The translations under genes were made by a program, and so were the position numbers. Positions 1 to 48,065 of a stretch of DNA of 48,065 nt are shown piece by piece; the stretch's first letter is position 1; each line of letters starts with the position of its first letter. The notes below the pieces were generated by a model, which was not told the origin of the DNA, made no database searches, and worked only from the letters and a program-made list of their open reading frames with translations. This DNA is from a bacterium (lineage in GTDB: Bacteria; Electryoneota; RPQS01): NCBI GenBank assembly GCA_013360195.1, contig JABWCQ010000017.1:1-48065 (forward strand), read 5' to 3'.

Positions 1-1061
1 GATTGCTGTTTGGCGCGTTCGTAATTCTTGCCATTGATGAAACCTTCAATCGGCGTGACGCCATGATATTGCGAAATCGGGCATTGAAAAATCCAACCGT
101 CGGCAAAAGTTGAGAGCGTAAAATTCTCGTAGCCTTGACTGTAAACGGAATTTTCGCCTTTCAATACTCCGAACGGCGTATTTTGCAAGTCGAATCCGAC
201 GGGATAATAAGTTGGCCCAAGTTCCTTGAAGAGCGCGTCAATTTGTCCGTCGGCGGCATAGACATAGATTCCACCGTAGCCGTCTTTCGGCGGCCAGATA
301 GCGTGAAGATAAACCGTCATCACACGGTCGCCAAGAGATTTCTTGACAAAATTGCCCATGCGTTCGGTTTCAAAGCGAATGAATTTGCCGTCACCTACTA
401 TCGGCTGATTGTAAGATGAAAAGCCGTGATGAATCCCGCAATAGACCAGCACTTTCTCGCCATTCGCGACGGCATCGGTCACGACTTTAGCCCAAAACTT
501 TTCACCGCCGCCCTGCCAAACTTTCTTCTTCTTCTCAGGGTTGTCGCGGTCTTCTTCCGTTTGGATGTGCGACCAATCGGGCGAATCGTTCATGCCGAGA
601 ATCCGGAACTTCGGCAGACTGTCAGGAAGTGCGCGATTCAGTTCCCACGCCGCTTTGAAGATATCCACGTACTCCTGAAAGCCCCAGAATGAAAATTGAT
701 TAAACGTAATTTCGCGCGCCAGCGCTTCATTATATGTGGCGCCGCTTAACAAGCTGTCAATCAACGGTTGGTCTTCACGGCGCGCGAACTCGGTGGCAAG
801 GGTCCGGACGCTGCGGCCGTAGCAGCGCGGAATCAACTCGTGAATCAGTTCGACATTCTCTTTGATCCGGTGGTATTCGCCGAGAATCACCACATCGTGA
901 TTGGCGAATTTGCTCACAACGTAGTCGACCGGAGTTTGTTTGTGCGCATCGAGATAGCTCTTCAGCTCCGCACCAACCTTCGCATCCAGCGGCGGCGGCG
1001 CGTGGCGGTTGCTCGCGCAGGAGAGGAAGAGGAGGGCAGCAAGAAGAACAAGAAAGCGCAT
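1..1061 (-). CDS. ChaN/Tiki-like (erythromycin-esterase-like fold) lipoprotein, 3' end outside window
   Basis: An open frame runs from an ATG at 1061 down to the window edge (353 codons visible, no stop). The N-terminus is a lipoprotein signal, MRFLVLLAALLFLSC, with the lipobox Cys at residue 15, so the protein is probably anchored in the outer or inner membrane. Soon after comes VVILGEYHRIKENVELIHEL, the 'ILGE-H' motif that opens ChaN-like haem-binding-uptake (Tiki superfamily) and erythromycin-esterase-like proteins. A second conserved-looking stretch is VLVYCGIHH near residue 210. A good Shine-Dalgarno (GAGGTAGGA) lies just before the ATG. The start is 2 nt after the stop of the upstream sialidase-like gene, so the two are very likely co-transcribed. 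Family assignment is by motif only; substrate and catalytic activity are unknown. Confidence 0.75.
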   Translation of the reverse strand, partial: MRFLVLLAALLFLSCASNRHAPPPLDAKVGAELKSYLDAHKQTPVDYVVSKFANHDVVILGEYHRIKENVELIHELIPRCYGRSVRTLATEFARREDQPLIDSLLSGATYNEALAREITFNQFSFWGFQEYVDIFKAAWELNRALPDSLPKFRILGMNDSPDWSHIQTEEDRDNPEKKKKVWQGGGEKFWAKVVTDAVANGEKVLVYCGIHHGFSSYNQPIVGDGKFIRFETERMGNFVKKSLGDRVMTVYLHAIWPPKDGYGGIYVYAADGQIDALFKELGPTYYPVGFDLQNTPFGVLKGENSVYSQGYENFTLSTFADGWIFQCPISQYHGVTPIEGFINGKNYERAKQQ

Positions 1062-1063
1062 TC

Positions 1064-2746
1064 CTACCTCATCAACATCAACTTAACCGTCGCATTTTGA
1101 TTGCCCGCGGCGAGTTTGGCGAAATAGACTCCGCTGGGTTGAGACAGGTCGAGCGAATAGGTATACTCGCCTGCGGACAGTTGACCGAGCGATTTTTGCA
1201 GGACACTTTGGCCCAGCGTGTTAAACAGTTCCAGCGACACGTCGGCGGGATTCGAGAGCGTGTACGATAGATTGGTTGTCCCGTTAAACGGATTCGGATA
1301 GGCGGAAAGAACGAAGGATGACGGATTCGGAATAGTTGGATCAACAGCATTCGGCTCGAACAGCGAATCAATCACCGCAACAAAAGCATCCTGGTCACCC
1401 ATTCTGGTGTCGGTCCAGACGCAAACTGCTTTGTCATGCGCGGCGTACCAGCCGATATATTCACCGATTAACCCCGCATCGAGCGTGCCCGCTCCCGGGT
1501 TGCTGGACACTTCCGTGATACGTTCGTTGGGCCGCCATGTTTGACCGCCGTCTTCGCTAACCGTGAAATAAACATCCATGAGAATGTTCTGCGCGCTGTT
1601 GCGGCGGTCATACCACGCGCACCACACACGACCCTCTTCATCCACGGTTATCCACGGATGGAACTGGTCCACGGCATGCGGCTGATTCTCATCGTCAATC
1701 AGAATTGGCGCCCGCCACGTCGTGCCGCTGTCGTCACTTGATGTATAATATACTTCGGTGTGAGAGAGATTCGGTACGGCGTTCGTATAAAGCGCGTGTA
1801 TGCGGCCACGATGGGGGCCGTTCGAATTATCTACGGCCATCGCCATGTACGAAAAGATGAGTAGCGCAGGGTCAATTTCGGCATTGGCAAAACGTGTTTC
1901 AAAGACAATCTGCTCGTCACTCCATGTCTGTCCACCGTCCAGCGAGCGTGAGAACATGATGCCGTCGTTGCGGTAGCTTACCCACGACACATACACCTCG
2001 CCGTTCGGGCCGGTGGCCACATTAGCCCATTGCACCGAGCGCGAGTCGGAGATTCGAATCGGCTCCGAGTATGCTTCACCGGGACGCTTGTACACCAGCA
2101 CGATATGAGTCGAATCAAAGTTGCCGTTGTTCTGATTGATGAAGAAGCGTGCCCACGCGACATAAAACGTCCCCTGATAGGGTGAATCCGGCGAGTTGTC
2201 AATCGCCATCATCTGCTTGTCTTCAAACGAGGAGCCGTCCGTCGTGAGTTCAGCCCACACCGAATCCGTCCACGTCACGCCGCCGTCATAGGAAGACACC
2301 GAGAGCAAACCGTTGTCATCCACACCGCTCGGCTCAAAGGAAATCATATTGGCCGTGAACACGCCGTTGTGGTCCACCACGAGCACCGGATCGCTCTGCC
2401 ACTCGTAGAACATCGCCGGAAAGAGCGTGTCGTGCCACGTCCAGCCTCCGTCGAGAGTATAGCCTACACCGATGCGGCGATACCCCAGACGGAAATCGCG
2501 CCACACGGCCACCATATTGTCCGGGTCGAGCGGGTTGATACAAACCTGCTGCTCATTCTGTATTTCACCGGAATTGTCCGTGTTAATTCGCTGATTCAGG
2601 TGCTCATCGAAAGGAATTACAAAGCCGCGGTGCTCAAGAGGTTTATGCTGCCAAATCGAATGCGGCTTTTGATGCTCAACCAGCGGCGTCACGCGAGCGA
2701 ATGCTGTCGCCGCGAGGAGCAGTGTCATGAGAACGAAGTAATGCAT
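1064..2746 (-). CDS. Secreted sialidase-like (BNR/Asp-box) propeller protein with type IX sorting domain
   Basis: 560 residues with an N-terminal signal peptide (about residues 1-18, ending AFA). The body carries five Asp-box-like motifs of the S-x-D-x-G-x-T-W kind (LDGGWTW near residue 100, then YDGGVTW, LDGGQTW, DDSGTTW, EDGGQTW), as in six-bladed sialidase/neuraminidase propellers. No complete arginine triad was assigned, so true sialidase activity is uncertain; many such proteins in this group are non-enzymatic. The last ~80 residues start AYPNPFNG and end VKLMLMR, the Por/type IX secretion C-terminal domain, so the protein should cross the outer membrane and be surface-attached or released. 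It is the first gene of a two-gene unit with the downstream lipoprotein. A TTGCCA-17-TATATT promoter lies upstream. No clear Shine-Dalgarno precedes the ATG. Confidence 0.85.
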   Translation of the reverse strand: MHYFVLMTLLLAATAFARVTPLVEHQKPHSIWQHKPLEHRGFVIPFDEHLNQRINTDNSGEIQNEQQVCINPLDPDNMVAVWRDFRLGYRRIGVGYTLDGGWTWHDTLFPAMFYEWQSDPVLVVDHNGVFTANMISFEPSGVDDNGLLSVSSYDGGVTWTDSVWAELTTDGSSFEDKQMMAIDNSPDSPYQGTFYVAWARFFINQNNGNFDSTHIVLVYKRPGEAYSEPIRISDSRSVQWANVATGPNGEVYVSWVSYRNDGIMFSRSLDGGQTWSDEQIVFETRFANAEIDPALLIFSYMAMAVDNSNGPHRGRIHALYTNAVPNLSHTEVYYTSSDDSGTTWRAPILIDDENQPHAVDQFHPWITVDEEGRVWCAWYDRRNSAQNILMDVYFTVSEDGGQTWRPNERITEVSSNPGAGTLDAGLIGEYIGWYAAHDKAVCVWTDTRMGDQDAFVAVIDSLFEPNAVDPTIPNPSSFVLSAYPNPFNGTTNLSYTLSNPADVSLELFNTLGQSVLQKSLGQLSAGEYTYSLDLSQPSGVYFAKLAAGNQNATVKLMLMR

Positions 2747-2776
2747 GGTGCGGGGCCTGAGTTAGAGTTACCTTCT

Positions 2777-2805
2777 AATATACTTCTCCCTTTTCGCAAT
2801 GGCAA
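2777..2805 (-). promoter_or_regulatory. Promoter of the sialidase-like gene (TTGCCA-17-TATATT)
   Basis: On the minus strand TTGCCA (2805-2800) is separated by 17 nt from TATATT (2782-2777). The -10 lies about 30 nt before the start codon at 2746. The same TATATT -10 form recurs at several other promoters in this window. Confidence 0.6.
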
Positions 2806-2903
2806 CTGCAAACCACGAGAGGTTGTCTTGCTTCGGCAACAGCCACAACAGGCCGATTAATTCAATTAATTGATTATTCTACACATAGCACAAAAAACAC
2901 CAT

Positions 2904-2942
2904 TTGCATCGAAACTATTTCCTTTGTACATTGATTTGTACA
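2904..2942 (+). promoter_or_regulatory. Toxin-antitoxin promoter with twin TGTACA operator
   Basis: TTGCAT (2904-2909), a 17-nt spacer and TACATT (2927-2932) form a plausible promoter. Two palindromic hexamers TGTACA lie at 2925-2930 and 2937-2942, exactly 12 nt centre to centre, the first overlapping the -10. From published work, the E. coli yefM-yoeB operator also has paired TGTACA cores 12 bp apart, bound by the YefM antitoxin and YefM-YoeB complex. Autorepression of this operon is therefore a strong inference. Confidence 0.75.
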
Positions 2943-2958
2943 ACAGAAAGGACAAAAG

Positions 2959-3228
2959 ATGGCGAGACACATCAGCATAAGCGAAGCTCGCAACCAGCTG
3001 ACACGGCTGCCGGAAGAACTCGAGAAAACTCACGAAACGGTGGCGATAACACGTAACGGCGAGCCGAAACTCGCCGTGATGAGTTGGGACCTCTATCAAT
3101 CCATGGTCGAGACCATGGATATCATGAGCGATCCCGAGCTTGTCGCGCAAATACGCAAAGGGATCGCTGACATTGAGGCCGGCAGAGTCATTCCGTGGGA
3201 AGAGGCGCGTAAGGAACTTGGGCTTTGA
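2959..3228 (+). CDS. Phd/YefM-family antitoxin
   Basis: 89 residues. The N-terminus MARHISISEARNQLTRLPEE has the Phd/YefM DNA-binding domain pattern (I-s-e-A-R-n-L), followed by VAITRNGEPKLAVMSWDLYQSM, the usual 'ItrnGkp-avlv-y' strand and helix. The acidic C-terminal tail (about residues 55-89) would wrap and neutralise the toxin. GAAAGGA at 2946-2952 is a good ribosome-binding site. The gene overlaps the toxin start by 4 nt (TTGA), the usual coupled arrangement. The TGTACA pair upstream makes the YefM subtype most likely. Confidence 0.92.
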   Translation: MARHISISEARNQLTRLPEELEKTHETVAITRNGEPKLAVMSWDLYQSMVETMDIMSDPELVAQIRKGIADIEAGRVIPWEEARKELGL

Positions 3229-3584
3229 TCTACAAGGTGGTTGTAACGCGCACCGGAGTGGATTCGCTGAAGTCCATTTCCGATATTCGTATTCTGAGGT
3301 TGCTCGATGAGAAGATACAGGGTCTTGCTCATGTTCCGGAATTACAGGGCGAGCCGCTCCGTGATGAATTCACAGGCTACAGAGCGTTGCACGTCATCGG
3401 GAACAGATATAGAATCATCTATCGGATTGACAATGACATCGTTTCCGTATTTGTCGTCGCGGCGGGCATTCGCAAGAAAGGCGACAAGAAGGACATCTAC
3501 GAGGTCATGCGACGTTACGTCCGGTTAGGGTTGATTGACGTACCCGGTCCGAAAGTACATCCTAAAAAGAAGCCGCGCAAATAA
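3225..3584 (+). CDS. RelE/ParE-superfamily toxin
   Basis: 119 residues, starting at TTG (3225) that overlaps the antitoxin stop; AAGGAA at 3211-3216 serves as ribosome-binding site. The core pattern EPLRDEFTGYRALHV-x-NRYRIIYRID is typical of RelE/ParE toxins, where basic residues on the central strands contact mRNA in RelE-type members. The tail RKKGDKKDIYEVMRRY matches the common C-terminal helix of chromosomal RelE-type proteins; a further Pro/Lys-rich end (PKVHPKKKPRK) is extra. RelE relatives cleave mRNA on the ribosome while ParE relatives hit gyrase; which applies here cannot be decided by eye, though the YefM-like partner favours a ribosome-dependent RNase. Confidence 0.88.
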   Translation: MIYKVVVTRTGVDSLKSISDIRILRLLDEKIQGLAHVPELQGEPLRDEFTGYRALHVIGNRYRIIYRIDNDIVSVFVVAAGIRKKGDKKDIYEVMRRYVRLGLIDVPGPKVHPKKKPRK

Positions 3585-4355
3585 ATGACCGAAACTTTAC
3601 AAAACCCGCTGCCGAAAGGCGCATTTCGAATGAAGTACGAGGAGCAATTGCGACTCGTGCCGTGGCCATTTAAGGGCTATTGGAAAAAATTGGCCGCCAA
3701 GAACGGTTATTACAATCACACCTTCATGCAGGAATGGGCCGACGGGCTGGAAGATGAGCCCGTGCTCGAAGCCGGCTGCGGAGAAAGCAGCGACCTGACT
3801 AAACGCGAGAAGAAGATGAATTTTCTTGTCGGCATTGACCCCTTGCCCGATGATATCGCGAAGAACGAAGGATTGAAGTATAAGGTCATCGGAGTGTTGG
3901 AGGAACTGCCGTTCCGGGACGAACAGTTCGCCGGCTATTACAGCGATTCAGTCTATGAACATATTGACGATCCCGCCAGATGCTGCAATGAAGCATTCCG
4001 CGTGCTGAAACCGGGCGGAAGACTTATCATTAACACCAACTCGGTGTTCAATCCCTTCATGTTTCCCAACAAGTTTCTCTCCATCAAATGGCGGGAGAAG
4101 CTCAAAGGCGCCGCCAAAATCCAAAGCGAAGGCACATTTCGCGCGCCCTACAAAATCAATACAGCCAGACGGCTAAAAAAATACCTGCGCGAGGCAGGTT
4201 TTGTGGACATCAAAATTTATCGGTGGGGTGTGCCGGCGATGTATAAGCCGCGCTGGGTGCTGTTTCTGCTGCTGTGCATGGAGTTATTAGGTGAGACACC
4301 GTTGTTCTGCGGATTGAAACACCGCTTGATGGCAACCGCTCGCAAACCGGATTAA
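3585..4355 (+). CDS. Class I SAM-dependent methyltransferase
   Basis: 256 residues. Motif I, VLEAGCGESSDL (residues ~60-71), binds S-adenosylmethionine; VGIDPLPD follows as the acidic end of strand 2, and the post-motif FRVLKPGGRLIINTNS (residues ~138-153) is typical of methyltransferase family 11. The C-terminus contains a hydrophobic stretch (WVLFLLLCMELL). The ATG at 3585 directly abuts the toxin stop and has no clear ribosome-binding site; a second ATG at 3630 (MKYEEQL) is preceded by GAAAGG and could be the real start. The gene converges on the flippase gene with a 4-nt overlap of ends. The glycan-cluster setting suggests methylation of a sugar or lipid carrier; the substrate is unknown. 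Confidence 0.85.
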   Translation: MTETLQNPLPKGAFRMKYEEQLRLVPWPFKGYWKKLAAKNGYYNHTFMQEWADGLEDEPVLEAGCGESSDLTKREKKMNFLVGIDPLPDDIAKNEGLKYKVIGVLEELPFRDEQFAGYYSDSVYEHIDDPARCCNEAFRVLKPGGRLIINTNSVFNPFMFPNKFLSIKWREKLKGAAKIQSEGTFRAPYKINTARRLKKYLREAGFVDIKIYRWGVPAMYKPRWVLFLLLCMELLGETPLFCGLKHRLMATARKPD

Positions 4356-5833
4356 AACTTCCAGAGCGGCTTCGGCAGTTTGCTGTTGATGAAATCGCGC
4401 TCTTCCTTCGAGAAGCCGCGATTGACCATTGAGAAAATCAGAAACAGCGCACCGAAGACAAACACGCTCGCAATCACGCCGCCGAGACTGTTCAAATAAG
4501 GTTTGATGAAATAGACGATGCCGCCTGCCGCGGCGGCATTCAGCCAGATGCGGATGTTGCCCCATACATCCATGCGCGCGTTCGCGATGCGCTTGACGTT
4601 GTAGTAAACAATGTTGTTCTGCAGAATAACGGCAAATCCCGTTATCCATGGCATGATATTGTAACCGTATTTCGGAAGCAGCAGCACACCGGCGATGATT
4701 TTCAAAATGCCGGCAAGCTTCGCGAAAATGAGAATATCCACCCGCTCATGATTCTGCATCATCAGCCCGAGCGGCATCCGCACCGACGCGGCAGGCAGAA
4801 ATAACGCCATCACCGCCACAAGCATCCATGCGTCGGCGTAGCGCGGGTCGAACACATAAATGATGACCTCCTTCGACATCACGGCAAGCCAAACCGCGAC
4901 TGCGACCGTCGGAAACAACGTCGCCTTGATGAGCATCCGGAATCCGAACTCGGCCTTCTCCTTGTTCGCACCGTACTCGCTGAAGAAGAGCGGCTGTATC
5001 ACCGGACCGAGCATCTTCATCGGCAGCACCTTTTGTGCAAGGTCATTGATGCGGTTGGCAAGACCGTAAAATCCGGTGGCCACTCCGCCCAGAATTCCGC
5101 TCACGAGAAAAAAATCCGTGGCGACCGAGAGAACCGATACGCCGATTTCGTTGACATAGCTAAGGCCCGCAAACTTCTTCATGCGCGGCCAATCGAGCTC
5201 CGCTGATTCCGCTTCGACTTTGACTGTTCGCTTGTAATAGAGTGCGTAAAACAGCAGGCAGAAAAACAGCGCGATTCCTTCCGCGATAACAACGGCCATG
5301 AAGTCGCGATAGTAAAGCCAGACACCGCCGAGCAGAATGAGCCGAATCGTGTTGTAAAGAACGGTAACGACGAAAATCGTCTGCTGCCGGAAGATACCGC
5401 TGAAGACGAGGTGATAGACCTCCGTCAGCAAATAGAGAATCGCCGCCAGACTGAACACGCGCAGGATGTTGGCTTCGTCCGGAAAATTTATCCACTTGCA
5501 CAACTGCGGCGCGAGGAAGAACACCAGCACGCACGCACCAATCGCGACCAAAAATTGCGTGCGCAGGACCTTGCCGAAAATTTCGTGAATCCCGCGCCAG
5601 TCACTTGAGGTGAACCGCTCCGGCACATAGCGCGTTATCAAATTCGGCATTCCGAGTTGAAACACCATCGAAAGATTCACCATCACACCGATAAAGAGCA
5701 GCGAGTACAGTCCGTATTGCTCAACGGTAAGTACGTCAAGCAGCAGCCGGATGACAATATACGAGAATATTGCCGCCTGTGCCTTGCCAAGCAGCGAGAA
5801 GACCGTATTATGGAGTGTGCGTCGGCGGGGCAA
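4352..5833 (-). CDS. Wzx-like polysaccharide flippase (MOP superfamily)
   Basis: 493 residues, about 12-14 predicted hydrophobic segments spread along the whole length. The N-terminus (TVFSLLGKAQAAIFSYIVIR, then LTVEQYGLYSLLFIG) matches polysaccharide transporters, whose first helices read 'N..~l.~..~.~.~.R.l.p.~yGly'. These proteins move undecaprenyl-linked oligosaccharides across the inner membrane in O-antigen or capsule assembly. It is the last gene of a minus-strand run (methyltransferase, AsnB-like, flippase). The gap to the AsnB gene is 43 nt. Confidence 0.88.
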   Translation of the reverse strand: MPRRRTLHNTVFSLLGKAQAAIFSYIVIRLLLDVLTVEQYGLYSLLFIGVMVNLSMVFQLGMPNLITRYVPERFTSSDWRGIHEIFGKVLRTQFLVAIGACVLVFFLAPQLCKWINFPDEANILRVFSLAAILYLLTEVYHLVFSGIFRQQTIFVVTVLYNTIRLILLGGVWLYYRDFMAVVIAEGIALFFCLLFYALYYKRTVKVEAESAELDWPRMKKFAGLSYVNEIGVSVLSVATDFFLVSGILGGVATGFYGLANRINDLAQKVLPMKMLGPVIQPLFFSEYGANKEKAEFGFRMLIKATLFPTVAVAVWLAVMSKEVIIYVFDPRYADAWMLVAVMALFLPAASVRMPLGLMMQNHERVDILIFAKLAGILKIIAGVLLLPKYGYNIMPWITGFAVILQNNIVYYNVKRIANARMDVWGNIRIWLNAAAAGGIVYFIKPYLNSLGGVIASVFVFGALFLIFSMVNRGFSKEERDFINSKLPKPLWKF

Positions 5834-5876
5834 TTAAAGTCGATGATGAGAAGTTAATGATGAAACGGCGGAACGT

Positions 5877-7652
5877 CTAACGCTTCAGCCATTGCTGCAA
5901 TACCAGTACGGTATAATTCGGGGGGAGTGAAAGTCCGCGCTTGAAAAAGCCGCCGTCACCGCGTTGCTGAGCAAAGTCCGGCATGGATTTTACCCACGTC
6001 ATCCACGGAATCGAAAATCCCTTTTTCGGTTTTGACAATATGGACTCCGGCAGCACTCCGCGCATCGCTTGTTTGAAAATAAGTTTCAATGTCTTGCCGT
6101 CACTGCGCAGCTTGTCGGGAAGAGCGAATGCCGCCTCGACCAATTTGTGGTCAAGTAATGGCTCCCGCGCCTCAAGCGAAACGGCCATGCTTGCCCGGTC
6201 CACCTTAACCATGATGTCGTCGGGCAAATACGTTTTCAAGTCGAGATACTGCAGCCGCGTTGCCAACGGCAGCTCGGATTTCCAGAATCTCCGCCACGAC
6301 CAATAGTCGTCGTAGTCTCTGAATTCGCGCAGAAGCTCAGCATTCAGCAGCCGCTCTTTGTCAGCTTTGGGAAAGCCGCCCATCAACACGCACCACAGCT
6401 CGAAATCGTCGAGCAGATAAAGCTGCGAACGGATGCGCCCTTTGCTCATGAACGGATAATACTTGTGCACAAAGTCGCGGAACGCGCCGCGCAGAGGAAA
6501 ACCGTGCTGACCGTTGTGTTCCGCGAAATGCTGATAGCGTTTGTATCCCCAGAAAATCTCGTCTCCGCCGTCACCGGAAAGCGCGACCGTCACCTTCTCG
6601 CGCGCCATCTGAGAAACGAGTGTCGTCGGGAAAATCGAGGAGTCACCGTGCGGTTCGCCATACAAGAACATCCAGCGCGCGAAATCCTCTTTGGCGGATG
6701 CGACGTCGTAGTGCCTGACAACATGATTTGACTTCACAGCGTCCGCGACAATCTTGGCAAACTCAAGTTCGCTGTGCTCGTCGAAGCCTATCGAAAACGT
6801 ATAGAGCGGATGGTCGGCGTTCTTTTGTGCGTACCATGTCACGCAGCTTGAGTCGATGCCGCCGGAAAGCAGCGTACCCACCGGAACATCGGACACAAGC
6901 CTCAACGCAATCGCTTGCTCGAGTTGCTCGCGAATCAGTGAGATGGCGTCGTTCGCTGAGATTCTATTCGTGCCGAATTCCGTTACATCCCAGTATTTCA
7001 CATCGCGCAGTTTGTTATCTTGCCAAACAAGATAGTGTCCAGCCTCAAGCTTGCGCAGCTCCTTGAAAGCAGTTTTCGGCGACGGAATGTAACCGTAGGT
7101 CAGCGTGTCATACAGGGCGCTGACGTCGTCGCTCAATTTGAATTGCTCACATTGGGAGAATTGCTGAATCTCTGAGGCGAACGCGAATACGTCGCCCTGA
7201 TGATAATAGATTACCGGTTTGACGCCAAGCCGGTCGCGCGCGACCCACAGGAGTTTCTTGTTATCGTCCCAGAGCGCGAACGCGAACATCCCGCGAAACT
7301 TGTGAATTGCGTCGAAGCCCCATTCCGCGTATCCGTGCAGCACAACTTCGGTATCGCTGTGCGTGCGAAACTTGTGGCCGAGCGCCTCCAATTCCTTGCG
7401 CGGCTCCGTGTAGTTGTAGATTTCGCCGTTGAACGTGATTGACAAACCACGTTCAGGATAGTGCAGCGGCTGGTTTGACCGCGGATCGAGATCGATAACT
7501 GCAAGTCTGCGGTTCCCAAGCGCAAGCGTGCGTGCATCATTAAGCCACGTCCCGCCTGAATCGGGTCCCCGATGGAACATGATGTGCGTCATCTTCTCAA
7601 CAAGAGAAGTCTCCACGCCGCGAGGGTTGCAGATGCCGCAAATTCCGCACAT
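5877..7652 (-). CDS. asnB: Asparagine synthase (glutamine-hydrolysing), AsnB type
   Basis: 591 residues, a normal length. MCGICGICN gives the catalytic Cys2 of the class II glutaminase; FNGEIYNY (~73-80) and SDTEVVLHGY (~98-107) are further glutaminase motifs. The synthetase half has the ATP pyrophosphatase loop LLSGGIDSS (~261-269) and LSGDGGDEIFWGYKRY (~358-373). The enzyme transfers ammonia from glutamine to an ATP-activated carboxylate, classically aspartate. Inside glycan clusters AsnB paralogues often amidate uronic acids or similar sugars, so the role may be glycan modification rather than asparagine supply. The gene lies 9 nt downstream of the methyltransferase gene in the same direction. 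Confidence 0.93.
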   Translation of the reverse strand: MCGICGICNPRGVETSLVEKMTHIMFHRGPDSGGTWLNDARTLALGNRRLAVIDLDPRSNQPLHYPERGLSITFNGEIYNYTEPRKELEALGHKFRTHSDTEVVLHGYAEWGFDAIHKFRGMFAFALWDDNKKLLWVARDRLGVKPVIYYHQGDVFAFASEIQQFSQCEQFKLSDDVSALYDTLTYGYIPSPKTAFKELRKLEAGHYLVWQDNKLRDVKYWDVTEFGTNRISANDAISLIREQLEQAIALRLVSDVPVGTLLSGGIDSSCVTWYAQKNADHPLYTFSIGFDEHSELEFAKIVADAVKSNHVVRHYDVASAKEDFARWMFLYGEPHGDSSIFPTTLVSQMAREKVTVALSGDGGDEIFWGYKRYQHFAEHNGQHGFPLRGAFRDFVHKYYPFMSKGRIRSQLYLLDDFELWCVLMGGFPKADKERLLNAELLREFRDYDDYWSWRRFWKSELPLATRLQYLDLKTYLPDDIMVKVDRASMAVSLEAREPLLDHKLVEAAFALPDKLRSDGKTLKLIFKQAMRGVLPESILSKPKKGFSIPWMTWVKSMPDFAQQRGDGGFFKRGLSLPPNYTVLVLQQWLKR

Positions 7653-7661
7653 AGGAAATTC

Positions 7662-8672
7662 TTACTGAGTAACCTTTCCGCCTGAAACCGGCTTCTTCGC
7701 CACGACAACGATAGGTTTGGTCTGGTTAAATGTGAATTCGGAGAATCCGGCCTCTTTGAGCCAGCGGGTTATCGTTGCCACGGAACTCGGCAAGTCATAC
7801 GCCGGAGCAAGAGCGTCGAATGTGTCGTGAATGCCGTATTCCAATAGCTGTTGTTCACTCAGCTGCGGAAAGATGCGTCGGTAGTTCCGGTAGGGAAGCA
7901 GGTGAAAGTGAATCTGTCTCGTCCAGCGATTGCGGTCAAGCACGCCGACGATGGGATGAAGAAAAGGCGCGTACCAGCTGATGAACTTGTGCAATGTCTC
8001 AGGTTTCATTCGCTTGGTTAAGGGACGCATCCAATACTTCCACTGCAATACGTGCCGGAACGACTTCGGATAGGAGTGCAGAAACAGCGTTCCTCCCGGT
8101 TTCAAGTAGCGCACTATTTCCTTGAAGGTCGCTTCCGGATCCGGCGTATGCTGAATCACACGATGGCAATAGACAACGTCGTATGATTCCTCTTTGAGCG
8201 GCAAATTCATGATGCTGGCCTGCATCACGTTCAAGCGTTCGTTGGGATAATTGTTGTCCCGGCAGAAATCCGCGCCGATGCTGATATCAACTGAGGTCAC
8301 AATCGCTCCCAAGTCCAGCAGGACCTGCGTGTCCGGCCCCGCGCCGCAGCCGCATTCAAGCAGCGTCCTGCCGCGCAAAAAATCCTCCGGCCATCTGCTG
8401 CGCGACAAAATGGTGTCCCGTTGAATCGTCGTCCCGTTGTACTTGTCCATCTGCAGCCGTGCGTGCTGCATACGCTGATACGCGAAACTGTCCGCGTAGT
8501 TTGACAGAGGAACAAAGCGCGGCACAAAATCCTTAATGACGTATGTGGCGCCGCAAACACCGCAAGCAAGCGTTCCGGACTTGATCTCTCCGTCCGCACG
8601 TTCGACGTCGGTTATCGTCAGTTCGCTGTGCTCCTGAGGACATCGCAGCAGGCTGAGAAGACTTTCTTTCAT
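7662..8672 (-). CDS. SAM-dependent methyltransferase with N-terminal zinc-ribbon-like segment
   Basis: 336 residues. The first ~50 residues resemble Trm112-like zinc ribbons (LLRCPQ at Cys11, then LACGVCGATY with Cys37 and Cys40), although a fourth Cys is not obvious. The methyltransferase core follows: LLECGCGAGPDT (~104-115), SVDIS (~127-131), YDVVYCHRVIQHTPDP (~168-183) and VRYLKPGGTLFLHSYP (~190-205). It heads the minus-strand glycan run and is divergent from the glycosyltransferase starting about 30 nt away. The acceptor is unknown. Confidence 0.87.
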   Translation of the reverse strand: MKESLLSLLRCPQEHSELTITDVERADGEIKSGTLACGVCGATYVIKDFVPRFVPLSNYADSFAYQRMQHARLQMDKYNGTTIQRDTILSRSRWPEDFLRGRTLLECGCGAGPDTQVLLDLGAIVTSVDISIGADFCRDNNYPNERLNVMQASIMNLPLKEESYDVVYCHRVIQHTPDPEATFKEIVRYLKPGGTLFLHSYPKSFRHVLQWKYWMRPLTKRMKPETLHKFISWYAPFLHPIVGVLDRNRWTRQIHFHLLPYRNYRRIFPQLSEQQLLEYGIHDTFDALAPAYDLPSSVATITRWLKEAGFSEFTFNQTKPIVVVAKKPVSGGKVTQ

Positions 8673-8702
8673 TCAAAAGGTTCGATTAAGAGATTATCTG
8701 AA

Positions 8703-9830
8703 TTGCCACGCATTCTTTTTGTCACGCAATACCACTACCTGCGCCATACCGGCGGTGCCGAGCTGCAATGCTGGATGCTCGCGCGGGAATTTGTCCGCCG
8801 TGGATGGGACGTGCACTATGTCAGCGAGAATGACCGTCCCGATGCGCCGCGCGAATTGGACGGCGTCGCTTTGCACTACATCCCCGAAACCGCCGTCCGA
8901 AACGGTAACAACAGGGAAGAGTGCCGCCGCATACTCCGCGAGTTGAACCCCGATGCCGTTTATAACCGCGTCTTCAACATCTATACGTCCTACGCGATTT
9001 CGCTGGCGCCGGATAATGCAGTCACAATCTGGGCTGCAGCCGGACAACATGACGGCGAAGTTTCCACGACCCTCGGTGAATTGTGGCAAACTAAATCCCT
9101 GAAGCAATTTCTCGTTCTTGTGCCCAGAATTCTTCGCACAAGATTTCTGGCGCGCAAAGCCGCGTTGCATGCAAACGTTCAGCTTGCCCAATCTCGCGAA
9201 CAGCTTGAACGGCTGACGCGGCAGGGGTTTCATCCTGTGCTCTTGCGCAACAGCCTCGCCAACACCGCCGAAACCGCTTTGCAAAAACATGAGGGCAAAC
9301 CCCTCGTGCTTTGGGTCGGTTCCATCAAACAGTGGAAGCGCCCCGAACTCTTCATCGAGCTGGCACAACGCTGCGCCGATCTGGAGTGCGAATTTGTCAT
9401 GGCGGGAGAGTTTCATGACTCAAAGAGTCAGACTGTTGTCGAGCGGGCTGGTCGTGAACTGTTTAACTTCCGCTATGCAGGATTTGTGCCGCCCGAGCAA
9501 ATCGGAAAACTCTATGACAAAGCGCACATACTTGTTTCGACCAGTCGCGCCGAAGGTTTCCCCAACACCTTCACACAAGTCTGGCTGCGCGGTGTTCCGG
9601 TCTTATCTCTTGATGTAGATCCCGACGGTCTCTTGAGCAGGGAAGGCTTCGGTGCCGTGACGTCCGACACCACCGGACTTGAACAAAAGCTCAGAGAATT
9701 GATTGCAGACCAGGGCCTCCGAAGACAAATCGGCCTGCGTGCTTCTGAATTTGCCAAGAAAGAGTTTGATTTGCAAGCGAATGTGGACAGACTGGAGAAT
9801 TTAATCAAGAAACGCCTGCAAACTACCTGA
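8703..9830 (+). CDS. Family 4 (GT-B fold) glycosyltransferase
   Basis: The frame is open from 8628, but that ATG would place 45 nt inside the divergent methyltransferase gene. The family N-terminus LPRILFVTQYHYLRHTGGAE begins at a TTG at 8703, so I chose that start (375 residues); the ribosome-binding site is weak. The GT4 pattern is clear: GGAELQ in the N-terminal domain, VLWVGSIKQWKRPELFIELA at the start of the C-terminal domain, and the donor-binding STSRAEGFPNTFTQVWLRG (E-x7-E-like) near the end. It should transfer a nucleotide-activated sugar in the cytoplasm onto a lipid-linked glycan; donor and acceptor are unknown. Confidence 0.88.
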   Translation: MPRILFVTQYHYLRHTGGAELQCWMLAREFVRRGWDVHYVSENDRPDAPRELDGVALHYIPETAVRNGNNREECRRILRELNPDAVYNRVFNIYTSYAISLAPDNAVTIWAAAGQHDGEVSTTLGELWQTKSLKQFLVLVPRILRTRFLARKAALHANVQLAQSREQLERLTRQGFHPVLLRNSLANTAETALQKHEGKPLVLWVGSIKQWKRPELFIELAQRCADLECEFVMAGEFHDSKSQTVVERAGRELFNFRYAGFVPPEQIGKLYDKAHILVSTSRAEGFPNTFTQVWLRGVPVLSLDVDPDGLLSREGFGAVTSDTTGLEQKLRELIADQGLRRQIGLRASEFAKKEFDLQANVDRLENLIKKRLQTT

Positions 9831-9867
9831 ACAACAGGTTCGAAACTGACTCACAGCGATAAAATGA

Positions 9868-9893
9868 AGCGGGCGCCGTTATCGGCGCCCGCT
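9868..9893. terminator. Bidirectional intrinsic terminator between glycosyltransferase and feo operon
   Basis: AGCGGGCGCCG (9868-9878), TTAT loop, CGGCGCCCGCT (9883-9893): an 11-bp perfect stem between convergent genes. The T-rich side is on the minus strand (TTCATTTTATC), so it best terminates the feo operon. Confidence 0.75.
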
Positions 9894-9897
9894 TGCG

Positions 9898-10095
9898 TTA
9901 CTTGGAAGAAAGCTGCACATGTTCCCGTGCTTTCTTGCGTATCTCGATGACCGGACAGCTGTCACAAGCCTCCACGTGTCCGCTCGTCCAGTCGCGCGGC
10001 ACTCTCCGCGCCTGTCGCACTTTCCGCCAGACAAGATAGCCCGCAGCCAGGAAAACCGACAGGCTTACTAAGATGAGGTTCATGGTGTCTGACAT
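9898..10095 (-). CDS. FeoB-associated Cys-rich small membrane protein
   Basis: 65 residues: one N-terminal membrane helix (about 5-22, NLILVSLSVFLAAGYLVW), a basic patch (RKVRQARR), then CDSCPVIEIRKKAREH with a CxxC pair. This size, topology and place directly after feoB (3 nt gap) match the FeoB-associated Cys-rich membrane protein family, proposed to assist Fe(II) uptake in place of FeoC. It is the last gene of the feo operon, ending just before the terminator. Confidence 0.85.
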   Translation of the reverse strand: MSDTMNLILVSLSVFLAAGYLVWRKVRQARRVPRDWTSGHVEACDSCPVIEIRKKAREHVQLSSK

Positions 10096-10098
10096 CTC

Positions 10099-12333
10099 TT
10101 AACTCAACCCGAGCAGCTTACCGCCCTGATACACCGCAAATGCACCCGCCCACGCCAGTATCGTCATGTAAGCAACCATGAATGCAGGCCACTTCCACGA
10201 ATTCGTCTCGCGTTTAACAATCGCGACGGTGGACATGCACTGACACGCCAGCACAAAAAACACCATCAGCGCGAATCCGACCAGCGGCGTGTAAATCAAA
10301 CTGCCGTCGTCGTGCCGCGCCGTCTGCAGCGTCTCGCGCAATGATGTGTCGCTCTCATCGCTGCTCGACACTCCGTGAACCACCGCCAGAGAACTCACAA
10401 ACACCTCGCGTGCCGCAAAGCTCGCAATGATGCCGATTCCCATTCTCCAGTCAAATCCAAGCGGTGCGATGACCGGCTCGATAAGCTTGCCAAGCTGCCC
10501 GCCTATCGAATGCTCCGTGCGCAGCGCCGCCTCCTGAGCGTCTATGCGCTCCAGCATCACCGCTTGCGTCTCTTGGTCGAATGCCGCATTTTTCTGTACT
10601 TCTGCGCGCGCGCGCTCAAACGTCGCGCTGTCCGTCGGGACCCACTCAATGGTCATCAAAGCCCAAAGCACAACCGTTGCCGCCAGAATCACCGTGCCCA
10701 CTCGAACGATGAACAGCTTCGCCCTGTCCACCAGATTCATGATGACGGAGCGCGCTGACGGCAGCTTGTAGGTCGGAAGCTCAAGATACAGCGGCGGCGG
10801 CGGACTCTTCAATATCGTTTTCTTGAACAGCGCCGCCACACTGATTCCGGCAAACACCGATATCAAGTACATCCCCATCAGCACCATGCCGCCCACGGTG
10901 AACACTCCAAGAACACTCTGGTTTGCCGCGAACACCGTGCCGATGACAAGCGTGTAAACCGGCAAACGCGCACTGCACGACATCAACGGAGCGACCAATA
11001 TCGTCACCAGTCTGTCCTTCTTGCCCGCGATTGTCCGTGTGGCCATAATCCCCGGGACGGCACAAGCGAAACTCGAAAGCAGCGGCACGAATGCGCGGCC
11101 GTCGAGTCCCACCTTTGCCATCACCCTATCCATCAAAAATGCGGCACGTGCCATATATCCGGTGTCTTCAAGCACTCCAATAAAGAAGAACAACAGTAAT
11201 ATCTGCGGCAGAAAAACAATCACGTTTCCCATTCCCGCAATCGCGCCGTCTATAACCAAATTCCTGAATAATCCTTCCGGCAGCATGGCCCCCACGTTCA
11301 TTGCAACCCAACCCACCAAACCTTCCGTGGCCGCCATCGCCGGTTCCGCCCACGAGAAAATGGACTGAAAAACAAAGGCCATGATGGACAAGAATATCAC
11401 CGGTCCGAACAAACGATGGAGCAGCACTCTGTCCAGCGCTTCCGTCACGCGATGAGGCAAATCCTGCTCAACTGCCGAGGACAGCACCATCAGATTGCGC
11501 AAGTACTGATATCTCGCGCTCGTCTCAATGGCACGCACCTGCCGCGTGGTCAATTTGCGCTTGTTCAGCACGCGCTTCGCCAGCGCCGTCTGCGTCGGTG
11601 AAACCCGGATTGCTTCGTCACCGTCCAGCGTGGAGACCAGGAGCCACAGAGCCTCGGCACGCGAATTCTCATTGCTCGATAATCCGCTCTGTTCCAAACC
11701 CTCGGCAAGCTCCTTGACAGTGCTCTCAAGAGGTTCCGGAAGCGTGTCAATAAACCTCGGCACTTGTGCAACCGGTCCGTCCGTGCGCGTGCCCTTCTCA
11801 ACTTCAGCCAGAAGTTTGTCCACTCCTTCACCGGTTCTCGCAACCACCGGAACCACCGGACAGCCGATGGCCGCCGCAAGTTTGTCCGCGTCAATATGAA
11901 ATCCGCGCTCGCGCGCGATGTCCATCATATTGAGCACCACTATCAGACGCACGCCCATGTCGCGCAACTGTGTCGCGAAATACAAATTCCGCCGCACGTT
12001 CGAGGCATCGAGCACCACAATCACCGAATCCGGTGACTTGAGCCCTTGACTCTCACCAATCAGCACGTCATGAGATATCTGCTCTTCGGGAGAACGTGCC
12101 GCAAAACTGTATGTCCCCGGCAAATCTACAAGGTCAACCACTTCACCGGAGGGAAGTGTGAACTGCCCTATCTTTCGCTCAACCGTCACACCCGGGTAGT
12201 TTCCAACCTTGTGCCGCGCTCCCGTCAAACGATTAAAAAGCGTCGTCTTGCCCGAATTCGGGTTTCCCGCAATAGCAATAAGCCGACGTGTTTGCGTCGG
12301 CGTACTGATATTCTGACGGGCGAACATTGTCAT
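10099..12333 (-). CDS. feoB: Ferrous iron transporter FeoB
   Basis: 744 residues. The N-terminal G-domain has G1 GNPNSGKT (23-30), the switch-I region GNYPGVTVE (~44-52), G3 DLPG (70-73) and G4 NMMD. After a helical spacer the membrane part carries two Gate-like regions, including FLPQILLLFFFIGVLEDTGY (~373-392) and CAVPGIMATRTI. A late ACQCMSTVAIVKRET segment matches the conserved Cys-containing region. FeoB imports Fe(II) across the inner membrane under GTP control. Gene order feoA-feoB-small Cys protein, with 3-nt gaps, indicates one operon. Confidence 0.96.
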   Translation of the reverse strand: MTMFARQNISTPTQTRRLIAIAGNPNSGKTTLFNRLTGARHKVGNYPGVTVERKIGQFTLPSGEVVDLVDLPGTYSFAARSPEEQISHDVLIGESQGLKSPDSVIVVLDASNVRRNLYFATQLRDMGVRLIVVLNMMDIARERGFHIDADKLAAAIGCPVVPVVARTGEGVDKLLAEVEKGTRTDGPVAQVPRFIDTLPEPLESTVKELAEGLEQSGLSSNENSRAEALWLLVSTLDGDEAIRVSPTQTALAKRVLNKRKLTTRQVRAIETSARYQYLRNLMVLSSAVEQDLPHRVTEALDRVLLHRLFGPVIFLSIMAFVFQSIFSWAEPAMAATEGLVGWVAMNVGAMLPEGLFRNLVIDGAIAGMGNVIVFLPQILLLFFFIGVLEDTGYMARAAFLMDRVMAKVGLDGRAFVPLLSSFACAVPGIMATRTIAGKKDRLVTILVAPLMSCSARLPVYTLVIGTVFAANQSVLGVFTVGGMVLMGMYLISVFAGISVAALFKKTILKSPPPPLYLELPTYKLPSARSVIMNLVDRAKLFIVRVGTVILAATVVLWALMTIEWVPTDSATFERARAEVQKNAAFDQETQAVMLERIDAQEAALRTEHSIGGQLGKLIEPVIAPLGFDWRMGIGIIASFAAREVFVSSLAVVHGVSSSDESDTSLRETLQTARHDDGSLIYTPLVGFALMVFFVLACQCMSTVAIVKRETNSWKWPAFMVAYMTILAWAGAFAVYQGGKLLGLS

Positions 12334-12336
12334 AAC

Positions 12337-12633
12337 TTACTTATTGTCAGCCAAAGGAGCGACTACCAAGTGTTGCGCATCCTCCCGGCGAACAGCCAGA
12401 GTGCAACCCGGCAACCGAACACTAAACGGACTGTTCAGAGGAGCTGTTCGCTCAATTGTGACATCAGTCCCGGGGATGAGACCCATTTCCATCAGCCGGA
12501 GGATATTCTCCGATGGATCCTCAATCTCTATCAACTTGCAGCGACTCCCCACCGGAAGGCTGTCCAGACTGCATAAATCCGCCCGATTTCCCGTATAACC
12601 GCAACTAAGACACTGAAAACACTTATCTTCCAT
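12337..12633 (-). CDS. feoA: FeoA-domain protein with N-terminal Cys motif
   Basis: 98 residues, longer than the usual ~75-residue FeoA. The SH3-like FeoA domain runs from about residue 22 (SLDSLPVGSRCKLIEIE) through RLMEMGLIPGTDVTIERTAP to the end. The extra N-terminus contains CFQCLSCGY and a further Cys at 21, i.e. four Cys that could bind a metal. FeoA binds FeoB and supports its activity. No Shine-Dalgarno is visible before the ATG; instead an inverted repeat sits 8 nt upstream, so a bound repressor would also cover the translation start region. Confidence 0.9.
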   Translation of the reverse strand: MEDKCFQCLSCGYTGNRADLCSLDSLPVGSRCKLIEIEDPSENILRLMEMGLIPGTDVTIERTAPLNSPFSVRLPGCTLAVRREDAQHLVVAPLADNK

Positions 12634-12640
12634 AATAAAA

Positions 12641-12656
12641 GTTAGATACTTCTAAC
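12641..12656. promoter_or_regulatory. Inverted repeat, probable iron-responsive (DtxR-type) operator of feo
   Basis: GTTAGA-TACT-TCTAAC is a perfect 6-bp inverted repeat, 7 nt upstream of feoA. Its TTAG...CTAA arms resemble the core of DtxR/IdeR/MntR-family boxes. The assignment to that family is inference from resemblance and the iron-transport context. Confidence 0.5.
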
Positions 12657-12821
12657 ATTAGTGCGTATTTCTTCGAGCTTTCTAAACTTTTCACGTGCAA
12701 ATATGCACAATTTGTAGTAAGGAGTCAAGAAATCTCATTGTAAACTGCTCACACTATTTTGCTTATCCCCGCAAATTTGGCGATATTTCATGATTACCAT
12801 TGACCCCTTACGCCTCGACCT

Positions 12822-13892
12822 GTGCGAATTCTCTTCAGCAACGCCTCGCTTATGTGGGGCGGTAACGAAAAATGGACACTCAATGCTGCCGAGACTCTCG
12901 CTTCGCGGGGTCATCAGGTCTCTGTGGCCGTCCGCGAACGAAAGCTCTGGCTCGAACGCCAAAAAGCTAATCAGGTCAATTGGATTGAGTTTCCGTTCTT
13001 GAATGATGCAGACCTGCGCACAATTCTCGGATTGCGCCGCTTCATCAGACAAAACAAAATCGAAATTTTTCTCCCCACTCGCAGCCGCGACTATTGGCTC
13101 GGAGGGTGGGCTGCGCTCGGAACGTCGGCAAAATATGTGATGCGCATGGGCATCACCCGCACGCTCCCCAATACAATCAAAGAGAGATTGCGCTACTCGA
13201 TTTGGCCTGACGGCATTATCGTCAATGCCGAAGCCGTCAAACAATCTCTCATCGCGCATCCGTGGATTAAGGGCGACCGCATTCGCGTCATCTACAACGG
13301 CGTCGACCAGCGTGAACGCTGGACCCAAAGTGCTACGCGCAATTCTCAGGAGTTGCTGGTGCTTGCGGCCGGTCGTGTTGAAAGCGAAAAAGGCTTTGAT
13401 GTTCTCATTGATGCAATGGCACTCGCAGTCAAACAAGAGCCGCGCCTGATTTGCGAAATCTGGGGACACGGAGATCTCGTTGATTCGCTGAATGCGCAAA
13501 TCGAACGTCTCAACCTTGAAGAACATGTCCGTCTGCGCGGCTTCACACACGACATCAACCGCGAACTCGCACGGGCTGATATCGCGGTTTCATCTTCCTA
13601 TCGCGAAGGCATTTCAAATTTCATTTTGGAAAGCTGGTCAGCCGGAGTTCCACTCGTTGCAACTTCCATCGAAGGCTCAGCCGAAATCGTTCATGACCGC
13701 ACACGCGGCCTGCTCGTTCCGCCGGGCGATGCCCACAGCATGAGCAACGCTATCCTCGAACTCGTTAAGAACAAATCACTCCGCGAAACCTGCATCGCCG
13801 GGGGAAAACAAGCCATCGCCACGACTCACAACTGGACTGCCATGGCGGAAAAGATGGAAGCGTTTTTCTTGGAAATAGCAAATAGGAAATAG
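12822..13892 (+). CDS. Family 4 glycosyltransferase
   Basis: 356 residues, GTG start (12822) giving MRILFSNASLMWGGNEKW, the usual GT4 N-terminus with a GG loop. The C-terminal Rossmann domain starts LVLAAGRVESEKGFDVLIDAM and has the donor-binding SSYREGISNFILESWSAGVP motif (E-x7-E). The last residues (EIANRK, stop at 13890-13892) are encoded by a GGAAATA heptad repeat, so the natural C-terminus may have been altered by insertion of the following element. First gene of the plus-strand glycan operon that continues at 14324. Confidence 0.9.
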   Translation: MRILFSNASLMWGGNEKWTLNAAETLASRGHQVSVAVRERKLWLERQKANQVNWIEFPFLNDADLRTILGLRRFIRQNKIEIFLPTRSRDYWLGGWAALGTSAKYVMRMGITRTLPNTIKERLRYSIWPDGIIVNAEAVKQSLIAHPWIKGDRIRVIYNGVDQRERWTQSATRNSQELLVLAAGRVESEKGFDVLIDAMALAVKQEPRLICEIWGHGDLVDSLNAQIERLNLEEHVRLRGFTHDINRELARADIAVSSSYREGISNFILESWSAGVPLVATSIEGSAEIVHDRTRGLLVPPGDAHSMSNAILELVKNKSLRETCIAGGKQAIATTHNWTAMAEKMEAFFLEIANRK

Positions 13893-13920
13893 GAAATAGG
13901 AAAGAGGAAATACGACCTCA
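13892..13920 (+). repeat. Left inverted repeat of the four-helix-bundle unit
   Basis: 29 nt, G/A-rich; reverse-complement partner at 14285-14313 with 4 mismatches. It is part of the longer run of 7-nt units starting at 13871. Confidence 0.75.
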
Positions 13921-13926
13921 ACTATT

Positions 13927-14283
13927 ATGATAGACGACCTGAAGAATAGAACAAAAGCTTTTGCCGTTCGTATTGTTTCGCTTCACAATAGTTTGCGGGA
14001 GAAAAACTCGGCACAAGTGATTGCAATTCAGGTTCTCAAATCTGGAACTTCCGTAGGGGCTCATTGTGCTGAAGCCTCTCGCGCAAAGTCAAGAGCTGAC
14101 TTCTTGAATAAGATTGTTGGTGCGTCCCAGGAGCTTGAAGAAACATTGTATTGGATGGATTTACTCGTCGAAGCCAAGTTGATAAAAGAATCAAGATTAG
14201 AGTTGCTAAGAAAAGAGGCTGATGAACTAATGGCCATTCTAACTGCAATCGCCAAGAACACAAAGGCCAGAGGTATGAAGTGA
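13927..14283 (+). CDS. Four helix bundle protein (23S rRNA intervening-sequence/S23 family)
   Basis: 118 residues, almost entirely helical. The family signature is clear: LKSGTSVGAHCAEASRAKSR, then ADFLNKIVGASQELEETLYW, then LLVEAKLI, corresponding to the 'SgtSigAN-EA-A-S-dF--Kl-iA-kE--Et-yWl-lL' pattern of PF05635-type proteins. These were first noted in intervening sequences within 23S rRNA genes and are common as orphans; their biochemical role is not settled. The family is related in fold to the Avd accessory protein of diversity-generating retroelements, but no reverse transcriptase is present here. The gene is less GC-rich than its neighbours and is bracketed by inverted repeats. Confidence 0.92.
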   Translation: MIDDLKNRTKAFAVRIVSLHNSLREKNSAQVIAIQVLKSGTSVGAHCAEASRAKSRADFLNKIVGASQELEETLYWMDLLVEAKLIKESRLELLRKEADELMAILTAIAKNTKARGMK

Positions 14284-14284
14284 C

Positions 14285-14313
14285 TGCGGTCCTCTTTCCT
14301 CTTTCCTTTTTCC
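14285..14313 (-). repeat. Right inverted repeat of the four-helix-bundle unit
   Basis: Reverse complement reads as GGAAA-rich heptads and matches 13892-13920 at 25 of 29 positions. It ends 10 nt before the GTG start of the ABC exporter gene. Confidence 0.75.
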
Positions 14314-14323
14314 AATTTCTTAA

Positions 14324-16168
14324 GTGATTACCTACCTCCGTTTCATAAACCCCTTTAAGCGCTACCCGCGTCATCTCATCCTGACCGCGCTGAGCACGCT
14401 GTTCTATGTCGTGTTCAACACGCTGTCCATTTGGTTGATTGCGCCGGTCCTGAATATCATCTTCCTGCCCGGCAAATCCACCGAACCTGCCGCGACGGAA
14501 GTGCTCACCGGCGGCCTTCGCGGAATGTATGATAGCCTGAAACAGTGGTCGTGGGAGATGCTCGGTGGAGGAGAACCGCTCTCCGTGCTGCCGCGGCTGT
14601 GCGTCGCGTTGGTTATTGTCTTTCTGCTGAAGAATATCTTCGCCTACTTGCAGATGCACTTTGTCTCCTATGTCGAGCAGCGGATGATCAAAGACCTGCG
14701 CGACCGTGTGTACGCGCATGTCATTCGCCAGCCCTACAAATTTTTCGACCGCAGTTCGACCGGTGAATTGATGAGCGCGGTGATGAATGACGTCAACACT
14801 CTGTCCGTCACTTTCCAGCGCGTCTTCACTCAGGCCGTCCGCGATCCCATCACCGTGGTCACGTTTCTGATAATTTTATTCGGCATATCGTGGCAGTTGA
14901 CCTTGGCCGCGCTGGTCATCGTTCCGGCTTTTGGTGTGCTGTTCAAGAAAACCGGCGGAAGCCTGAAACGAAAATCGGGCCGCATTCAAGAAGGTTTAGC
15001 CGAAATAACGGGAGCACTTCAAGAGACCATCAGCGGTGCGCGCCTGATCAAATCCTCTGCAACCGAAAAGCTGGAAACGGAACGATTCGAAAACAGATCA
15101 AGCCGTCTGTTCCGTAATTCACTCAGACTGGCGCGGCTTGAACGGCTTGCGTCTCCGCTCTCTGAAACCATTGGCGTCATCATTATCGCCTCCGTGCTTC
15201 TGCTCGGTGGTCAGCAGGTTCTCTCTGGTTCCCTGCTCGATGCCGAAGACTTTATCCGTTTCATCGTGGTGTTGTTCTCGATGCTTGCTCCCGCTCGTGC
15301 CGTCGGGAATTTGCACAACTATTTGCAAATCGGAGCCGCCGCCGGTGCGCGCATTGACGCACTCTTAAACGAACCCATCGAAGCACCGGCAGAGTCCGTA
15401 AATGAGCAGACCATCAGCGGACTGAATGACTGCTTGGCCTTTGAGCATGTCTGGTTTCGGTATCCGACTTCCGAGCAATGGGTTCTGCGCGATATCAGTC
15501 TAACCGTCAAGCGCGGTGAACGCGTCGCACTCGTCGGCCGTTCCGGCAGCGGCAAAACCACCATGGCGAACCTGCTGCCGCGATTCTATTCGGCTGAACG
15601 CGGACAAGTGCTCTGGGACGGAACAAACGTCGAATCCATCGCGCGCGAATCGCTGCGCAAGTATATCAGCATCGTCAGTCAGGACGTGTTCCTGTTCAAC
15701 GAGAGCGTGCGCTACAACCTCACCTACGGCCGCAGCGAAATCACCGAAGAGCAATTGAATGAGGCCATGCGCCGCGCACAATGTACGGAATTTGTGCAAA
15801 GACTCCCGCACGGACTCGATACGGTCGTCGGTGAACGCGGTGCACAGCTCTCCGGCGGACAAAAACAGCGTATCGCCATTGCCCGCGCATTGTTGAAAGA
15901 CGCGCCGTTGCTGATTTTCGATGAAGCCACCTCCGCACTCGACAACGAGTCCGAGCGGCTGATTCAGCACGCGCTCGAAGAACTCTTCCGCGAACGCACT
16001 GTGATTCTCATCGCCCACCGCTTGAGTTCAATCCGATTTGCCGATCGCGTCATCGTGCTCGACGAAGGTCAAATCGCCGCGCAGGGCACACACGACAAGC
16101 TGCTCGAGCAAAGCGACCTTTACCGCACACTCACTCAACTCTACGAGCGCGAAAGTCTCTCCGAGTGA
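14324..16168 (+). CDS. MsbA-like ABC exporter (fused membrane and ATPase domains)
   Basis: 614 residues, GTG start. Residues ~1-340 form a six-helix type IV exporter domain (segments around 20-45, 90-110, 165-205, 280-320). The nucleotide-binding domain has Walker A GRSGSGKTT (~405-413), signature LSGGQKQR (~509-516), Walker B LLIFDEATSALD (~528-539) and the switch His in IAHRLSS. Half-transporters of this kind flip lipid A core or lipid-linked glycans as homodimers. Its place between glycosyltransferases and a heptosyltransferase supports a lipid or LPS substrate. It overlaps the next gene by 4 nt. Confidence 0.93.
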   Translation: MITYLRFINPFKRYPRHLILTALSTLFYVVFNTLSIWLIAPVLNIIFLPGKSTEPAATEVLTGGLRGMYDSLKQWSWEMLGGGEPLSVLPRLCVALVIVFLLKNIFAYLQMHFVSYVEQRMIKDLRDRVYAHVIRQPYKFFDRSSTGELMSAVMNDVNTLSVTFQRVFTQAVRDPITVVTFLIILFGISWQLTLAALVIVPAFGVLFKKTGGSLKRKSGRIQEGLAEITGALQETISGARLIKSSATEKLETERFENRSSRLFRNSLRLARLERLASPLSETIGVIIIASVLLLGGQQVLSGSLLDAEDFIRFIVVLFSMLAPARAVGNLHNYLQIGAAAGARIDALLNEPIEAPAESVNEQTISGLNDCLAFEHVWFRYPTSEQWVLRDISLTVKRGERVALVGRSGSGKTTMANLLPRFYSAERGQVLWDGTNVESIARESLRKYISIVSQDVFLFNESVRYNLTYGRSEITEEQLNEAMRRAQCTEFVQRLPHGLDTVVGERGAQLSGGQKQRIAIARALLKDAPLLIFDEATSALDNESERLIQHALEELFRERTVILIAHRLSSIRFADRVIVLDEGQIAAQGTHDKLLEQSDLYRTLTQLYERESLSE

Positions 16169-17244
16169 ACATCCTGCTCGTCAATTCCGCCGCACCTGAA
16201 TTGTGGGGCGGCGGCGAAAAGTGGTTTGTCAACGCCGCGCAGTGGTTCAACTCGCAGAGCCATTCGGTGACGCTTGTGGCGCGACCCAAATCAAAACTGC
16301 AGAGTCGCGCAGAGGAGCTGAATCTCGATACGATACCGTGCAAGTTCGGCGGTGACTTCGACCCGCTGGCCATGTTGCGTGCGCGTGAAGTCATCCGTGC
16401 AAGCCGCGCACAGGTCGTGCTCACTAATTTCAACAAGGAAAGCTGGCACTTCGGTGTCGCCGCGCGCACGCTGAAAATTCCGCTGGTCGCGCGTCACGGA
16501 TTCACCCTCTGGTCGAAAAAATTCCGCCACAAACTGCTGGCCGAGAAAATCATCACGAAACTGATTGTCAATGCCGAAAGCATTCGGGACTACTATCTGT
16601 CGCTCGGTCTGTCACCCAGGGAAATGGTCGTCATTCCAAACGGAGTCGATGTTGCCCAACAGCGCGGCGGCGAACTGCGCAAGCAGCTTGAGATGAACGA
16701 GAGCACGCTGCTGCTCGTCGCGGCGGGAAGGCTCGAGTCACAAAAGCGATTCGACAGACTCTTGAACATCGCGGCGCAATCGAAGCATGAGTTCGAGTTC
16801 AAACTTGCAATCTTCGGCGCCGGACCTGATGAACAGGACTTGCAGGAGCAATGCAGGCGGCTTGGTTTGGAAAAGCTCGTTTCCTTTCGCGGCTTTGACC
16901 CGAACTTCGCGCACGTTGTCGGTGATGCCGACCTCTTCCTCCTGACTTCCGATGAAGAAGGCGCGCCAAACGTCGTCCTTGAGGCGATGAGCGCGGGTGT
17001 TCCCGTACTCGGGTTCAATGTCGGGTCAATGTCGAACATACTCGCAGGTGAGCTTGCGCCGTTTTTAATCGAAGCAAAAAATGAGCAGGTGTTTCACAAG
17101 CGTCTGCGTGAACTGGCGGGCGATCGCGCCACGCTTAAGAGCTGGCGCGCGAAGTTTCAAAACCGCGCGCGCGACGAATTCAGTTTTGAGTCTTCCATGC
17201 GACAATACCTTGATGTGCTAACCTCCGTACTCCCCTCCGCATGA
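16165..17244 (+). CDS. Family 4 glycosyltransferase
   Basis: 359 residues; GTG start overlapping the ABC exporter stop (GTGA). N-terminus MNILLVNSAAPELWGGGEKW is a GT4 acceptor-domain start, closely similar in layout to the glycosyltransferase at 12822 (both have a GG-EKW motif), suggesting paralogues. The C-terminal domain begins LLVAAGRLESQKRFDRLLNIAA and has LTSDEEGAPNVVLEAMSAGVP, the E-x7-E donor site. Translationally coupled on both sides, so it is part of a single glycan operon. Confidence 0.92.
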   Translation: MNILLVNSAAPELWGGGEKWFVNAAQWFNSQSHSVTLVARPKSKLQSRAEELNLDTIPCKFGGDFDPLAMLRAREVIRASRAQVVLTNFNKESWHFGVAARTLKIPLVARHGFTLWSKKFRHKLLAEKIITKLIVNAESIRDYYLSLGLSPREMVVIPNGVDVAQQRGGELRKQLEMNESTLLLVAAGRLESQKRFDRLLNIAAQSKHEFEFKLAIFGAGPDEQDLQEQCRRLGLEKLVSFRGFDPNFAHVVGDADLFLLTSDEEGAPNVVLEAMSAGVPVLGFNVGSMSNILAGELAPFLIEAKNEQVFHKRLRELAGDRATLKSWRAKFQNRARDEFSFESSMRQYLDVLTSVLPSA

Positions 17245-19271
17245 GCACCCGCCGCGAACAGGCAATCGGTGCAGCATTGTTCATTCTGCTTGTGCTGCTG
17301 GGCTGGACTCCCTTCTTTTGGGAGACCGTACAAGCCGGAATCTATGATGCGATGCCAGTCATGCTTGGCGGATTCTTCGCCATCATCGCCGCCGGAATGA
17401 CCTACGACACGGCCGAGCGAATGTTCGGCGATGGCAAAGGTATCTATGCGGCCGCAATCCTGACCTCACTGCCCGCCGCGGGAATCGTCTTCAGCGAACC
17501 GCCGCTGCTGGCAAATGCGTCGCTGATGTTCATCACCAGCGCGACCTGCTGGTTCGCGTCCAGAGCACGCGCCGAAAATCCGCGTGAAACCCTGTTCTTT
17601 ATCGTCGTTCTCGGAGCAATTCCGCTCGCAATTTTCGGCTTCTGGCCGCCCGCGTTCATTCCGCTTGCTGCCCTGCTGCTCGTCCGTGACAAACTGAACG
17701 TACCGTGGACTACGATACTGATTACCGTTGCTCTCGGTCTCACAGGTCTATTGGCGAAGTATGTGATGCGGCTCGATTTGCCGAACATCATGAACCATCA
17801 GCCGCACATGGCGCTGTCACCGGCAGAGTCCGTCGTCATGCTCCTCCCGTGGCTGGGCGTGTTGCTGCTTGGATTGCTCAGCAAATCCGCATGGCCGGCG
17901 CTCGCAGTTCTGATAACAGCGCTGCTAAGCATGATGCACGTCGCATTCGACGGCGCGTGGCCGGCCATCATCGGTACCGCGTCGCCGCTGCTCGCGTTGG
18001 CCGGTCTGTCGGTGGTGCTGAAATGGTTTGACGCTGAATCAGAGAGCAGGCTTGGACAGTGGCGCTGGTTTGCTCTGCCGCTCGCGTTGGGGCTGATTGC
18101 GCTTGTCGCCGTGCGCATCGCGCGCTACGAAGATATTATCATCACACGCAACCATGCCGTGTTTGCGCTGGTCACCGGCATCGTGCTGCTCGTCGCCGTC
18201 ATGAACGACTCGCGAAGATGGATTTTCGCGCTGCACGTGCTGGGCGGCTGGCTCATCGGGGCGTTGTGGTGGCACTACTGGCATATCGAGAATTACGGCG
18301 AAGAACCGCAGCCGTCCTTTGACGTCACGCCGTGGATACTCATCGCGGCCCTGCTTGTGCGCGCGCTGATAAGACTCTGGTACGGAAAACGCATGCCGCG
18401 CGCGCTTGCCGAAGAAGGACCGCGGCATCGCTTCGACGAGGCGGTCTTTCGCATGTTCACGAATGTTCGCCGCAAGCAGTTGGAAGGCGTGCCGGTTTCC
18501 GTCCAGCCGAAAGATGAGCCGCGCATTCGTTTCGCAATCTTCGGTGATGTTGCAGGTTCAGAGTTTCCGTTTGCTTCGCGCAAGTCGGGTTATTATGCGT
18601 TCAAACAAATTATCAAAGCGATTACCGCGCGTCAGCCCGATTTCGCCGTTTCCACAGGCGACCTGGCGACGCGCGCGACGCCGCTGGCCTATCGCCGTCT
18701 GCGCATGCTGCTTCGTCACGTCACGTTTCCGCTTATCACCACTCCCGGCAATCACGATATCGTCAATCGCGGAGCCGTACAATCGCAATTCTTTCACGGT
18801 TTGTTCGGCAGCGACCACGGCGATATCACCGTCGGCTGCGTGCGTCTGATTCTAATTAACAACGCTTGGGGAAGCCTGACCGATGAGCAGTGGCGATGGG
18901 TTGAAGAAACGTTTGCAAAGTCGTGCGTCTCGAAATTCACGCTCGTGTTCTGTCACAAGCCTGTTTTCGACCCGCGCGAAGGAACATTCTATGGCATGGA
19001 ATGGCGGCCGCACGCTGAACGTCTTCACGCGCTGTTCGTGCGGAATCGAGTGAGCGCGGTTTTCTCCGGTCATATTCACAGCCTGCTGCACGACGAACGC
19101 GACGGCGTCCGCTATGTCATCTCCGGCGGCGCTGGCTCAAAACTGAAATCCGCAAACGACGAACACCACTATCTCTGGTGCGAAGCGGACGGTGAGCGCA
19201 TGCGCATTACCGCACACGCGCCCGGCGCTGCAGAATCGCTGCTTGATTTGACTTTGGAGGCGAAATCGTGA
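17241..19271 (+). CDS. Polytopic membrane domain fused to metallophosphoesterase
   Basis: 676 residues, ATG overlapping the previous stop (ATGA). Residues ~1-385 hold roughly ten hydrophobic segments. The stretch MLGGFFAIIAAGMTYDTAER, followed by a hydrophobic helix pair, resembles the middle of GT-C (PMT/ArnT-like) enzymes, but the first luminal loop with the catalytic acidic pair is not evident. Residues ~430-660 form a calcineurin-like phosphoesterase: FGDVAG (~433-438), STGDLATR (~470-477), TPGNHDIV (~501-508), FCHKP (~570-574), FSGHIHS (~608-614). The first motif is DxA rather than DxH. Coupling to glycosyltransferase genes suggests dephosphorylation or transfer on a lipid-linked sugar; that is inference. 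Confidence 0.8.
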   Translation: MSTRREQAIGAALFILLVLLGWTPFFWETVQAGIYDAMPVMLGGFFAIIAAGMTYDTAERMFGDGKGIYAAAILTSLPAAGIVFSEPPLLANASLMFITSATCWFASRARAENPRETLFFIVVLGAIPLAIFGFWPPAFIPLAALLLVRDKLNVPWTTILITVALGLTGLLAKYVMRLDLPNIMNHQPHMALSPAESVVMLLPWLGVLLLGLLSKSAWPALAVLITALLSMMHVAFDGAWPAIIGTASPLLALAGLSVVLKWFDAESESRLGQWRWFALPLALGLIALVAVRIARYEDIIITRNHAVFALVTGIVLLVAVMNDSRRWIFALHVLGGWLIGALWWHYWHIENYGEEPQPSFDVTPWILIAALLVRALIRLWYGKRMPRALAEEGPRHRFDEAVFRMFTNVRRKQLEGVPVSVQPKDEPRIRFAIFGDVAGSEFPFASRKSGYYAFKQIIKAITARQPDFAVSTGDLATRATPLAYRRLRMLLRHVTFPLITTPGNHDIVNRGAVQSQFFHGLFGSDHGDITVGCVRLILINNAWGSLTDEQWRWVEETFAKSCVSKFTLVFCHKPVFDPREGTFYGMEWRPHAERLHALFVRNRVSAVFSGHIHSLLHDERDGVRYVISGGAGSKLKSANDEHHYLWCEADGERMRITAHAPGAAESLLDLTLEAKS

Positions 19272-20299
19272 AACTCTCGCGCAGCGCGCCCCGACTCTCG
19301 CCGAAAAAAATTCTGCTGGTGCAGCTTCGCCGCATCGGCGATTGTATTCTTTGCACGCCGGCAATTCGCGCGCTGCACGAAAAATTCCCTGATGCGCAGA
19401 TTGATTTTCTGGCCGAATATCCCGCCGAAGAGACGCTGCGCTATCATCCGCTCATCTCGAAATTATGGGTGGCGCCAACGCGCGGATTGTCATCGACAAT
19501 CGAATTGATTCGCGGGCTCAGGCGGGAGCGCTACGACTTCGTCGTGGATTTCTTCACGAATCCGCGCAGCGCGCAATTTGTGTTCTTCACCGGCGCTAAA
19601 GTGCGGGCCGGTTTGAAACGGCGAGGCAGAACGTGGGCTTATAACCACCACTTCATCGAGGAGGAAGAGGACCGCGGTCTCTACGCCGCCGACTTGCGGC
19701 TTGAGATGCTGAAGCTCTTTGATGTGCCGTCCTCCTCGCGCGCGCTCGAAATTTACAGCGATTCGCAGGATGACGCCGCTCAGACGAAGGCCGGCAAACT
19801 CATTGACAAACTCACCGGTGTCGTTGTGGCCGTCGCGACCGGAAGCGCGAACGCCGCAAAACGCTATCCCGCCGATCTGACTGCGCAGGTCATCGAATTG
19901 CTGCGCGCTTCACACTTGGAAGTTGTGTTGACCAGCGGACCCGGTGAGCAGGAGTTTGCGCAGCGAATCTTGAATCGGCTGGCGCGTCCCGTTCCGCATT
20001 TTGCCGATGCGCGCGTGCCCGATTTGGCCGCGCTCTATCGTCATTGCGCGCTCTATGTCGGACCGGATTCGGGACCGAAGCATGTCGCGGTCGCCTGTGG
20101 AATTCCCACCGTCACTATTTTCGGTCCGGGAAACCCGAACAATTGGAACGATTTCGCAAATCCGAAGAACATCGTGCTCTTTCCGCCGTGCAAAGTGCGT
20201 CCGAATTGCGTCGAACTTGAATGCGTGAAGCTCGGCCACTTGCCGATGATTACTCCGCGTGAAATTCTCGCCGCGTCCCTGAAGCTGATTCTTGAATGA
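19268..20299 (+). CDS. Heptosyltransferase-family (GT9) glycosyltransferase
   Basis: 343 residues; GTG start overlapping the previous stop. The N-terminus KKILLVQLRRIGDCILCTPA is the classic GT9 'iLi-r-~~iGD-il~tP' motif, and the C-terminal site reads YVGPDSGPKHVAVACGIPTVTIFGP, the donor-binding 'D-G-~H~A~a~g~p~v~lfG' motif. GT9 enzymes add ADP-heptose (or ADP-activated relatives) to LPS inner core. A heptose epimerase gene (39525-40505) elsewhere in the window supports a heptose donor. Last gene of the plus-strand glycan operon. Confidence 0.92.
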   Translation: MKLSRSAPRLSPKKILLVQLRRIGDCILCTPAIRALHEKFPDAQIDFLAEYPAEETLRYHPLISKLWVAPTRGLSSTIELIRGLRRERYDFVVDFFTNPRSAQFVFFTGAKVRAGLKRRGRTWAYNHHFIEEEEDRGLYAADLRLEMLKLFDVPSSSRALEIYSDSQDDAAQTKAGKLIDKLTGVVVAVATGSANAAKRYPADLTAQVIELLRASHLEVVLTSGPGEQEFAQRILNRLARPVPHFADARVPDLAALYRHCALYVGPDSGPKHVAVACGIPTVTIFGPGNPNNWNDFANPKNIVLFPPCKVRPNCVELECVKLGHLPMITPREILAASLKLILE

Positions 20300-20303
20300 A
20301 AAA

Positions 20304-20321
20304 GGCGGCATTGCTGCCGCC
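20304..20321 (-). terminator. Intrinsic terminator of the hslR-like transcript
   Basis: GGCGGCA-TTGC-TGCCGCC (7-bp stem). Read on the minus strand it is followed by TTTTT, so it ends the minus-strand transcript of the S4 protein; the T run overlaps the last bases of the convergent heptosyltransferase gene. Confidence 0.7.
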
Positions 20322-20340
20322 TCGAATGATGTTCGTGGTT

Positions 20341-20358
20341 GCGGGTTTCCAAACCCGC
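20341..20358. repeat. Perfect hairpin GCGGGTTT-CC-AAACCCGC
   Basis: 8-bp perfect stem with a 2-nt centre, between convergent genes and 13 nt after the S4 gene stop on the minus strand. It has no T run of its own; it may aid termination together with the neighbouring hairpin or be a dispersed palindrome. Confidence 0.5.
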
Positions 20359-20371
20359 AAGCGCAATCAAA

Positions 20372-20755
20372 TCATCTTCCGCGCAGCTTCTCAATATCGC
20401 GCCGGTCTTTCTTGGTCGGTCGTCCGCCCTGCTCACGCTTGCCGGACTCGCGCCAAAGTTTATTCGATTCCTGAATCTGCCGGAATTTCTCCGCCGTCGC
20501 TTCATCCGTAATCTCTTCGTACATGCGCGGCGCGTCCTTCTTGGACAGGTTGATATCCGCCGCCTCCAAAATGCGAAACGTGCGGTAAAGTCCCTTCATG
20601 CGGATTTTGATAACTGCACCTGCGTCAACCGTGTCGTGAGCGTCGGCGAATTTCTCGCCAATCATGATCTTGCCTTCCTTGCAGGCTTCCGTCGCCTGTG
20701 TGCGCGACTTGAAAATGCGCGCGCGATGAAGCCAGATGTCGACTCGCAGTTTCAT
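20372..20755 (-). CDS. hslR: S4-domain RNA-binding protein, Hsp15-like
   Basis: 127 residues (E. coli Hsp15 is 133). The S4 domain occupies residues ~1-60: LRVDIWLHRARIFKSRTQAT, CKEGKIMIGE, AGAVIKIRMKG. The basic C-terminal tail has GRPTKKDRRDIEKL, which is characteristic of Hsp15. Hsp15 binds free 50S subunits that carry nascent chains and helps recycle them. The start overlaps the upstream gene stop by 4 nt, so the pair is co-translated. Confidence 0.88.
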   Translation of the reverse strand: MKLRVDIWLHRARIFKSRTQATEACKEGKIMIGEKFADAHDTVDAGAVIKIRMKGLYRTFRILEAADINLSKKDAPRMYEEITDEATAEKFRQIQESNKLWRESGKREQGGRPTKKDRRDIEKLRGR

Positions 20756-21435
20756 ATTTTGCCCAGCCAGCGGTCGGCAGCGCCGATTGCAGCCGCAGTT
20801 TGTTCCTTGGTAATTTCCTGATTGGCAAGCATGCTCGCGAGCACCGCAATCAACGTGCCGGGCAGAATCTTGAATTGCTTGTTTCTGCCTTCGGACAACT
20901 CGCCGTAGACCACCGGATATTCGGTGACTATCGACACGACGCGCTCAATTTCGCCGTCGGTCGCGCCAAGCTGCGACAAGTCGAGCCGGAGAGAAGAGAC
21001 ATAACCCGCCACTGATTCTTTGTCATGGCAGAGCAGCGTGGCAAACGCGGTCAACGCCCAGCCGTTTAAGCGCTCGTCCACGACAACGTCATGAAATCTG
21101 CACACGCGGCCAAAACTGAATTCGCTCAGACCGTCCGCCCAATGCTCAAGATGCACCTCCTCGACTGCCGCCAAGCGAAAATCGCGCACATCGGTATAGG
21201 CTGTCCACGACGGCACAAACTCTTCGAGCACGTCCACCGCATTCAGCACGGCTAAGGCTCGTCCGCGCTCGGGATAGGAGAGAATGCGCCACAAATAGTC
21301 GCGAGCGTCGGCTGGATTCGGAAGCAGCGGAGCAGGCAGTTCCGCAACTTCGCCAATCAGGTCGCGCGGAGGCATCTCGCCGCCCTGTGCATACTGCACC
21401 GCGCACTCCAAGAATCGTTTGACCCGTTTGTCCAT
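20752..21435 (-). CDS. Conserved-looking protein of unknown function, weakly HD/CCA-enzyme-like
   Basis: The frame is open to 21501, but the start at 21435 (MDKRVKRF) is preceded by AAGGAGA at ideal spacing, so 227 residues is preferred. Visible features: DARDYLWRILSYPERGRALAVLNAVDVLEEFVPSW resembles the linker and helix before the HD domain of CCA-adding or GlnD-like proteins (ending in '-vLPEw'), and EEVHLEHWADGL / VDERLNGWALTAFATLLCHDKES occupies the place of the HD motifs without a clean H..HD signature. It may be a degenerate HD-type domain. It is coupled to the Hsp15-like gene, hinting at an RNA-related role, but no function is claimed. Confidence 0.7.
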   Translation of the reverse strand: MDKRVKRFLECAVQYAQGGEMPPRDLIGEVAELPAPLLPNPADARDYLWRILSYPERGRALAVLNAVDVLEEFVPSWTAYTDVRDFRLAAVEEVHLEHWADGLSEFSFGRVCRFHDVVVDERLNGWALTAFATLLCHDKESVAGYVSSLRLDLSQLGATDGEIERVVSIVTEYPVVYGELSEGRNKQFKILPGTLIAVLASMLANQEITKEQTAAAIGAADRWLGKI

Positions 21436-21507
21436 AACCGTTGTCTCCTTGATTGAAGACAAGATACAAAGTCCCGCACAATTTTTCCACCATTCCTCCA
21501 ACGAATC

Positions 21508-23286
21508 ATGAAACGATTGACTTTACTTTGCTTGCTGTTCACCTTCGCGGCTCTCGCGTTCGCGCAGCCCGATGAACAGCGTATTCGCGCCGATGTGGCC
21601 TATCTTGCCGACGATGCCCGCGAAGGCCGCGGCATCGGAACCAAAGGGCTTGATGACGCCGCCGTCTATATCGCGGACAAGATGAAAGAGGCCGGACTCG
21701 AGCCCGCTTTCGGTGATTCCTACTTTCAGGAATTCGAAATGGGCTGGGGATTCACACTCGGCGAGAAAAATTTCATTACCTACGGCGGCCAAACGATTGA
21801 CACCAAATCGGGCGTCATGCCCACGGGATTTTCCGCCGCCGGAGAAGTGACGGGCAAAGTCATGTTCGCAGGCTATGGCATCATCGCTCCCGAATTCGAG
21901 TATGACGACTTCGCGGACATTGACGTCAAAGACGCCATCGTGCTGTGCATGCGCAAAGAGCCGGGCGAGTTTGATTCAACCTCAAAGTTCGACGGCATCA
22001 ATGTCACCGCGCACTCGACACTGAGAGCCAAAGCTGGCAATGCGAAATTGAAAGGCGCGAAAGCGCTCCTGCTCGTGGACGGGCCGCTCTATGCCGATAC
22101 GTCGCAGGCCGAAGAGCTTGTGCCCCCGTCCTCCAACGAAGCCTATATTGACTGCGGTATTCCCGTGCTCAGAATCACGCGCGCTGCCGTCAAGAAGCTG
22201 TTTCCCGAATTCGAGCTGGACAAGCTGCAGCGCTCGATTGATTCCAACACGCAGCCGCGCAGTCTTGAAGTGACGAAGGACGACGCTTCGATGTCCACCG
22301 ACCTGACGCGCGAAACCGTGTCCGTGAAAAACGTCGGCGCAATTCTGCGCGGCGGAGACGACATTCTCGTTGTCGGCGCGCATTATGACCACTTAGGCTA
22401 CGGCCAAAGCGGAAGCCTTGACGAGCAGACCAATGTCATTCACAACGGCGCGGATGACAACGCCAGCGGTGTGGCGGGAATGCTGGAAGTGATGCGGATG
22501 CTGAAGGCCAATCCGATTAACTCCACCGTGCTTGCGGTGGCGTTTACGGCTGAAGAGACGGGACTCGGCGGGTCAAGCCATCTGGTGAAAAATTTCCCGC
22601 TCGATATGAGCAAAGTGCGGTTGATGCTGAATCTGGATATGGTCGGCAGACTTAACGAAAAGAACGAGTTTACCGTGCTGAGCTGCAAATCGGCTGAAGA
22701 GCTGTCAAGCATCGTTGAGCGCGCCGCCATCGGAACGGATTTGAAAATCACCTGCAAAGGTGACGGCTACGGCCCGTCCGACCATATGAATTTTTATCTT
22801 GCCGACAAGCCTGTGCTGTTCTTCTTCACCGGCGCCCACGCGGATTATCACAAGTCCACCGATGACGCGCATCTGCTGAACTACGAAGGTGAAGTGAAAA
22901 TTACGCAGCTTGCCTATAATACGCTGCGCGAACTCGATGCGCTTGAATCGCCGCTGACTTATGTCCGAACCTCGGAGCCGCCGGATCAGGGAGGCGGGAG
23001 CTTCCGAGTATACTTCGGTTCGATTCCCGACTATGCGCAGCCCGATTCGCTGATTGGTGTTCTTCTGTCCGGAACTCGCGAAGGCGGACCTGCCGCGAAC
23101 GCGGGTATCAAGGGCGGCGATTTACTCGTGCGCATGGGCAAGGTCACGCTCAATAATATCTACGATTTCGTGTTTGCGCTGCGCACCTACGCGCCCGGTG
23201 ACACGGTCGATGTCGAGTATGTCCGTGACGGCAAGCACGAACTTGCCAACGTCGTGCTGAAGGCTCCGCCGGCCAAGCATCAATAA
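21508..23286 (+). CDS. Secreted M28-family metallopeptidase with PDZ domain
   Basis: 592 residues; signal peptide ~1-19 (ending AFA). The peptidase part shows the M28 zinc ligands in order: GAHYDHLG (His292, near residues 290-297), GADDNASG (bridging Asp), AEETGLGG (catalytic and ligand Glu), LNLDMVGR (Asp) and DYHKSTDD (His). An insert at ~85-240 fits a protease-associated domain. A PDZ domain follows at ~500-590 (GGPAANAGIKGGDLLVRMG). Such enzymes are exported amino- or carboxypeptidases. The divergent neighbour is 72 nt away. The next gene, a TolB-like propeller, follows at 41 nt and is likely in the same operon. Confidence 0.92.
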   Translation: MKRLTLLCLLFTFAALAFAQPDEQRIRADVAYLADDAREGRGIGTKGLDDAAVYIADKMKEAGLEPAFGDSYFQEFEMGWGFTLGEKNFITYGGQTIDTKSGVMPTGFSAAGEVTGKVMFAGYGIIAPEFEYDDFADIDVKDAIVLCMRKEPGEFDSTSKFDGINVTAHSTLRAKAGNAKLKGAKALLLVDGPLYADTSQAEELVPPSSNEAYIDCGIPVLRITRAAVKKLFPEFELDKLQRSIDSNTQPRSLEVTKDDASMSTDLTRETVSVKNVGAILRGGDDILVVGAHYDHLGYGQSGSLDEQTNVIHNGADDNASGVAGMLEVMRMLKANPINSTVLAVAFTAEETGLGGSSHLVKNFPLDMSKVRLMLNLDMVGRLNEKNEFTVLSCKSAEELSSIVERAAIGTDLKITCKGDGYGPSDHMNFYLADKPVLFFFTGAHADYHKSTDDAHLLNYEGEVKITQLAYNTLRELDALESPLTYVRTSEPPDQGGGSFRVYFGSIPDYAQPDSLIGVLLSGTREGGPAANAGIKGGDLLVRMGKVTLNNIYDFVFALRTYAPGDTVDVEYVRDGKHELANVVLKAPPAKHQ

Positions 23287-23327
23287 ATCCTGCTTCATAA
23301 CTTTCAAATTGAAACTTGGACCATATA

Positions 23328-24371
23328 ATGAAAACTCCGGTTATTCTTCTCTCGCTACTTCTTGTCTCGCAGCTTTTCGCCGCCGAGCCGGTGTGGTTTG
23401 AAGGCGAGACTCATTTGCAGAATATTCAGCAGCTCACCTTCGGAGGTGAAAATGCCGAGGCCTATTTTTCCAAAGACGGCAAGTGGCTGGTCTATCAGTC
23501 CACGCGCGACAGTTTCGACTGTGACCAGATTTTCACGATGAATCTGGAAACGAAGGAATCGAAACTGGTCAGCACCGGCACGGGCGCGACGACGTGTTCG
23601 TTCTTCGTTCCCGGTTCGGACGAGTTGGTGTTTTGCTCGACACACGAGCACGGGGCGGAATGTCCGATGAAACCGGACAGAAGCCTCGGTTATGTGTGGG
23701 GACTGTTCGAGTTCGATGTCTATAAAAGCAAACTCGACGGGAGCGGACTTGTGAAGCTCACCAAAGAAAAGGGCTACGATGCCGAAGCGGCCGTATCACC
23801 GGACGGAAAGGAAATTGTGTTCACGTCGGGGCGCGACGGAGATTTGGAGCTCTACAAAATGAACATTGACGGTTCAAACGTCACGCGGCTGACACACACC
23901 GTCGGCTATGACGGCGGGCCGTTCTTTTCCCCGGACGGCAAGCACATCATCTATCGCGCCTTTCATCCGAAGACCGCAGAAGAGTTCGGCAAGTGGAGAC
24001 ATCTGTGGGAGAATCAGGCTGTCTCACCCGTGAGACTCGAACTGTGGATTATGGACACAGAGGGCAACAACCAGAGGCAGGTCACCAATCTTAATTCAGC
24101 GAGCTTCTGTCCCTACGTGCATCCGAGCGGCGAGTGGATTATCTTCACCACCAACTATGCGGACAGTCTGGGGGACAAGCGGATGCCGAACTTTGATTTG
24201 TTCCGCATTCGCCCGGACGGTTCAGACCTCGAACGGCTGACCTACAGCCCGACGTTCGACGGATTTCCGATGTGGTCCTATGACGGAAAGAAGCTGGTCT
24301 GGGCAAGCAACCGCGGCGAGCGTAAAGAAATGGGCGAGACGAACATCTTTATCGCCGACTGGGTGGATTGA
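23328..24371 (+). CDS. Secreted TolB-like beta-propeller protein
   Basis: An ATG exists at 23316, but the signal peptide MKTPVILLSLLLVSQLFAAE starts cleanly at 23328, with GGA 10 nt upstream, so 347 residues is preferred. Five PD40/WD40-like repeats are visible: SKDGKWLVYQS, SPDGKEIVFTS, SPDGKHIIYRA, HPSGEWIIFTT, SYDGKKLVWAS. The fold is that of TolB-type propellers, here probably a periplasmic or surface sensor or scaffold. Pairing with an M28 peptidase gene is suggestive of a peptidase accessory role. Confidence 0.88.
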   Translation: MKTPVILLSLLLVSQLFAAEPVWFEGETHLQNIQQLTFGGENAEAYFSKDGKWLVYQSTRDSFDCDQIFTMNLETKESKLVSTGTGATTCSFFVPGSDELVFCSTHEHGAECPMKPDRSLGYVWGLFEFDVYKSKLDGSGLVKLTKEKGYDAEAAVSPDGKEIVFTSGRDGDLELYKMNIDGSNVTRLTHTVGYDGGPFFSPDGKHIIYRAFHPKTAEEFGKWRHLWENQAVSPVRLELWIMDTEGNNQRQVTNLNSASFCPYVHPSGEWIIFTTNYADSLGDKRMPNFDLFRIRPDGSDLERLTYSPTFDGFPMWSYDGKKLVWASNRGERKEMGETNIFIADWVD

Positions 24372-24450
24372 CTTGAAAATGTAAGAGTGAATCATTAGAT
24401 TCTTAAATTCGTGTGCAGGACAACCAAACATTTCAGAAGGCAGGACGAGT

Positions 24451-26202
24451 ATGAAACTGAATAAAGCGTTTTGGTGGAGCACCGCTGTGATTGTGCTGAG
24501 CTTTGCACTGACGTTAATTGTCAGCTGCAGCAGCGACGATGGCGGCGATGACAACGGCGGCGGTCAGGCCAAGTGGACAATTATGCTCTACGGCGCGGGC
24601 AACAATGACCTCGACCAGGCGAATAACGGCACGTCGTACATTGTTCAGGACGTGCAGGATATGGAGAAGGTCGGGAGCCAGCAGGGTATCAACATGATTG
24701 CCATGGTGTCGCGCTACGGCGGCGGCGGCAACGCGCGCTATTATAAGATTGAGTACTTCCCCAACGAGAATCCGAATCAGATTAGTTCACCGGAGCTGCA
24801 GAATCTCGGCACGAAGGATATGTCCGACCCGCAGACGCTCAAGAACTTTTTGAATTACTGCAAGGCGAACTTTCCGGCGGAACGCTATCAGCTGATTATT
24901 GACGACCACGGCGCGGGCTGGCCGGGAAGCTGTTCGGACGATTTGGCCGGAGCGGGCGGTCTCTTGACGCTGCCGGAAACGCGCGAAGCGATTGCGACCT
25001 CGGATTTAGGCCGCGTGGACATTCTCACGTGGCATGCGTGCCTGATGAGTATGACCGAAGTGGCGTACGAGCTGCGCAGTGTGTGTGAATACATGACGAG
25101 CTGTCAGTTCACGATGCCGATGGAAAATATTCTCGGCGCGGATTTGTGGCTGGCTTGGCTGAAGGACAATCAGAGTTCGTCCAATGAGAATTACGCGCGC
25201 AAGGTCGTGGAGAGCGTGATTCAGCGGGCGCAGTTCAAGCAGAAGACGACGCACTACGCGATGATCAAGATGTCGGAGATGCAGAATCTCGGCGCGGCGC
25301 TGGGCAACTTCGGCAATATTCTTGTGCAGGAAGGCGGCGCGAATTGGAATCAGGTGCTGAACGCGTGGAACAGCACGCACTCGACGAATCTGGATAATCC
25401 GACGTATGTGGATATTCGCGAATTCACGAACCAGATTCAGGCGCAGCCCGCGTTCACCGGAAACAATCTGATTAACTCGAACGCGGTGAGCGTGCGCAAT
25501 GCTTTGAACGCGGCGGTGCCGTTTACGGACACCTATTTTCACGCGCCGGACAATCCGGTTCCGCGCGGCGGTCTGAATGTCTATATACCGTGGCAGCTTG
25601 CACAGTTCACGGCGGACGATTCGATCAAGTATTCGGCTCTGCAGTGGCGCGCGACAAACTGGCATTCATTTGTTTCGACGTTTGTGCGCAGTTTGGGCGG
25701 CGGTCAGGATCCTGTCGGACGGTGCTGTTACAACAACAATCAGAATTGTCAGGATGTCACGCAGGCGCAATGTCAGCAACTTTCCGGTGTGTGGACGCAG
25801 GGTGCGACGTGTGCGCAAGGCTGCGGCGGCGGAGGCCAGCAATGTGCGACGTCATGCGAGACGGCATCACAGATTTCTCTGGGACAGATTTATCAGTGCA
25901 ACTTGCAGGGCGGTCGCGGCGCGGCGAATTGGTTCCGTGTGAATATCAACACGGGCACGTACCGCTTCGAGATGGCGACGTCGCAGGGCAATGACTACGA
26001 TGTGTACACATTCGCGCCGTGCGGGTCGCAGCTGGGCTGTTTGAGCGAAGCGACGGGGAATGTGGAAGACTTTACTTGCAATTTCAACGGCTCGGGCGAG
26101 CTGTCGATTGCGGTGGCGATTTGGGATGGCGGCGGGCCGTTTGATTTCCGGATAACGCAAATCGGGATCACGGACGAGCCGGGTTCGATTGTCATCAAAT
26201 AA
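24451..26202 (+). CDS. Clostripain-family (C11) cysteine peptidase lipoprotein
   Basis: 583 residues. Lipoprotein signal with lipobox LIVSC (Cys26) followed by an Asp/Gly-rich linker. The peptidase domain (about 40-420) begins KWTIMLYGAGNNDLD; the catalytic dyad is His153 in IIDDHGAGW and Cys197 in LTWHACLMSMTEVAYEL, both in the typical clostripain contexts. A Cys-rich segment (~425-470, CCYNNNQNC...CAQGC) leads to a C-terminal beta-sandwich of the pre-peptidase type (TYRFEMATSQGNDYDVYTF). Clostripains cut after Arg, but C11 members vary. The terminator at 26230 ends this transcript. Confidence 0.9.
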   Translation: MKLNKAFWWSTAVIVLSFALTLIVSCSSDDGGDDNGGGQAKWTIMLYGAGNNDLDQANNGTSYIVQDVQDMEKVGSQQGINMIAMVSRYGGGGNARYYKIEYFPNENPNQISSPELQNLGTKDMSDPQTLKNFLNYCKANFPAERYQLIIDDHGAGWPGSCSDDLAGAGGLLTLPETREAIATSDLGRVDILTWHACLMSMTEVAYELRSVCEYMTSCQFTMPMENILGADLWLAWLKDNQSSSNENYARKVVESVIQRAQFKQKTTHYAMIKMSEMQNLGAALGNFGNILVQEGGANWNQVLNAWNSTHSTNLDNPTYVDIREFTNQIQAQPAFTGNNLINSNAVSVRNALNAAVPFTDTYFHAPDNPVPRGGLNVYIPWQLAQFTADDSIKYSALQWRATNWHSFVSTFVRSLGGGQDPVGRCCYNNNQNCQDVTQAQCQQLSGVWTQGATCAQGCGGGGQQCATSCETASQISLGQIYQCNLQGGRGAANWFRVNINTGTYRFEMATSQGNDYDVYTFAPCGSQLGCLSEATGNVEDFTCNFNGSGELSIAVAIWDGGGPFDFRITQIGITDEPGSIVIK

Positions 26203-26229
26203 CTCCTTCCTATATATAGGTGGTTTGAG

Positions 26230-26266
26230 CAGGGCGGCTCCGCGAGGGGTCGCCCTGTTTTTGTTT
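26230..26266 (+). terminator. Intrinsic terminator after the C11 peptidase gene
   Basis: CAGGGCG (26230-26236) pairs with CGCCCTG (26251-26257), followed by TTTTTGTTTT. It belongs to the family of hairpins with an internal GCGGCTC...GAGGGG core that recurs in the window. Confidence 0.85.
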
Positions 26267-26325
26267 TGGGTTGGAAATGTGTGTTTCATAAAACAGTAAC
26301 TTAGCGTTGCTGATGTTGCGACCCT

Positions 26326-26354
26326 AATATACTACTGAAAATGGCGATTGTCAA
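26326..26354 (-). promoter_or_regulatory. Orphan minus-strand promoter TTGACA-17-TATATT
   Basis: On the minus strand TTGACA (26354-26349), 17 nt, TATATT (26331-26326): the best sigma70-type match seen in the window. It points into the 3' end of the C11 gene with no convincing minus-strand gene ahead. Its surroundings closely match the promoter at 39396-39422 (shared CAGTAGTATATT). Between 26203 and 26565 I see only the terminator, this promoter, a heptad repeat and the RM promoter. Confidence 0.55.
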
Positions 26355-26492
26355 GCATTTTTTGAACTAATGTTCTAAATTGTGATGAGCATTACAGTTG
26401 CGGTCTTTCAGGGTTCGAGAAAACAAGGGGTTGGAAAACGCAGTTTTGGGACTTACGAGAAGGAGAGGAGGCGTGGGGGCCTCCGGAAAAGC

Positions 26493-26527
26493 GGGGAAAA
26501 CGGAAAGAGGAAAGAAGAAAGGCGAAA
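26493..26527 (+). repeat. Heptad GAAA repeat, 5 units
   Basis: GGGGAAA ACGGAAA GAGGAAA GAAGAAA GGCGAAA: strict 7-nt periodicity, upstream of the restriction-modification operon. Same pattern as at 13871-13912 and 31044-31078. Confidence 0.6.
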
Positions 26528-26532
26528 GCGAG

Positions 26533-26571
26533 TTGATCATTTGATCAATTATCGCTACGATCAATATGATC
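26533..26571 (+). promoter_or_regulatory. Putative RM promoter region with four GATC sites
   Basis: GATC occurs at 26535, 26543, 26559 and 26568. Two overlapping promoter readings contain all four: TTGATC (26533-26538)-17-TACGAT (26556-26561) and TTGATC (26541-26546)-18-TATGAT (26565-26570). If either is used, transcription would begin after the ATG at 26566. Methylation of these sites could tune expression; that is inference. Confidence 0.55.
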
Positions 26572-27531
26572 AAAATCAATAAGTTAGATAAGCAGAAACC
26601 CTTGAGCCACGCGGACTTAACAGATTCGATTCTTCGGAAGAAGGAGCGCAAAGAAGGCAAGCCAAAGACTATGTCCAAAAACGGACGTAAGCCTCTTGCT
26701 TTCGCTGTGCCGTCCGCTCGCGTCGAATTGCCTCAGCACATTGATCCGTACTTCAATGAAAACGGATTTTGTTTGCTGCAAGGAGATTGCCGCGAGTTGC
26801 TGGCACAGTTTCCTGAGAATCATTTCGACATGGTGTTCGCCGATCCGCCGTACATGCTTTCGAACGGCGGCTTCACGGTTCATGCCGGAAAACGCGCGAG
26901 CGTGAACAAAGGGAAGTGGGACAAGAGTCAGGGGCTTGAATCGGATTTCCGGTTTCATATGGAGTGGATCGCGGCTTGCCAACGTGTGTTGAAACCTGAA
27001 GGCACGATTTGGATCAGCGGAACGTATCATTCGATTTACGCGTGCGGGTACGCGCTGCAACTGCAAGGATTCAAAATTCTGAACGACATCGCGTGGTACA
27101 AACCGAACGCGTCGCCGAATCTGTCGTGCCGGTTTTTTACGGCCAGTCACGAGACGCTGCTGTGGGCGCGCAAGTCGGAGAAGGCCAAGCACGTTTTCAA
27201 TTACGCGGCGATGCGCGAAGGAAATTGGGGCAAGGATTTTTTGAAGAAGCCGGGCAAACAGATGCGCTCGATTTGGGCCATTGGAACGCCGCCGCGTGAA
27301 GAAAAAACGTTCGGCAAACATCCGACACAAAAGCCGCTGGAACTTCTGAAGCGGATTGTACTCTCTTCGACAAATCCGGGCGCGTTGATTCTCGATCCGT
27401 TTTCGGGCAGCGCGACGACGGGATTGGCGGCGATTGCGTGCGGACGAAATTATGTCGGGATTGATATGGAGAAGAAGTATTTGGATTTGTCGGTGAAGAG
27501 AGTGAAACTGCAGATCGGACAACATGTCTAA
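26566..27531 (+). CDS. Beta-class adenine/N4-cytosine DNA methyltransferase, DpnA-like
   Basis: 321 residues from the first ATG. Motif IV DPPY (93-96, in FADPPYMLSNGG) precedes motif I LDPFSGSATTG (~276-286), the beta-class order. The region with VNKGKWDKSQG, KPEGTIWISGTYHSIYACG, NASPNLSCRFFTASHETLLWAR and GKHPTQKPLELL is very close to the DpnA/beta-class m6A enzymes as I remember them, which methylate GATC. N-terminal residues 1-50 are not conserved-looking; an ATG at 26671 (286 residues) would better fit family length and the promoter prediction overlapping 26566. It overlaps the nuclease gene by 8 nt. GC content is near that of the chromosome, unlike the next two genes. Confidence 0.88.
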   Translation: MIKINKLDKQKPLSHADLTDSILRKKERKEGKPKTMSKNGRKPLAFAVPSARVELPQHIDPYFNENGFCLLQGDCRELLAQFPENHFDMVFADPPYMLSNGGFTVHAGKRASVNKGKWDKSQGLESDFRFHMEWIAACQRVLKPEGTIWISGTYHSIYACGYALQLQGFKILNDIAWYKPNASPNLSCRFFTASHETLLWARKSEKAKHVFNYAAMREGNWGKDFLKKPGKQMRSIWAIGTPPREEKTFGKHPTQKPLELLKRIVLSSTNPGALILDPFSGSATTGLAAIACGRNYVGIDMEKKYLDLSVKRVKLQIGQHV

Positions 27532-28153
27532 TACGCTTAGACCGATTCCAAGAGCCGAAGCTGTAAAGTCAATTCGTGGGTTAATTGGAACCGACTTGAG
27601 AAAGCTTGCAGAGGAGCTTGACGTAACAGTTTTTCATAAGGAAAGTGGTAAGCTCAACAAAGGCTGGGCCGGACACACGGTCGAAGCATTTCTCGGTATT
27701 CAACATAATTCCATTCAAGCGCCTAATGGAGAGTATTGGGAGTTAAAAGTAGTTCCTCTTAAGCAAACAAAAAGTGGAATTGTGCTTAAGGAGACGATGG
27801 CGATCACATCGGTCAACGCTGAAAAAGTTGTTGCCACAGATTTTGGCAACAGCGATCTGTTTCATAAACTTCAGAGCATGATTGTCTGTGCCCGCGTATT
27901 TGTTGATAAGTCTGAACCAGAATCTAAGCTTGTGAAAGTGGCAAGCTATGACCTCTTCGATCCTGCGTTAGTAAGTGCAATCATTGAAGACTATGAACTG
28001 ATCAGATCGATCATTAGGGAAAAGGGTTTTAATGCTCTGAGTGGTCGATATGGCCAGTACATTCAAGCGCGAACCAAAGGGGTGAAGAACAGCACTACAA
28101 GATCGTTTTATGCACGAAAGAATTTGCTGAGAATTATTTTGGGGATAGATTGA
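27524..28153 (+). CDS. Restriction endonuclease, MutH/Sau3AI-like
   Basis: 209 residues, close to the size of MutH (229). Motifs line up with MutH/Sau3AI: IGTDLRKLAEEL (like 'laGltlgelA'), NKGWAGHTVEAFLG (like 'KGwvGqllE-~LG', Glu54) and YWELKVVPLK (the ExK pair, Glu73 and Lys75), then KETMAIT. The Asp expected a few residues before ExK appears as Asn68 (APNGEYWELK), which is odd; Glu70 might substitute. With a DpnA-like partner, GATC is the likely target. The gene is clearly AT-richer than the surroundings, consistent with transfer. It overlaps the methyltransferase gene by 8 nt and the next gene by 4 nt. Confidence 0.75.
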   Translation: MSNTLRPIPRAEAVKSIRGLIGTDLRKLAEELDVTVFHKESGKLNKGWAGHTVEAFLGIQHNSIQAPNGEYWELKVVPLKQTKSGIVLKETMAITSVNAEKVVATDFGNSDLFHKLQSMIVCARVFVDKSEPESKLVKVASYDLFDPALVSAIIEDYELIRSIIREKGFNALSGRYGQYIQARTKGVKNSTTRSFYARKNLLRIILGID

Positions 28154-28662
28154 AAAGCCCGTTAATAATTTACCAGCCACATCCCGACTTCGAGGTCCGC
28201 GTTTTCAAAGGCGGTAATCGGAAGGGGCGGCGCAGACAATTAGATATTCGGGTTAAATATCGTGTTTGGAATGGTGTTTCATGGAGTGATGACCGAAGCC
28301 CCGCGCATTCTCATTGGGCAGTAGACTTAATGCTAAAACGACAAGCGAAAAAACGGTTGACAAATAGACTTCTGGACCACATCGATCGAATTTGGACGAC
28401 TACCACAGATCTAAGAAGTATCAAGGACAGAAATAGCTATTTTAAATCTTGTAAGTACTTTGACAAGAAACTTATTCAAACCTTTTCATCACTTGACAAC
28501 TATGGCGATTATCCTGTAAGCGTACTTCTTCTGATGGTAAGGTTGATAGTTGTTCAAGAGAAAACTTCTCATGTAAATGCCCATATGTTTCACGATCTTG
28601 TTGTTGCACTGCGATCTGACAAAGGTGTTTGGGATGTAATAAGTAAGGCACGTTATAGTTGA
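28150..28662 (+). CDS. Unknown protein, third gene of the RM operon
   Basis: 170 residues, TTG start overlapping the nuclease stop (TTGA). Not recognised. The N-terminus has a basic stretch (KGGNRKGRRRQLDIRVKYR) and a Trp-rich segment (VWNGVSWSDDRSPAHSHWAVD); the rest is mixed helical with many Lys/Arg. AT-rich like the nuclease gene, so probably acquired together. Coupling suggests a role with the restriction system (accessory, control or specificity), but no helix-turn-helix is obvious. Confidence 0.7.
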   Translation: MKSPLIIYQPHPDFEVRVFKGGNRKGRRRQLDIRVKYRVWNGVSWSDDRSPAHSHWAVDLMLKRQAKKRLTNRLLDHIDRIWTTTTDLRSIKDRNSYFKSCKYFDKKLIQTFSSLDNYGDYPVSVLLLMVRLIVVQEKTSHVNAHMFHDLVVALRSDKGVWDVISKARYS

Positions 28663-28750
28663 AACATTGTTCTATCTTGTTACTGTTTATCAGTAAATGA
28701 CGTGATGCAATGAATGGTGCGCTAGTAGGCGTTATCTTAAAACATTTCAA

Positions 28751-28777
28751 GCGACTCCGGATGGGGCCGCTTTTTTT
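28751..28777 (+). terminator. Intrinsic terminator after the RM operon
   Basis: GCGACTCC-GGAT-GGGGCCGC with one bulge, then TTTTTTT. It ends about 90 nt after the last RM gene. Confidence 0.65.
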
Positions 28778-28844
28778 GTGGGTGATTCACCAATTCTCGG
28801 TTCGCTTGAATAGATCCTTACCGAGGATGACAGAATGAAGGCAG

Positions 28845-29179
28845 GTCGAGCCGGAGGCTCGACTTAGTATTTTGAATTGCGGCTCTCATTTGAGGGCCGC
28901 TTTTTTTGTGCGAAAGCCCCCCTTAATCCCCCCGCTAAAGCGAGGGGGAATCAGACGGCCGGAGGCCGTCGGTAGTATGTGAAGAAATCGAATTGCGGCT
29001 CTCAGGTGAGGGCCGCTTTTGTTATTCAGAAGTCCCCCGCTAAAGCGAGGGGGAATCAGCTGTTGGAGTATTGGTGGCGCTTGGCACCCCCCCTTGCCCC
29101 CCCGCTAAAGCGAGGGGGAATCAGAAGCGGAGTCGAGCCGGGAGGCTCGACCTAGTTTATCGTGAATGACGAGGGGGAA
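28845..29179. repeat. Cluster of palindromic repeats and terminator-like hairpins
   Basis: Contains: GTCGAGCC-GGA-GGCTCGAC (28845-28863) and its copy with GGGA centre (29132-29151); GCGGCTCTCA-TT-TGAGGGCCGC plus T7 (28879-28907) and its copy with GG centre (28995-29020); three copies of CCCCGCTAAAGCGAGGGG followed by GAATCAG (28928-28954, 29034-29059, 29097-29124) and a decayed piece (29168-29179). Part of it reads as a tandem duplication of a ~115-nt unit. No spacers of constant length, so it is not a CRISPR. No gene is evident from 28663 to 29295. Confidence 0.8.
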
Positions 29180-29195
29180 TGGAAGGCCAAGCGGC

Positions 29196-29229
29196 TGCGT
29201 TAGCGCAATGGGTCCAGCGTTTACGCTGG
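29196..29229. repeat. Two adjacent small perfect hairpins
   Basis: TGCG-TTAG-CGCA (29196-29207) and CCAGCG-TTTA-CGCTGG (29214-29229), upstream of the surface operon starting at 29296. Either a dispersed palindrome or a leader structure. Confidence 0.5.
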
Positions 29230-29295
29230 TGGCACATGGGTTGCTTTGTTGAAGTGTGACCAGAAGGTGCAACGGCATCTGTTATATAGAGTCAC

Positions 29296-30669
29296 ATGAA
29301 GACTAAAACTTTAATTATCCTTGTCTTGGCGGGGCTGGCGCAGGCGCAATCCTGGCCGTCCGGTGCCATTTCCGACCCCCTCGCGGGGGCAAAACCTGTC
29401 CCTGTCGGCACCCTCAGACTGGCCGGATTTGGCGCTCAGCTCTCCAATGATGTCTGGCAGGACGACCGGATGGGAGTCGGTTTCGAGGTCGGTTTGGCCA
29501 CCGGACTGTCCCTTTCCGCAAGCTCGGGAAACCGGGATATTGCCGGCCGGGGAGCCTTCCAAAAGGGAGCCGAGGACACGCGGCTGGGACTTTCGGTGTG
29601 GCCGCTCTCTTATAAGGAGAGAGTCAACTTCGGGCTGAACGGCAGCTTAATCCTGCCGACAGGATTCCGCGACGAACAGAGCTATTACGATTCGACCACC
29701 AACGCGGTCGTGCATCTGCCTGCCTATTCTCTCGAACAGACCGCAGGACAGCTTTCACTTGCAACGGTGTGGTCGCCATCACGAGCCGCGGAGCTTAACG
29801 CATTCTTCGGATACTTCGGAACATCCGATAACAGCGAGCAGGCGTTTCGCTGGGGCACGCAACTTTCCTTGACACCGTTCGGAAAACGCGTCGGCGCGAA
29901 CATCGCTTACGGACAATCCCTCACCCGCGTGGGCAATCTTCCGGATACGGAAGTGCTGCGCGGCGGACTCGATATTCAACTGCCGTGGGGATTCGGTTTG
30001 CATCCGGGAGTGTATGCCGAGCTTGAAGATGATCCGCTGATGGGCGGCGCGCTGGCTCTCAGTTTTCAAACAAGATTGCCGCGTTCGGTTTTTCCGCCGC
30101 GTGATTTGGCGCCGATGGCACCGATGCGCGAAGGTGCGATTCTCGTCGCACCGCCGCTGTCGGATTTGCCGTTAGCCGATAACGACGAGCTGTGGTTTCA
30201 ACTGCGTGAATCCATGAAGAACTCGTTCGATGTGGTGCAGCCGCTGCCGTCACTGGACAGACCGGGGCTGCCGTTCGATGAAATGAACCGCACAAGTTTT
30301 TGGAATACGATGGCCGCCATCAGCGCGGCTTATCCGAGCACACGCTGGCTGCTCATTACGCACGTCGAGGACGAATCGGTGGTGCGCGATAACGGGTTGA
30401 CCATTCCGCTGATCCTGACACAACCGCAAATCGAAGCCGCGTGCAAACTGCGCATTCAGCTTATCGATCTTTACGAACAATCGGCCTATCCCGAGCGCAT
30501 CGTGATGGCGACTGCGATGATGAACGACGGGCTGCGCAGTCCGCTGCTGTCTTCATTAGAGAAGGAAAAAGTGAGCGTGTCGCAGGCACGGGAAATCACA
30601 ATGCGCGCCTATCGCAACGCAGGACGTGAAGCGGCGCTGTCGCTGCCGCCGCGCGAGGACGGAGAATGA
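29296..30669 (+). CDS. Predicted outer-membrane barrel protein with C-terminal soluble domain
   Basis: 457 residues; signal peptide ~1-17 (ending AQA). Residues ~25-270 are alternating beta strands rich in Gly and aromatic residues (FEVGLATGLSLSASSG, VNFGLNGSLILPTGF, RVGANIAYGQSLTRVG, GGALALSFQTRLPR), like a transporter-type outer-membrane barrel. From ~285 (EGAILVAPPLSDLP) a mixed alpha/beta domain follows, starting like CsgG/TolB-N-type domains and ending in a helical basic tail. Function unknown. It leads a probable operon with two lipoproteins and the large type IX cargo; its stop overlaps the next start (ATGA). Confidence 0.7.
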   Translation: MKTKTLIILVLAGLAQAQSWPSGAISDPLAGAKPVPVGTLRLAGFGAQLSNDVWQDDRMGVGFEVGLATGLSLSASSGNRDIAGRGAFQKGAEDTRLGLSVWPLSYKERVNFGLNGSLILPTGFRDEQSYYDSTTNAVVHLPAYSLEQTAGQLSLATVWSPSRAAELNAFFGYFGTSDNSEQAFRWGTQLSLTPFGKRVGANIAYGQSLTRVGNLPDTEVLRGGLDIQLPWGFGLHPGVYAELEDDPLMGGALALSFQTRLPRSVFPPRDLAPMAPMREGAILVAPPLSDLPLADNDELWFQLRESMKNSFDVVQPLPSLDRPGLPFDEMNRTSFWNTMAAISAAYPSTRWLLITHVEDESVVRDNGLTIPLILTQPQIEAACKLRIQLIDLYEQSAYPERIVMATAMMNDGLRSPLLSSLEKEKVSVSQAREITMRAYRNAGREAALSLPPREDGE

Positions 30670-31040
30670 GATTCATTTTGTTATGCGCGCTGGCCGTTTG
30701 GTTTCAGTCGTGCACATCGCCGACGGATTCGAACGAGGACACTCCGCAAGCCGCGGAGACGCGCACGCTGACCGTGGAAGCGCGCCCGAACGCCATTCCG
30801 GCGGACGGGGTTTCGACGATGACGATTTTTGTCGAATATCATGTGAACGGCGAGCCGGTGACGGACTCGACCAGAGTCATTCTGTTGAATCCGATGGGGA
30901 CACTTAACGCGGGAACAATTTACACTTTCGGCGGAGTGGCGCTGGATACGCTCACGGCCGATACGCTGGCGGGATTGGGCTGGCTGGTGGCGTACGCGGA
31001 CGGCATTCGCGACAGCGTGGAGATCATGTTCACCGAGTGA
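30666..31040 (+). CDS. Small lipoprotein with Ig-like (invasin/Big-type) domain
   Basis: 124 residues. Lipobox WFQSC at residue ~16. The mature part TLTVEARPNAIPADGVSTMTIFVEY...NGEPVTDSTRVILLNPMG...AGLGWLVAYADGIRDSVEIMF is the pattern of a single invasin/intimin-type Ig-like domain ('a~~~~i~AdG~s~~~itv~v~d~~G~pv~g~~V~f'). Likely a surface or periplasmic partner of the preceding barrel protein, to which it is translationally coupled. Confidence 0.8.
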   Translation: MRFILLCALAVWFQSCTSPTDSNEDTPQAAETRTLTVEARPNAIPADGVSTMTIFVEYHVNGEPVTDSTRVILLNPMGTLNAGTIYTFGGVALDTLTADTLAGLGWLVAYADGIRDSVEIMFTE

Positions 31041-31043
31041 AAA

Positions 31044-31078
31044 TTAGAAATGAGAAATCAGAAATAGGAAAGAGCAGA
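31044..31078 (+). repeat. Heptad GAAA repeat, solo copy
   Basis: TTAGAAA TGAGAAA TCAGAAA TAGGAAA GAGCAGA: 7-nt periodicity. It shares GAAATAGGAAAGAG with the left end of the four-helix-bundle unit at 13892, but no such gene is here. It sits between two genes of a probable operon. Confidence 0.65.
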
Positions 31079-31095
31079 CATTGCGACTGAACGAA

Positions 31096-32163
31096 ATGAA
31101 AATAACGGCTATGATTGCGGCGGCGCTGCTCATAGGGGCGTGCGGGAGCGGAGGTTCTTCGGGACCGACTGAGCCGATAGCGCCGCCGGAGTTCAGCATT
31201 GACTATTACCGCGTGGTGGAGGTGGACGGAAGAATGCGCGTTGAATGGTCGGCGAACCGTCCGACGACGGGCGAATTCCGTTACGGTCAGACCGTATTCA
31301 CGCAGCTTGTCAATATCAACGTGATGGCGGATTCGCACAGCGTGGGTTTGACGAACTACTCGTTCAATACGATGTATATGTACCGGCTCACGGTAATTGA
31401 TTCGGCGGGAAACCGGCTTGAGTTCACGGGAGATTTTGAAACGCCGGACAAGGCAACGCCCGAGCCGATTATCTCTCAGTTTGAAATTCTCGAAGTGACG
31501 GAAACCTCCGCGCGTGTGACGTGGCAGACGGATGAGCCGGCCTCGACGATACTCTATTACGGAGTGGGAACGGCGACGGACTCCGTGAAGACGACAACAC
31601 CGGTGATGGATCATGAAATCGTGCTGGCAGGATTGCTGTCTTCGACGATTTATGCAGTGCGGCCGGAAGCGGTGGATGAGGACGGATTGCGAGGCGTCGG
31701 ACGCGACAGCACGTTCGCCACGGCGGCGCGGCTGACAGTATGGCTGCCGAACACGCAGATCGTTTTGGGCGACACGGCCATCGTGCCGATTCATCTTGAG
31801 GCGGCGGACAATTTGGCGGCGCTGCAATATTCTTTGGTCTTTGAGGAGGGAAACATCGAAGTCATCGGAATCACGGAAGGACCGTTTTTCGACGACAATG
31901 AGGGCTTCAATTTCTTCCGCAACATACAGAACGGAGACAACCGCGTTACGAATGCGATGACGTGGGTGATAGAATACAACGGCAACGACCGTGTCGGAAC
32001 GGACGCCGACGGAGACGGGATTGTCGCGTACTTGCAGATCAGAGGTCTTGCACCAGGCTCGGCGGGGGCTGCGTTTGATGCGGATTCGACATTCGGACTG
32101 GACATGTTCGCGCAGATGCGCGCATGCTCACTGCGCACGGGAATCATTACTGTATTGCCGTGA
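31096..32163 (+). CDS. Lipoprotein with two fibronectin-III-like domains and a cohesin-like domain
   Basis: A TTG-started frame begins at 31081, but the ATG at 31096 gives the clean lipoprotein signal MKITAMIAAALLIGAC (lipobox LIGAC), 355 residues. Residues ~30-120 and ~125-210 look like fibronectin type III domains (MRVEWSANRPTTGEFRYG; ARVTWQTDEPASTILYYG). From ~215 a cohesin-type beta sandwich follows (TVWLPNTQIVLGDTAIVPIHLEAADNLAALQYSLVFEEGNIEVIGI). Cohesins bind dockerins; the next gene encodes dockerin-like calcium loops, so the pair may interact, which is inference. Confidence 0.78.
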   Translation: MKITAMIAAALLIGACGSGGSSGPTEPIAPPEFSIDYYRVVEVDGRMRVEWSANRPTTGEFRYGQTVFTQLVNINVMADSHSVGLTNYSFNTMYMYRLTVIDSAGNRLEFTGDFETPDKATPEPIISQFEILEVTETSARVTWQTDEPASTILYYGVGTATDSVKTTTPVMDHEIVLAGLLSSTIYAVRPEAVDEDGLRGVGRDSTFATAARLTVWLPNTQIVLGDTAIVPIHLEAADNLAALQYSLVFEEGNIEVIGITEGPFFDDNEGFNFFRNIQNGDNRVTNAMTWVIEYNGNDRVGTDADGDGIVAYLQIRGLAPGSAGAAFDADSTFGLDMFAQMRACSLRTGIITVLP

Positions 32164-32231
32164 GCATTCAGATGAAGTTTAACACATTCACATATCCGGT
32201 ACAGAAAAACCGGGAATTCGGGAGAATGACC

Positions 32232-35200
32232 ATGCGAACTTGGCAAATCCTGTTGCTATCGTTGCTTGTCTTAGTGATGAGCATACCGGCCGCGTTCGGC
32301 GCGCCGACGTACCGCTCATTTATCGAGTGGAACGGACCGTACTATCATGTGCGCCACGGATTGACCGCGGATTCAAGCAGCTATCTTGACTACACGGTGA
32401 ATAATCCGCTGCCGCTTTATTCCACTCCGTTCTCGTCACCGACCGCCGTTGAACTGTTTGGTTCGGTTGCGGCGCAGCGCGCGTTTGTGCTGGATCACGA
32501 TCACCGCCGCGTGCAGGTGTTCGCGACTCCGGCCAACTGGAACGTGGAAGCGCTCTACTACAGCGCGACTCCGGTTCAGGGCAACTTCGGCGGCCGCGTT
32601 GTTAAATTTACGTACGGTGAAACCGTGCAGGGCAGTGAACGCATCTGGGTGAACGGCAAATTCTTTCAACGAGTAAACTCGCTGACGGGTTACGGCGCGA
32701 CGGATTCCGTGTACACGATGGTGTATGGCGGTGTGCCGAACACGGGCGGAGTGGCGACGCTGCCGCTTGGCTGGGATTTGAACGCGCTGGACAGCGTGCG
32801 AGTGGAATACGCCTACGCGATTCCGCCCGGCACATCGGGAGTCGGTGAGATCGACTATGTGCTTTATCAATCTGCTCCGACGGATATTCCGCTGCAGCTC
32901 AATGAGGCGTCGTCCGCGACCGATCCGGCGATGACGGATTTGACATCGTTGGCGCTCAACTCTTCAGCGCGAGTCGGCGCGGTAGCCGATTTGTATTTGG
33001 TCAATGCGCTGACCGGCGGCAATGGCACGCTGGCAAGTTACGACCTGACGGCTATCGGAACGGGCGGAGTGTTTTCTCATGTGGATACCTATCCGGGCAT
33101 GATGGGACGTCCTTACGACGTGGAAGTTGTTGACCTTGGCACGAACACCGACGGCGCAGTGGCCGAAGGTACTCCGTCAGGTGTCGCAAACACGACGCTG
33201 AGCGAAAGCATCACCAATCAGAATACCTATCTCGGTCATGACTATCGTATCACGTTTGCTTTTGACACCGCGACAACCATGAACGGTTCCGCTGCTCCGG
33301 ATGTGGACGAAGTTGATCTTATCTGGGACGCGACTCGCGGCCGCCTGCATATGGTCATGACCTCGGACAATGACGATCCGGGCACGGCATACTCCTACAG
33401 CGACGATTACGGCGAAACGTGGTCAGCTCCGCAGACGATTTCCCCGGCGACATTGACGGGAGTGCATGCGCGTCCGCGCATCGCAGTCGAGAGCACCGGC
33501 GTATTGCACGTCGTCTATGAAGCAGTGAACGGCAGCGGCGACCGTCATATCTATCATTCGATTTCCGCTGATGGCTTGAGCTGGTCGGCAGGAGTCGAGT
33601 TGACGACGGCGTTGACACCGTCCACGGTGGCGGATAACCGTTACTGCAACTTGCTGGTTGATCCGTCGGACAACGTGTTCCTGATTTGGGCGGGTGACGA
33701 TGATGTTTACTATCGCGTGTACAGCGGCTCATGGGGTGCAGCGACGCTTGTTGCGAACGGATCAGGGACGGGATTTTCGGCACCGCATGCAGTGATGGAT
33801 AATGTTGGCCGCGTTTATATGGCCTATGTCTCGGATGCCGCCGCTCCTGCGGACATCAGTTACATGCTCTTCAATGGCTCGGTGTGGGGAAGTTATGAAT
33901 CGGGCGGTTTCACGGCGGGAACACCCGATCCGGTGACGACTGCGGCTGGCTTTGTATCAGACGGAGGCGGACGCGGTGAAGCATTCCCGCTTCCGCAGAT
34001 TGTGCTGGTTGATGACGCGGTGTGGGTGTTCTGGGCCGGAACAGGCACGGAAACTTACGGCACGGATCAGGCACAATTGCGCTATAACAGCATCGGCGAT
34101 GTGGACGGCAATTTCACGTCCGGTGCGGGCACGGTCATTACAACCGGTGATGATGTCGCTCCGCTGGCATTCAGTGTTGCTGTTGACGGCAATAACGATA
34201 TCCACGTGCTGTATGCGTATGGCACGACGGTGGATCAGGAAGGGTTGCGCTACAAGAAATACACCAGCGCCATGACAACGTGGTCGCCATTGACCACGAC
34301 GACGGGACGGGAAATTCTCGAAGAGGGCGCCGTGGCAACGGTTTACGCCAATGAACCGCGCCTGGCCTGCCCGACGATTGCGGGACAGGTGGCGCCGTTT
34401 TTTGCCTGTGCGAAAGCCTACACAACGCTTGGCGGAGGATCGCCGCGCGGTTTATTCAAAACCATCGACGGCATTATCTCGATTACCGATCAAACGACGT
34501 TAGCGGAAATTCAGGCGTGGCGCGTTTGGACGCACGGCGTGGCGGACGTTTCTGGCATTCCCGGGCTGTCGTTCACGATTACCAATACGACGGACTTCGT
34601 GTCCTCCACGGATGACGTAGACGCGACGAATTTCAATGTGGGAGATTACTACGAACTTGACGGCACTCCGGCGGAGAAGAATGACATTCTGTTTGTCACC
34701 GATACGGATAATCACCGCGTAAAGGTAATTCGCGCGTATGACAATATTGACAATTGCTTTGCGGGCGATACGCGCTGGGATGTGCCCGGTCAATCCGACG
34801 GCACGCCCGGACAGACGTTCAAACTGGCGACCATCGGCGGCGAAGAGACGTTCACCGTCTGGGCGAGCACGGACAACACACCGTGGACGATTGTCGAGGA
34901 TCTTCTGATTGCAGGTCCGGGCGACCGCTATTGTGAGATTAACCGCTATACGAGAGAGCTGCGCTTCGGTGACGGCGCGCACGGTGCGATTCCCGATGCG
35001 GGTGTGTTCATTCGCGTGATGTATGAAGAATCGGTTGACGAGGCGGAATTCGGCACGCTGGGTTCGGCGTCCGGTCAGCTTTCCTATCCGCGCGGTGTCG
35101 CGGCGGCCTATAACGACAATCTCGGTGTGTATGACGTCTATGTGTGCGACACGGGAAACGACCGGCTGCAGAAATTCGCTTACACTCCGAATTCAAGTTT

Positions 35201-37040
35201 GAATCCGGAGTCGTGGACGAGCAGCAAGGTGGCGTGGTCACGCGCAAGCAGTGCAACCGATTTGCTCAGCGCGCCGCAGGACATTGAAGTCATCACGCTG
35301 AACGATGAGGTATATCTCGTGGTCAGCGACAACGGCAATGACCGAGTGGTAATCTACAAGGATACTGAAGCGACAGGCTCGGGCGGCAACGGTGCGCCGG
35401 TGTTCTTCGCCGAAGCAGGAAGCAACGGCAACGGCTTGAATCAGTTTGTCAATCCGATGGGGCTTGGCGTCATGGCCGAAGACAGCGGATTGGTGATTCT
35501 GGCCGCTGATGCAGATCGTGACCAAGTGGTAAAGATAGTGCAGCGCGATTGGCTCGTAGAAATCGGCGGTGACAGCACGGACGGAACGGACAGCACGAAT
35601 GTTTCGTCGGCGCTTTCGCTTGTGGACGCGCTGGACGGTGACGGCTATTTGCTGCTGCAGCCGGGTGCCGTGCGCACAATTCGCCTTACCATGAGCAATC
35701 CTGACTCGCTGGTGTCCGTGCGCGCGTCGTGCACTTTCCCGGCGACCATGATACAAATTCTGAATATCAGTGAAGGAAATCTGTGGAGCGGCGAGCGTTT
35801 CACGAACACGGTCTTCCTGACGGACGTGAACAACAGCGCCGGCACATTTGAAATCAACGCCTCTATGGTCGGTGACAATGACGGATTGTCGGCGAACGGC
35901 TCGCGCAACGTCGCCACTATCACCGTGCAAGCTCTGACGACCGTCACATTGCCGTCTTCGGGCGCCATCAGCTTTGCCAATACGACGGACTTGAGGAGTG
36001 TGGGCAACATTCCGCTGGCGAACGGACAGCGCAACGGTTTGACGGTGCGTGCGGGACGACTGGCGGACATCGCAACGACGAGCGGCTCTCCGGGCAGCGC
36101 TCCGAACATGGTGCCTGAGCCGGACGGTCAGATTAATTTTGCCGACGTGAATGTGTTCACGCAGGGCTGGAACGGTGACGGAATGAACTTTGATCCGATT
36201 GCGGATATCGGTCCGTACATCGGTTCGGAGGTGCCGAATCTGGTCGCCAATCCGGACGGACGTCTTGACGCGTTTGACCTGCTTTCGCTGTCCACGATGT
36301 ACACATGGTACAACAGCCAGTCGGGCAATTCGAGCGCACCGCGTGACAACGGCTTGCTATCGCTTGACGATACGGGACATCTGCGCATCGCGTATTCGAC
36401 GATGAACGGTGTGACAAAAGTGAGCATCGAAACGGATGCGAACAGCTTAACAACCGCACATCTCGTGGTGGACGTTCTGACGCCGCACGCGATGATTGTG
36501 AATGTGAGCGAAGGTGATTTGCTGCGGCGCAACGCGCAGACGATTTTCCTTGCGCATCACGACGGCGCCTACGCGGACATCAACATCGGCCGCTTGAGCC
36601 GTGATGTGCCGGGAATCAGCGGCAGCGGAACGCTGGCGAGCTTTGAGCTTGCGCTGCCGGAAGGCGAAGCGCCGGCCATACGCGTTCGCTATGAGCTGCG
36701 GGACAGCGAGAACAACATGATTGGATTCGGTCAAACCAATGAGATTAACTCGGCGGTTGTGCCGAATGATTTCGGACTGAAACCTGCTTATCCGAATCCG
36801 TTCAACCCGAGCACGAATCTGACCTTCATTCTGCCTGAAGCCGCGACTGTCACGCTGCGTGCATTCAACGTGATGGGACAGGAAGTGAACACGATTCTCG
36901 AAGGACGTTATGAAGCCGGTGAGCACACCATTACCTGGAATGCTGAGAATTCCAAGAGCGCTTTGCCGACCGGTGTGTATTTCGTGAGACTCGATGCGCT
37001 GGGCAAAACCAGTTTGCAAAAGGTTGTCTTAATTAAGTAA
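32232..37040 (+). CDS. Giant type IX-secreted multidomain surface protein
   Basis: The frame opens at 32124, but GGGAG 7 nt before the ATG at 32232 and the signal peptide MRTWQILLLSLLVLVMSIPA (cut after AFG) favour 1602 residues. Residues ~340-740 carry Asp-box-like propeller repeats (YSDDYGETWSAP). Around 860-1160 are NHL-like motifs (LFVTDTDNHRVKVIRAYD, VYVCDTGNDRLQKFAY, LVVSDNGNDRVVIYKD). Two cohesin-like sandwiches (~1200-1300 and ~1420-1510) flank EF-hand-type dockerin-like loops (EPDGQINFADVNVF, NPDGRLDAFDLLSL). The C-terminus AYPNPFNPSTNLTF...LQKVVLIK is a type IX sorting domain. Probably a surface adhesin or binding scaffold; no enzymatic motif seen. Confidence 0.85.
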   Translation: MRTWQILLLSLLVLVMSIPAAFGAPTYRSFIEWNGPYYHVRHGLTADSSSYLDYTVNNPLPLYSTPFSSPTAVELFGSVAAQRAFVLDHDHRRVQVFATPANWNVEALYYSATPVQGNFGGRVVKFTYGETVQGSERIWVNGKFFQRVNSLTGYGATDSVYTMVYGGVPNTGGVATLPLGWDLNALDSVRVEYAYAIPPGTSGVGEIDYVLYQSAPTDIPLQLNEASSATDPAMTDLTSLALNSSARVGAVADLYLVNALTGGNGTLASYDLTAIGTGGVFSHVDTYPGMMGRPYDVEVVDLGTNTDGAVAEGTPSGVANTTLSESITNQNTYLGHDYRITFAFDTATTMNGSAAPDVDEVDLIWDATRGRLHMVMTSDNDDPGTAYSYSDDYGETWSAPQTISPATLTGVHARPRIAVESTGVLHVVYEAVNGSGDRHIYHSISADGLSWSAGVELTTALTPSTVADNRYCNLLVDPSDNVFLIWAGDDDVYYRVYSGSWGAATLVANGSGTGFSAPHAVMDNVGRVYMAYVSDAAAPADISYMLFNGSVWGSYESGGFTAGTPDPVTTAAGFVSDGGGRGEAFPLPQIVLVDDAVWVFWAGTGTETYGTDQAQLRYNSIGDVDGNFTSGAGTVITTGDDVAPLAFSVAVDGNNDIHVLYAYGTTVDQEGLRYKKYTSAMTTWSPLTTTTGREILEEGAVATVYANEPRLACPTIAGQVAPFFACAKAYTTLGGGSPRGLFKTIDGIISITDQTTLAEIQAWRVWTHGVADVSGIPGLSFTITNTTDFVSSTDDVDATNFNVGDYYELDGTPAEKNDILFVTDTDNHRVKVIRAYDNIDNCFAGDTRWDVPGQSDGTPGQTFKLATIGGEETFTVWASTDNTPWTIVEDLLIAGPGDRYCEINRYTRELRFGDGAHGAIPDAGVFIRVMYEESVDEAEFGTLGSASGQLSYPRGVAAAYNDNLGVYDVYVCDTGNDRLQKFAYTPNSSLNPESWTSSKVAWSRASSATDLLSAPQDIEVITLNDEVYLVVSDNGNDRVVIYKDTEATGSGGNGAPVFFAEAGSNGNGLNQFVNPMGLGVMAEDSGLVILAADADRDQVVKIVQRDWLVEIGGDSTDGTDSTNVSSALSLVDALDGDGYLLLQPGAVRTIRLTMSNPDSLVSVRASCTFPATMIQILNISEGNLWSGERFTNTVFLTDVNNSAGTFEINASMVGDNDGLSANGSRNVATITVQALTTVTLPSSGAISFANTTDLRSVGNIPLANGQRNGLTVRAGRLADIATTSGSPGSAPNMVPEPDGQINFADVNVFTQGWNGDGMNFDPIADIGPYIGSEVPNLVANPDGRLDAFDLLSLSTMYTWYNSQSGNSSAPRDNGLLSLDDTGHLRIAYSTMNGVTKVSIETDANSLTTAHLVVDVLTPHAMIVNVSEGDLLRRNAQTIFLAHHDGAYADINIGRLSRDVPGISGSGTLASFELALPEGEAPAIRVRYELRDSENNMIGFGQTNEINSAVVPNDFGLKPAYPNPFNPSTNLTFILPEAATVTLRAFNVMGQEVNTILEGRYEAGEHTITWNAENSKSALPTGVYFVRLDALGKTSLQKVVLIK

Positions 37041-37120
37041 CCAGATTCCGGCGGGGAAACGCTACGCTTAATCCCCGCTCGGCGATCAAGTAACGGAACG
37101 CCATCTGCCTTGACAAAAGA

Positions 37121-37156
37121 GAAACGGGGCGGCTCCAGAGAGGGGCGCCCCGTTTC
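37121..37156. terminator. Bidirectional terminator between convergent genes
   Basis: GAAACGGGGCG (37121-37131) pairs with CGCCCCGTTTC (37146-37156), an 11-bp stem. GTATTT follows on the plus strand and TCTCTTTTG on the minus strand, so it can end both the giant protein and beta-helix transcripts. Confidence 0.8.
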
Positions 37157-37177
37157 GTATTTACTCAATGCGTGTTC

Positions 37178-38881
37178 TTATTTCAAGTACAACATTTTCA
37201 CTGTCGAAGCGATGTCATCGCCGGAAAGTTTCGCAAAGTAAATCCCGCTTGCTTTTCCGTTCGGAATCCAATTGCGAACATGTACTCCTTTCCTCATTCG
37301 ACCATTGCAAATCGTTTCCACGCGCCGACCAATTAAATCGAAAACTTCAAGAGCGATATCTTGATCTTTCGAGAGAACAAATTCAATTGTTACGGATGAG
37401 TTAAAGGGGTTGGGATAGGCATTGGTCAAAAATGGCAAAGTTGGCGACGGCAAATAGTTGCCTGCTTCGGCCACCGAATCGAATATTTGTTCCTCAGACA
37501 GCAACCATGGATCGTAAACGGTATGCTGATCAGTAGTGTCGCCAAGACTTGTCGGATTACTGACCGGCTCGTATGGTCCTGTGGCATCGCCCCACCAACT
37601 CAATACGGCATGACCTGTTGCACCGAATTCCCACGTGTCAAAGGCATGACCGATATTGCCGTGAAAGGCATTGCGCTCAAAGATCCCCGAATCAAGAGAA
37701 GATGTAAAGACGGCTCCCCCGGGAGGAGATGTCACGTTGAAATTTCGATTCGCAGTGAACGAATTGCGGCGCAAACGAAATGCGGCGGGATCAGCGTCCC
37801 CATTCACCTGTACACACGAGAATGCACCCCCTTCATTATCGTGAAAGCGACAATCTGCGAGCAAAAGACTGTCGCAGGACGCGTCATCGCAGGTGCCGTC
37901 AAAAGTCAGCAATCCCGCGCCGCCAAACTGCGGGCCGGGTCTGCGGTTGCCTTCAAACGCGCAGCGAGTAATGACCACGCGACGCAGCGAATCGAAATCG
38001 CTTGCGACAAGAAATCCATAGGCAACAGTATTGCCAATAATACGACATGAATCCAGCAAGAGATTTCGCATCCCGCCGTGACTCCCACCCGAAAAAAACT
38101 GCGAAAAAGCATTGCTGTCAATCGTACAGTTTCTGAAAACTATAGAATCGCAAAGAGAGCGATCTATCAGCGACAATGCAGTGACTCGACCTTGCGCGCT
38201 TGTTCCTAAACCGTGAATTCGGCCGTGAAGGAATTTGAACTCGCAGTCATCAAGGACGAACTCTGCTTCTGTGGATGGATCGTCAGCCAAGTAACCGCTC
38301 GGGCCAACATCACAGTTCGCAAATACAACCGTTGATTGTAACCCACGGAGCACACGACCCGAAGACAGCGCGTCATTTAATCTGAATGTGCAACTTGAAA
38401 AGTAGGCCTCGGATTGTTCGAGATATGTTGCTCCGCCACGAGTTGCCAAACATTCTTCAAAAACACAATCTGAAACGTACGCCGTTCGATAACGCAGTCG
38501 GAGTCCACCGCCCCATGAATCGTTTCCCGTGCATCTCGCGTCGGCGATTGTCAAACCAATGATGCGAACATATACGCTGTCAACAGCCTCCTCCGGTGTG
38601 TCGAGACAGCGTCTCGTCATCGCGCCAGAATCCGGAATGACTCTGCATGCTGCAATGTGAACAGTATCTTCATCGAGAATAGATTCACTGCCCAATGTGA
38701 TACTATGCTGAGGCAGCATGATTGGACCCAGGTATGTACCATCGCGCAAGACAACCGTGTCTTCGGATGAGCTATTGTCCAGCGCTGCCTGTGGAGTGGC
38801 AAAGTCGTCCGGAACAAACCACACCGCCCCGAAGGACGGGGTGATTGTCAGAGTCAGCCAACAAAGCAAGTGGACAAACAT
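37178..38881 (-). CDS. Beta-helix type IX cargo, module copy 1
   Basis: 567 residues; signal peptide ~1-18. After WFVPDDFATPQAALDNSSSEDTVVLRDGTY, the typical entry into a right-handed parallel beta-helix, repeated short turns follow (VSDCVFEECLATRGG, FSSCTFRLND, FRNCTIDSN, LDSCRIIGN, ITRCAFEGN, LADCRFHDNEGG), many with the pattern C-x-[FI]-x-x-N. The C-terminal ~85 residues (NAYPNPFNSSVTIEFVL...VKMLYLK) are a type IX sorting domain. It follows the small Cys-rich gene by 10 nt and is paralogous to the genes at 45012 and 47356. Such helices often bind or cleave polysaccharides, but no catalytic motif is visible. Confidence 0.88.
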   Translation of the reverse strand: MFVHLLCWLTLTITPSFGAVWFVPDDFATPQAALDNSSSEDTVVLRDGTYLGPIMLPQHSITLGSESILDEDTVHIAACRVIPDSGAMTRRCLDTPEEAVDSVYVRIIGLTIADARCTGNDSWGGGLRLRYRTAYVSDCVFEECLATRGGATYLEQSEAYFSSCTFRLNDALSSGRVLRGLQSTVVFANCDVGPSGYLADDPSTEAEFVLDDCEFKFLHGRIHGLGTSAQGRVTALSLIDRSLCDSIVFRNCTIDSNAFSQFFSGGSHGGMRNLLLDSCRIIGNTVAYGFLVASDFDSLRRVVITRCAFEGNRRPGPQFGGAGLLTFDGTCDDASCDSLLLADCRFHDNEGGAFSCVQVNGDADPAAFRLRRNSFTANRNFNVTSPPGGAVFTSSLDSGIFERNAFHGNIGHAFDTWEFGATGHAVLSWWGDATGPYEPVSNPTSLGDTTDQHTVYDPWLLSEEQIFDSVAEAGNYLPSPTLPFLTNAYPNPFNSSVTIEFVLSKDQDIALEVFDLIGRRVETICNGRMRKGVHVRNWIPNGKASGIYFAKLSGDDIASTVKMLYLK

Positions 38882-38891
38882 CCGTCCTGTC

Positions 38892-39332
38892 TCAGCTGCC
38901 GTCGCAGTTCGCGGCGCAGGTATTGCCAGAGGGTGTAAAGAATTTCACACTTTCGCTGCCATTGTCGCAATCGTCCTCACAATCACGACACTTCACCCTG
39001 AACGACAGTTCGTGCCCTGCATTGACAGGAGAGTTATATACCAAGTATCTCTTGCAGCCGCAATTTTCTCCATCATTATCGTTTCCGTGAACCAGCTCAG
39101 AATAACCACCGCCGGATACGTCCGCGATGATAAACTCGATGCGATTATTGGTCGCAACCTCATACTGAATGTAAATAGAACTGGTATTGCAGGGAAGTGT
39201 GCAGGTTACTGCCGTTCCATAGTTATCGTCACAACAAACATTGTCTGACGCTGTCACGCACCAACTGCATTGCGCAAAAGCAATGAACGTCCATAACGCC
39301 AGAATCATTCCGACCAAAAATGTGCTTTTCAT
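38892..39332 (-). CDS. Small secreted Cys-rich protein, module copy 1
   Basis: 146 residues from the ATG at 39332, which has AGGGGA upstream (an earlier in-frame ATG at 39386 lacks one and would spoil the signal peptide). Signal peptide MKSTFLVGMILALWTFIAFA. The mature ~126 residues contain 13 Cys, including a CGC motif, a C-x2-C-x3-C cluster (VKCRDCEDDC) and a C-terminal C-x3-C (NTCAANC). It has no type IX domain, so it probably reaches only the periplasm or leaves with a partner. It lines up with the products at 44560 and 46942 (shared CGC, 'K~Y~~Y~~p', 'V~F~T~s~~~C~~~C'). Family not recognised. Confidence 0.82.
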   Translation of the reverse strand: MKSTFLVGMILALWTFIAFAQCSWCVTASDNVCCDDNYGTAVTCTLPCNTSSIYIQYEVATNNRIEFIIADVSGGGYSELVHGNDNDGENCGCKRYLVYNSPVNAGHELSFRVKCRDCEDDCDNGSESVKFFTPSGNTCAANCDGS

Positions 39333-39395
39333 TTCTGTTTCCCCTGTTTGAGGTGAGTAGCAATATTCCTCCGGCGAAATTACCAATGTACCTAC

Positions 39396-39422
39396 AATAT
39401 ACTACTGCCCCCCGTTTGTCAA
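39396..39422 (-). promoter_or_regulatory. Promoter of module copy 1 with G6 run in the spacer
   Basis: On the minus strand TTGACA (39422-39417), 15 nt including GGGGGG, then TATATT (39401-39396). The same -10 context (CAGTAGTATATT) at 26326 has a 17-nt spacer, so this copy is two bases short of optimal. Confidence 0.65.
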
Positions 39423-39524
39423 GAGCAACGGGAAAGAAGAGAACAAAGATTATTAGAATTCAACGACAGATCAGCAAATACTTAGATTGTGGAGAGACGA
39501 TAGTGGAAGCACAAGAAGAGACAA

Positions 39525-40505
39525 TTACACATCCGCCAAATATTTCCCGCCTTTGTCCATGTAATCGCGGACATAGCTTTGCACGAATTCACCAAAACGG
39601 TCGGTGAATTTGGGCAGGCCTGCGGCGTAGAACTTGGTCATGTCGGCGCAGGTTTCATATTGATAGCGGTTGCGCAGATCTTCAGGCATCGGGAAATATT
39701 CGATGTTTGTTCTTTTGCCGAGCGCTTTGAAGACGTTTTCCGCGAGCTGATTGTAGGTGTGCGGTGTGCCGGTGCCTAAATTGAAGATGCCGTTGACGGT
39801 TGGTTTGTCAAGCAGGAATTTTATTCCGGTTAACACTTCGGCAATGTGTATGAAATCGCGGCGCTGCTCACCGTGTTTGAAATCACTGCGGTGCGATTCA
39901 AACAAACGGACTTTGTTGGTATCACGCGCCTGCGGATAGGCATGCAAGATGACACTGGCCATGCGCGCTTTGTGATATTCGTTGGGGCCGAACACGTTGA
40001 AGAAGCGCAAGCCCGCGACTTTGTCCTGCAGCTTGTGCTCAAGAACCCACATATCAAACAGCCACTTGGAGAAGCCGTAGGCGTTTAGCGGGCGCAGTTT
40101 GGGTGTCAACTCATCCTTGTCGGAAAACCCAAGCGCGCCGTCTCCATAAACGGCGGCGGACGATGCGTAGATGAAGCGCGCGTTGTTGGCCAGCGACCAC
40201 TCGCAGAGAATCCGCGAATATTCGTAGTTCCACGTCATCAGGAAATCCACGTCGGCCTGCGTCGTGTCGGCGCATGCGCCCATGTGAACAACGGCTTTAA
40301 TGTCCTTTGCCCACTCCGCAGTCTCCAGCGCGTCAAACAAATCTCCGCGGTCCACGAACTCCGTGAACTTGAGACCGCGCAGGTTTTTCCACTTGTCCGT
40401 CTTTCCAAAACTGTCGGCGAGAATCAAATCAGTTATGCCGCGCTGGTTCAGCGACCAGACGACCGCGCTGCCAATGAATCCCGCCGCTCCGGTTACCAGT
40501 ATCAT
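39525..40505 (-). CDS. hldD: ADP-L-glycero-D-manno-heptose 6-epimerase
   Basis: The frame is open to 40796 but the family start MILVTGAAGFIGS begins at the ATG at 40505, giving 326 residues (E. coli HldD 310). Extended SDR: nucleotide-binding GAAGFIG (6-12), HMGACADTTQADVDFLMTWN (the HldD-typical region), ASSAAVYGDG, active-site YGFSK (Tyr-x3-Lys), LRFFNVFGPNEYHK and HGEQRRDFIH. It makes the ADP-heptose used for LPS inner core, matching the GT9 gene at 19268. The weak ribosome-binding site and 17-nt gap behind the GH13 gene suggest co-transcription. Confidence 0.92.
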   Translation of the reverse strand: MILVTGAAGFIGSAVVWSLNQRGITDLILADSFGKTDKWKNLRGLKFTEFVDRGDLFDALETAEWAKDIKAVVHMGACADTTQADVDFLMTWNYEYSRILCEWSLANNARFIYASSAAVYGDGALGFSDKDELTPKLRPLNAYGFSKWLFDMWVLEHKLQDKVAGLRFFNVFGPNEYHKARMASVILHAYPQARDTNKVRLFESHRSDFKHGEQRRDFIHIAEVLTGIKFLLDKPTVNGIFNLGTGTPHTYNQLAENVFKALGKRTNIEYFPMPEDLRNRYQYETCADMTKFYAAGLPKFTDRFGEFVQSYVRDYMDKGGKYLADV

Positions 40506-40522
40506 GTAATTGTGTCCGGTTG

Positions 40523-42085
40523 CTATTTCTTGTGTTCCCGGTTCTGCGCGTCGCGCAGCATCGCCGGAATTTCTTCCTCTGAGTCTTCGTTCGTCACCGC
40601 CGCGGCGTCGCGCACTTCGCAGTCGAACGCATGCACTTCCCACGGCTCCATATCGAGATAGATGCCGCGCATCATCACTTCCACGCCGTCCCGAATATAA
40701 ACTTTGTCGGACAGCATGTCGCGCAGCACGACCTCCTTGCCCTGCAAGTTGCCGAAATGCAAATCCACCCAGCACTGCGTGCGGTAGTCCGCCCAATTCA
40801 CGAATATGCGAAGATGTTTGTCGTCATCATCCCACGCCTGCGCTAATACCTGCCAAAACGTTTCGTTGCCCTGCCATGCCTGCCGCGGATGAAGATAGGC
40901 CCATTGACCGAGTCGTTTGGCGTCATGGCCGATGACCTTCATCAGCGCGTCGTAGAATTCCGAAATCTGCTGATTCGGTTCCTCTTTCGGCATTCGCAAC
41001 AGCTGCACGGGAGCCTTCAGCTGCGTTCCCATGAATTGCCCTTGATAGAACAGATTAGCTGAGGGCAGCGTGAATATCCACGTCGCGGCGGCGCGGTGCA
41101 TCGGAAAGGAGAGACGCGATGCGATCCGCTTCTCGTCGTGATTCTCCAGAAAACGCAATCGGCGGCGATGTTTCTCTTCATCATAATCGAACTGCACCCG
41201 CGAGAGCCCCGTCGGTCCGACCGCCCAGTCAAGCGGATCTTTGTCATAGGTGTAATCAAAGCCCATCTCGTGCAGCTCGGGGTCGAGTCCCCAATAGACT
41301 TCGGCGATGAAGAGGAAATCCTTCTTCTTCTCGCGCACAAGACGAATCGCGCCCGGCCAGAACTCGCGCATGTCTCCGCCCCAGGTCTTTGTGAACACAT
41401 GCGACAAAATCAGCATCGCCATGTCACAGCGAACGCCGTCACACCTGGCGGCAACCTTTTGCAGCTCGCCAAGTACCGCAATCTGCGTGTCAAGCTTGCG
41501 CATGTCCGGCTGAGCGGTGTCCGACCATGCGGGAAAGTATGGATCGCGACCATGGGCGAGAACCTTCGGGCCGTGCACGGTTTCTACGTGAAACCACGAG
41601 TCCGGATCGCGAGCGAGATCCTCTTCCGTCCCCTGCACATAATACTCGGGATGAGACTCCGTCCACGGATGATCGCGTGCCGTGTGACTGGGAACAAAAT
41701 CCAGAATCAGTTTCATTCCGCGTGCGTGAAGATTCTCACGGAACTTGGCTAATCCTTCTTCTCCGCCCAACTCCGGATTGACATCGTAGGAGACAATAGC
41801 ATAAGGTGAGGCAGTGACATCGTCTTCATTCCAATCGGGAAGTACTTCACTATAGTCCTTGCGCAACCCCTCATGGACCAGCGCGATCTGTCGGGATGCG
41901 GAGCTTGGTGTCCAGATCCCCATCAGCCAAACGGCATCAACAGCCCGGGACTTCCAGCGGTCAAAATGTTCGCCCGCAACATCCGAGAGTGTGATGGGTG
42001 TCCCGTTTCCGAGCTGTCTAAGCCATAGCCGGGTGTTAATTTCCAGTATGGTACGGCACGAATTCATGGCCCGCGAGCCTTTCAT
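40523..42085 (-). CDS. Cytoplasmic alpha-amylase-family (GH13) enzyme
   Basis: 520 residues, no signal peptide. GH13 conserved regions: DFVPSHT (~129-135, region I), GVRCDMAML with nucleophile Asp221 (region II), FIAEVYW with acid/base Glu262 (region III) and FLENHDEKR (region IV, third Asp). The N-terminal extension (residues 1-45) and the short C-terminal beta domain are typical of intracellular GH13 members acting on glycogen, trehalose or sucrose-type sugars. Substrate cannot be fixed. A start at residue 7 (42067) is possible. It lies upstream of hldD in the same direction. Confidence 0.9.
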   Translation of the reverse strand: MKGSRAMNSCRTILEINTRLWLRQLGNGTPITLSDVAGEHFDRWKSRAVDAVWLMGIWTPSSASRQIALVHEGLRKDYSEVLPDWNEDDVTASPYAIVSYDVNPELGGEEGLAKFRENLHARGMKLILDFVPSHTARDHPWTESHPEYYVQGTEEDLARDPDSWFHVETVHGPKVLAHGRDPYFPAWSDTAQPDMRKLDTQIAVLGELQKVAARCDGVRCDMAMLILSHVFTKTWGGDMREFWPGAIRLVREKKKDFLFIAEVYWGLDPELHEMGFDYTYDKDPLDWAVGPTGLSRVQFDYDEEKHRRRLRFLENHDEKRIASRLSFPMHRAAATWIFTLPSANLFYQGQFMGTQLKAPVQLLRMPKEEPNQQISEFYDALMKVIGHDAKRLGQWAYLHPRQAWQGNETFWQVLAQAWDDDDKHLRIFVNWADYRTQCWVDLHFGNLQGKEVVLRDMLSDKVYIRDGVEVMMRGIYLDMEPWEVHAFDCEVRDAAAVTNEDSEEEIPAMLRDAQNREHKK

Positions 42086-42105
42086 GAATAATTACTTACG
42101 ATGAG

Positions 42106-42134
42106 TTGCACCCATAGGGATGCTTTCTTATATT
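42106..42134 (+). promoter_or_regulatory. Promoter of the FKBP gene (TTGCAC-17-TATATT)
   Basis: TTGCAC at 42106-42111, 17-nt spacer, TATATT at 42129-42134, about 60 nt before the ATG at 42197 and in the gap to the divergent GH13 gene. Confidence 0.65.
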
Positions 42135-42196
42135 ACGGGAAAACAGACTTAAAAACAAGGCCACCTCGAGTCGGTCAACACTAAGAGAGAACTTCC

Positions 42197-42733
42197 ATGA
42201 ACATCCTGCGATCCTGCCTGTTTCTGGCGCTCGTCTGCACCCTTGGCTGCGGCGGCGGCAATAAGCCCGTAGAGGCCGTGAAAACCACCCAAAATGAAAC
42301 CCCGAAGACCGAACCCGTGAAGAATGAGACCCCAACCTCCAATGAAAAGCCAGCCGGTCCGAGCATGTGGAAGGTGCCCGGCGACACGATTACCACCGCC
42401 TCCGGACTGCAATATGTCGTTCTGATTCCCGGCACGGGGCCAAGCCCCAAGCCGGGCGACATTGTGCAGGTCCATTATTCGGGCTGGTTCCCTGATGGAA
42501 AGAAGTTTGACAGCTCGCTGGACCGCGGCACCCCGTTCGAGTTCCCGCTCGGCCAAAAGCGTGTTATCGCCGGATGGGATGAGGGCGTCGCACTGATGAA
42601 GCAAGGCGGCAAGACTCAATTCATCATCCCCGGCAAGCTGGCCTATGGAGACCGCGGCTACCCCGGCGTAATACCGCCCAACGCGACGCTGATTTTCGAT
42701 GTGGAGTTACTCGGCATGCAGCCGTCGAAATAG
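42197..42733 (+). CDS. FKBP-type peptidyl-prolyl isomerase lipoprotein
   Basis: 178 residues. Lipoprotein signal MNILRSCLFLALVCTLGC with lipobox TLGC (Cys18), then a Pro/Thr/Glu-rich linker to ~65. The FKBP domain follows: ASGLQYVVLIPGTGPSPKPGDIVQVHYSGW, FDSSLDRGTPFEFPLGQKRVIAGWDEGV, GGKTQFIIPGKLAYGDRGYPGVIPPNATLIFDVELL, with the usual active-site residues (Tyr, Phe, Asp, Val-Ile-x-GW, Tyr). It speeds proline isomerisation in envelope proteins. AGAGAGAA precedes the ATG. A strong terminator follows, so it is monocistronic. Confidence 0.95.
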   Translation: MNILRSCLFLALVCTLGCGGGNKPVEAVKTTQNETPKTEPVKNETPTSNEKPAGPSMWKVPGDTITTASGLQYVVLIPGTGPSPKPGDIVQVHYSGWFPDGKKFDSSLDRGTPFEFPLGQKRVIAGWDEGVALMKQGGKTQFIIPGKLAYGDRGYPGVIPPNATLIFDVELLGMQPSK

Positions 42734-42756
42734 ATTCTTCATTCAAGATTGTTCGG

Positions 42757-42782
42757 CAAGGCGGCTCTTTGGGGCCGCCTTG
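42757..42782 (+). terminator. Intrinsic terminator after the FKBP gene
   Basis: CAAGGCGGC (42757-42765) pairs with GCCGCCTTG (42774-42782), followed by ATTGTTTT. Shares the GGCGGCTC...GGGGCC core with other terminators here. Confidence 0.85.
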
Positions 42783-42839
42783 ATTGTTTTGGGGCAAAAC
42801 TCTCTTGCTTTTGCGGGTTTTTGAGGTTAACTTATAGGC

Positions 42840-44294
42840 ATGAAAGTTATTCTGGCCATACTTTTTTCGGCTCTTCTGGCGCGGGCGGAGATTCCGCTTG
42901 AACTGATTGCCGAGTTTGAGCTTCCTCCCGGAACCGGCGCATGGGACGTCCAGCATTGGATGGGTGATTCGACATATGGGTGGGCGGCGGTCATCGGGGG
43001 ATGGGCAAACAGGCAGATCGTCTATGAAACTAGGCTTGGAGAAGGCACCGATACGCTTTTCATAGATGACACCATTTGCAGTACTAATGGAGAGGGAGGG
43101 CATACCTCTGTCATAGAGAAGTTGGCACTTGCGAAAGATGAGCAAGGTGATCTACTATTCGTTCTTGTCGGCGGAGTTGCTCCGTGGTCAGCGGGCAATC
43201 GAACAGTTGTCGTGATGAATTCTGTCACCGGAGAATCCGAGTGCATCCACTACAACAATGAGGCATGGTGCAACAGCCTCGAGTCAGGGCTGGCACCGAC
43301 AGAACTAAGCGTATGGCCACCGCTGCCCGCACGAAGCCAGCGAATTCTGCTTTCCACGAATCGACAAGCATACTGCGACAATACCGGAACTAATTCGTCA
43401 TACGACTATGCACGCTCGTTCATGTTTACAGTCTCGCCTTTTGAGGCAGTATACAATCAACCCAATGTTCATGGCATTCGTCCTTTCAACGACGAAGCTG
43501 ATTTTAAGGCTGGCGTTGCAGGACACAAACACATCATCTATGATGACGATGACCCACCGTACGATTGGAATGTGAGTGCGGGGCTTGCATTGGTCGGCTC
43601 GGTGGTCGAAGAGAGTCATTCAATTGACACGATCTGCTATCAGTGGGTAGATTACAATCCCGACACAGGATATGTCTACGATTGCACGGACAATCGCAAC
43701 TTGGCTGCTGCAACTACGACAGACGGCGAACAGCGATTTGCTGTTGCAGCACGTGTTTATACGGACGGCCAGATCGGAAACGGCGCAAGGTGTTATGACC
43801 TGAATACTTTGGATGAACGATGGGAAAGTAATCAGTTCATACCACACTTCACACTATGCAATAACCCTGGAATCGGTGAGATCATTGGCTATGTGGCCTA
43901 TGACAAGCTGAAGCTCTATAGTCCGGATGATGGAAGCCTCTTGGATTCCACCATCTCGGTCCCGCGATATATTGTCAGGATCCTCGATACGGAAGATTGT
44001 GCCAGCAAGATTGTAACATGGACCTCAGCTCAGAATGCGCAGACCGTCAGGATATATTCGATGCCTTATCCTCGTGTTGATCTCACAGTTGCGATTGCGT
44101 TAGGAGGCGAGGTGCTGCTTCGCTGGCAATCGTATCCCACTGCAATATGCTACCGTGTTTGCCGCAATCTTGAATACAGCGGCGATCTTTGCTCTTACGG
44201 TGAAGTATATGTCACTACTGATACGACAATGGTACTGACGCCGTGGGCCGGAGCCGCGCAAGAGTTTTATCGCGTTGAACCGGTGTTTGAATAA
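42840..44294 (+). CDS. Secreted protein of unknown function with C-terminal FN3-like domain
   Basis: 484 residues; signal peptide MKVILAILFSALLARA. The body is beta-rich and has repeated short segments (LIAEFELPPGTGAWDVQH, YGWAAVIGGW, GDLLFVLVGG, IIGYVAYDKLKLYSPDDGSLL) that suggest a propeller-like fold. The end VDLTVAIALGGEVLLRWQSYPTAICYRVCR...FYRVEPVFE looks like a fibronectin-III domain as often found before type IX domains, but no PNPFN domain is present, so the protein may be truncated relative to relatives or exported otherwise. No catalytic motif seen. It has its own terminator and lies just upstream of module copy 2. Confidence 0.72.
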   Translation: MKVILAILFSALLARAEIPLELIAEFELPPGTGAWDVQHWMGDSTYGWAAVIGGWANRQIVYETRLGEGTDTLFIDDTICSTNGEGGHTSVIEKLALAKDEQGDLLFVLVGGVAPWSAGNRTVVVMNSVTGESECIHYNNEAWCNSLESGLAPTELSVWPPLPARSQRILLSTNRQAYCDNTGTNSSYDYARSFMFTVSPFEAVYNQPNVHGIRPFNDEADFKAGVAGHKHIIYDDDDPPYDWNVSAGLALVGSVVEESHSIDTICYQWVDYNPDTGYVYDCTDNRNLAAATTTDGEQRFAVAARVYTDGQIGNGARCYDLNTLDERWESNQFIPHFTLCNNPGIGEIIGYVAYDKLKLYSPDDGSLLDSTISVPRYIVRILDTEDCASKIVTWTSAQNAQTVRIYSMPYPRVDLTVAIALGGEVLLRWQSYPTAICYRVCRNLEYSGDLCSYGEVYVTTDTTMVLTPWAGAAQEFYRVEPVFE

Positions 44295-44336
44295 AGCCGT
44301 CGGACAAGACCTGCTGCTACAAGTCGATAATAGAAT

Positions 44337-44358
44337 AGGCGAACCAAGCGGTTCGCCT
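44337..44358 (+). terminator. Intrinsic terminator before module copy 2
   Basis: AGGCGAACC-AAGC-GGTTCGCCT, 9-bp stem, followed by CGTTTGTATT. The same AGGCGA(A/G)CC design is reused at 46729. Confidence 0.8.
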
Positions 44359-44476
44359 CGTTTGTATTACGTCACCAGAGTGTGAAATTCAATTCGCACC
44401 TCTACGGGCATTACTTCTTATTGTGTAGTAACTTGGCAGTGACCACATCGGTATTATGTAACAATGTTACAGACCC

Positions 44477-44504
44477 TTGACAAATAGGGGGGGGCATATA
44501 TTAT
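44477..44504 (+). promoter_or_regulatory. Promoter of module copy 2 with G8 run in the spacer
   Basis: TTGACA (44477-44482), spacer of 16 nt that includes GGGGGGGG (44487-44494), then TATTAT (44499-44504). A change of one G changes the -35/-10 distance. Confidence 0.7.
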
Positions 44505-44508
44505 ATTG

Positions 44509-44543
44509 TTGTTACCCTGCGCGCACGACGCCGGAGGTAACAA
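44509..44543 (+). promoter_or_regulatory. 5' UTR hairpin of module copies 2 and 3
   Basis: TTGTTACC (44509-44516) pairs with GGTAACAA (44536-44543) around a 19-nt GC-rich loop, starting near the expected transcription start and ending 3 nt before the GAGGAG ribosome-binding site. Conserved at 46891-46924 in the other copy with a 7-bp stem. Confidence 0.5.
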
Positions 44544-44559
44544 TTTGAGGAGCAAGAGC

Positions 44560-45009
44560 ATGAAGAACACATTTTGGGTCTTGATGTTGACGGGGATTCT
44601 TGCCGCGCAAGTTTCGGCGCAAACGGAAGCGAGTATGTGTGTAAGCATTACCAACACAACTTGCAGTACATGGGACAGTGTGGACTACGCAATTCCGACA
44701 GGACAGCAGATTACAAAAACTTATATTCACTACGACAGTCCGACTACAGATGGAGTGCGAGTAGATTGTTTCAATGTGAATGGAGACGGTTCCACAGGAA
44801 CAAGAAGGTGGACAATCAATCAGACATTTTGCGGATGTGGCTCGACGGCAACAACAGATGGTCACACGATTTCCGGTGGGCAAACAATTAGGATGAGGAT
44901 GTACCGTACGGCTTGTCCAGGCTATAATTGCAGTGGCGGACAGTCAAAGGTCTATTTTTACACAAGCGCAACAGCGGCAAGTTGTCCCCCGCAGTGCCAA
45001 CCAAACTAG
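44560..45009 (+). CDS. Small secreted Cys-rich protein, module copy 2
   Basis: 149 residues from the ATG at 44560, which has GAGGAG 7 nt upstream; the frame is open further 5' only through the promoter. Signal peptide MKNTFWVLMLTGILAAQVSA. The mature part has 9 Cys, with FCGCG in the middle, a C-x4-C pair (ACPGYNC) and a C-terminal SCPPQC. It shares WDSVDYAIPTGQQITKTY and KVYFYTSATAASCPPQCQPN-like stretches with copy 3. Family not recognised; the Cys content suggests an oxidised, disulphide-stabilised beta protein. The next gene starts 2 nt after its stop. Confidence 0.85.
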   Translation: MKNTFWVLMLTGILAAQVSAQTEASMCVSITNTTCSTWDSVDYAIPTGQQITKTYIHYDSPTTDGVRVDCFNVNGDGSTGTRRWTINQTFCGCGSTATTDGHTISGGQTIRMRMYRTACPGYNCSGGQSKVYFYTSATAASCPPQCQPN

Positions 45010-45011
45010 TG

Positions 45012-46697
45012 ATGTGCACACTTCGGTGCTGTATTGCCCTGCTTGCCTGTGTTGGCTTGGAGGTCTCGGCTGCAATCATTCGAGTTCCCCAAGATGCTCC
45101 GTTTATACAGTTGGCAATTGACGCTGCGCAAGTTCATGATACAGTCTTACTCGATACTGGCAGATTTGTTGAATCTGTAGAAGCGCCTGCCCGCGATTTG
45201 ACTATCGCCGGCAGGTTCTTGCTTTCCGGAGATACCACTGACATAGGCAATTGCACATGGGTTGGTGTTAACAACGGTGATGACACGCTCCGCTGTCTGC
45301 ACAGTGACGGAACAAATGGTAACGCTCCATTTGTCAGAATTGTCGGAATTCGATTTGCAAACTCAGGCACTTATGCCACAGACGAAGGCGGCGCAATTCG
45401 AATCTTTCAACAAAACGCTACAATTGAGCATTGTCATTTTGACTCGTGCTACGCGGGTTTCGGAGGAGCACTTGCTGTGCGTCAAGGTCAATTGACCATG
45501 CGCCATTGCAGGTTTTCCCATTGCGGTCAAATTCAGCTTGCATCTGTACTCAGGCTTCGAGCAGGAACTGCGCTAATTGACTCATGCATCATTGAAAGTG
45601 ACACTGCCTATTCTGGAATATTCGACTCGCCCTTACTTTTCTGGGTCCAGCGAAGCAAACTAATTGTTAGGAACTCGATCTTTCGAGATCTCGGATACAG
45701 TCACTATGAATGGGGCGGCACGTTCGTCTATGGATCAAAGCCTCCAGATTCTGTTGAGATTGTGAACTGTGAAGCCTATGACAACCACATAGAGGTGATG
45801 ATCGCAGATGGCGGTCAGCCTATTAAGTATCTTCGACTCGACAGTTGCCACTTTCATGACAACATTCTCACTCAAAGCTTGTATGGACAGGGCTCTTTTG
45901 ATTCGCTGACAGAGTTTCAAGCAGTTGGAAACGTTTTTGAAAGATTTGAACCGTACTTCAGGGCGTTAATGCACGGCGTGTTTGCACTGGACACTTCTTC
46001 GGATCACACAACTCGAGTGAAACATAACCTGATTCAGGAAATTCAAGGTGGTCACACTTCGTTTGGAACAATTTATGGAGACAACTCTGATACGCGGGAA
46101 GTTGCGGGAAACTACATTGTTCAGAATGGTTTGTACTCGGGTTCGGCGCCGTTTTCCGGTCAGATTCAAGGCATCCACGGTCCCGGGCCGGATGAAGTGA
46201 AGCACAACGTGTTCATGGGAAATGTCGGTTACGCGGCCTATCAGGGCGGTGGTCAAGTGCAAGGGTATGTGCAGAATAATTTCTGGGGACACGAGTCCGG
46301 CCCGTATGATTCCGTGAGAAATCCATTTGGCCAAGGAGATACTGTATCGTATCGTCTCGTTTACGAACCATGGGAAGAAGACACAAGCTTTTTCTCTGCG
46401 GCACCGGAGCCACGTGAACCGGTTGAGATTCCTGCAACCTTCATCGGCAATGCCTACCCCAATCCCTTCAACAGCACAGTCACGATTGAGTTTGTACTGT
46501 TGCACGATATGGAGATAACACTTGATATTTTTGATTTAACCGGCCGGCGCGTTGAAACGGTTTTTAGCGGCAGAATGAACAAAGGTGTGCACATTCGAGA
46601 TTGGCAGCCAAAGTCTCAAGCGAGCGGAATCTATTTTGCGCGGTTGGCCGGAGAGAAGAGAATCAGCTCAACGGTGAAGTTGCTCTACATGAAATAG
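45012..46697 (+). CDS. Beta-helix type IX cargo, module copy 2
   Basis: 561 residues from the ATG at 45012 (signal peptide MCTLRCCIALLACVGLEVSA). An in-frame extension to 44928 would lie inside the previous gene and is rejected. The beta-helix entry AIIRVPQDAPFIQLAIDAAQVHDTVLLDTGRF is followed by turns such as IEHCHFDSCYAGFGGAL, MRHCRFSHCG, IDSCIIESD, VRNSIFRDLG, LDSCHFHDN. The C-terminal domain NAYPNPFNSTVTIEFVLLHD...VKLLYMK is a type IX sorting domain. Clearly paralogous to copies 1 and 3. Role inferred as surface-exposed binding or structural protein; no catalytic residues seen. Confidence 0.9.
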   Translation: MCTLRCCIALLACVGLEVSAAIIRVPQDAPFIQLAIDAAQVHDTVLLDTGRFVESVEAPARDLTIAGRFLLSGDTTDIGNCTWVGVNNGDDTLRCLHSDGTNGNAPFVRIVGIRFANSGTYATDEGGAIRIFQQNATIEHCHFDSCYAGFGGALAVRQGQLTMRHCRFSHCGQIQLASVLRLRAGTALIDSCIIESDTAYSGIFDSPLLFWVQRSKLIVRNSIFRDLGYSHYEWGGTFVYGSKPPDSVEIVNCEAYDNHIEVMIADGGQPIKYLRLDSCHFHDNILTQSLYGQGSFDSLTEFQAVGNVFERFEPYFRALMHGVFALDTSSDHTTRVKHNLIQEIQGGHTSFGTIYGDNSDTREVAGNYIVQNGLYSGSAPFSGQIQGIHGPGPDEVKHNVFMGNVGYAAYQGGGQVQGYVQNNFWGHESGPYDSVRNPFGQGDTVSYRLVYEPWEEDTSFFSAAPEPREPVEIPATFIGNAYPNPFNSTVTIEFVLLHDMEITLDIFDLTGRRVETVFSGRMNKGVHIRDWQPKSQASGIYFARLAGEKRISSTVKLLYMK

Positions 46698-46728
46698 CGC
46701 GTTCAAGGCATTCTGCAAAATGCACACA

Positions 46729-46750
46729 AGGCGAGCCATTTGGCTCGCCT
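46729..46750 (+). terminator. Intrinsic terminator after module copy 2
   Basis: AGGCGAGCC-ATTT-GGCTCGCCT, 9-bp perfect stem, followed by CAATTGT; moderate T content. Confidence 0.7.
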
Positions 46751-46856
46751 CAATTGTCCAGAAAGAGTGCGTAAATGAGTTCACACTTAAGAAACACCCA
46801 ACTGTTTTTGCGCAACTTAGCGGGTCAAGAAAACTTTGTGACTTTGTAACATAGGT

Positions 46857-47000
46857 CTTGACAAATAGGGGGGGGGCATATATTATATTGTTGTTACCCT
46901 GCGCGCACGACGCCGGAGGTAACACATTGAGGAGCAAGAGCATGAAGAACACATTTTGGGTCTTGATGTTGACGGGGATCCTTGCCGCGCAAGTCTCGGC
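46857..47000 (+). repeat. Module leader repeat, copy B
   Basis: 144 nt; near-identical to 44476-44618. Includes promoter, hairpin, ribosome-binding site and signal-peptide codons. Confidence 0.9.
46858..46886 (+). promoter_or_regulatory. Promoter of module copy 3 with G9 run in the spacer
   Basis: TTGACA (46858-46863), spacer of 17 nt that includes GGGGGGGGG (46868-46876), TATTAT (46881-46886). The spacer is one base longer than in copy 2 and of ideal length. Confidence 0.7.
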
Positions 47001-47371
47001 ACGTCACGGATGTCTGCTGCAATGACACCGGCGGTGCGACATGGTCTTCCGTGGATTACACGATTGCTTCTGGGCAACAGATCAGCAAAACCTACTTTCT
47101 GTATGACTCACCCACCTCAAAAGCGGTGAGGATCAAGTGTTTCAAAGTTGAGAATGGTGTTGAAACTGAACTTTGGAATATCAACCAAAACTTTTGCGGA
47201 TGCGGTTCCGATGCAACCACAGTTGGGCATGCAATGGAAGGGCCGATGACCATTCGATACAAAGTCTGGTGTACGGCATGCGAAGGGGATTGCTCGGCCG
47301 GAAACGGTAAAGTCTATTTCTACACCAGTGTAACCGCAGCTTCATGTCCGCCGCAATGTCAGCCCAATTGA
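46942..47371 (+). pseudogene. Small secreted Cys-rich protein, module copy 3, frameshifted after the signal peptide
   Basis: From the ATG at 46942 (same ribosome-binding site as copy 2) the signal peptide is encoded normally, but the frame ends at TGA 47023-47025 after 27 codons. The mature Cys-rich domain (VTDVCCNDTGGATWSSVDYT...SCPPQCQPN, 10 Cys, FCGCG motif) lies in another frame, open from a TTG at 46982 to 47371. Losing one base, or gaining two, near 46999-47007 would join the two. The break is exactly where the leader repeat ends, so it may be a misjoined recombination, a sequencing error, or an off state. The mature domain itself is intact. Confidence 0.75.
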
Positions 47372-48065
47372 GTTTGCTGATAGCCAAAGGGTTGCCCTGT
47401 CTTCTTCTGCTGTCGGCAAGCTGCGCATGTTTTGCAAGCATCCGGCATGTTCCGGATCAATACCAGAATATTCAGTCTGCAATAGACGCGGCGCTGCAAG
47501 GCGACACGATTCTTCTTGCTCGCGGGGCATACAATGAGTCCGTCGAAATTCCGTCGCAAGGTTTGACTATTGCGGGACCGTTTTTATTATCCGGTGATAC
47601 CGTGCTGATTGACTCCTGTGTTTGGCGCGGCGTGAATAACGGCGACGACACACTGCGCTGTGCGACCAGCGCCGATGAGGGCGGACCGCAGCCGTGGGTA
47701 AAGATTTCCGGAATCCGGTTTGCCAACGCATCCGCGCATTTCAATGAAGAAGGCGGTGCAATCCGGATTGCGGGACAGAATGCCATCATTGAGCATTGCC
47801 GGTTTGACACGTGTTCGGCAGGATTTGGCGGCGCAATCGCTGTCCGGAACGCCCAAGCGCGAATTGTAAACTGTACGTTCACTCACTGCGGCATGAAGCA
47901 AAGAGCTTCAATACTCAGGGTTCGTGCCGCTCAAGTACTCTTGGATTCGTGCGTTATTCGTTCGGATACAAGCTATGCGCCGCTCTGGGAATCGCCCCTG
48001 CTGTTTTGGGTGCAGTCCAGCAAGCTAACCATCAGGAACACCGAATTCTACGACAACGGATTTAC
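47356..48065 (+). CDS. Beta-helix cargo, module copy 3, 3' end outside window
   Basis: An open frame from the ATG at 47356 (alternatives ATG 47344 or TTG 47368, which overlaps the previous stop) runs to the window edge, 236 codons. Hydrophobic signal LLLLSASCACFA, then ASIRHVPDQYQNIQSAIDAA...GDTILLARGAYNESV and turns FANASAHFNEEGGAIRI, IEHCRFDTCSAGFGGAI, VNCTFTHCG, LDSCVIRSD, matching copy 2 almost line by line (for example SPLLFWVQSSKLTIRNTEF). The type IX domain expected at its end is beyond the window. Confidence 0.88.
   Translation, partial: MSAQLSLLIAKGLPCLLLLSASCACFASIRHVPDQYQNIQSAIDAALQGDTILLARGAYNESVEIPSQGLTIAGPFLLSGDTVLIDSCVWRGVNNGDDTLRCATSADEGGPQPWVKISGIRFANASAHFNEEGGAIRIAGQNAIIEHCRFDTCSAGFGGAIAVRNAQARIVNCTFTHCGMKQRASILRVRAAQVLLDSCVIRSDTSYAPLWESPLLFWVQSSKLTIRNTEFYDNGF

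Follow-up and report, generated by a model that had tools for sequence, protein, structure and literature searches.

A compact unit of a PF05635 gene and inverted short-repeat arrays in bacterial operons

Results

The window (the whole stretch of DNA analysed, 48,065 nucleotides from a bacterium of the Electryoneota) carries a tight glycan operon. A gene for a GT4-type glycosyltransferase (12822..13892, + strand; PF00534/PF13439) is followed by a short gene of the PF05635/TIGR02436 family (13927..14283, + strand; 118 aa), here called IVP, and by an ABC transporter gene (14324..16168, + strand; PF00664/PF00005). Two heptad arrays in inverted orientation bracket the IVP gene. The 5′ array (13871..13912, + strand) consists of the six units GGAAATA, GCAAATA, GGAAATA, GGAAATA, GGAAAGA and GGAAATA, and the last codons of the glycosyltransferase with its stop TAG (13890-13892) fall within it. 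The 3′ array (14285..14322, − strand) is the 5′ array reverse-complemented, with four clear heptads at 14293-14320, and the GTG start of the ABC transporter lies directly past it. Arrays and gene together span approximately 450 nt (13871..14322, + strand).

An earlier sequence-only reading of this DNA had interpreted the locus as an inserted unit with its own ends. The arm match that it reported, 25 of 29 positions between 13892-13920 and the reverse complement of 14285-14313, was exact on re-check. Extended arms (13883-13920 and 14285-14322) are complementary at 32 of 38 positions, and the inverted-repeat score of 23 for the window arms lies far above the maximum of 13 among 743 flank pairs of the same spacing taken from the rest of the window. 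As to the extent of the repeats, the inverted heptads are present as described, but the 5′ array extends beyond the 29 nt given and begins at 13871. The gene content proposed in that reading was likewise borne out: the ORF at 13927-14283 is the only one inside the arms, no transposase lies between them, and the end of the glycosyltransferase gene falls within the 5′ arm. The further downstream junctions, which it described as 4-nt overlaps, are so in all three cases (ABC transporter/glycosyltransferase, 16165/16168; glycosyltransferase/phosphoesterase, 17241/17244; phosphoesterase/GT9, 19268/19271). A search of the window with Rfam returned no match.

The site was traced in relatives, i.e. eleven genomes of the family, by following the ABC transporter gene; the window genome is denoted G000 and its same-genus relative G001. 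In G002 (63% identity of the ABC transporter), the orthologous glycosyltransferase runs directly into the ABC transporter gene with a 4-nt ATGA overlap, representing an empty site (L168). No IVP gene was found at the site in G001, G002, G003, G004, G006 or G010. Because G001 carries a different gene at the orthologous position, the empty-site case depends on the more distant G002. Inverted termini and an empty site are features of insertion sequences and MITEs; no target-site duplication is evident by eye at the junctions, the empty site of G002 being strongly diverged. G007 and G008 have an IVP gene directly upstream of the same ABC transporter gene, with GAGACTN-type arms and another upstream gene. 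In a tree of IVP proteins the window row is closest by path to the G007 row, with no supported exclusive clade, and the G007 and G008 genes may represent either the same ancient insertion with altered repeats or independent arrivals. The idea of an inserted unit is thus largely supported by the empty site and by the inverted short-unit arrays at most other copies described below: rather than the gene being fixed here with repeats not kept elsewhere, the gene is missing from the site in several relatives and arrays flank other copies. A second location, before a nucleotidyltransferase-like gene starting MKGVILAGGLGTRL, is common to IVP elements with differing units in five genomes (L065, L077, L080, L082 and L084; G002, G007, G008, G009 and G010).

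The window protein scored 64.2 bits against PF05635 (cut-off 33.8) and 78.3 bits against TIGR02436 (cut-off 24), and its gene is the only PF05635 copy in G000. The match is to PF05635 only and not to an HUH/Y1 transposase of the kind found in RAYT genes. An AF2 model (pLDDT 94) contains four helices, in agreement with the four-helix bundle recognised by the sequence-only reading. By monomer comparison, the model is most similar to the solved folds 2RLD and 2GSC, with five chains each, followed by Avd and the ribonucleoprotein of diversity-generating retroelements (DGR) with weaker E-values and TM-scores of 0.7-0.8. The family member XCC0516 has been described as forming a homopentameric torus (Lin et al. 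2006, cited by PMC4990558 and PMC3936711), and by analogy with 2GSC and 2RLD the window protein would form a pentameric ring. Purifying selection on IVP genes is evident from dN/dS values of 0.06, 0.11 and 0.08 for the only three pairs whose synonymous change was neither saturated nor nearly so. No RVT_1 match was obtained in G000, G002, G003, G007 or G009. A retroelement with its own reverse transcriptase was rejected for G000 on this basis, and an encoded reverse transcriptase is unnecessary in most of the carriers checked.

The recurrence of this architecture was evaluated in two sets of PF05635 genes, the first from 34 genomes of relatives (116 gene predictions, 109 distinct copies) and the second, spanning many phyla, from named genomes and plasmids (92 loci). 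Inverted arrays of short tandem units bracket the gene at about 150 of the 201 loci in both sets. Of the 116 predictions, 76 had an upstream array and 86 a downstream one, with period 7 in 63 and 70, respectively. When both arms were scored jointly, 88 of the 109 distinct copies had a clear period (7 nt in 76, 8 nt in 10, 9 nt in one and 10 nt in one). The named genomes had a clear period at 63 of 92 loci (7 nt in 53, 8 nt in 8, 9 nt in 2), compared with 24 of 405 distal flanks of the same loci. Below the strict array threshold remained 29 of the 92 named loci and 21 of the 109 copies from relatives. The unit is thus mostly 7 nt long, with 8-10 nt in some copies, and its sequence varies from copy to copy. 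Rare copies with units of 9 or 10 nt (L040, L113, L229 and L254) are natural variants relevant to the idea that the protein sets the spacing.

The sequence-only reading had proposed that other copies be examined for the heptad ends. The bracketing architecture is indeed shared, but the unit is particular to each copy or clade and is not GGAAATA throughout; a terminal sequence common to all copies was accordingly rejected. The finding is more general than that reading could see. Arm similarity was 0.82 within one copy versus 0.50 between copies (69 copies). Unit similarity declines with distance on the protein tree (Mantel rho -0.275, null sd 0.025). On a tree of 108 IVP rows, 8 changes account for the period labels, whereas each of 1000 shuffles required 9 or more. 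Unit and period thus follow IVP phylogeny, albeit these two tests alone do not prove recognition because gene and arms partly share descent. Read inwards, the arm strand is rich in G, its GC skew being +0.49 overall and above zero in 134 of 150 copies; recognition may therefore be strand-specific.

Each element consists of one IVP gene between two inverted arrays, typically of 4-6 short tandem units (some arms extend to 20 or so), and is placed from stop to start between the genes of an operon. The median length is 477 nt for the 136 copies with two located arms. In 114 of these copies the end of an ORF on the same strand lies close to the 5′ arm (median +1 nt, IQR -3 to +7), in 114 an ORF on that strand begins just past the 3′ arm (median 13 nt), and both hold in 100. 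Among 800 random positions, an ORF end fell within the wide range in 151 and within the tight range in 13. Neighbours identified by annotation or sequence include cas2 and cas1, a DISARM gene and a BREX-type gene, and hsdS and hsdR, and elements of Xanthomonadales lie between genes identified by eye as accB and accC. On plasmids from Nostoc and Anabaena, IVP genes lie between cas2 and cas1 (L286, L291). Genes annotated 23S_rRNA_IVP in cas loci have been listed as a CRISPR-associated function (PMC3936711, 2013); insertion of IVP elements would explain their presence there.

Gene-less units of the GGAAATA type occur at about 30 other places in G000 (3.2 Mb). Two of them lie in the window, at 26495..26529 (+ strand) and, at a stop codon, at 31039..31073 (+ strand). 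Both have five heptads of the same family as the window element, and neither is present at its orthologous position in G001. Sampling of 89.5 kb around pattern matches detected 35 arrays, versus 0.2 in shuffled sequence. In 400 kb of G000 scanned under strict criteria no period-7 array was found, the arrays of this genome being sparse. The dispersed arrays of G000 and G008 have a GAAA core with variable spacer letters, and contain exactly five units in 29 of 52 cases, with four or six units in a further 18. In 37 of the 52 cases the array adjoins a gene end and is directed away from that gene, versus 109 of 400 random positions. Paired arrays are always convergent (of 48, 19 had a convergent and none a divergent partner). 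Scattered repeats that match the flanks of a gene and form inverted doublets are the hallmark of REPIN/RAYT systems.

The genome of G001, which has no IVP gene, contains no GGAAATA match, and no period-7 array was found in 400 kb of it. G002, with six IVP genes, has 12 period-7 arrays per 400 kb, several of which spell AAACTTG, the unit of one of its own IVP genes. Heptad arrays also occur in G006 (80% complete; GGAAATA matches) and G005 (AAGGATA matches), with no PF05635 gene detected in either genome. The reversed pattern used as a control for such matches is not neutral, as it spells AAGGATA, itself a common heptad. At five loci of G000 (L085, L093, L094, L095 and L100; contigs C2, C9, C14, C6 and C5), gene-less arrays are directly followed by a REP-like palindrome, GATTCCGGCGGGGA...TAATCCCCGCTCGGCG, and a second repeat family therefore adjoins them. 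At L182 (G008:C8:85480-86200), an AGACT-type array is apparently nested between the arms of a GGAAATA pair, where two heptad families meet.

In the predicted RNA fold of the window element the arms are paired around the gene in the MFE structure (z -1.93, moderately better than shuffles), so that the complementary termini would form a stem around the ORF as in 23S rRNA intervening sequences (IVS). The order of variant units is mirrored between arms only weakly (mean z 0.24, t 2.2), which indicates that exact arm-arm pairing is not strongly selected and that recognition of the individual arrays may be more important. Strict selection on the stem was rejected as an explanation in view of this weak signal.

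Discussion

Together, these data make it likely that the window unit belongs to a widespread class of compact elements resembling both IVS and REPIN/RAYT systems, in which a pentameric IVP recognises heptad arrays of its own. From architecture, dispersal and comparison with known systems we infer binding by IVP, processing of the RNA and movement. The IVP pentamer would recognise its own array on the G-rich strand, probably with about one unit per subunit. In RNA, pairing of the two arrays would produce a stem and so delimit the IVP message; RNase III may cleave this stem, as it does in the 23S rRNA IVS of Coxiella. Paired arms would bring the upstream stop beside the downstream start, and we propose that insertion would for this reason disturb the operon little. 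The relation of bare arrays and convergent pairs to IVP would resemble that of REPs and REPINs to RAYT genes. As IVP has no recognised nuclease, the enzyme inserting new copies is probably provided by the host.

The resemblance to 23S rRNA IVS genes pointed out in the sequence-only reading fits what is known of Coxiella burnetii, whose IVS of 428 nt has a 28-bp terminal stem, is excised by RNase III and carries three tandem GACAGAT units and one GACAGAA before the S23p start (PMC4990558). Common to both are a PF05635-type ORF, complementary ends that pair in the predicted fold of the window element, a similar size (428 versus approximately 450 nt) and heptamers beside the start codon. They differ in that the window element lies not inside a 23S rRNA gene but in a protein-coding operon, between the glycosyltransferase and the ABC transporter gene, and in that its heptad families are dispersed genome-wide; the element is known here from sequence. 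With REP/REPIN sequences and their RAYT genes (PMC3116915) it shares a single gene with its own flavour of repeat at the flanks, the dispersal of these repeats as singlets and inverted doublets, and the possibility of several flavours per genome. However, IVP is a four-helix bundle and not an HUH transposase, and its repeats are tandem 7-10-mers rather than palindromes. Avd of diversity-generating retroelements (4DWL, 8UB7) has the same fold as the IVP model. It is part of a solved ribonucleoprotein with a reverse transcriptase, whereas G000 has no reverse transcriptase. TRAP, the trp RNA-binding attenuation protein, is a ring of 11 subunits that regulates one pathway. What it shares with the proposed IVP ring is the idea that each subunit reads one short repeat; this is an analogy only, the folds being unrelated.

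Heptameric arrays of this kind have been described before. In X. campestris, Rehm et al. (2015, PMC4692102) reported 186 dispersed GGGAATC arrays near the 5′ gene, 70 convergent pairs and mostly four units per array, so that five units are not universal. XCC0516 is the IVP of X. campestris, and four-unit arms of the GGGAATC type flank its orthologues in X. arboricola, X. dyei, X. vasicola and Luteimonas. A Dokdonella IVP has GGGATTC arms; the C-terminus of the X. vasicola orthologue appears frameshifted. Like the elements described here, the published arrays are intergenic, near the 5′ gene and in convergent pairs, and their unit is that of the Xanthomonas IVP arms. An XCC0516-type IVP appears to be the owner of these ownerless heptads, judging by the arms of its orthologues. 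The Xanthomonas and Nostoc arrays were reported as G-quadruplex repeats, unlike our reading, and the IVP gene is unmentioned in the consulted part of that paper (PMC4692102). The Nostoc unit GGGGACT and the Geobacter unit GGACCGG matched no IVP among the loci collected here. A literature search, with subscription papers and most preprints outside its scope, retrieved no paper linking PF05635 to dispersed heptads.

Alternatively, IVP might be a global regulator similar to TRAP or CsrA and the scattered arrays its evolved operators, with nothing moving at all. The enrichment of arrays at gene ends (37 of 52), their short core, fixed spacing and mostly five units are consistent with operators, and the authors describing similar heptad sets in Geobacter called them regulator sites (PMC2700814). 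However, both arrays tested were absent from the orthologous same-genus sites, prominent arrays are reported at different genes in two Xanthomonas species (Rehm et al., PMC4692102), and IVP elements occur in operons as unrelated as cas, restriction, acc and glycan genes. We consider this explanation unlikely.

Quite unlikely, too, is an IVS acting through RNA alone, whose arms would be kept purely as a double-stranded stem for RNase III, protein recognition of the repeats being irrelevant. The predicted fold with paired arms agrees with this explanation, but a stem requires neither a tandem period nor one tied to the protein clade, nor does it call for solitary five-unit arrays elsewhere; furthermore, variant units are hardly mirrored between arms, and selection on IVP is purifying in the pairs examined. 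The empty site and the inverted ends would also be accounted for by a MITE-like element that carries IVP as a passenger and is mobilised in trans by an ordinary transposase or reverse transcriptase, and the REP-like palindromes beside several arrays suggest that another mobile system is present. We nevertheless regard this explanation as improbable: the ends vary by copy and follow the IVP tree, which is needless for a passenger, RVT_1 is absent from G000 and most of the IVP-bearing relatives checked, and no target-site duplication was seen. Ordinary microsatellite slippage, i.e. chance low-complexity repeats around an unremarkable gene, might produce the long arms and variable unit numbers of some copies, but has a negligible chance of being correct given the inverted orientation, the copy-specific match of the two arms, the period of almost exclusively 7-8, the core-plus-variable units and the contradicting controls.

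The element class is a variant of the IVS/IVP elements, and a credible case exists for regarding it as a new repeat-protein system, with an IVP ring recognising its own arrays. A broader proposal, which we advance tentatively and rate at somewhat less than an even chance, is that PF05635 is the recognition half of a widespread system of this kind. Its pentameric ring would read tandem units of 7-10 nt at about one per subunit, word and spacing being set by the protein. The system would spread both IVS-like elements and hairpins of bare arrays between the genes of operons and would account for many unexplained heptameric repeats of bacteria, the 23S rRNA IVS being its first seen example. On these terms, a very common family of unknown function with solved structures would gain a testable role, and the dispersed heptameric repeats reported in Xanthomonas would gain an owner. 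Three separate observations would be joined, namely the intervening sequences of 23S rRNA, the four-helix-bundle genes that stand alone (among them those noted in cas loci) and the heptad arrays spread over whole genomes. Moreover, the way in which repeat word and pitch are coupled to the protein clade may represent a readable code of protein-nucleic-acid recognition.
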